In this document: in pieces, positions 1 to 27,046 of the stretch
How positions within the stretch are numbered: the first letter of the stretch is position 1
How the letters are laid out: every line of letters begins with the position of its first letter
Source of the DNA: a virus
Strand: one strand, 5' to 3'
IMG/VR virus record: IMGVR_UViG_3300010885_058680
Coordinates: 1-27,046 of that record
Length of the DNA: 27,046 nt
The notes under the pieces: model-generated
Databases searched by the model: none
What the model was told of the DNA's origin: nothing
Seen by the model: the letters and a program-made list of their open reading frames with translations, nothing else
Translations under genes and position numbers: made by a program

Positions 1-443
1 TAAAACTTATACCAAGTAAGTCGTTCAATCACCTGAAACTTTGAACCTCGCACTTCCTTTTCGGTAATAGCAAAAATCTTATAATTACGAGGATTACACT
101 TCATGGTATTAGCAATCCAATAAGCACGATACTTATTGTCAATAAGCTTTGTTTCAAGAATATCGCGAAACCATTTAAAGTTATGCTTCAACAGCTTGCG
201 GAAAGGAGCACTACAAGAAGCAATCTCCATTACCGCTTCAAACGCAATAGTTCCACCAGAATAATATGAATTATTGTCCATAGAAGAAGTTTTCTCGGCA
301 ACGTCTTCTTCAAGAGCGATCTTAAAAAAGTCAAGAACCTGCTTTTCACCGTCAAGAATAACAAGACGGTCGCCGGTTCCATACTTATAACTGTAAAGAA
401 AATTAAAGATCGACCAACGCTTTGGTTTAAGAACATACTTCAT
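1..443 (-). CDS. Hypothetical protein, C-terminus cut by window edge
   Basis: An open minus-strand frame starts at the ATG at 441-443 (MKYVLKPKRWSIF...) and runs without a stop through position 1, giving at least 147 codons. The start is one base past the stop of the gene at 445-798, so the two are probably translationally coupled. The protein looks globular and mixed alpha/beta, with many aromatic residues (for example FKWFRDILE) and no signal peptide or membrane segment. I recognise no family. The gene lies downstream of the promoter at 831-859, in what looks like an early or accessory operon. The coding frame is well supported by its length without stops; the function is unknown. Confidence 0.75.
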   Translation of the reverse strand, partial: MKYVLKPKRWSIFNFLYSYKYGTGDRLVILDGEKQVLDFFKIALEEDVAEKTSSMDNNSYYSGGTIAFEAVMEIASCSAPFRKLLKHNFKWFRDILETKLIDNKYRAYWIANTMKCNPRNYKIFAITEKEVRGSKFQVIERLTWYKF

Positions 444-444
444 A

Positions 445-798
445 TTAGATACCATCCCTGTTCTTGTAGTTGAAAGAATCAGCAGTATGAACGCAAGCAC
501 CTTCTGTTTTTGCTAGGTTCTTATACTTGGTACAGTTCGCAATATTATTAGTCATATTGGAACCCTTATTCTTCAACTTTGTAGAGTTGATAAGATATTC
601 TGTGAGTGCTGGATTACTATTTACTTGGATTTGTGCTGATGTTTTGTGATCATACACCATCACACCGGTATACTTTACAGTAGTTTCACCTTCCTCGCCA
701 CACTCATTACACACAACAGCACGACCGGGCTTGCCACGTCGTTCTGCTTTATTGTAATCAGCACCGCAGGAAATGCAAACAGCATCATGAATCGACAT
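445..798 (-). CDS. Small zinc-ribbon phage protein
   Basis: This 117-residue protein opens with a zinc-ribbon pattern, CISC at residues 8-11 and CNEC at about 30-33, followed by a conserved-looking block (YTGVMVYDHKTSAQIQVN). It has two further cysteines near the C-terminus. The start ATG at 796-798 is preceded by AGGTGATCT, a good ribosome-binding site, and the sigma-70-type promoter at 831-859 sits just upstream, leaving a short leader. The four cysteines suggest a bound zinc ion and possibly nucleic-acid or protein contact; that is inference from the motif. I recall proteins of this general type in large aquatic phages but cannot name a function. Confidence 0.8.
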   Translation of the reverse strand: MSIHDAVCISCGADYNKAERRGKPGRAVVCNECGEEGETTVKYTGVMVYDHKTSAQIQVNSNPALTEYLINSTKLKNKGSNMTNNIANCTKYKNLAKTEGACVHTADSFNYKNRDGI

Positions 799-826
799 AG
801 ATCACCTACAACGGAAATGGCTACAC

Positions 827-849
827 CCCGATCCTACCACGGGATCGGG
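827..849 (-). promoter_or_regulatory. 8-bp inverted repeat overlapping promoter -10
   Basis: CCCGATCC at 827-834 and GGATCGGG at 842-849 are perfect reverse complements around a 7-base loop. The repeat covers the -10 box and the end of the spacer of the promoter at 831-859. It lacks a following U-run, so it is not a typical terminator. It could be an operator, or a structure at the end of the transcript from the gene at 875-1006. Confidence 0.5.
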
Positions 850-859
850 CTGGCGTCAA
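831..859 (-). promoter_or_regulatory. Sigma-70-type extended -10 promoter (P1)
   Basis: On the minus strand TTGACG (-35, 854-859) is followed by a 17-base spacer and TAGGAT (-10, 831-836), with TG just before the -10. The spacer contains CGATCCCGTG, shared in nearly the same form by the promoters at 2432-2460, 4676-4704 and 18274-18302. It drives the zinc-ribbon gene at 445-798. Confidence 0.8.
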
Positions 860-874
860 GGGGTTTCTTCGGGT

Positions 875-1006
875 TTATTCTTCGTCGTGCTTTACTTTAT
901 TACGACGACGATTCTTGCTGTGCCATTTCTTATCTTTATGCTTTCCAGAACCGCTACGATTCCAAGCATTTTGGGCAATACGATTACGAATGTTCAATAT
1001 GGTCAT
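875..1006 (-). CDS. 43-residue highly basic protein
   Basis: A short frame runs from ATG at 1004-1006 to TAA at 875-877, encoding 43 residues rich in Arg, Lys, His and Asn (ending KNRRRNKVKHDEE). Its start lies two bases after the stop of the gene at 1009-1167, so it appears to be the last gene of the KVGDL cluster and translated by coupling; no separate Shine-Dalgarno sequence is obvious. The strongly positive charge suggests contact with nucleic acid or an acidic protein, but that is only inference. The short length keeps confidence moderate; the tight packing with its neighbour and the promoter beginning just after its stop support it. Confidence 0.6.
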   Translation of the reverse strand: MTILNIRNRIAQNAWNRSGSGKHKDKKWHSKNRRRNKVKHDEE

Positions 1007-1008
1007 AA

Positions 1009-1167
1009 TTAGTCCGAAAGTTTCACTACCATATGTGTAAATACAAATTCGTCATAGTTTGATGGAGCATTAATCCATTCAACCTCAAGAATGTCCTTAT
1101 CTGGTATATCTACTACAACAGCCATAAAAATTTGATAACCTATAAGATCACCAACCTTGTATTTCAC
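1009..1167 (-). CDS. KVGDL-family small beta-barrel-like protein, GTG start
   Basis: This 52-residue protein begins VKYKVGDLIG from a GTG at 1165-1167 that overlaps the stop of the preceding gene (GTGA). It is one of six or seven small proteins in this window that start K-x-G-D-L and follow with short hydrophobic strands and a V-x-W motif (here VEWIN). The pattern suggests a small SH3- or KOW-like barrel; this is inference from strand spacing, not from a recognised domain. With 1164-1442 and 1439-1618 it forms a tandem set linked by four-base overlaps, which looks like gene duplication with translational coupling. Confidence 0.7.
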   Translation of the reverse strand: MKYKVGDLIGYQIFMAVVVDIPDKDILEVEWINAPSNYDEFVFTHMVVKLSD

Positions 1168-1442
1168 TTAATCACCTCACCATCAATTTCATCTTGGTAG
1201 AAATAGTATTCTTTTCCATCAACTTGCGAATACCAGACATAACCGTTGTCGTTTTCAGTTGAACTTTTTTCAAAAAGATCGGTATGTTTTTCAACTTCGG
1301 TGATAATACCAATTGTATTATGAAGGTGAGGGCGAAGGCGAGGCCGAGGGAGAAGGGGAAGGCGAAGGGGAAGGCGAGGGCGAGGGTGAGGGTGAAGGCT
1401 AATATCTTTTATAAGAAGAAGATCACCAACCTGATATTTCAT
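1164..1442 (-). CDS. KVGDL-family protein carrying an in-frame hexamer-array insert
   Basis: The 92-residue product starts MKYQVGDLLLIKDI, then has about 26 residues of H/R/L and P/L dipeptides (such as HPHPRPRLPLRL), then resumes with NTIGIITEVE and ends EYYFYQDEIDGEVIK. The middle part is encoded by the array at 1322-1399. The ends match the protein at 26577-26834 very closely, including at DNA level, so the two are recent paralogues. Start and stop overlap the neighbours by four bases (ATGA upstream, GTGA downstream). The insert would form a long proline/arginine-rich loop between the first two strands of the presumed barrel. Whether the product folds is uncertain; the frame is open throughout. 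Confidence 0.75.
   Translation of the reverse strand: MKYQVGDLLLIKDISLHPHPRPRLPLRLPLLPRPRLRPHLHNTIGIITEVEKHTDLFEKSSTENDNGYVWYSQVDGKEYYFYQDEIDGEVIK
1322..1399. repeat. GARGGN hexamer array 1 (13 units)
   Basis: Thirteen contiguous hexamers on the plus strand fit GA(A/G)GGN, with one GAGGCC. The third base is always A or G, and the sixth takes all four bases. The array is GC-rich against AT-rich flanks and ends at an in-frame plus-strand TAA at 1400-1402. It lies in frame within the gene at 1164-1442, where the variable bases fall at second codon positions. Confidence 0.9.
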
Positions 1443-1618
1443 CCACTTTCCAGCTTCAAGTTGTGACAGTATTCATATTCGTGAACATAATGTTCAACAC
1501 CAATCCATTCTATTCGAGCAATTAAACGATCTCCTGGCTCATCAACAATTTCTACAATAATACCAAGAAAGCCATTGGCTGAAACAAGATCACCAACCTT
1601 TTTAGTATCAAGATACAT
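1439..1618 (-). CDS. KVGDL-family small protein
   Basis: This 59-residue protein (MYLDTKKVGDLVSANGFLGIIVEI...) starts at ATG 1616-1618, with AAGG six bases upstream, and its TGA overlaps the next ATG as ATGA. It has the family layout: KVGDL, GIIVEI, then a V/I-x-W motif (ARIEWIGVEH). It has no array insert, so it shows the uninterrupted length of the family and makes the extra segment in its neighbour stand out. Function is unknown. It was found by reading the gap between larger frames; the family match and overlaps on both sides make it convincing. Confidence 0.75.
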   Translation of the reverse strand: MYLDTKKVGDLVSANGFLGIIVEIVDEPGDRLIARIEWIGVEHYVHEYEYCHNLKLESG

Positions 1619-1626
1619 AATATACC

Positions 1627-1827
1627 TTATGGAAGTAGATCAACCCACCAAGCCCAATTAACAGCAATAAAATCTTCAAGAGCGTGTTGATCACTGTCGT
1701 ATTTAAAATCTGGTTTTACTTTTGCTGCTACACCTTTTTGGTATTCAATAGCTTCTTTTTCTGTATAGCCTTTAATTACTGAGGTTCCATCTTCTCTGAA
1801 ATCTTCAAAAGCATAAAAGCCGGTCAT
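1627..1827 (-). CDS. Hypothetical 66-residue protein
   Basis: The product (MTGFYAFEDFREDGTSVIKG...) is small, acidic and aromatic-rich, ending NWAWWVDLLP. The start ATG is at 1825-1827; an AAGG lies about twelve bases upstream, rather far for a strong ribosome site. Its stop is followed after eight bases by the gene at 1439-1618, whose ribosome site overlaps this gene's end. It sits in the small-gene operon driven from the promoter at 2432-2460. The segment GYTEKEAIEYQ looks like a conserved turn-helix, but I cannot assign a family. Confidence 0.7.
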   Translation of the reverse strand: MTGFYAFEDFREDGTSVIKGYTEKEAIEYQKGVAAKVKPDFKYDSDQHALEDFIAVNWAWWVDLLP

Positions 1828-1845
1828 ATTAATTACGCAACCTTT

Positions 1846-1932
1846 TTAAGACTTGTGAGAACAAGACAGAACTTCAATAGCAACACTATCAGTCCAACCT
1901 TCAAGCATTTTCTTGAAAGCGGTTTCGTTCAT
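1846..1932 (-). CDS. Small protein with uncertain, possibly ATA, start
   Basis: From the ATG at 1930-1932 the frame reads MNETAFKKMLEGW... for 28 residues to TAA at 1846-1848, but this ATG has no ribosome-binding site. Further upstream, a GGAG at the ideal distance precedes an ATA codon at 1960-1962, in frame, which would give a 38-residue protein beginning (M)GYRSEVVLAMNE. GYRSEV followed by hydrophobic residues looks like a real beta-strand N-terminus. Either the start codon has mutated from ATG to ATA or an AUA start is used. The protein looks short and may be a remnant. It lies between the genes at 1987-2403 and 1627-1827. Confidence 0.45.
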   Translation of the reverse strand: MNETAFKKMLEGWTDSVAIEVLSCSHKS

Positions 1933-1986
1933 AGCAAGCACAACTTCACTACGGTATCCTATTATGTTCTCCGCTTGTTTATATAT

Positions 1987-2403
1987 TCAAACAGCAGTCA
2001 GCTTATACTTTTTGCCATCAATCTCAACTACTTTGCCTTCACAGGTATCCTTATTCAACTTTTCAATACCGTTATATTGTAGGGCGAGGGCGACGCCGGG
2101 GAAGGAGAAGGAGAGGGCGACGCCGGAGAAGGCGAAGGCGAAGGAGAGGGCGAGGTAGAGGGAGAGGGAGAGGTTTGTTTTATCCTTGAAATCAAAAGCC
2201 TCTTTACCATTCAAAAGGAATTTTTCACCCTTTCTGGAAAGGAGATGTTCCCTTTTGTCTTTGACAATGGAATAACCAAACTCTTTACGAAATCGGTTCA
2301 TTTCGGCAAACCAAAAATCGTTCAAGACATAATCAACGCCTTCTTCCATACCGTGAAAGGTTGAAAGAATAGCATCATCAGTTTGTTCAATAGTGAGTGA
2401 CAT
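1987..2403 (-). CDS. Hypothetical protein with hexamer-array insert
   Basis: I take the start as the ATG at 2401-2403 (MSLTIEQTDD), which has GGAG upstream and lies 28 bases below the promoter -10 box; this gives 138 residues. The N-terminal 75 or so residues look like a normal soluble protein. Then come about 32 residues of (L/F)(S/A)-type repeats (LSLSLYLALSFAFAF...), encoded by the array at 2081-2174, after which an ordinary sequence resumes (YNGIEKLNKD...KYKLTAV). The protein is unrelated to the KVGDL family, and the array is read in a different codon phase than in 1164-1442 and 26577-26834. I recognise no family for the non-repeat parts. Confidence 0.7.
   Translation of the reverse strand: MSLTIEQTDDAILSTFHGMEEGVDYVLNDFWFAEMNRFRKEFGYSIVKDKREHLLSRKGEKFLLNGKEAFDFKDKTNLSLSLYLALSFAFAFSGVALSFSFPGVALALQYNGIEKLNKDTCEGKVVEIDGKKYKLTAV
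2081..2174. repeat. GARGGN hexamer array 2 with a 27-base higher-order repeat
   Basis: The plus strand reads mostly GARGGN hexamers, interrupted twice by a nine-base GACGCCGGR block. Bases 2086-2112 and 2113-2139 form two near-identical 27-base copies. In the plus frame the array reads as Glu-Gly repeats with two GDAG blocks. It is in frame with the gene at 1987-2403 but in another codon phase than arrays 1 and 3. It is strongly GC-rich against its flanks. Confidence 0.9.
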
Positions 2404-2431
2404 ATATTCTCCGTTTTCTGGTGGCAAAAAC

Positions 2432-2460
2432 ATCCTACCACGGATCGGGTGTGCTGTCAA
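2432..2460 (-). promoter_or_regulatory. Sigma-70-type extended -10 promoter (P2)
   Basis: TTGACA (2455-2460), a 17-base spacer ending GATCCGTGG, and TAGGAT (2432-2437) on the minus strand. It drives the gene starting at 2403 and probably the small-gene operon down to about 875. Its spacer and -10 are nearly those of P1. Confidence 0.85.
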
Positions 2461-2519
2461 GCCCAATCTCGCGGTAGGAGGATTTACTTAAATGGATTAA
2501 GTTTTAGTATGTGTTTGTC

Positions 2520-3008
2520 TCAACCACCAGTTGGTTCATATACTTGCTCAAATCTGTAAAAGAAATCTTTGAGTGTATCATTAACATCGGGTTTCTTATA
2601 GACAGGCTCATTTTTTTCCACAGTCAATGAAAAGAAATTTGGGACATATTCTCCCTGAAAAAGTTTTCGTTCATTGTCTTGAAAAAATTTGAACATAAGC
2701 TCTACAAGTTCAGGCAGTTCACGCACACCTTCTTCGCATTGTTTCTCAAAAGCCTGTTCTGCTAGTTCCTCATCTTCATCATCTTGAGCACCGGGAAAGT
2801 ATCCAAAAGCCTTATTTAGTGCCTTAAAAAACTGTGGGGCTTCTTCAGATTCTGCGATGCGATTTTCATATCCTTCAAAATTATTTAGATATTCACTAAC
2901 AGCAAGAGCTTTAGCATCTTCCAAAGTTTCAGCCATAATACGATGTGTTGTATTGACTGGACGCTTGTAATCATCGGAAGTGGAACTTGTAATAATAATA
3001 TACGACAT
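2520..3008 (-). CDS. Hypothetical acidic 162-residue protein
   Basis: The frame starts at ATG 3006-3008 (MSYIIITSSTSDDYKRP) with AAAGGAATC just upstream, a good ribosome site that is itself half of a perfect palindrome at 3013-3028. The protein is rich in Glu and Asp (for example DDEDEELAEQAFEKQ) and probably mainly helical. I recognise no domain; it may be a host-modulating or virion protein. The gene is flanked by the promoter-proximal region at 2432-2519 and the HNH gene at 3053-3457. Confidence 0.75.
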   Translation of the reverse strand: MSYIIITSSTSDDYKRPVNTTHRIMAETLEDAKALAVSEYLNNFEGYENRIAESEEAPQFFKALNKAFGYFPGAQDDEDEELAEQAFEKQCEEGVRELPELVELMFKFFQDNERKLFQGEYVPNFFSLTVEKNEPVYKKPDVNDTLKDFFYRFEQVYEPTGG

Positions 3009-3012
3009 GTTG

Positions 3013-3028
3013 ATTCCTTTAAAGGAAT
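3013..3028. promoter_or_regulatory. 16-bp perfect palindrome over a ribosome-binding site
   Basis: ATTCCTTTAAAGGAAT is perfectly self-complementary and contains the AAAGGAAT ribosome site of the gene at 2520-3008. It could be an operator for a dimeric repressor or could mask the ribosome site in the mRNA, although a stem with no loop cannot close completely. Confidence 0.5.
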
Positions 3029-3052
3029 GTTTTTACAGAACATACAAACTGT

Positions 3053-3457
3053 TTATTTCTTACGGTCTTTTCGTAAATATGTTTTCATGTAATCTGCTTT
3101 AGCTTTTTTACATAAATCACACCTACAATATCTATAACTGGATAAGGTTCCGTGAAAACCCTTTGCCGGCTTCATACCCATATCTTCTATGGTTTTTAGG
3201 TTGTGACAGCTTTCACATAATAGTTGACATTTTTCGATTTCTTTCCAGAAATCCTGTTCATTAATAGAAGATTTTTTGGCAATAGTAAAACTTTTTTCTT
3301 CTGGATTTATGTGGTCAAACTGAAGATTTGTTGTTGATCCACATTTTACACATTTTCCTCCAAGTTTACATATAGCTTTTTCTCTTCTTTTATTGTATCT
3401 TGAACGCATATATTCTTTCATATATGCTTTATATATTTCTCTGTCTTTATTTGTCAT
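3053..3457 (-). CDS. HNH endonuclease
   Basis: This 134-residue protein carries an HNH nuclease core: CVKC at 36-39, a DH pair at 48-49 (LQFDHINPEEK) and CESCHN at 81-86, so the four cysteines bind structural zinc and the DH...HN residues form the metal-dependent active site. A further C-x-C-x2-C cluster lies at 111-116. The basic N-terminus (RSRYNKRREK) would bind DNA. The start at 3455-3457 has AAGGGG eight bases upstream. It is probably a free-standing homing endonuclease; its position next to tRNA genes is typical for such elements in phage genomes. The target site cannot be inferred. Confidence 0.88.
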   Translation of the reverse strand: MTNKDREIYKAYMKEYMRSRYNKRREKAICKLGGKCVKCGSTTNLQFDHINPEEKSFTIAKKSSINEQDFWKEIEKCQLLCESCHNLKTIEDMGMKPAKGFHGTLSSYRYCRCDLCKKAKADYMKTYLRKDRKK

Positions 3458-3476
3458 ATAGCACCCCTTCTTAATC

Positions 3477-3513
3477 TAAATAGCACGGATTAAGAAATAG
3501 TGCTATACTATTT
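3477..3513 (-). promoter_or_regulatory. Weak promoter-like site and inverted repeat before the HNH gene
   Basis: The minus strand has ATCCGTGC followed by TATTTA (3477-3482), matching the spacer end and extended -10 of the P1-P5 family, but no -35 box is present at the right distance. Overlapping it, AAATAGT and ACTATTT (3495-3501, 3507-3513) form a 7-bp inverted repeat directly after the tRNA CCA end. It could be a processing or termination hairpin plus a weak promoter for 3053-3457. Confidence 0.35.
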
Positions 3514-3588
3514 GGTGGAACGAGTGGGCCACGATCCCACAACTTTTTCGTTAAAAGCGAAATACTCTGCCACTTGAGTTATCGTTCC
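3513..3588 (-). tRNA. tRNA-Lys(UUU)
   Basis: A full cloverleaf folds on the minus strand: acceptor GGAACGA/TCGTTCC, D stem ACTC/GAGT with GG in the loop, anticodon stem TTTCG/CGAAA with loop CTTTTAA (anticodon UUU at the central three bases), T stem GTGGG/CCCAC, discriminator A, and an encoded CCA. The T loop is ATCGTGG rather than the usual TTCRANN, so bases 54 and 58 are A and U instead of U and A. It decodes AAA and probably AAG. Confidence 0.92.
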
Positions 3589-3851
3589 AAATTCGTCCTT
3601 GTGAGATTTAAGATAGAACCTAAGATCATCAGAAATTACTCACTATCGACAGGACAAGTGCCGTGTTGCGGTTAAGGCTTTAATGATCCCCACATCCAAA
3701 CATCTATCTATTTCTAGTAGATGTATTTCTTCTATTCTTTTTAAGAAATAACCTTACATGGTGATCGGTGTATTGGTGAATAGAAAAACCATTAGAGCAT
3801 TTTTTATTAGGTTTGCTCAAAAACCCATTATGCACCTGCCGAGCACATAAC
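3589..3851. other. Non-coding spacer between the two tRNA genes
   Basis: These 263 bases hold no convincing reading frame and no third cloverleaf that I can fold. They contain a local hairpin, ACATCTA pairing with TAGATGT, near 3706-3730. The region would be part of the precursor of the two tRNAs. I see nothing else that I can name. Confidence 0.5.
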
Positions 3852-3927
3852 TGGTGGGTTCGCTGAGATTCGAACTCAGAATGTGCAGATTAAGAATCTG
3901 CTGTGATAACCATTTCACCACGAACCC
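3852..3927 (-). tRNA. tRNA-Lys(CUU)
   Basis: The minus strand folds to acceptor GGGTTCG/CGAACCC, D stem GTGA/TCAC, anticodon stem GCAGA/TCTGC with loop TTCTTAA (anticodon CUU), T stem CTGAG/CTCAG with a canonical TTCGAAT loop, discriminator A, and encoded CCA. It reads AAG. With the tRNA at 3513-3588 it supplies both lysine isoacceptors. Confidence 0.92.
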
Positions 3928-3938
3928 GTCATTCGTAT

Positions 3939-4385
3939 TTAATTTTGTAGGTATTTATGAGTATACCAATCCTGTTCAATTGCTGTTTTTCGTCTATGAC
4001 AATTAGCACATCTTACATCACACTTTGCAATCTCTTCTTTTAATTTTTCAAGAGAACAGACTTCTCCTAGAAGGTCTGCAATATTTGCTAATTTATCGGA
4101 CCTATGATCAAACTCTAAAACTCTTGGATCTGTTTCACCACAATCAATGCAGCGATTAATCATTAAATAATCAAATACAAAACGACGATTTCTAACTCTT
4201 CTCTCTTTTCGTCGTTCACCGATCTGTTTAATTTGTTTCGACTTATTGTTTTTATAATAAGTGCGATTCTTTAGTCTGCTACATTCTCTACAATAGGGCT
4301 GAAAGCCGTCATTACTATTCTTCTTTTTATTAAACAAAAGAATGTCCTTAACGATTTTACATTTAGAACATTCTTTTGTAATCAT
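3939..4385 (-). CDS. HNH endonuclease with N-terminal zinc finger
   Basis: I choose the ATG at 4383-4385 (MITKECSKCK) because GGAG lies six bases upstream; an ATG four codons earlier has no ribosome site. The 148-residue product has an N-terminal zinc finger (CSKC at 6-9, CREC at 32-35), a very basic middle (ERRKERRVRNRRF), then an HNH core with CIDC (79-82), the FDH motif near 92-94 and CANCHRRK (126-133). This is a typical free-standing phage HNH nuclease with a DNA-recognition zinc finger. It lies eleven bases upstream of tRNA-Lys(CUU), so together with 3053-3457 it brackets the tRNA pair. Confidence 0.88.
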   Translation of the reverse strand: MITKECSKCKIVKDILLFNKKKNSNDGFQPYCRECSRLKNRTYYKNNKSKQIKQIGERRKERRVRNRRFVFDYLMINRCIDCGETDPRVLEFDHRSDKLANIADLLGEVCSLEKLKEEIAKCDVRCANCHRRKTAIEQDWYTHKYLQN

Positions 4386-4421
4386 TTCACTCTCCATTAA
4401 CTATTCGGTTTTTAGCGCGTT

Positions 4422-4634
4422 TTATTCTGCTGCGCGTTGCAGGTGCTGATCATTGATACGATCAATATCAATACTCATTCCAACAATATTGGCAATACGA
4501 AGAAGATAATAGGCAATCTCGTCCATTTCCTCGGAAGGGAGCCACCCAGTATTTTCAAGAACATTCAGATTTTCAATAAGGCTTTCAATATCGTGAGTAG
4601 CCTTTTCGATTTGCGGTTGAATAAACTCGTTCAT
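4422..4634 (-). CDS. Hypothetical 70-residue helical protein
   Basis: The start is taken at ATG 4632-4634 (MNEFIQPQIEKATHD), which has GAGG at good spacing and lies downstream of the promoter at 4676-4704; a longer frame would begin upstream of the transcription start. The sequence is mostly predicted helix with regular hydrophobic spacing (ESLIENLNVLENTG, IAYYLLRIANIVG), with no cysteine or membrane segment. No family is recognised. Having its own strong promoter suggests an early-expressed small effector or regulator, which is inference only. Confidence 0.75.
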   Translation of the reverse strand: MNEFIQPQIEKATHDIESLIENLNVLENTGWLPSEEMDEIAYYLLRIANIVGMSIDIDRINDQHLQRAAE

Positions 4635-4675
4635 CGTGTCCTCGTTTCTGTATCGCTGATCTGCGACGCAGGACC

Positions 4676-4704
4676 ATTCTAGCACGGATCTGATCTGCTG
4701 TCAA
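4676..4704 (-). promoter_or_regulatory. Sigma-70-type extended -10 promoter (P3)
   Basis: TTGACA (4699-4704), a 17-base spacer ending GATCCGTGC, then TAGAAT (4676-4681). The spacer carries two GATC sites. It drives the gene starting at 4634 with a leader of about 35 bases. Confidence 0.88.
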
Positions 4705-4739
4705 GGGCTTGTGCGTTCACGGCGAGCAGAACTGTTTTT

Positions 4740-5336
4740 TTATTTAATTGTTTTTAATGATGGTGTGAAAAACTTACCTTTAAAAAAGTCTTTTGGCATA
4801 GTTTTAATTGTCTCTTCCCAATCACCACCGTCATGTATACAAAAATCACCGATTACATTATTTTTTGTAGGAAAAGACTTTTCCATTTCCAACAGACGCT
4901 TTATCTTTTCTGCGGTCACTGTCATCGAATATCCATCTGGATAGTTTGGGTTAATAAGAATTACATTAGCATAATTCTCTTTCATGGCACCGTGATCCCT
5001 AATATAATCTTTTATACCAATTTTAATATGCTGGTCAATCATAGATTTATTTACTGAAATCCAACGAATTCTGGATACTGTAAACAGTTCTGTTATCGCA
5101 CCATCTTCTGGGTCATTTATATTTTCGACTCTTTTAAAATCACGATGTTTTAATTCAATTAGGGCACCAACAGAAAGACCAATTTGCTTAAATAGGGAAA
5201 CAACTTCTTCTCTTGCTTTTGCGTTTATTTGTTCTGCTTCATCTAAATGGTTTTTTCTTGTTTGGCAAGTAGTGGTTGTATGTCCTTGTTTAGAACAATA
5301 TGAACACTTTCTGTCAGCCCATCTATTTTTTGTCAT
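4740..5336 (-). CDS. Zinc-knuckle protein
   Basis: The 198-residue protein begins with a CCHC zinc knuckle, CSYCSKQGHTTTTC at residues 11-24 (C-x2-C-x4-H-x4-C), a single-stranded nucleic-acid-binding motif. A helical, charged stretch follows and then a domain with IELKHRDFKRVENI and a C-terminal part I do not recognise. The start at 5334-5336 overlaps the end of the gene at 5323-5439 by 14 bases. A second zinc knuckle occurs in the gene at 13982-14374, there at the C-terminus and preceded by a different domain. RNA or single-stranded DNA binding is likely from the motif; the biological role is unknown. Confidence 0.8.
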   Translation of the reverse strand: MTKNRWADRKCSYCSKQGHTTTTCQTRKNHLDEAEQINAKAREEVVSLFKQIGLSVGALIELKHRDFKRVENINDPEDGAITELFTVSRIRWISVNKSMIDQHIKIGIKDYIRDHGAMKENYANVILINPNYPDGYSMTVTAEKIKRLLEMEKSFPTKNNVIGDFCIHDGGDWEETIKTMPKDFFKGKFFTPSLKTIK

Positions 5337-5439
5337 CAGGATTATCTTTCAAGAATTCGGCAATCATTTCACAAAATATATATAAACACGGAAAGAACAG
5401 AATACATAGAAAAACTATCTGTCCTAATGTGCTTAACAT
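5323..5439 (-). CDS. 38-residue single-span membrane protein
   Basis: The frame starts at ATG 5437-5439 with AAGGTGG four bases upstream and encodes a hydrophobic N-terminal helix (LGQIVFLCILFFPCLYIF) followed by a charged tail ending KDNPDDKK. It overlaps the start of 4740-5336 by 14 bases and follows another small membrane protein after eight bases. The size and topology would fit a small holin or other lysis accessory protein, or a membrane-active host modulator; the sequence alone does not decide. The strong ribosome site and tight packing argue that it is a real gene. Confidence 0.6.
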   Translation of the reverse strand: MLSTLGQIVFLCILFFPCLYIFCEMIAEFLKDNPDDKK

Positions 5440-5447
5440 ATGCCACC

Positions 5448-5606
5448 TTATTCGTCATCGCGTGGCATATCTCTTCTGTAAACTATGTGTATAAGTTTGT
5501 CGAGAGTCTTTCCTGTCTTCTGTCTTGGCCCATCTTTTCTTTCGCTGTAATTAATAACGAAAACGGGGAACCCAACAGATAGAACAAGGATAAGAACCAG
5601 ACTCAC
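5448..5606 (-). CDS. 52-residue membrane-anchored protein, GTG start
   Basis: From a GTG at 5604-5606, with GAGG eight bases upstream, the frame encodes a hydrophobic N-terminal segment (SLVLILVLSVGFPVFVI) and a basic, then acidic tail (RRDMPRDDE). It starts eleven bases after the coiled-coil gene at 5617-5955. The layout, one N-terminal membrane helix and a short soluble tail, would fit an i-spanin-like or holin-accessory role, but the soluble part is short for a spanin. GTG is supported by spacing; there is no suitable ATG in frame. Confidence 0.55.
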   Translation of the reverse strand: MSLVLILVLSVGFPVFVINYSERKDGPRQKTGKTLDKLIHIVYRRDMPRDDE

Positions 5607-5616
5607 ACTACATACC

Positions 5617-5955
5617 TCATTGTCCTTCGACAGCTGCTTCTTTAATTAGTTTTTTCTTTTTTGAAACAACTTTCTCTTGATAAGAGGGAGAGCACTTTTT
5701 TAGCTCTTCAATCTCCTGTAAAAGCTTGACACGCTCTGATCGAAGAGTTTCAATCATAACTTCAAGCTGTTTGTTTGAGGAAGCTATAATAGAAACATTT
5801 TTTTGAAGCATTTCGTTTTTATCTTCTAGATCCACGATTCTGTTACCTCTTTTTTGTATTTCATTAGCCTGATTCTTGATCACTTCGATCAATTGTGAAG
5901 CGGCCTCTGAATTACCTAATTGTTGTGCTACCACTGACGCTAAATCTTTCTGCAT
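5617..5955 (-). CDS. Coiled-coil protein
   Basis: The 112-residue product (MQKDLASVVAQQLGNSEAAS...) is nearly all heptad-like helix (IQKRGNRIVDLEDKNEMLQ, LEVMIETLRSERVKLL), ending with a lysine-rich segment KKKKLIKEA. It has no membrane segment. The start at 5953-5955 follows AAAGGAAT at good spacing. It lies twelve bases downstream of the lipoprotein gene 5968-7245 and upstream of two small membrane proteins, so a role at the cell envelope or in a virion assembly step is conceivable. No family is recognised. Confidence 0.75.
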   Translation of the reverse strand: MQKDLASVVAQQLGNSEAASQLIEVIKNQANEIQKRGNRIVDLEDKNEMLQKNVSIIASSNKQLEVMIETLRSERVKLLQEIEELKKCSPSYQEKVVSKKKKLIKEAAVEGQ

Positions 5956-5967
5956 GTTGTATTCCTT

Positions 5968-7245
5968 TCAGCATTCTGTTCCTACCCAGTAATTTAGTGA
6001 GTCTATCATTCTTTGAGGATCTGATGTTAAATAATCAATAAATCCACCGCAGTCTTGTGTTAAATCAACCCACTGTGATTGATTGGGCACATCAAAACTA
6101 ATAAACGCACTTACCGAATATCCATTTTCATAGCATTGTTGTGATACCATACCTAATCCGTCTTGTATAGATTGGAACATAAACTGTTGTATTTCTTCAT
6201 CAGAGAATACAATCACTTTTCTATTTGTATTTTGCCAATCAACATACAAGGAATCTGTTTGATCATTGCCATTATATATGGCATCTAATTGATATTCTAA
6301 TCCACCAGAATACATGGGTTGATTATTGATTCTTAAAACATGACAGGCGGTATTTGAATCAGTGAAATCTGTTAATTTAGCCATTTCTGTGGCACCGGCA
6401 TTGTGTGTATATCCAATTCCAATAATGGCGAATCTGCTATTCTGTAAAACACCTTGCGATGACCATTCACATAAAGCATCAGCGACGGCATCAATTGTTC
6501 CAGACATTGAACCAGAATAATCTACAACAAGGAGATAGTCTGCTGAATCGTTTGTTGTTTCGTCTTCGTCCGTAACACCATCACAATCATCATCGTCACC
6601 GTTACCACAAATTTCGACAACAGGTGTTCTCATATTTCTTATATTTACTTGGCCATTCACGCATTCACGATAACCGGCACGACATTCACCAACGTTTATT
6701 GTATCTGGATCACCTGTATAAACATAGCGGTCTGCTGGATCAAATATTGGATCATCATCTGTATCTTCGTCTATTTCGCCGTCACAATCATTATCTCTGC
6801 CATCACATACTTCTTTACCATAATTGTCTGGTGGAACACAAATATATTGTCCATCAATACAAAGTTCTCGCGAGGATCTACATACGCCCAAAGCATTTTG
6901 AACGCACTCATTTCTTGAATCCCAAGAACTTCTGTTAACTTGCCAAGGATTATCTACAACACCATCGCAATCGTCGTCTAGACCATTACATACTTCGTAG
7001 TCTGATCTTACTTCTCCATCACAGTATATTTTGTTTTCTTCGTCTTTTTTTGTATAACCAACGTGGCATATACCTACGTTAACCTGTTCTACATCTTCTT
7101 GACCAAGTTTAAGATAATCGTAAGGATCTGATTCGTTTATCATACATGGCTGACCTAAAAGTTCTACTAATGGTTCCTGTTCGCAGTTATCGCAAGAAAC
7201 CGAAAATAATAATAAAACTAATAGTAAAAGCCTATTTTTGGTCAT
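5968..7245 (-). CDS. Lipoprotein with three MopE-like motifs and a vWA domain
   Basis: The 425-residue protein starts with a lipoprotein signal (MTKNRLLLLVLLLFSVSC, lipid cysteine at 18, Asp at +2). Three acidic, cysteine-flanked motifs follow, CNGLDDDCDG (86-95), CDGRDNDCDG (147-156) and CGNGDDDDCDG (213-223), of the type found in putative metal-binding MopE-like repeats. From about 236 a von Willebrand A domain begins, with the MIDAS signature DYSGS (D242, S244, S246), which binds a divalent metal and often a protein ligand. Such architectures are known from bacterial surface proteins, for example in Myxococcota, and are unusual in phage. It may be an envelope receptor-blocking, lysis-related or adhesion protein acquired from a host. 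The start overlaps the previous gene by 14 bases. Confidence 0.88.
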   Translation of the reverse strand: MTKNRLLLLVLLLFSVSCDNCEQEPLVELLGQPCMINESDPYDYLKLGQEDVEQVNVGICHVGYTKKDEENKIYCDGEVRSDYEVCNGLDDDCDGVVDNPWQVNRSSWDSRNECVQNALGVCRSSRELCIDGQYICVPPDNYGKEVCDGRDNDCDGEIDEDTDDDPIFDPADRYVYTGDPDTINVGECRAGYRECVNGQVNIRNMRTPVVEICGNGDDDDCDGVTDEDETTNDSADYLLVVDYSGSMSGTIDAVADALCEWSSQGVLQNSRFAIIGIGYTHNAGATEMAKLTDFTDSNTACHVLRINNQPMYSGGLEYQLDAIYNGNDQTDSLYVDWQNTNRKVIVFSDEEIQQFMFQSIQDGLGMVSQQCYENGYSVSAFISFDVPNQSQWVDLTQDCGGFIDYLTSDPQRMIDSLNYWVGTEC

Positions 7246-7426
7246 AAAGCACCGAATTACATATATTCTGTTTTCTATCCTCTGGAAGTTTGTTTAGCCA
7301 CTCAATTATAACTGTATCTGCTGCTTCTATGTATGTTAAGCCGTCGCTATCACAAGCATAACAACCCAGAGCCTTTCCTCTACAAACAGCACAAGTGCCC
7401 TTAATGTAGAGGATTCCGTTATTCAT
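7232..7426 (-). CDS. DnaJ-like zinc-binding small protein
   Basis: I use the ATG at 7424-7426, which overlaps the upstream stop (ATGAATAA), giving 64 residues. The sequence has two Cys pairs, CAVC and CYAC, with CRGKALGCYACDSDG resembling one CxxCxGxG repeat pair of the DnaJ central zinc domain. The C-terminal half is a helix (EAADTVIIEWLNKLPEDR). A folding-helper or disulfide role would fit the Hsp20, GroEL and glutaredoxin genes nearby, but this is inference. No independent ribosome site is seen, so translation is probably coupled. Confidence 0.65.
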   Translation of the reverse strand: MNNGILYIKGTCAVCRGKALGCYACDSDGLTYIEAADTVIIEWLNKLPEDRKQNICNSVLYDQK

Positions 7427-7766
7427 TTGTTGTTTGAGAGCTTTTGATGTAAGTGAAACGCATGACACCAGGAATTCTTAGTGCTTGGGCTCTAACCATT
7501 TCTTTAATCGCATCTACTGAATTTTCTGGCAAGTATTCACCGTCAATCTTAATAGACATGCGAGTTGTGTTGTGTAGAGTCTTTTCAAGAGTTTCGTTAG
7601 CTTTAACGATCGTTACACCGTCTATTGCGCGGATTCGTGATAGATAATCAGTAACTGTCATGTCGTGCTTCTTGGAAGTAACAACAACAGCCTCTGTTTG
7701 AATAATCTTATCGCCAGGTCTTTCCTGTAAATTTTGTCGGAAGCTTTCAAAAAGTTTATACATCAT
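7419..7766 (-). CDS. Conserved-looking 115-residue alpha/beta protein
   Basis: The product (MMYKLFESFRQNLQERPGD) has a pattern of two beta-alpha-beta halves: DYLSRIRAIDGVTIVKA, then SIKIDGEYL, a long helix (SVDAIKEMVRAQALRI) and PGVMRFTYIKS. The spacing, with paired DGV and PGV turns, suggests a ferredoxin-like or ACT-like fold. I recall similar small proteins in large marine phages but no function. Two ATGs stand in tandem at the start; GGAG lies about twelve bases upstream. It is the first gene after the terminator at 7784-7815. Confidence 0.75.
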   Translation of the reverse strand: MMYKLFESFRQNLQERPGDKIIQTEAVVVTSKKHDMTVTDYLSRIRAIDGVTIVKANETLEKTLHNTTRMSIKIDGEYLPENSVDAIKEMVRAQALRIPGVMRFTYIKSSQTTNE

Positions 7767-7783
7767 TTAGTAAATATCTCCAC

Positions 7784-7815
7784 AAAAAGTAAAAAGCAGC
7801 CATTTCTGGCTGCTT
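7784..7815 (-). terminator. Rho-independent terminator after hsp20
   Basis: AAGCAGCCA and TGGCTGCTT form a 9-bp stem with a GAAA tetraloop on the minus strand (7794-7815), followed by TTTACTTTTT. It closes the transcript of the gene at 7819-8169. It is nearly symmetrical and could also act on the plus strand. Confidence 0.88.
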
Positions 7816-7818
7816 TAT

Positions 7819-8169
7819 TTATTTAATTTCAACAGTCCGTGATTTGTCCACTTTTGCTTTTACCGGTATGTTAATTGTCAAGATACCATTTTTACATTCT
7901 GCTGAAATATTTTTTGTATCGGCAGAATCTGTTAGTTTCCAAGAACGTTGAAACTTCTTGTTTTCGTCCTTTGTGCCTAATTTTAACGTGCTATCGTTTA
8001 CCAGCAAATTAAAATCTTCTTTGGCAAATCCAGGAACATAAACAGTAATCTTTGTGGCTCCATCTTTTTCCGTTGTAAGCTGATCCGGATTCATTTCCAT
8101 CGTTGACCAACGGATGTGTGGCACCGCAAAAATATCATTAATCATCTTGTTAACATTGTAAGAATACAT
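7819..8169 (-). CDS. Small heat shock protein (Hsp20 / alpha-crystallin)
   Basis: The 116-residue protein shows the alpha-crystallin domain: VYVPGFAKEDFNLLVND (strands 2-3), FQRSWKLTDSAD, ISAECKNGILTINIPV, where the GIL motif is the usual GVL/GIL of the family. It would act as an ATP-independent holdase. The N-terminal region is short and there is no extended C-terminal I-x-I tail, though it ends RTVEIK. The start has AAAGGAG nine bases upstream and the gene is closed by a strong terminator. Hsp20 genes are known in several T4-like and cyanophages, where they may assist capsid or tail assembly. Confidence 0.92.
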   Translation of the reverse strand: MYSYNVNKMINDIFAVPHIRWSTMEMNPDQLTTEKDGATKITVYVPGFAKEDFNLLVNDSTLKLGTKDENKKFQRSWKLTDSADTKNISAECKNGILTINIPVKAKVDKSRTVEIK

Positions 8170-8215
8170 AATTTAAATCTCCTTTCGGGATCTAAACCCC
8201 GTAAGTAATTTGTAA

Positions 8216-8689
8216 TCACGCTGCAAGAGCGTCAAGATCTTTTTCTTCTGTTTCTCGTTTTGTTTTCTTAACTTTCACACCAGACTGAATTGGTGCGTCG
8301 CCCCAAAAATTAGGATTATCATGCTTATTTGTTAGGAACTGAACGATGATAAATTGTTTATCATCTTTAATCTTGAAATCAGCCTTGTATGGCTCCAGTT
8401 TACCGTATTTTGGTTCTGGCTCTTTCTTTTGATACTTCTTCTTTTCTGGTGCTGTATTTAAGTGATTGAGAACACGATGAATAATATCTTTCTCACTCAA
8501 AAACTCATCACGAACCATATTGACCCAATTAATATCAATATAGCCCAATACAACCCACCTTGATGAACCAAAGTTCTCAACTTCCCAATGCATCGATTGA
8601 GAATATCGACCAGCCCTTGTTTCTTCACTATTTGAAGCTGGAATTTGTCGAAAATCACATTCAATTTTTGGTTTCTGGGTGTCAGTCAT
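8216..8689 (-). CDS. Hypothetical 157-residue protein
   Basis: The frame starts at 8687-8689 (MTDTQKPKIECDFRQIP), overlapping the glutaredoxin stop by eight bases, and ends in an acidic tail (EEKDLDALAA). The middle has an aromatic segment MHWEVENFGSSRWVVLGYIDINW and a lysine-rich linker, then KDDKQFIIVQFLTNKHDNPNFWGD. It looks soluble and beta-rich. I recognise no family. It sits between glutaredoxin and Hsp20, in the small overlapping-gene run. Confidence 0.75.
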   Translation of the reverse strand: MTDTQKPKIECDFRQIPASNSEETRAGRYSQSMHWEVENFGSSRWVVLGYIDINWVNMVRDEFLSEKDIIHRVLNHLNTAPEKKKYQKKEPEPKYGKLEPYKADFKIKDDKQFIIVQFLTNKHDNPNFWGDAPIQSGVKVKKTKRETEEKDLDALAA

Positions 8690-8957
8690 TTAGTAGAATC
8701 CTTCCTGAGTTACGATTCAAACGTTCATTCAATTCGGTAAAACCACCAACAACAGTTTCATTATTGTTGTCATCAATAGCCACTACAATTGGGACAGTTG
8801 GCCAATTATAGTGAGCCTTTTGCTCTTGAAGGAAGTTATCACTTTTATCGGCTGCAACCACAATAAAAGGAATTTTCTTTTGTGTCAAGAGATTAACTGC
8901 CTTCTTACAAAAAGGACAGTCAACTGTGACAATAAGTTTATACATTTTTGGATTCAT
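8682..8957 (-). CDS. Glutaredoxin
   Basis: This 91-residue thioredoxin-fold protein has the active-site CPFC at residues 14-17, the cis-proline segment WPTVPIVV and the glutathione-side GG-F motif (VVGGFTEL). These are hallmarks of glutaredoxins, which use glutathione to reduce disulfides and, in phages, commonly donate electrons to ribonucleotide reductase. No reductase gene is in this window. The start ATG overlaps the previous stop as ATGA and the end overlaps the next gene by eight bases. Confidence 0.9.
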   Translation of the reverse strand: MNPKMYKLIVTVDCPFCKKAVNLLTQKKIPFIVVAADKSDNFLQEQKAHYNWPTVPIVVAIDDNNNETVVGGFTELNERLNRNSGRILLND

Positions 8958-9271
8958 TTTGTTAAGACCCTACTACCAAGCAACTGCATTAGATCCGTAA
9001 ACGATGATACAACAACCTTTTCCGATGAAACGTTACCAAAATTAAATGTTAGCAAACATAGGTTTTTTCCATCAATATCGGTAACATCACTTGGACCGAA
9101 CATCTCATGTTTTGGAAACTTTTCTTCCAAAGGCATCTCGCGAACGAAACTGAGATTATGTAAATTTAATATCTCTTTATCAACTACTGCTTTGTAACCA
9201 GCAACTGAACGATTGTGCGAATCTTTCACAACCATACTAACTTTATTAACTACTTCAAGTGTAAGAAACAT
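8954..9271 (-). CDS. Hypothetical 105-residue protein
   Basis: I choose ATG 9269-9271 (MFLTLEVVNKVSMVVKD), which has GAGG seven bases upstream; a longer reading would need a TTG. The protein is beta-rich, with VSMVVKDSHNRSVAGYKAVV and LCLLTFNFGNVSSEKVVVSSF, and lacks motifs I can name. Its start overlaps the KVGDL-type gene at 9255-9482 by 17 bases and its stop overlaps the glutaredoxin start, so the run 9775 to 8216 is probably one coupled operon. Confidence 0.7.
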   Translation of the reverse strand: MFLTLEVVNKVSMVVKDSHNRSVAGYKAVVDKEILNLHNLSFVREMPLEEKFPKHEMFGPSDVTDIDGKNLCLLTFNFGNVSSEKVVVSSFTDLMQLLGSRVLTK

Positions 9272-9482
9272 TTGGAACCTCGTAAATTTCTGCGTTGTCA
9301 ATTAGCCAATAATCACCATCAATCAAGATACAATAACTGTGTTCATTGAATTCAGAAACAACCAAAGCAACTTTTGGGTCTTCTGTAATTTTGACCTTCC
9401 TAATGACCCCGTCATCCTTTTGAGCCCAGAGTAATCTGGAACTCTCTGGAATCCAGACAAGATCACCAATATTACATTTCAT
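9255..9482 (-). CDS. KVGDL-family protein, diverged
   Basis: The 75-residue product begins MKCNIGDLVWIPESSRL and continues KVALVVSEFNEHSYCILIDGDYWLIDNAEIYEV. It keeps the family layout (I-G-D-L-V at the start, a VVSEF strand, a Y/W-containing D-x-D-Y-W turn) but has no hexamer array; the equivalent place carries an ordinary charged loop. The ATG overlaps the preceding stop as ATGA. Proteins of this plan might be small KOW/SH3-like barrels that bind RNA or protein; I infer this from pattern only. Confidence 0.7.
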   Translation of the reverse strand: MKCNIGDLVWIPESSRLLWAQKDDGVIRKVKITEDPKVALVVSEFNEHSYCILIDGDYWLIDNAEIYEVPNVSYT

Positions 9483-9775
9483 TGATCTGAATTTGTTTCT
9501 TGATTTTGTTGTTGATTTTGTGGGTTCTTGACTTTTTCATAGCCTTCTAGGATTACCTGACAATCAGTAAGCCTAGCAAACATTTTCTGTAACTTTTCCA
9601 TTCCAGTTTTCAGCTTAAGCTTTGCCAAAACCACTTCCTTATCGTGGAGGTCGTTTGAGGCTTCTTGCATAAGCTTTTGGAATTTTTCAATTTCTTTTGC
9701 CAAACCATTAGAAATACTGGCTACTTCATATGGCACATCTTCTAGATCTGAAGTATAACTTACTTTAACCTGCAT
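9479..9775 (-). CDS. Coiled-coil 98-residue protein
   Basis: The product starts MQVKVSYTSDLEDVPYEVAS, followed by a long amphipathic helix (LAKEIEKFQKLMQEASNDLH, VLAKLKLKTGMEKLQKMF) and a Gln/Asn-rich tail (NPQNQQQNQETNSDQ). The ribosome site AAAGGTGAT is good. It directly follows GroEL and has the length of a GroES, so I checked it: it has no mobile-loop or beta-barrel pattern and is not a GroES. The function is unknown. Confidence 0.75.
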   Translation of the reverse strand: MQVKVSYTSDLEDVPYEVASISNGLAKEIEKFQKLMQEASNDLHDKEVVLAKLKLKTGMEKLQKMFARLTDCQVILEGYEKVKNPQNQQQNQETNSDQ

Positions 9776-9785
9776 ATATCACCTT

Positions 9786-11360
9786 TCACAGTTCTACAAC
9801 AGCGTGATCTGTTGTAATTAAAGTTCCTGCTGCTGAAGCAGCATTCTGTAAAGCACATCGCGTTACTTTCACAGGATCAATAATACCCGCTTCATAGGCA
9901 TTAATGAATTTCTCATTAACAGCATCATAGCACACATCTTCATCGAAGTCAAGTGCTTGTGACAAAACAACGTCTGGTTTTCCACCACCGTTTTCAACGA
10001 TTGTTTTAAGTGGCTGCTGGCAAGCTTTAACAACAATATCAACACCATATCTCTCTGCCTGAAAATCCACGTTAATATGGAGCCTGTTCTGTGTTGCTAC
10101 TTTGGCTAGTGTGATGCCTGAGCCGGGGATGATTCCTTCGTCTAGGGCCGATTTAACCGCTTCTAGGGCATCTTCAATACGGTGCTTCTTCTCGATCATT
10201 TCAATCTCTGTTGCGGCACCAACATTAATTACGGCAATACCACTCGCCAAACGTGTAATACGTTCCATTGTTGTTTTAGAAGAATCAAGATCGCTTGATT
10301 GAGAAACTTCTTCTTTAAGAGATTCGATTCGTTCCTGAATCTTATTTGGATCTCCTTTGCCACCCATAATGATTGTTTGAACCTTTGAGCACTCAATTGA
10401 TTTAGCTTTACCTAAATCTTTTAGTTTGGCATTACGAATGTCACCGCCATTTAGTCTTGTGAAGAAAGTAGCACCAAGTGATACAGCAAGATCACCAAGA
10501 ATATTTCTACGCTCTTCACCATAACGCGGTGCTTTAATCGCTGAAACAGCCATTGTTCCACGTAATGTATTCATAATAAGCGCCGCGAGTGCTTGGCCTT
10601 CAATTTCTTCAGCAATAATAACAAGTGGCTTGCTTTCTCTTGCTACAACTTCCAAAACAGGAAGTAACTGTTCAACGGCTTCAATACGTTCATCTGTGAT
10701 AAGGAAATATGGATCATTATAACTCATAATTCCTTTACGCTCGTTTGTAACGAATTGTGACGAAGCAAAGCCAGAATCAAAACGGAAGCCTTCAACAATA
10801 TCTAAACTTGTCTGCATCGACTTTGCTTCTTGAATAAGAATAGAACCATCTTTACCAACAAGATCAACTGCTTTGGCAATTAGCTTGCCAATACTCTTAT
10901 CGCCATTAGCTGAAATGGTGGCAATACGTTCCAAGTCCTGTTCGTCTGAAACAGGCCTTGACCAACGTGGTAATTCATTAACAATAAATTCAACTGCCTT
11001 ATCAATACCACGCTTTAGATCAATTGGTGAAATACCAGCAGCTAGGAATGGCTGTGCTTGAACAAGAATAGAGTGCGCCAATACGGTTGCTGTTGTTGTT
11101 CCATCGCCAGCAGAAGCAGCAGATTGACGAGCAACTTGTTTAATAATTTGTGCTCCAACATTCTCAAATGGATCACTTAATTCAATTGCCTCTGCGACTG
11201 TGACGCCGTCCTTAGTTATAATTGGGTTCCTGCCCTTTTGGTGTAGAATAACATTCTTACCACGTGGACCCATAGTTGTTTTTACATTATTAGCTAGTTT
11301 TGTAACACCATCTAAAATCTTTTTATTTAGTGATGAACCATTATCAAATACTTTCGACAT
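9786..11360 (-). CDS. groEL: Phage-encoded GroEL chaperonin
   Basis: The 524-residue protein is a group I chaperonin: TTMGPRGKNV near the N-terminus, the ATP-binding AGDGTTT at about 85-90, VGAATEIEMIEKKHRIEDAL carrying the catalytic Asp, and AASAAGTLITTD at the end. I use ATG 11358-11360 (MSKVFDNGSS) because GGAG precedes it by six bases. It lacks the Gly-Gly-Met tail of cellular GroEL. No GroES partner is in the window, so it may work with the host GroES or alone, as reported for some large phages (for example phage EL). Folding of the phage capsid, polymerase or other proteins is the likely role. Its own promoter and the preceding terminator make it a separate unit. Confidence 0.97.
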   Translation of the reverse strand: MSKVFDNGSSLNKKILDGVTKLANNVKTTMGPRGKNVILHQKGRNPIITKDGVTVAEAIELSDPFENVGAQIIKQVARQSAASAGDGTTTATVLAHSILVQAQPFLAAGISPIDLKRGIDKAVEFIVNELPRWSRPVSDEQDLERIATISANGDKSIGKLIAKAVDLVGKDGSILIQEAKSMQTSLDIVEGFRFDSGFASSQFVTNERKGIMSYNDPYFLITDERIEAVEQLLPVLEVVARESKPLVIIAEEIEGQALAALIMNTLRGTMAVSAIKAPRYGEERRNILGDLAVSLGATFFTRLNGGDIRNAKLKDLGKAKSIECSKVQTIIMGGKGDPNKIQERIESLKEEVSQSSDLDSSKTTMERITRLASGIAVINVGAATEIEMIEKKHRIEDALEAVKSALDEGIIPGSGITLAKVATQNRLHINVDFQAERYGVDIVVKACQQPLKTIVENGGGKPDVVLSQALDFDEDVCYDAVNEKFINAYEAGIIDPVKVTRCALQNAASAAGTLITTDHAVVEL

Positions 11361-11383
11361 TACTGACTCCAATCTGTCGCTCT

Positions 11384-11412
11384 ATTATACCCACATTATA
11401 GAAGAAGTAAAG
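11384..11412 (-). promoter_or_regulatory. Probable promoter of groEL
   Basis: A perfect TATAAT lies at 11384-11389 on the minus strand, with CTTTAC or TTTACT at 16-17 bases upstream (11406-11412). A second TATAAT lies at 11395-11400. The -35 overlaps the end of the terminator hairpin at 11409-11430. It is of a different type from P1-P5: it lacks TG before the -10 and the GATC spacer. Confidence 0.55.
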
Positions 11413-11430
11413 AGGCTTTTCAGCCTCTTT
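11409..11430 (-). terminator. Terminator hairpin before groEL
   Basis: AAAGAGGCT and AGCCTCTTT form a 9-bp stem with a GAAA loop on the minus strand, starting two bases after the stop of 11433-12854. The following TTTACTTCTTC is only moderately U-rich, so termination may be incomplete. Confidence 0.75.
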
Positions 11431-11432
11431 CT

Positions 11433-12854
11433 TCAATCATCAACTGCCGTATCTTTTACCACTTTTTCCGTTGAAGGCGTCAGCTTCTTCGCCAATTCAA
11501 CCGCTTTTTCACCTTCTCTACCACGACCGACTTGAGTCGAGGTTAAGTAATTTTGTAGCGAAGAACTGAAATCAGCAAGGTTATTGAAAATCTCTGTAAC
11601 GCTAGCGTCCAACGACTTAACAGCATTATCGATAATTGTTTTTATCTTTTCATCAGAGAACTGTAACACTATCTGCTTTTGACCATACTGTCTTGCGAAT
11701 TTTGACCAATGACCATATGGTATAATGAATTCAGCTCTCAAACCTTTTGCTGACGGTTCGGTTTTACTAATCTGATCTCCTGCCAATTTTTGTAGTAACT
11801 TATCAACTTCCGTATTGTCTGGCACTTTCTCTAAATTAGAAACCAAAGAAGCAAGACCACCTGAATCTAGATTGTTAACAAACTGTGTAAATTTACCGGC
11901 TTTTGGCATTTTAAATTTATTTTTTTGAAGAATTTGAAATGCTAATTCGCCCTGTTGTTTTGGAATCAAGGTTTTTGGTTTGCCTTTTTTATCAGTAACA
12001 AGACTAATAAATTCCTTATTTAATTCTGGTGGTAAATCGTCTGCTGCGACAATATCTACTGGCTCATCTTCTGGCTGCTCTTTTAGTGAAAAATAACCTT
12101 CTTCAAGAGCCTTGCTTGGCAACACCAGTTTGCCGGTGGTAGCATCTGTTTTAATCGTATTTGATGGAATCTGTAAAAACTGATTTATATTCGAACCATC
12201 AACAACAAATCTGACCACTGTCAATTCACCAACAGGAGCATCCTTGCCAGAAGAGTTTTTTAGATAAACATCAAAATATACTTTTCCTGCTTCAGTATTA
12301 ATTGAATTAACAAGATTAGCGACACTTCCTTTAACTTCTGCTTTGTCAGCAGTCAAGGTTTTGAGAGAAACTGGAATTCCAGCATCTGTGATATCGCCAA
12401 TGTCGCCTTGCGCATTTGCCTCTAATGCGCCTTTTTGAACACTACCATAAACAACACTCAAAAACGCTTCATTAATGAAACCCGCTGGAGAAGGCTGGAA
12501 AGATTTAAATAAACGATTCAAAGTTTCAAGAAGCACAATTTGTGAAATAATTCTTCTTGGATTTTTAACATCTGCTCCGGCAGCTATTTGTTCCATTTGA
12601 TTTTTGATCATTGTCAATCTTTCAAATGGAGTTTCACCGCCTCTTGTGGCGGAATCTACAATTCTTTCTAATTCTTCTCTTTCGACTGTATTCAACTTAC
12701 CCCAATTTTCAGAAATCTGAAGTTTAGGCAATTTAAGAACTCTCTCTTGTGTCGAGACTTCTTTTTCCTGAACTATTTCAGTTTCACTAACGATCTTTTT
12801 GGTTTCTTCCAAAAGATCTGCCATCTTCCATATTTCTTCCAGCGTAAGTTTCAT
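11433..12854 (-). CDS. Large hypothetical protein, possible PD-(D/E)XK-like core
   Basis: The 473-residue protein starts MKLTLEEIWKMADLLEE, with an N-terminal helical part (LNTVEREELERIVDSA). At about 125-175 it reads FINEAFLSVVYG, then QGDIGDITDAGIPVSLKTL, then EVKGSVANLVNSI: a helix-borne Glu, an Asp and a S-L-K, which resembles the arrangement of a PD-(D/E)XK nuclease fold. The second half is a mixture of helices with FIIPYGHWSKFARQYG. I recall comparable proteins in large marine phages, some found with virions, but the nuclease idea is inference from spacing. It follows clpP by ten bases and ends at a terminator. Confidence 0.8.
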   Translation of the reverse strand: MKLTLEEIWKMADLLEETKKIVSETEIVQEKEVSTQERVLKLPKLQISENWGKLNTVEREELERIVDSATRGGETPFERLTMIKNQMEQIAAGADVKNPRRIISQIVLLETLNRLFKSFQPSPAGFINEAFLSVVYGSVQKGALEANAQGDIGDITDAGIPVSLKTLTADKAEVKGSVANLVNSINTEAGKVYFDVYLKNSSGKDAPVGELTVVRFVVDGSNINQFLQIPSNTIKTDATTGKLVLPSKALEEGYFSLKEQPEDEPVDIVAADDLPPELNKEFISLVTDKKGKPKTLIPKQQGELAFQILQKNKFKMPKAGKFTQFVNNLDSGGLASLVSNLEKVPDNTEVDKLLQKLAGDQISKTEPSAKGLRAEFIIPYGHWSKFARQYGQKQIVLQFSDEKIKTIIDNAVKSLDASVTEIFNNLADFSSSLQNYLTSTQVGRGREGEKAVELAKKLTPSTEKVVKDTAVDD

Positions 12855-12864
12855 TATTTAGACC

Positions 12865-13551
12865 TCATTCAGCGATTTTATCAGCAATACCATAGCTGAT
12901 CGCTTCTTCTGCGCTAATATAAATATTACGCTTTTCGTCAATTAGCTTCTTAATTCGTGCGCTCTTCATTTTTGTTTCACGAGCGAGGGCATCAATATAC
13001 ATTTCTTGTGTTTGGTTGATTTCAGCGAATTCATTTTCAATATCGTGAATACCGCCCATAGCACCAGCTTGAACAGGGTGAATCATAACACGGCAATTCT
13101 GTCCAATTTCACGCAAACCCTTTGTTCCAGCAGCCATCAATAAGACACCGGCACTCATTACTTTGCCCATACCAAGTGTGCGAATCTTAATGTCTTTCTT
13201 TACCATACACATCGTATCGTAAATTGAGAACATGTCACTTGCTGAACCACCGTGAGTTGAAATAAGGAAATCAAGTGGTTCGTTTACTTTTACAAGAAGT
13301 TCTTTTAGCAGTTCATCGTTCTTGCCTTTTAGTTTGGCAGTAAGATGTTCTGGAAGTTTTACTACTTGATCTCGAAAATGAAATAGTGAAAGGACGATTT
13401 CACGGCCACGCTTTTCATTTACGTTTCCATACAGTGAAATAAGATTCAATTCCTGAACGAATACAGAATCCTCTCCACCTTCTTCGGTTTCTTCAAGTTC
13501 CAAATCATCTTCTAGGCTTTTACTTTTTTTACGCATCAACATATTAATCAT
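12865..13551 (-). CDS. clpP: ClpP-like serine protease with Asn in the triad
   Basis: The 228-residue protein has the ClpP fold: DFLISTHGGSASDMFSIYDTM (oxyanion glycine region), GKVMSAGVLLMAAG with the nucleophile S133, CRVMIHPVQAG with H158, and NIYISAEEAISYGIADKI. The residue at the position of the catalytic Asp (before the SAEEA segment) is N209. A 35-40 residue acidic N-terminal extension precedes the domain. Phage ClpP-like proteins can serve as prohead proteases or pair with host ClpX or ClpA. ClpP1 of Listeria is known to carry Asn at this place and to be weakly active alone, so activity here may depend on a partner. The start ATG overlaps the upstream stop; an ATG nine bases on has a better-spaced ribosome site. 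Confidence 0.92.
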   Translation of the reverse strand: MINMLMRKKSKSLEDDLELEETEEGGEDSVFVQELNLISLYGNVNEKRGREIVLSLFHFRDQVVKLPEHLTAKLKGKNDELLKELLVKVNEPLDFLISTHGGSASDMFSIYDTMCMVKKDIKIRTLGMGKVMSAGVLLMAAGTKGLREIGQNCRVMIHPVQAGAMGGIHDIENEFAEINQTQEMYIDALARETKMKSARIKKLIDEKRNIYISAEEAISYGIADKIAE

Positions 13552-13985
13552 CCCTTCTTGTTACGAAATTCGGTACTGTTATGAGTTTTAGCGCCTAAAC
13601 CATCTACAATTTTGACACCCAGTTTTTTACATACTTCAACTTCTGGAATATTACCAACAAATCTATCTCCACCTTTTGCGAAGATAAACTTTGTGTCCTC
13701 ACCTAAAACCATTCTCTCATTAAGAACAACAGTTTCAATTGATTCACAAACACTTCCATCCTTGTCAATAGATAGCATGACTTCATCTACTGGCTTTAGT
13801 GAACGCATCACTTTCATTCTAAAATCTTCATCTTGAAAGATCTTACCAATCTTTAACATTTGCTGTTGATCATTATTAACAATAACAACCAATCTATCAC
13901 CCAATTTCCTAGCCATTTCTAAACATTCAATATGGCCGGGATGAATTGGGTTCGCATACATGGATGTAATAACTACTGTGCTCAT
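13548..13985 (-). CDS. Nucleotidyltransferase, heptose-1-phosphate adenylyltransferase-like
   Basis: The 145-residue protein belongs to the cytidylyltransferase-like superfamily: the N-terminal strand MSTVVITSMYANPIHPGH has the HxGH ATP-binding motif (HPGH), followed by LGDRLVVIVNND and the KGGDR motif with a downstream PE, as in the second domain of HldE and related enzymes. These transfer AMP or CMP to a phosphorylated sugar or alcohol. The substrate is not determinable; a sugar-phosphate is suggested by the KGGD motif and by the phosphomannomutase gene at 19912-20613. Start and stop overlap both neighbours as ATGA. Confidence 0.85.
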   Translation of the reverse strand: MSTVVITSMYANPIHPGHIECLEMARKLGDRLVVIVNNDQQQMLKIGKIFQDEDFRMKVMRSLKPVDEVMLSIDKDGSVCESIETVVLNERMVLGEDTKFIFAKGGDRFVGNIPEVEVCKKLGVKIVDGLGAKTHNSTEFRNKKG

Positions 13986-14374
13986 TTCTGTACCTTACAG
14001 GTTCTACTATTGTGACCTGACATACCACATTTACCACAGCATCGACCACTTTGTTTAGCTGATTTTACTACTGTTTTTGAAGTTTTACGGGTTCGCTTTA
14101 CAGTGACAGCAGTCTTAACCCTTTTCTTGTTTCCATCACGATCACATTCAAAAACTTCAAATGGAAGTGATTTTGCGAAGCTTACCCAATTTTTCGGGTC
14201 TTGAAACTCTTTACAGAAAATATTCAAAATATGACCATTCTTGTTTGTGCCTGTTCCCGTCAGGCGCCAATCCTTAAAGTAAGAGTCAAGTGATTTAAAT
14301 TCTGTGTTATTTTTAAAAATAATTTGTAGATTATAAGTTGTAGGGTTTGTTTTCCAAATACAGCCTTCGACCAT
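13982..14374 (-). CDS. Protein with C-terminal zinc knuckle
   Basis: The start is ATG 14372-14374 (MVEGCIWKTNPTTYN), with GGAGG five bases upstream and a promoter just beyond. The 130-residue product has an N-terminal region with YNLQIIFKNN and DWRLTGTGTNKNGH, a very basic linker (VKRTRKTSKTVVKSAKQS), and a C-terminal zinc knuckle CGKCGMSGHNSRTC (C-x2-C-x4-H-x4-C). The knuckle and basic linker point to single-stranded nucleic acid binding. The other knuckle protein here (4740-5336) has it at the N-terminus, so the motif has been combined twice with different partners. Confidence 0.82.
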   Translation of the reverse strand: MVEGCIWKTNPTTYNLQIIFKNNTEFKSLDSYFKDWRLTGTGTNKNGHILNIFCKEFQDPKNWVSFAKSLPFEVFECDRDGNKKRVKTAVTVKRTRKTSKTVVKSAKQSGRCCGKCGMSGHNSRTCKVQK

Positions 14375-14390
14375 AAAACCTCCAAGCAGT

Positions 14391-14419
14391 ATGATAGCAC
14401 ACGTCGACGGAGCCGTCAA
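14391..14419 (-). promoter_or_regulatory. Sigma-70-type extended -10 promoter (P4)
   Basis: TTGACG (14414-14419), 17-base spacer ending GTGTGC, TATCAT (14391-14396) on the minus strand. The spacer differs from P1-P3 and P5, having GTCGAC instead of GATC, but keeps TG before the -10. It lies directly after the terminator at 14431-14459 and drives the operon starting at 14374. Confidence 0.82.
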
Positions 14420-14430
14420 GTGTTTTCCTA

Positions 14431-14459
14431 GAAAAACCAAAAAGCCCCGTAAGGGGCTT
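14431..14459 (-). terminator. Rho-independent terminator
   Basis: AAGCCCC and GGGGCTT (14442-14459) form a 7-bp GC-rich stem with a TTAC loop, followed on the minus strand by TTTGGTTTTT. It ends the transcript of the gene at 14493-15341, immediately before promoter P4. Confidence 0.9.
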
Positions 14460-14492
14460 CTGGTTAGGAGTTTAGTACCTTGTTTAAGGGAA

Positions 14493-15341
14493 TCAGGCTT
14501 TCTTTAAACGTTCTGCTACTTTGGCAGCAACTTTTTTAGCTAAAGCTTCTTTTGTGACAGCAGCTTTTGGCTTTTTTGATTCCATTAGGCGAGCCTTGAC
14601 ACGCTTGACTGTTTCAGCTACGACTTTTTCAAGAGCAGCTTCATCAAGTGTTGGGTGTGGGGCCATTCCTTCTTCTTCTTCCTCTTCTTCCTCTTCTTCA
14701 CCGGCTGGCATTTCACCTTCGGCGGCTTCATGGCCGGGAGCACTTTCATCACCTCCCATCTCGATTTCTGTTTCGTCGCCTTCTTCTTCTACTGAAACAA
14801 CATCAGCGGCACCTGGAACTTTTTCTGTAATGACGCGAATTAGTTCTTTTACAAGACCTTCAACGTCAAGACCACCGGCAGCTGGTGCTTCTGGTGCTTC
14901 AACATCTGCCATATCTTCTTCTGGCATTTCTTCTTCTTTAACAAGACCACCGGCTTTCTTGGCTGGCTTCATTTTTTGTGAAGCTGGTGCGCCTTTCATT
15001 TTTGCTGGCTTAGCTGCTGAAAGAGCTTTGCCTTCTTCTACTTTTTCTTTTCCTTCTTCTTCCATTTTCTTGGCTTCACCAAGATCACGGCCTCTGGCCA
15101 TATCTCTGTCGTCTTCGCGACGTGATTCTGAATCAACTGGCATTTGACCGCCACCTTCTTCAAGTGAAGCTACTTCTTCGAGTTTTTCACCGTCTTTTTC
15201 AACGGCTTCATCTTCCATCTTCTTGCCGTAAGCTTCTTCAACTGTTTCACTCTCTTTCAAGAATGTGTTGGTTAGTGGCTGTAATCCGGCAATTTTCATG
15301 AATTTGCGAACTGCCTGTTCTTCTAATAGTTTCTTTGACAT
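14493..15341 (-). CDS. Acidic low-complexity virion-like protein
   Basis: The 282-residue protein has an N-terminal motif (VRKFMKIAGLQPL, residues 11-23) that I associate with a recurring set of structural proteins in large aquatic phages. The rest is low-complexity: Glu/Lys/Ala/Pro-rich segments, a run of nine glutamates (EGEMPAGEEEEEEEEE), and a basic, helical C-terminus (VAETVKRVKARLMES, KKVAAKVAERLKKA). A scaffold, internal head protein or prohead-core role is plausible, given the charge and the nearby ClpP, but unproven. The start has AGGAG at good spacing. The mirror frame on the plus strand (serine-rich) is a shadow of this composition. Confidence 0.8.
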   Translation of the reverse strand: MSKKLLEEQAVRKFMKIAGLQPLTNTFLKESETVEEAYGKKMEDEAVEKDGEKLEEVASLEEGGGQMPVDSESRREDDRDMARGRDLGEAKKMEEEGKEKVEEGKALSAAKPAKMKGAPASQKMKPAKKAGGLVKEEEMPEEDMADVEAPEAPAAGGLDVEGLVKELIRVITEKVPGAADVVSVEEEGDETEIEMGGDESAPGHEAAEGEMPAGEEEEEEEEEEGMAPHPTLDEAALEKVVAETVKRVKARLMESKKPKAAVTKEALAKKVAAKVAERLKKA

Positions 15342-15406
15342 TACTAAACTCCTATTTCTAATAGTAAATCATAAATAAATAGTGCGTGTTAAGCGAAAAT
15401 CCACAC

Positions 15407-15856
15407 TTATTTGTCTTTTAGGTCAATTGAACGCTGAATTTCTCTAATTTCGCGCATAACTTGCGATTGTTCACGAATAACAATGCGCTGACTTTCAAGC
15501 ATTTCTTCCAATAAACGTGTTTGTAATTCGCTATTTTTTGCGATTGCTGCTACAGCTTTTGCGTTATCTCTTAACACATTTTCAAGGCTCTGACGAATAT
15601 ACCAAACTTTTACGCCGTCTTGATCGTCTTTATCGTGCCATTCATATAATGTATGAACTTCTTTACTTAGATTATCAAAACGAACTTTTTGTTCTTTGCC
15701 GTCATCAACGAGTGATTGTATTTGTTCACTCATTAACTTGATTTTAACGTCACTTGATTGAAGGTTCTTATTGCCCAACCAAACCATAACTTCTCTGGTT
15801 ACGATTAGTAGTAATGCGACCACTAAACCCATTGCTGTCATATCTGTTGTTGGCAT
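15407..15856 (-). CDS. Membrane-anchored coiled-coil protein
   Basis: The 149-residue protein has one N-terminal membrane helix (MGLVVALLLIVTREVMVWLG) and then a long coiled coil (IKLMSEQIQSLVDDGKEQ ... RLLEEMLESQRIVIREQSQ). The charge pattern would place the coiled coil on one side of the inner membrane. Size and layout fit an envelope-linked accessory protein, such as a spanin- or holin-regulator-like protein, but no family motif is seen. GAGGG lies seven bases upstream of the ATG at 15854-15856. Confidence 0.75.
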   Translation of the reverse strand: MPTTDMTAMGLVVALLLIVTREVMVWLGNKNLQSSDVKIKLMSEQIQSLVDDGKEQKVRFDNLSKEVHTLYEWHDKDDQDGVKVWYIRQSLENVLRDNAKAVAAIAKNSELQTRLLEEMLESQRIVIREQSQVMREIREIQRSIDLKDK

Positions 15857-15888
15857 AAAAGAACCCTCTTAAATACTATAATTAGTAT

Positions 15889-16128
15889 CTAGTCTTCTAG
15901 TTGTTTCATGCCTTTTTTGATCTTTTTTACAGCATTATCTTCAATTTGTTTGATACGGACGAATGAAACTCCTAGTCGATCTGCCACTTGTCGTAGCGTC
16001 ATAGGTCCATTCTTTTTAATGGCTATCAAGTCACAGTTTAGATCTTCACCATGTTCAATCCAGTGTTTACATTCTTTAAATGGACACTGAACTTCACCTT
16101 TTACACAAGCTTCTGAACATTCTTTCAT
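15889..16128 (-). CDS. Sigma-70 region 4-like DNA-binding protein with Cys motif
   Basis: The 79-residue product has five cysteines at 4, 8, 15, 20 and 32 (CPFKEC) and then a helix-turn-helix typical of sigma region 4.2: MTLRQVADRLGVSFVRIKQIEDNAVKKIKK, here quoted in parts as TLRQVADRLGVSF and RIKQIEDNAVKKI. The pattern R-I-x-Q-I-E is the -35-recognition helix signature. There are no sigma regions 2 or 3, so it cannot be a full sigma factor. It may be a promoter-recognition adaptor, anti-sigma-like factor or a regulator of late genes. The start overlaps the previous stop by four bases. Confidence 0.85.
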   Translation of the reverse strand: MKECSEACVKGEVQCPFKECKHWIEHGEDLNCDLIAIKKNGPMTLRQVADRLGVSFVRIKQIEDNAVKKIKKGMKQLED

Positions 16129-16499
16129 TTGTCATCCTCAAATAAATCATAAATGTCTTCGATTTCATCGGGATTAAGTTTGAATTGGCGAATTGTTTTA
16201 CGCATTTTCTCACGTTCCTTTTTGATAATCTCGGTGCGATACTTAAATCTTTCTTCTCTTACAGCTTCATCAAGAATTTCGTTAATTCGTGGATCATCTT
16301 TCAAAAAAGCATCGATTAAAATTTGAAAGAATCTGCGAAATGATATGTTTTCGTGCCGAATCTTAATGAGGAAATCGGCATACAGCTTTTCAGGAAACCT
16401 TAAATAAACTTGTCGTAGATTTTTAATTTCCTGCTGAATTATTGATGGATCTTCTTTTTCACTTGGCATTTCTGTGAAGGATGTGTGTGAAGCTTTCAT
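16125..16499 (-). CDS. Possible ribbon-helix-helix protein
   Basis: The 124-residue protein has a short strand (RQVYLRFPEKLY) followed by two helices (ADFLIKIRHENISFRRFFQILIDAFLK), which resembles a ribbon-helix-helix DNA-binding dimer of the Arc/MetJ type, and then a long charged helical tail (IIKKEREKMRKTIRQFK). The assignment is from pattern only. The start (16497-16499) overlaps the end of the GMP reductase-like gene by 41 bases, and its stop overlaps the start of the sigma region 4-like gene, so two putative regulators are co-expressed. Confidence 0.7.
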   Translation of the reverse strand: MKASHTSFTEMPSEKEDPSIIQQEIKNLRQVYLRFPEKLYADFLIKIRHENISFRRFFQILIDAFLKDDPRINEILDEAVREERFKYRTEIIKKEREKMRKTIRQFKLNPDEIEDIYDLFEDDK

Positions 16500-17502
16500 T
16501 CATTCCAGCAGAACTTTGTAGAACGAATTGAGCCTTTTCCCTTAATTCTCGTAGCGAACGAGAACCAGAATAGGATAGTCCACTCTTGATATTACCAATC
16601 AAGTCGTCAAGAATATCATTAACTGAACCCTTGTAATTAACGAATGTGGCGATACCTTCTGGTGAAGAGGATTTACCACGCCAGTTCATTTGTGCTTCTC
16701 GTGAAGCCATACCACGATATTCTTTTACAAGTGAACCGTTTGAATTTTGAATAAGATTTCCTGGTGATTCATCTGTTCCTGCGAATAGGGAACCAGCCAT
16801 AATGGCATCTGCGCCAGCTGCGAGGGCTTTTACAATATCGCCAGCATATTTGATTCCGCCGTCAATAATAATAGATGGCTTATTTGAGCTACAATCAGGC
16901 GATTTACGAGCGTTAACACAATCAAACAAGGCAGACATATTTGGTAGTCCGTGGCCGGTATTAATTCGTGTACTACATATCGCACCTCCACCTACACCTA
17001 CACGAACAGAATCGGCACCCCATTGAGCTAAATGCTTATAACCAGCACCAGTAGCAACATTGCCAGCCATTAAATGAAACTTACCACGTTCTGGTAGCTT
17101 TTCTAGTGTTTCAAGTGCTTTCTTAACTGAAATATGATCACCGTGAGCAACGTCAACACAAATTACTTTTACACCAGCTTTTACAAGTTCTTGTGTTCGC
17201 TCGACGAAATCATCTTTTACGCCAACAGCAGCACCAACAGCATAGCCTTCACATTTTTTAATAATCGATGTTTGCTGTTCAATTGAATTGTAACGGTGAA
17301 CGATACCTAATCCACCTTTGTTTGCTACCGATACAGCCATTTCATGCTCTGTAACAGTGTCCATTGGTGAAGTAATAATTGGTGTATCAAGTTTTAGTTT
17401 GGTGTCCAACTGTGAACTAATATCTACTTCACTACGAGATTCAATATCACTGAAAGACGGCACCAATAAAAAATCATCAAACGTTAGAGATTTCTGAAAC
17501 AT
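16459..17502 (-). CDS. GMP reductase-like enzyme (IMPDH/GMPR family)
   Basis: I use ATG 17500-17502 (MFQKSLTFDDFLLVPS), with AGGAG four bases upstream; it gives 347 residues. The TIM barrel is complete: DFLLVP, ITSPMDTVTE, VDVAHGD, the NAD-side LMAGNVAT, and the active-site loop GGAICSTRINTGHG with C176. No CBS domains are present. The loop reads C-S-T-R-x-x-T-G, as in GMP reductase (CTTR), rather than C-I-T-Q of IMP dehydrogenase, and the flap after YRGMASREAQ is short and lacks the Arg-Tyr pair of IMPDH. GMP reductase (GMP to IMP, using NADPH) is therefore the better call, although DGGIKYAGD and the PEG segment look IMPDH-like. It would feed IMP to the PurA at 21230-22228. Confidence 0.88.
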   Translation of the reverse strand: MFQKSLTFDDFLLVPSFSDIESRSEVDISSQLDTKLKLDTPIITSPMDTVTEHEMAVSVANKGGLGIVHRYNSIEQQTSIIKKCEGYAVGAAVGVKDDFVERTQELVKAGVKVICVDVAHGDHISVKKALETLEKLPERGKFHLMAGNVATGAGYKHLAQWGADSVRVGVGGGAICSTRINTGHGLPNMSALFDCVNARKSPDCSSNKPSIIIDGGIKYAGDIVKALAAGADAIMAGSLFAGTDESPGNLIQNSNGSLVKEYRGMASREAQMNWRGKSSSPEGIATFVNYKGSVNDILDDLIGNIKSGLSYSGSRSLRELREKAQFVLQSSAGMNESFTHILHRNAK

Positions 17503-17761
17503 TTTCTCCTGCTTTCTTTTCGAAAAAGTCCTTTGCAATTTGTTGCGCGTTATTCCAACATTCTGGACAGTAAAGATGAACTTTTTGTTCGGCATTCTTT
17601 ACGACAACAAACCAGCTTTGAACTTGCTCCTTGTTCTTTCTATCAAATGGAGAGGCACACGTCAAGCAATTTTCTGGCAAACGATCAAACATATTTAATT
17701 TTTGACTTAAATCTTTTTTCTGCTGCTTGTGTGTTTGCTTATTTGGTTCGATTTTTTTCAT
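17477..17761 (-). CDS. Small zinc-finger protein
   Basis: The 94-residue protein has a lysine/glutamine-rich N-terminus (KQTHKQQKKDLSQKLN) and two Cys pairs, CLTC near 32-35 and CPEC near 66-69, suggesting a zinc-ribbon-like site with a W-rich core (QSWFVVVKNAEQKVHLY). AAGGAAATAG precedes the start and the gene overlaps both neighbours. No family is recognised. Basic tail plus zinc site would fit nucleic acid or protein binding. Confidence 0.72.
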   Translation of the reverse strand: MKKIEPNKQTHKQQKKDLSQKLNMFDRLPENCLTCASPFDRKNKEQVQSWFVVVKNAEQKVHLYCPECWNNAQQIAKDFFEKKAGENVSEISNV

Positions 17762-18056
17762 CTATTTCCTTTTCTACTTTCGCTAACTCTTTTTTAAAGA
17801 ATCTTATATGATCGGTTGAGTATTTGTGGACGGGATTATCATAATCAGCCCATAAAATGCTGTATGATATTCCATCGCTAAAATTATCTGGATAGGATTT
17901 ATAGTAATGGTCTGCTGGATCGATAGGCTCTGCGGATACTATTATACCAAAAGTATAATATACAATTATATCTCTTGGATCGGTGTTGAATACATCACCG
18001 TCACGGGCAGACTTTATTTCAAAATCAATTACTAAATCGCCTATCTTATGATCCAT
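17739..18056 (-). CDS. KVGDL-family protein, longer member
   Basis: The 105-residue product starts MDHKIGDLVIDFEIKSARDG and has the family body TFGIIVSAEP ... YSILWADYDNPVHKYSTDHIRFF, followed by a lysine/glutamate-rich tail that overlaps the next gene by 23 bases. The GII-V and L-W-A-D positions align with VEW and YSQVDGKEYYF in other members. No array is present; the loop after the first strand is a normal charged segment. It shows that the family varies in length in this loop. Function is unknown. Confidence 0.72.
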   Translation of the reverse strand: MDHKIGDLVIDFEIKSARDGDVFNTDPRDIIVYYTFGIIVSAEPIDPADHYYKSYPDNFSDGISYSILWADYDNPVHKYSTDHIRFFKKELAKVEKEIDEKNRTK

Positions 18057-18072
18057 TACATACTAAATATGC

Positions 18073-18252
18073 TTAGAGTTTGCCATAACCTCCAAACCCG
18101 AGCATATCTTCTGTTAGTTCCGTAAGCAATTTACAAGGCATCTGTGGGTCAAGTTCTAAAATATCAATACCCATCATATTTTCTGCTACAATCTGCTGCT
18201 CTGCCTCACGACGAGCTTTAATAATTTGATATTTAAGAATTTCGTTTTCCAC
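18073..18252 (-). CDS. 59-residue helical protein, GTG start
   Basis: I take the GTG at 18250-18252 as start because GGAGG lies five bases upstream; a TTG four codons earlier would overlap the ribosome site. The product (MENEILKYQIIKARREAEQQ) has an N-terminal charged helix and a C-terminal part LDPQMPCKLLTELTEDMLG ending FGGYGKL. It is the first gene after promoter P5. No family is recognised. Confidence 0.7.
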   Translation of the reverse strand: MENEILKYQIIKARREAEQQIVAENMMGIDILELDPQMPCKLLTELTEDMLGFGGYGKL

Positions 18253-18273
18253 AAGAACCTCCAATGATTAAGC

Positions 18274-18302
18274 AGTTTAGCACGGATCGTGCCGCCTGTC
18301 AA
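18274..18302 (-). promoter_or_regulatory. Sigma-70-type extended -10 promoter (P5)
   Basis: TTGACA (18297-18302), a 17-base spacer ending CGATCCGTGC, TAAACT (18274-18279). The -35 overlaps the last bases of the dam-like gene at 18299-18787. It drives the gene at 18073-18252 and probably the operon below. Confidence 0.85.
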
Positions 18303-18787
18303 TCAGCTTTGTTTGACATAGTGTTAATTAGTGGTCGGCTTGACGTTCCTTTATTAAAAACAACTACCATCGAGGGAAACGGAGCACTATTTTTGCCTTC
18401 GCCAAACTTTAATCGTCCTTTAATAAAAGTGATCTCATTCACAATAGAGCCATTTAAACAGTATTCGTGGAACCATCGTGTATCCGCGCGTACGGGCAAA
18501 ATCATGACAACGGTTATATCATTTAACAAAACCTGTTCTGCTGCCTTTTTTACCCAATCATATATTTTGCTATATGGTGGATTAATAAAAACAGTTTCAC
18601 CAGCCCAATCTTGTTTTAGACCATCATCATCAAGTGTAAAATACTTTACACACTTACGATTAACATGATCAGCAGCTGGATCAAGTGTAAAGTTGTAGAT
18701 CTTATTTAACTTTTTAAACAGCCATTCGGGTGTTGACCACGAATCTGTTTTGTGCGAGAACATAACATTTAAATCTTCTTTGTCCAT
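18299..18787 (-). CDS. dam: Phage-type DNA N6-adenine methyltransferase
   Basis: The 162-residue protein matches the compact phage Dam family: W-S-T-P-E-W-LF near the N-terminus, LDPAADHVNRKC, DDDGLKQDWAGETVFINPPYS with the catalytic NPPY, and VVMILPVRADTRWFHEY. It would transfer a methyl group from S-adenosylmethionine to adenine, most often in GATC for this family, though the target cannot be read from the sequence. Roles could be protection from restriction or control of GATC-bearing promoters, several of which occur here. AGGA lies eight bases before the ATG, in the hairpin at 18795-18817. Confidence 0.92.
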   Translation of the reverse strand: MDKEDLNVMFSHKTDSWSTPEWLFKKLNKIYNFTLDPAADHVNRKCVKYFTLDDDGLKQDWAGETVFINPPYSKIYDWVKKAAEQVLLNDITVVMILPVRADTRWFHEYCLNGSIVNEITFIKGRLKFGEGKNSAPFPSMVVVFNKGTSSRPLINTMSNKAD

Positions 18788-18794
18788 AAAATGT

Positions 18795-18817
18795 ATCCTG
18801 TATAATAAATACAGGAT
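18795..18817. terminator. 8-bp hairpin between appendage gene and dam
   Basis: ATCCTGTA and TACAGGAT pair perfectly around a 7-base AT loop. It follows the gene at 18850-19638 by 33 bases and overlaps the ribosome-binding region of the dam-like gene. It may terminate weakly (ATTTT follows on the minus strand) or limit translation of dam. Confidence 0.55.
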
Positions 18818-18849
18818 ATCATAAAGAAGTTATATTTTAAGTATTAAAT

Positions 18850-19638
18850 TTATGCTACTCTTTCTTTATATACTTCAAATTGATCAATTGCTACTGGATT
18901 GGTATCATATTTCGCCCATACTCTGATTCCCATATATCCTCTTCCATTTGCAGCTGAACCATCACCATTTGGATTATTTGCCCAAGGAATATATGCACCG
19001 GTTTTTGTTCGTGGAATGTTAACTGTATATTGTTCTGTCCAAGTGTTTGGAGTTGTTCTTTCTGCTGTATATACTGTTATTTTATCATATGCTCCGGATA
19101 TTGGAGAAATATCCATTCTCATGCCTTTCCAGATATTATTTGTTGTTGATACACTAATATCTTTACTATATCCATATGCATTATTAGCAGGATCAAGACT
19201 ATCGTTATTTGCAACAGTATTAATTGAATTACAGAACAAAGTTAAATATCCATTACTACTACAATACAAACCATAGCCAAGAGAGTTCCTCATATTTTGA
19301 AAAGGATCTGGGGGGTATGTAATGACGAGATCGCTAGCATTTTTAAAAGTTAAAAGAACTCCCTGTCCACTCCAAGAATTTGCTCTGAACCATACTCTCA
19401 TTGAATAAGCGTATCCATATTCATATCCAGATGAATTTGTTAATTCAGAATTACCAATGGGAATCATTGCAACCTGACGATTGACTTGAACACCATTATC
19501 TGGTTGAAAATATCTACACCAATCACCAGAGCTAGTTAATGGATTTGAAAAATCAGTATGTAGTTTTGCGCTACCGGAAGTTCCACCAATAAAAGTATTT
19601 GCATCAGCTAAAATAAAATTCCAATCACTTTGAGACAT
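18850..19638 (-). CDS. Putative tail appendage / carbohydrate-binding-like protein
   Basis: The 262-residue protein is beta-rich and rich in Asn, Ser, Thr, Gly and Tyr, with aromatic strands (YSMRVWFRANSWSGQGVLL, MGIRVWAKYDTNPVAIDQFEVYKE). The pattern of a paired-sheet sandwich ending IDQFEVY resembles lectin or LamG-like domains in phage fibres. It sits with the tandem-repeat protein at 19659-19907, and both are probably adhesion or decoration parts of the virion. The assignment is from composition and pattern; no catalytic residues are seen. Confidence 0.7.
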   Translation of the reverse strand: MSQSDWNFILADANTFIGGTSGSAKLHTDFSNPLTSSGDWCRYFQPDNGVQVNRQVAMIPIGNSELTNSSGYEYGYAYSMRVWFRANSWSGQGVLLTFKNASDLVITYPPDPFQNMRNSLGYGLYCSSNGYLTLFCNSINTVANNDSLDPANNAYGYSKDISVSTTNNIWKGMRMDISPISGAYDKITVYTAERTTPNTWTEQYTVNIPRTKTGAYIPWANNPNGDGSAANGRGYMGIRVWAKYDTNPVAIDQFEVYKERVA

Positions 19639-19658
19639 ATATTAAATTCCTTTATCAA

Positions 19659-19907
19659 TTATGGCCATGAACCAGAATCGTATGTTTCAGTAAATATAAC
19701 TGAACCTGTAAAACTAGGATAAATTATAGAACCAGTATCATATGTTCCAATCCAACTTGGATATTCATAACTTTCAGTCCTTATGGCAGAACCTGTAAAA
19801 CTTGGATAGATGATACTACCAGTATCATAAGTACCAATCCAATTTGGATATTCAAATGATTCTTTAAAAGATATAATTGGTGATTTTCTATAAAAAAACA
19901 ATCCCAT
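19659..19907 (-). CDS. Two-and-a-half-repeat protein, probable virion part
   Basis: The 82-residue product consists of a 13-residue lead and two nearly identical units, EYPNWIGTYDTGSIIYPSF and EYPSWIGTYDTGSIIYPSF, each followed by TGS, hydrophobic residues and a TE motif, plus a third partial unit (ETYDSGSW). The DNA copies are also very similar, so the duplication is recent. Such short beta repeats with Y, W, T and G suit a stacked fibre or a decoration protein. It is 20 bases upstream of the appendage-like gene at 18850-19638. Confidence 0.72.
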   Translation of the reverse strand: MGLFFYRKSPIISFKESFEYPNWIGTYDTGSIIYPSFTGSAIRTESYEYPSWIGTYDTGSIIYPSFTGSVIFTETYDSGSWP

Positions 19908-19911
19908 AAGC

Positions 19912-20613
19912 TTATATAGTTATATTTTTTAATATATCTCTTGTTTGTTCCCAGCTTTCTACATGTGATACACTAGAACCTGGAATATTCAAGGAAGCAA
20001 TAGCGATATTTCTATCATTGCCGCCTTCACAAATTCTATCACCAAAAAAGTGAACTGGTCCTTTTAGTTCTTTTAGGACTTGTTCCTTACCGGTTCCTTT
20101 TGGATAAATGTCAATTGATATTTGACCACCTGTATCAAATTGTAAATCTTTGAAAACAGGAGCAAGAACGGTATCAATCAATTTTCTTCTTTCTTCCGAG
20201 GACTTTTCCCATTCAACATAATTTAAGCGTTGTTCTTGTGAACAGTTTCTGCCAACAGTAGAAAAATTAACCATACCATTTCTTATTTCAATATGTTGAC
20301 CGGCTTTTACTGGTGCTTTTGAACTTTCTACAAGAGCCTGTAAAGAATTTAATAAATTTTGTGGTGGATTCCAAACATTATTTGCTATCAGTTCTCCACC
20401 AATATAAGTTTCATTACCAGAACAAGAAAACACAGCTTGGCAAGCCATTAATATTCTTTGCGATAATTGTTCTTGTAGCTTCTTGTAATCTGATCCTGAC
20501 ACAAGATAGACTTTGTGTGTTAGGCAGAATTTAAGGAACTGCTCTTCAAATTCTTTTACCATTGGTAAACGATTTGGAGTTAGTGTTCCATCAACATCAA
20601 ATAAATAATTCAT
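19912..20613 (-). CDS. Eukaryotic-type phosphomannomutase (HAD family)
   Basis: I use ATG 20611-20613 (MNYLFDVDGTLT), with GGGGTG upstream; 233 residues. The HAD motif FDVDGTLT gives nucleophile D6 and acid/base D8; YLVSGSD is motif II; GQISIDIYPKGTGKEQVL and HFFGDRICEGGNDRNIA match the cap-to-core and metal-binding motifs of the PMM1/PMM2 family. It would convert mannose-6-phosphate and mannose-1-phosphate. This class is typical of eukaryotes and patchy in bacteria, so a phage copy is unusual. It may serve to make a GDP-sugar for glycosylation of DNA, capsid or host surface, together with the nucleotidyltransferase at 13548-13985; that link is inference. Confidence 0.9.
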   Translation of the reverse strand: MNYLFDVDGTLTPNRLPMVKEFEEQFLKFCLTHKVYLVSGSDYKKLQEQLSQRILMACQAVFSCSGNETYIGGELIANNVWNPPQNLLNSLQALVESSKAPVKAGQHIEIRNGMVNFSTVGRNCSQEQRLNYVEWEKSSEERRKLIDTVLAPVFKDLQFDTGGQISIDIYPKGTGKEQVLKELKGPVHFFGDRICEGGNDRNIAIASLNIPGSSVSHVESWEQTRDILKNITI

Positions 20614-20675
20614 AATCAATCACCCCACTTATATAGCTTTTTATAAATAAAAAACCTAAACTGATCAAACAAAGA

Positions 20676-20697
20676 AACCGCCATATAAATGGCGGTT
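20676..20697 (-). terminator. Rho-independent terminator after dut
   Basis: AACCGCCAT and ATGGCGGTT form a 9-bp stem with a TTAT loop, followed on the minus strand by TCTTTGTTT. A second, weaker hairpin (AAAGAG/CTCTTT, 20705-20720) lies between it and the dut stop. Together they close the dnaE-purA-dut transcript. Confidence 0.85.
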
Positions 20698-20731
20698 AAA
20701 ATGTAAAGAGGAATCTCTTTAATAAATTTTA

Positions 20732-21205
20732 TCATTTCTTATCTGTGCTACCCAAAGCACCTGTTCCACGATTTGAAATGGTGATTGGATAATAATCATA
20801 TAGGTCTGGTTTATCTCCGGTTTGCTCAAATGCCTTGAAATGAACAACTGGAATCAATACAGCCTGTGCGATTTTATCGCCCTTCTTTAAGGTTTGTGGA
20901 CCAACACCAACATTATGTAGATTCACAAATACTTCACCATCATATCCACTATCTACAACACAAGCACCGACAAGTAATGAACGTTTTGCGGCTACACCAG
21001 AACGGTTTTTGACCTCCAACATATAGCCGTGAGGAATACCAAAACGACACCCTGTTTGTAATAACGCACAACGACCCGGATCAATAACAACTTCTTCACC
21101 ATTTGGTGGATTGAAGAATAAATCTAATCCAGCATCACTTGGATTAGCGCGTGATGGAGCAATTACATCTGGACGTGTTTTAGCAAATTCAATAATAAGA
21201 CCCAT
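20732..21205 (-). CDS. dut: dUTPase (trimeric type)
   Basis: The 157-residue protein has the five dUTPase motifs in order: DAGLDLF, KNRSGVAAK, VVDSGYDGEV with the catalytic Asp, GDKIAQAVLIP, and the C-terminal RGTGALGST that closes over the substrate. It hydrolyses dUTP to dUMP and pyrophosphate, preventing uracil incorporation and supplying dTMP synthesis. GAGG sits at good distance before the ATG. It follows purA by 24 bases and ends at the terminator pair, so it is the last gene of the replication operon. Confidence 0.95.
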   Translation of the reverse strand: MGLIIEFAKTRPDVIAPSRANPSDAGLDLFFNPPNGEEVVIDPGRCALLQTGCRFGIPHGYMLEVKNRSGVAAKRSLLVGACVVDSGYDGEVFVNLHNVGVGPQTLKKGDKIAQAVLIPVVHFKAFEQTGDKPDLYDYYPITISNRGTGALGSTDKK

Positions 21206-21229
21206 AACAACCTCTTCTTTCTTTGTATC

Positions 21230-22228
21230 TCAAATATCGTTTGGTGTAAAGGAAAACTTAATCTGTCCAACCGATTCACAGTTCTGGATAATTGTATCTG
21301 CTACAACTTTCCTAAATGTTTCTTCGTTTCCTAGATCAACTACTTTGCCATCGATAATAATGTTCCAGCAGTTGACTTCTTGTAGAATATCTGTTTTGTT
21401 AATAATCAACGTTGATACACCATTAATACGAATTGATTTGATTAAACTTGTAAGGTTTAAGAAATTAACCTGTCGAGGGCGACCAGTTGTAGCACCAAAT
21501 TCTTGTCCAATTTTACGAATATCCCTTAATACTTGTAAATCTGGTTCAAACTGTTTGGCACCAACATATGTATCATACGCTTTTGCTACACCAATTACTT
21601 TGCGCACACTCTGTGGTGGAATACCATTTAGAATGGCACCCCCAACATTACAGTGAGATGAAGTAACATAAGGATAATCACCCCAATCAATATCTAAATT
21701 AAATCCTTGCGCACCTTCAAGCAAGACTTTTGCGTCTGGATGTGTATTGAACAATTCTTCATAAATATCGATTGATTTAATACCCTTAAAGCCCTTGTCG
21801 AAACGTAAGCCTTTTCTGGCATACTTATCGCGATATGCTGGACCATTACCACGCTTTGTTGTTCCAATCTTTGTGTCTTGCGAATCTTCATGTAAATGCT
21901 CGCCTGTGATCAAATTGACACGATGATCAACAAACAACAACTCTCTCGCATTAATACCAGCAGCTTCTAGTTCTTTAATTTCTTCTTCTAGAAGACCAGT
22001 GTTTACAACACAACCCGGACCAATAATAGATTTTACGCCCTGAACAACACCTGTTGGAATAGCGTGTGTTACAAGCTTTTTACCGTCCTTGTAGATTGTG
22101 TGACCGGCATTATGCCCTCCACCAAACCTAATACAGTGCGTGTATCCGCCATTTTTCAATAGTGAATTGGTAACTTTTCCTTTACCTTCATCACCATAAC
22201 TCAAACCCAAAATAATATCAGCAATCAT
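21230..22228 (-). CDS. purA: Adenylosuccinate synthetase (short, phage type)
   Basis: The 332-residue protein has the PurA signature LSYGDEGKGK with D13, K16 and the GTP loop, GGGHNAGHT with H43, GTTKRGNGPAYRDK, and ATTGRPRQVNFLN, ending in a NKTDIL segment. It is about 100 residues shorter than bacterial PurA, near the length of archaeal and phage members. PurA makes adenylosuccinate from IMP and aspartate. The related phage PurZ acts on dGMP in the 2-aminoadenine pathway; as I recall, PurZ replaces the catalytic Asp13, which is kept here, so ordinary PurA activity is favoured. The ATG is three bases after the dnaE stop, with AGGGTG overlapping it. Confidence 0.92.
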   Translation of the reverse strand: MIADIILGLSYGDEGKGKVTNSLLKNGGYTHCIRFGGGHNAGHTIYKDGKKLVTHAIPTGVVQGVKSIIGPGCVVNTGLLEEEIKELEAAGINARELLFVDHRVNLITGEHLHEDSQDTKIGTTKRGNGPAYRDKYARKGLRFDKGFKGIKSIDIYEELFNTHPDAKVLLEGAQGFNLDIDWGDYPYVTSSHCNVGGAILNGIPPQSVRKVIGVAKAYDTYVGAKQFEPDLQVLRDIRKIGQEFGATTGRPRQVNFLNLTSLIKSIRINGVSTLIINKTDILQEVNCWNIIIDGKVVDLGNEETFRKVVADTIIQNCESVGQIKFSFTPNDI

Positions 22229-22231
22229 TTT

Positions 22232-25200
22232 TCACCCTAAAAGTCTAAAAGACTTGCGAATCGAACGTGTTGAGAAACCAAACTGTTCATTAAAGTCAAT
22301 GCGAGCCATGTATGGCTTGTTAATGTGGATTACATCGTGTTCTTGAATACCCCAGCAACGAATCTTTGTTACTTTGCTGGATGAATCAACAACATCAACA
22401 ACCCAATATTCCTTGCCGTTCTTTGTTTTCTTTACTTCCTTCTTACGAGGAATGAACCAAACGAACTGTAACTCTGGATCGTATTCGCCGATTGGCTTGA
22501 TACCATTATCCTCCAACTTGTTCATCGTGTCAAGAGACATTACACGATTCAATGGGAAGAATCCGGTCAATTCAGTCAAGAATACAATCTTTTCTTCTTC
22601 ACTAAAATCACCTTCTGGACGATAAAGTTCAAGGTTTTCCTCAAACTTCTTCAAGTTACGAGGCCGATCAACAGCAACAGTGGACCAGAAATGCTTCGCA
22701 CCAGAAAAGCGATTATCAATCAAACCATTCAACGCACCAGCACGACAAAGAACGTCAAGAGCCTTCTTATTCAGTTTTGAATAAGACATATACTCGTTGA
22801 ATAGGAATTCTTCTACTGTCTTGAATGGACGATAATTGACAATTTCTTTAAACGCAGCCGCACCAAGACCCTTAATTGCCATCAATGGCTGAATCAGTGT
22901 TTCACCATCTTCACTAATCTCCCATACTTCACCAGAAGTGTTAATATCCAACTGCTTGATTTTGAAACCAAGACCTTTGGCAATATTAACTGCTTTTTCC
23001 TTACGATCTTCTGGTTCTTTATCAAGGAACGCAGCCATCCATTCAGCAGCGAAATAGGTCAACAACCAAGCACACTGGTAAGAAATAATGGAATACGAAA
23101 CAGCGTGTGATTTATTGAAACCGTAACCAGAGAAGAATTCAAACATCTTCCATTGTTCTTCGGCAGCTTTCTTGGAAATATTCTTTTCTACACAACCAGT
23201 AATAAACTTGTCGTATAGAGCGGTTTTTACTTTATCTTCCTTGCCTGTTCCCTTCTTTGTTAGAACTTTACGAAGCTGATTACCTTCTTCCAGTGAAAGA
23301 TCCTTGCCAAGTTTATGAGCCATTGAAGCAATCTGTTCCTGGAAGATAAGGAATCCATAAGTATCTTCTGTCACTTGACGAGCAAGTGGGTGAATATACT
23401 TAATACGAGTTGGTGCTTCTCGTGCTTCTACGTAATTCTTATCTACGTCCGCATTTAGTGGACCGGGACGATAGATAGAGGTAATAGCAGAAAGGTCGAT
23501 AATGTTTGTTGGCTTGGCACGTTGACAGAATCGTTGAGCACCATTTTCTGTAAACTGGAAGATACCAGCCCATTTTCCTTCATGGAAAACATTCTTGTAT
23601 ACCTTCTGATCATCAAGATCGATTACATCTGGATGTAGAACTTCATCATAATAGGCCTTAATATCATTAAACGTAGGATTCTTAATACCCTTGTGACGTT
23701 TAAGGATATGCGAAATAGCAGTTTCGATCATCTTCAAGGTAGCAAGACCAAGAACGTCGAACTTAATAAAGCCCATTGGTTCAAGGTGGCGAACGTTTTG
23801 ACCTTCTGCCCACGGTGTTTGAATTACACCACCGCTATTAATCAATGGCATTGAACGATCAATCTTTTCAGCTACAACGACACCACCAGCATGACGTGAA
23901 GCTGAACGAATTTGACCGTGAAGGGCATTAACGTGCTGTTTGATTTGTGGATACTTTTCAAGAAAATTCTTCAATGATTCACTGAATTCCATTACCTCTT
24001 CAAAGGTTGGCACATAAAGACCAGCTTTGATGCCATTCTTCTGCTTGGCAAGTGGTGTAGCTTCAAGCATCATTTTGCTTGTTACATCATTGACCTCGGA
24101 GAATTCAATTTCGTAGAACTTGCTAATATCCTTGATAAGCGATTTAAGTTGTAGAGTATTCCAATTTGTGATTGGCGCAACCTTATCCATACCCCACTCT
24201 TTAATAAGAGTTTCTTTAAGAGTCATTGGATCGGCGACGTCAAAGTCGATATCGGGATAATCCTTTTGATTTGAACGCATAAAACGCTCAAATTGAAGTT
24301 CCCACTTGATCGGATCAATCTGTGTAATACCAAGAAGATAGGATACAAGAGCACCAGCACCAGAACCACGGCCCGGACCACTGATCATTGACTGATTTGC
24401 CTTGTCGGCAATAGCTTTCATTGTAAGGAAGTATTGTGAAAACTTGTTCTGTTTGATTACATCAAGTTCACGTTCAAGACGAGCAGTATATTCTTCCTGC
24501 TTCTTTTGAGCACGCAGTTTTAGATTCGCAAGACCAACAAGAGAAAGACGACGCAATTCATCGTCAGCAGTTGAATTTTCTGGCACAACGAAAGTTGGAA
24601 GCTTAACTGTATTGTCGGGCAAGAAACTTTCAATACGGTTCATACCAATATTATGTGCTTCGTGAAGCGATTGAAGAACCACTTCACGGTCAAACGTCAT
24701 ATCGTGAATCTTTGAATAGTGTTCAAATGACGCAAACATCTGATCACCATTCTTTGGATATAGTTCATAACCAACTTCATCGACTGAAGCTGGAAGAGTC
24801 TTGTCGGCATCTTTCTTATTCAGCCAGCCAATCTTCTTGTAAAGAATGCGGTCCTTCCACATCTCAGGACGTGGGTAGTGTGAATCGGCTGTTGAAATGG
24901 TCTTGAAACCAAATTCACCAGAAAGCTGAATAATATACTTATTCAACATCATCTGGTCTTTGGAATCATTCCATTGAAGTTCGCCATACCAACGATCACC
25001 GAAGATTTCCATCATCTTCTTGGTTGTCTCTCGCATAGCGTCTAGAATGACTTTTGGGCCACTTTCGTAGTTTTCCCAATAGTCACCAGCATAAATGCCT
25101 CCAAGGCACGCAGAAGACGCAATAATGCCTTCATTATACTCTTTCAGCATCTCGTAATCAATACGAGGAAAACGATAATAGTTATCGCCCTGATATGACT

Positions 25201-25681
25201 TTGAAATCAGGGTGAAAATATTATTTAGACCTGTTTGGTTCTGCGCCAGAAGAACAAGGTGACGACGCTTATTCAGGACATTCTTGTTTGAAGTCTTTGA
25301 TTCACCCTCATCTTCAACTGTGAGTGTTACTTCTTCTTCGTCAGCCTTTGCTGCCTTCTTGGCAACCTTTTGGCTTTCCTTGATCTGTTTCCATTCTGCG
25401 ATAGAATGATGGAAATAAGCTTCAACACCAAAGATTGGCTTGAAGTTAATTCCTTTCTCCTTCAACTTTTGTGCGTGAAGAACCTGATACGAAAGCCCCG
25501 CACAAGTGCCGTGATCTGTTAGGGCAAGAGCATCCATTCCATTTTCATAGGCAAAATCCATATGTTCGTCTGGATAGCCAAGACCATCAAAAATGGTTCC
25601 ATTAGGAAAAGCCCGAATGTGCGTGAAGTCCGACGAACTTAATACGCGAAACGAGCCTTTCCTTGGAACCTCCTTTCTCAT
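22232..25681 (-). CDS. dnaE: DNA polymerase III alpha subunit, PHP start frame-shifted
   Basis: This frame has 1149 codons and the C-family polymerase core: GRGSGAGALVSYLLGIT (438-453), the metal-binding PDIDFD (D477, D479), IKFDVLGLATL (D642), the palm and finger motifs SIYRPGPL and GYGFNKSHAVSYS, a helix-hairpin-helix (IKGLGAAAFKEIVNYR) and a C-terminal OB-like domain. ALTDHG (about 54-59) and GVEAYF are PHP-domain motifs. The first PHP motif is not in this frame: it is read in another frame from the ATG at 25692-25694 (FVGLHAHSGFS), which ends at TAA 25602-25604. A +1 shift there would join the two into 1153 residues with NGTIFDGLGYP following. Without it the protein would start MRKEVPRKGS and lack the first histidines. 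No proofreading exonuclease domain is fused. Confidence 0.95.
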   Translation of the reverse strand: MRKEVPRKGSFRVLSSSDFTHIRAFPNGTIFDGLGYPDEHMDFAYENGMDALALTDHGTCAGLSYQVLHAQKLKEKGINFKPIFGVEAYFHHSIAEWKQIKESQKVAKKAAKADEEEVTLTVEDEGESKTSNKNVLNKRRHLVLLAQNQTGLNNIFTLISKSYQGDNYYRFPRIDYEMLKEYNEGIIASSACLGGIYAGDYWENYESGPKVILDAMRETTKKMMEIFGDRWYGELQWNDSKDQMMLNKYIIQLSGEFGFKTISTADSHYPRPEMWKDRILYKKIGWLNKKDADKTLPASVDEVGYELYPKNGDQMFASFEHYSKIHDMTFDREVVLQSLHEAHNIGMNRIESFLPDNTVKLPTFVVPENSTADDELRRLSLVGLANLKLRAQKKQEEYTARLERELDVIKQNKFSQYFLTMKAIADKANQSMISGPGRGSGAGALVSYLLGITQIDPIKWELQFERFMRSNQKDYPDIDFDVADPMTLKETLIKEWGMDKVAPITNWNTLQLKSLIKDISKFYEIEFSEVNDVTSKMMLEATPLAKQKNGIKAGLYVPTFEEVMEFSESLKNFLEKYPQIKQHVNALHGQIRSASRHAGGVVVAEKIDRSMPLINSGGVIQTPWAEGQNVRHLEPMGFIKFDVLGLATLKMIETAISHILKRHKGIKNPTFNDIKAYYDEVLHPDVIDLDDQKVYKNVFHEGKWAGIFQFTENGAQRFCQRAKPTNIIDLSAITSIYRPGPLNADVDKNYVEAREAPTRIKYIHPLARQVTEDTYGFLIFQEQIASMAHKLGKDLSLEEGNQLRKVLTKKGTGKEDKVKTALYDKFITGCVEKNISKKAAEEQWKMFEFFSGYGFNKSHAVSYSIISYQCAWLLTYFAAEWMAAFLDKEPEDRKEKAVNIAKGLGFKIKQLDINTSGEVWEISEDGETLIQPLMAIKGLGAAAFKEIVNYRPFKTVEEFLFNEYMSYSKLNKKALDVLCRAGALNGLIDNRFSGAKHFWSTVAVDRPRNLKKFEENLELYRPEGDFSEEEKIVFLTELTGFFPLNRVMSLDTMNKLEDNGIKPIGEYDPELQFVWFIPRKKEVKKTKNGKEYWVVDVVDSSSKVTKIRCWGIQEHDVIHINKPYMARIDFNEQFGFSTRSIRKSFRLLG

Positions 25682-25694
25682 TTGTATCAGTCAT
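25602..25694 (-). CDS. Out-of-frame dnaE 5' segment (first PHP motif)
   Basis: From ATG 25692-25694, with GGAAGGAAG upstream, 30 codons encode MTDTNEKGGSK..., ending FVGLHAHSGFS followed by TAA. LHAHS is the first metal-binding motif of a DnaE PHP domain, and the sequence that should follow (IFDGLGYP) begins ten bases after the TCC codon in the +1 frame. The site reads TTT TCC TAA T. Possible readings are a +1 frameshift at TCC-TAA, a short translational hop, a single-base deletion needed in the TTTT run (natural mutation or sequencing error), or a decayed start. The segment AATGGAACCATT right after the Ser codon is a short inverted repeat. Confidence 0.7.
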   Translation of the reverse strand: MTDTNEKGGSKERLVSRIKFVGLHAHSGFS

Positions 25695-25696
25695 TT

Positions 25697-26500
25697 TTAT
25701 CTTCCTTCCCAGTTAGAAATTTTGTGTTTAAACAGGTTGCGGAGAGTATAATACTTCTCCTCGTCTATCAAGTCAAGTTCGTACTGCGGATACTCTTTGA
25801 TAAACAATTCAATTTTGACTTTTGAATCATCATCAAACCATCCTTTTAATTCTACGAACTTATTATCACTTATTTTAAAGTCGGGAGTATAATGAGTTCC
25901 ATTTGATAGTAAAAACGAATGTTTCTCATATTCCCAATCAATTTTTAATTCATTTAATATTCTGGCGTAGTTTGCTTCCCAATTACTTCTAAAATAGAAA
26001 TCGTTTAAATCCTTTCTTTTACCACCATTAGCACTTGAATATATAAGTGAAGGATTTTCTTGTAATAACTTTTTTCTACTCAAACTCATCAATTTTTTTG
26101 ATGCATCAGAAACAACTTTATTTTTAAGAATATTTTTTAGATATTCTTTATTTTCTGGTACTTGTGCCCAATGTGAATATTTTGTCTTGTCGTATTTATT
26201 AAGACCTCTTGCTTCTCTTTTTTGTAAAAGAAGTTTTTGTTTTTCTCCATATTGAGGATTTTTTAATTTTCTTGTCTCAAATTCTTTTCTTTTCGCTTCT
26301 TCGGTTCTCACATAAGAATTATTTGCCATTCTTTTTTCAGTCATTAAAGAATTCGCACATTCTTTTGTACAACAAACATATTTGGGAGTTCTATATCCAG
26401 TTGGAGTTATAGAACAAAATTCAATATTACAATTTTTACAAATTTTATGTCTTGCTTGCTGTCTTTTGTGAGAAAGATCCGAATTTACATTTTTTATCAT
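25697..26500 (-). CDS. Homing endonuclease, EDxHD/PD-(D/E)XK type
   Basis: The 267-residue protein has an N-terminal zinc finger (CKNC at 21-24, CCTKEC at 43-48), a basic helical linker (KRKEFETRKLKNPQYGEKQK), and a C-terminal nuclease domain: FYFRSNWEANYARILNEL with E175, HYTPDFKI with D207, FVELKGW with E217 and K219. This arrangement, W-E then P-D then E-x-K, is like that of I-Bth0305I and related group I intron or free-standing homing endonucleases with an EDxHD fold. The lysine-rich, short-codon composition differs from dnaE. It lies between a stub of dnaE and the main dnaE; its last codons form the ribosome site for the dnaE start at 25694. It has its own promoter and a hairpin over its ribosome site. 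Confidence 0.85.
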   Translation of the reverse strand: MIKNVNSDLSHKRQQARHKICKNCNIEFCSITPTGYRTPKYVCCTKECANSLMTEKRMANNSYVRTEEAKRKEFETRKLKNPQYGEKQKLLLQKREARGLNKYDKTKYSHWAQVPENKEYLKNILKNKVVSDASKKLMSLSRKKLLQENPSLIYSSANGGKRKDLNDFYFRSNWEANYARILNELKIDWEYEKHSFLLSNGTHYTPDFKISDNKFVELKGWFDDDSKVKIELFIKEYPQYELDLIDEEKYYTLRNLFKHKISNWEGR

Positions 26501-26534
26501 ACACTACTCCTTACATACTCATAGAGTAAGTAGT

Positions 26535-26563
26535 ATGATATAACTTTTCTATGGGTGTGTAAA
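26535..26563 (-). promoter_or_regulatory. Promoter of the homing endonuclease gene
   Basis: TTTACA (26558-26563), a 17-base spacer, and TATCAT (26535-26540) on the minus strand. The leader can fold: ACTACT pairs with AGTAGT with the AGG of the ribosome site in a bulge, which would mask the start at 26500. This promoter lacks the GATC spacer and TG element of P1-P5. Confidence 0.65.
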
Positions 26564-26576
26564 GTACTAAATTAAT

Positions 26577-26834
26577 TTAACTAATCACCTCACCATCAAC
26601 TTCGTCTTCATAGAAATAGTATTCTTTCCCATCAACTTGTGAATACCAAATATAACCATTATATTTTTCTGTTGAACTTTCTTCAACTTCGGTAATAATA
26701 CCAAGTGTATTATTAAGACAAAGGAGAGGGTGAAGGCGAGGGAGAGGGCGAGGGGGAAGGGGAAGGGGAAGGTGAGAGAGAGAACTAAAACGAATATCTT
26801 TTATAAGAAGAAGATCACCAACTTTGTATTTCAT
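26577..26834 (-). CDS. KVGDL-family protein with hexamer-array insert, second copy
   Basis: The 85-residue protein starts MKYKVGDLLLIKDI and ends EYYFYEDEVDGEVIS, almost the same as the protein at 1164-1442, with which it shares long DNA stretches. Between the two halves it carries a Pro/Leu/Arg/His insert (SHLPLPLPPRPLPRLHP) coded by the array at 26720-26785. Compared with the other copy it lacks a seven-residue segment after ITEVE (HTDLFEK) and differs in the number and order of array units. AGGTGAG lies at the start. It is placed between the dnaE stub and the homing endonuclease and looks like cargo of that insertion. Confidence 0.75.
   Translation of the reverse strand: MKYKVGDLLLIKDIRFSSLSHLPLPLPPRPLPRLHPLLCLNNTLGIITEVEESSTEKYNGYIWYSQVDGKEYYFYEDEVDGEVIS
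26720..26785. repeat. GARGGN hexamer array 3 (about 11 units)
   Basis: Eleven hexamers, eight of them matching GARGGN exactly, and the outer ones (AAAGGA, GAGAGA, GAGAAC) degenerate. The plus strand contains GGG-AGA-GGG-CGA-GGGGG-AA-GGGG, a good G-quadruplex motif. In frame on the plus strand the units read Gly-Glu repeats and end at an in-frame TAA (26786-26788). Confidence 0.9.
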
Positions 26835-26838
26835 TTAC

Positions 26839-26910
26839 TCACCTAATAGAAAAGGTAGAATGTCCGTGAAGATTCACAAACGGAATCACGGACTTAACAC
26901 GTTCAGTCAT
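26839..26910 (-). pseudogene. 5' stub of a dnaE (first PHP motif)
   Basis: A 23-codon frame from ATG 26908-26910, with AGGAG at good distance, encodes MTERVKSVIP then FVNLHGHSTFSI, followed by one Arg codon and TGA. FVNLHGHSTFS aligns with FVGLHAHSGFS at the start of the main dnaE, so it is the N-terminus of a PHP-containing polymerase cut off exactly where the main dnaE shows its frame break. The nucleotide copies are diverged, so this is not a fresh duplication. The stub is followed directly by the ribosome site of 26577-26834. I read it as the original dnaE 5' end separated by the inserted cassette; it could also be a leader peptide. Confidence 0.7.
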
Positions 26911-26921
26911 TTTAACTCCTG

Positions 26922-27046
26922 TTAGTTGATTACTTTGAGTTCTACTTCGTCAAACCAGTATTCGCGCTGCTTATCTTGTAACAGAACAACGAATTTTTGT
27001 GCTGGTGCTGAATTGTCAGCAAATGTTGTGACTTTAACAACGTCAA
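26922..27046 (-). CDS. Small protein, N-terminus cut by window edge
   Basis: The frame is open from the window edge to TAA at 26922-26924 and encodes about 41 residues ending KQREYWFDEVELKVIN. The last part, F-V-V-L-L-Q-D followed by E-Y-W-F-D-E-V-E-L, is similar in layout to the C-terminal half of the KVGDL family (YSQVDGKEYYFYEDEVDGEV). It therefore may be another member of this family, directly upstream of the dnaE stub. The missing N-terminus prevents a firm call. Confidence 0.65.
   Translation of the reverse strand, partial: DVVKVTTFADNSAPAQKFVVLLQDKQREYWFDEVELKVIN

Follow-up and report, generated by a model that had tools for sequence, protein, structure and literature searches.

Antisense Glu-Gly-coding arrays in two phage gene families and their probable cellular source

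How does one degenerate hexamer come to lie within the coding sequences of unrelated phage genes, on the strand opposite to the gene and without interrupting it? The question is raised by an IMG/VR virus record, of which the whole stretch analysed here, referred to as the window, comprises 27,046 bases at 37% G+C. Nearly all genes of the window are on the minus strand, including those for GroEL, ClpP, PurA, DNA polymerase III alpha and a MopE-motif VWA lipoprotein; gene names without a family match were read off the translations. Two tRNA-Lys genes lie near each other at 3513-3588 and 3852-3927 (anticodons TTT and CTT). The first-pass annotation of this DNA described three GARGGN arrays antisense in minus-strand genes and took them for a mobile or expanding element that is tolerated in any reading frame.

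Three arrays in two reading phases

The three arrays are real, with scores of 57 (1322-1399), 36 (2081-2173) and 45 (26721-26782) that are far above the maximum of 11.2 found in 20 first-order Markov windows of a length equal to the window. The first array consists of 13 units on the plus strand (1322-1399), where it reads as (Glu-Gly)n followed by TAA. It is read antisense, in codons CYT and CNC, by the first KVGDL gene (1164-1442, minus strand, 92 aa), which encodes a small barrel protein and carries the array between strand 1 (residues 8-14) and strand 2 (residues 44-51). The second KVGDL gene (26577-26834, minus strand, 85 aa) contains the plus-strand array at 26721-26782, and the orthologue in the colinear contig G005 contains a different one. 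Two GDL-family paralogues on the minus strand have no array. One of them, at 1009-1167, adjoins the first KVGDL gene, and the other, at 1439-1618, has the short loop VSANGFLGIIVEI. The unrelated gene 3 (1987-2403, minus strand, 138 aa) is composed of an N-terminal domain, the array as linker and a C-terminal GKVVEIDGKKYKL motif, and reads its array (plus strand, about 2081-2173) antisense in codons YTC and NCC.

These phases agree with the first reading of the sequence, giving Pro/Leu with His/Arg/Leu/Pro in the KVGDL genes and Phe/Leu with Ser/Ala/Thr in gene 3. It is also correct that NCCYTC cannot produce a stop, since none of its six codons (NCC, CCY, CYT, YTC, TCN, CNC) is one. Although any frame could in principle tolerate the insert, this phage clade shows only two of the three phases, and within a gene family the phase does not change. 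The description as hexamer arrays has to be amended for gene 3, whose array is not a pure hexamer and has its most informative part in a 27-nt imperfect duplication with GAC-GCC-GGN elements (2086-2138, plus strand). The copies of this direct repeat, a GEGDAGEGE unit, differ only at Gly wobble positions in the Glu-Gly frame. Antisense to gene 3, positions 2083-2172 of the plus strand encode GEGDAGEGEGEGDAGEGEGEGEGEVEGEGE.

The KVGDL protein is predicted to fold into a barrel of five strands (mean pLDDT 84.6), in which the array makes up a long first loop with pLDDT of about 60. Among solved folds, the model comes closest to Tudor/KOW/SH3-like barrels (VIA-align; 7egs_B with Z 7.0, 53 residues, rmsd 1.5), a small-barrel arrangement so common that the similarity is uninformative on KVGDL function, and Foldseek with the same model returned nothing below E 0.1. 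The model of gene 3 is weak (mean pLDDT 56.9) and lowest in the array region. PHROGs and Pfam returned nothing convincing for the three array genes. The array sites appear to be a tolerant loop in the KVGDL barrel and a tolerant linker in gene 3.

A Glu-Gly code on the opposite strand

Across the 121 units of the KVGDL arrays, position 3 is A in 62, G in 57 and T in 2 units, while position 6 is C in 68, T in 23, A in 20 and G in 10. Positions 1, 2, 4 and 5 are more than 96% fixed, and the gene 3 arrays are similar. Variation is confined to the synonymous positions of GAR GGN, encoding Glu-Gly on the strand opposite the phage gene. The first-pass annotation mentions neither this Glu-Gly reading of GARGGN nor the cellular source to which it points. 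Read in the KVGDL frame, the frozen positions 2 and 5 become the silent third positions of codons, and variation falls on second codon positions. Third positions in the array have an expected pairwise identity of 0.98 compared to 0.71 for four-fold sites in the flanks (gene 3: 0.73), so that clean arrays appear to be more recent than the genes surrounding them.

R and N are used alike in both phases (p = 1.0 and 0.16). This usage resembles that of cellular Glu-Gly tracts and differs from what the phage itself uses for Glu and Gly (GAA.83, GGT.57), with p = 3e-23 for Glu and p = 7e-37 for Gly. The fingerprint thus described goes beyond what either phage protein can impose. We rejected selection at the protein level because silent positions are frozen, non-silent ones are variable and usage is the same in two phases. 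On these grounds the earlier view holds that the gene tolerates the array as DNA and that selection for a motif in the phage protein does not maintain it.

A related phage encodes a linker of another kind, a sense Gly-Gln/Gly-Glu linker of GGTSAA units in a VWA-type protein (L150, 6143-7417). Its GGT usage is phage-like, unlike that of the antisense arrays.

Stable sites and variable content

Searches of IMG/VR gave 11 KVGDL and 4 gene-3 homologous loci, and profile scans of IMG/VR for further homologues added no new contigs. The insert is located at the same place in all four gene-3 homologues and in every KVGDL homologue except L146 (KDI-array-NTxGII; FKDKTN-array-LQ.NGIEKLN). Most homologues have a clean array of shared orientation and phase and varied content; the arrays of L137 and L143 are decayed, and L146 has none. 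All array-bearing homologues of both families are read through in frame. Array-free versions, sought among the homologues, exist as several GDL-family paralogues, and across the big GDL family the loop at that place is naturally long and variable. This family of paralogues is strongly expanded in the phage contig L146, with about 20 small GDL-family genes, many of them in tandem.

Contig G005 runs colinear with the window for 6.4 kb, mostly at 90-100% identity. In the gene at 26.7 kb, identity is high up to GGTGATCTTCT, falls to 79-84% with indels in the array block and then recovers, the sides of the array being 92-100% identical. The divergent block extends past the array into the KVGDL gene, and exchange of KVGDL segments between phages therefore explains part of the turnover. 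L138 and L140 have the array ends and some interior units in common, which indicates that ordinary gain and loss of units also occurs.

The same gene sites and the same phase, combined with scrambled content in relatives, argue for an insert that is stable in site and variable in content, and not for a promiscuous mobile element. Free mobility as first suggested does not agree with the common place, orientation and phase of the insert in close homologues, and those parts of related contigs that were read have antisense arrays only at the sites in KVGDL and gene 3. A transposable element with a target site was rejected for the same reason, the parts read from relatives being devoid of antisense arrays outside the two gene families. 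The other possibility raised at first pass was a Pro/Leu-rich segment that is an old part of the protein, with conserved residues in distant phages. What is conserved in the homologues is the position and not the residues.

In the 275.5-kb phage contig L037, two paralogous ORFs of 82-89 aa (6789-7034 and 8517-8783) contain antisense GARGGN arrays in which position 6 is mostly T. This pair constitutes a third gene family with this kind of insert.

Probable cellular source and proposed exchange within the array

Ten-unit GARGGN arrays in GTDB genomes belong, among the matches listed, mostly to Hydrogenedentota and to Myxococcota/'Deltaproteobacteria', and these matches are chiefly long sense (Glu-Gly)n linkers whose usage is in the range of the phage arrays. 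In the phylum of G018, which we read as Myxococcota, only 14 of 195 genomes have six-unit arrays. Four lake and groundwater MAGs of this phylum, G018 (K_DeepCast), G019 (NC_groundwater_80), G204 (nzgw260) and G205 (Loc090402), have about 900-2700 overlapping matches to the GARGGN pattern each. In this freshwater/groundwater clade the GARGGN matches occur as (Glu-Gly)n linkers of lipoproteins, and few other members of the phylum have any such matches. The GDAGEGEG element has nine occurrences in G204, two in G018 and one in G205, with single matches in 4 of 68 Hydrogenedentota genomes.

A lipoprotein-like gene of G204 (contig C31, our L303) encodes a signal peptide, a Cys and then the tract. 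This tract of a groundwater Myxococcales lipoprotein shares 29 of 30 residues with GEGDAGEGEGEGDAGEGEGEGEGEVEGEGE, including two DAG elements nine codons apart. A comparison of the same 30 codons in the gene-3 array and G204 gives 13 synonymous changes and 1 non-synonymous change, the remaining 16 codons being identical, and in the phage frame the same differences amount to 0 synonymous and 14 non-synonymous ones. The G204 gene is the best DNA match of the gene-3 array in the clade (E 7e-23, 85% over the array length). A near-identical cellular tract was not found for any array, and the phage arrays have long exact multi-unit words in common with the cellular or viral arrays sampled about as often as chance would give, so that no specific recent transfer is seen. 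An identity of 85% speaks against recent transfer from the G204 genome, yet it fixes the kind of source sequence. These sequence comparisons strongly support an origin of the arrays in (Glu-Gly)n-coding DNA of Myxococcota type.

The phage gene at 5968-7245, lipoprotein-like with a MopE motif (PF11617) and VWA, resembles proteins common in Myxococcota. Using it to name the host was rejected, as its matches are spread throughout Myxococcota with the best relatives elsewhere in the phylum and none at threshold in G204. It is a weak host pointer.

Our preferred explanation, to which we assign a probability of about 0.6, is that tolerant loops took up, in antisense orientation, (Glu-Gly)n-coding DNA of Myxococcota-type bacteria, which has since been replaced repeatedly by recombination within the array. 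The starting material would be DNA such as that of the lipoprotein linkers in the freshwater/groundwater Myxococcota clade, and the donor group would be the host of the phage. It would have lodged at two sites, in the first loop of an SH3/Tudor-like barrel family and in the linker of the unrelated gene 3 protein, where the arrays stay in frame and are presumably translated as meaningless loops. Because phage array and cellular tract share enough imperfect homology, relaxed (homeologous) recombination between them inside the array could then refresh it recurrently. Such an exchange would keep place, orientation, 6-nt register and frame, and would swap the content and re-import a clean Glu-Gly signature; in some relatives the array would decay once exchange stops. 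Exchange inside the array would make arrays look younger than the neighbouring genes.

Recombinases of E. coli phages have been shown to act on diverged substrates (PMC2327257 and PMC3945230), where relaxed homologous recombination by lambda Red and other Rad52-like recombinases involves phage-prophage and diverged gene pairs. As in these cases, the process proposed here would swap content between imperfect homologues. In contrast to these cases, in which prophages or gene pairs are the donors, the donor would here be low-complexity DNA within unrelated genes, read on the opposite strand.

The site stability of the insert would also be expected if each gene family had received one ancient insertion, kept clean without re-import by selection at the DNA or RNA level, for a repeated GARGG/CCYUC binding site or a structural role. 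Place, phase and orientation are the same in homologues and third codon positions are frozen, as this explanation requires. A binding site does not, however, predict R at position 3 with even A and G together with host-like N at position 6, which is precisely the Glu-Gly code. Nor does it predict the match between the GDAG elements and an actual lipoprotein peptide, in which all differences but one are synonymous, and the arrays are decayed or absent in L137, L143 and L146. We therefore regard this explanation as unlikely. We are slightly more reserved about the idea that the arrays serve as an antisense weapon, in which phage mRNAs with (CNCCYU)n pair with (GARGGN)n lipoprotein mRNAs of the host for putative silencing and refreshed arrays track the host sequence. 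The cases in KVGDL, in gene 3 and in the jumbo-phage family of L037 are all antisense, and their predicted pairing with mRNAs of cellular tracts is far stronger than that of the reversed control (-137 vs -90 kcal/mol for the first array). But antisense is the only orientation that is free of stops in all three frames, which makes three of three a weak support, and strong pairing is expected from any antisense copy. The further step, that phages keep refreshing antisense copies of the most repeated coding sequence of the host and that their ordinary mRNAs double as putative broad antisense RNAs against many host lipoprotein mRNAs, we regard as speculative and unlikely.

Local expansion of a chance seed in each gene by hexamer slippage, a plain microsatellite, has visible gain and loss of units in L138 versus L140 in its favour. 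Such expansion does occur in another virus, where a portal-like gene (L065, 4077-4934) contains a CCTTCN hexamer expansion (GLPLPLPL...HLHLHLYRY) that is apparently a true local microsatellite. In the arrays, by contrast, the order of the units cannot be told from a shuffled one (no array with at least 7 units falls below p = 0.05, at few units and limited power), which argues against recent slippage as the source of variety. One degenerate hexamer is moreover found with the same strand and usage across unrelated genes of one clade, and its codon usage is foreign. An origin by slippage only was rejected on the shuffle tests, the simple expansion suggested at first pass does not account for the variety, and a microsatellite is in our judgement improbable. 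Overprinting, in which the opposite strand would encode a phage (Glu-Gly)n protein in situ, could produce the GAR GGN signature. However, a start codon before the tract is mostly missing in the Glu-Gly frame and a stop usually lies within a few codons upstream. No conserved flanking ORF surrounds the arrays, and stops occur inside the Glu-Gly frame in L139, L140 and L141. We consider overprinting highly improbable.

Several known systems resemble the arrays in part. Rickettsia palindromic elements (RPEs) were reportedly the subject of work by Ogata et al. in 2000. Like the arrays, they are in-frame insertions of foreign DNA in unrelated protein genes and are tolerated by the proteins. They are palindromic, of about 150 bp, and lie in frame at dozens of sites (PMC10969869). 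Unlike RPEs, which are palindromes of about 100-150 bp and dispersed, the arrays consist of GARGGN units in direct repetition, rich in purines on one strand, and in the phage clade are confined to two gene sites with cellular coding sequence as source. Coding microsatellites and variable tandem repeats share the short unit and the in-frame gain and loss, but the array unit is degenerate by the Glu-Gly code, random-looking in order and foreign in usage. Diversity-generating retroelements show adenine-templated variation. They have hypervariability localised in a conserved gene in common with the arrays, whereas in the arrays the A at position 2 is fixed in 118 of 121 units, a pattern of variation that does not fit such an element. 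In the literature searched, which mostly leaves out subscription papers, an account of these arrays was not found. The arrays would belong to the known uptake of bacterial DNA by phages, with a substrate, strand and persistence that are unusual.

With Myxococcota-type DNA refreshed by recombination as the favoured explanation, the arrays may have no purpose at all, or may interfere with host mRNAs as antisense. Cellular coding DNA is apparently reused on the wrong strand as a spacer in viral proteins, with the code fingerprint of the donor still legible. From sequence only, this fingerprint would hint at the group that supplied DNA to an uncultured phage, and the arrays would provide a natural assay for recombination between phage and bacterium at low-complexity DNA. 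They also offer a concrete case of a hypervariable phage loop in which the share that is selected may be weighed against the share that is recycled host DNA.
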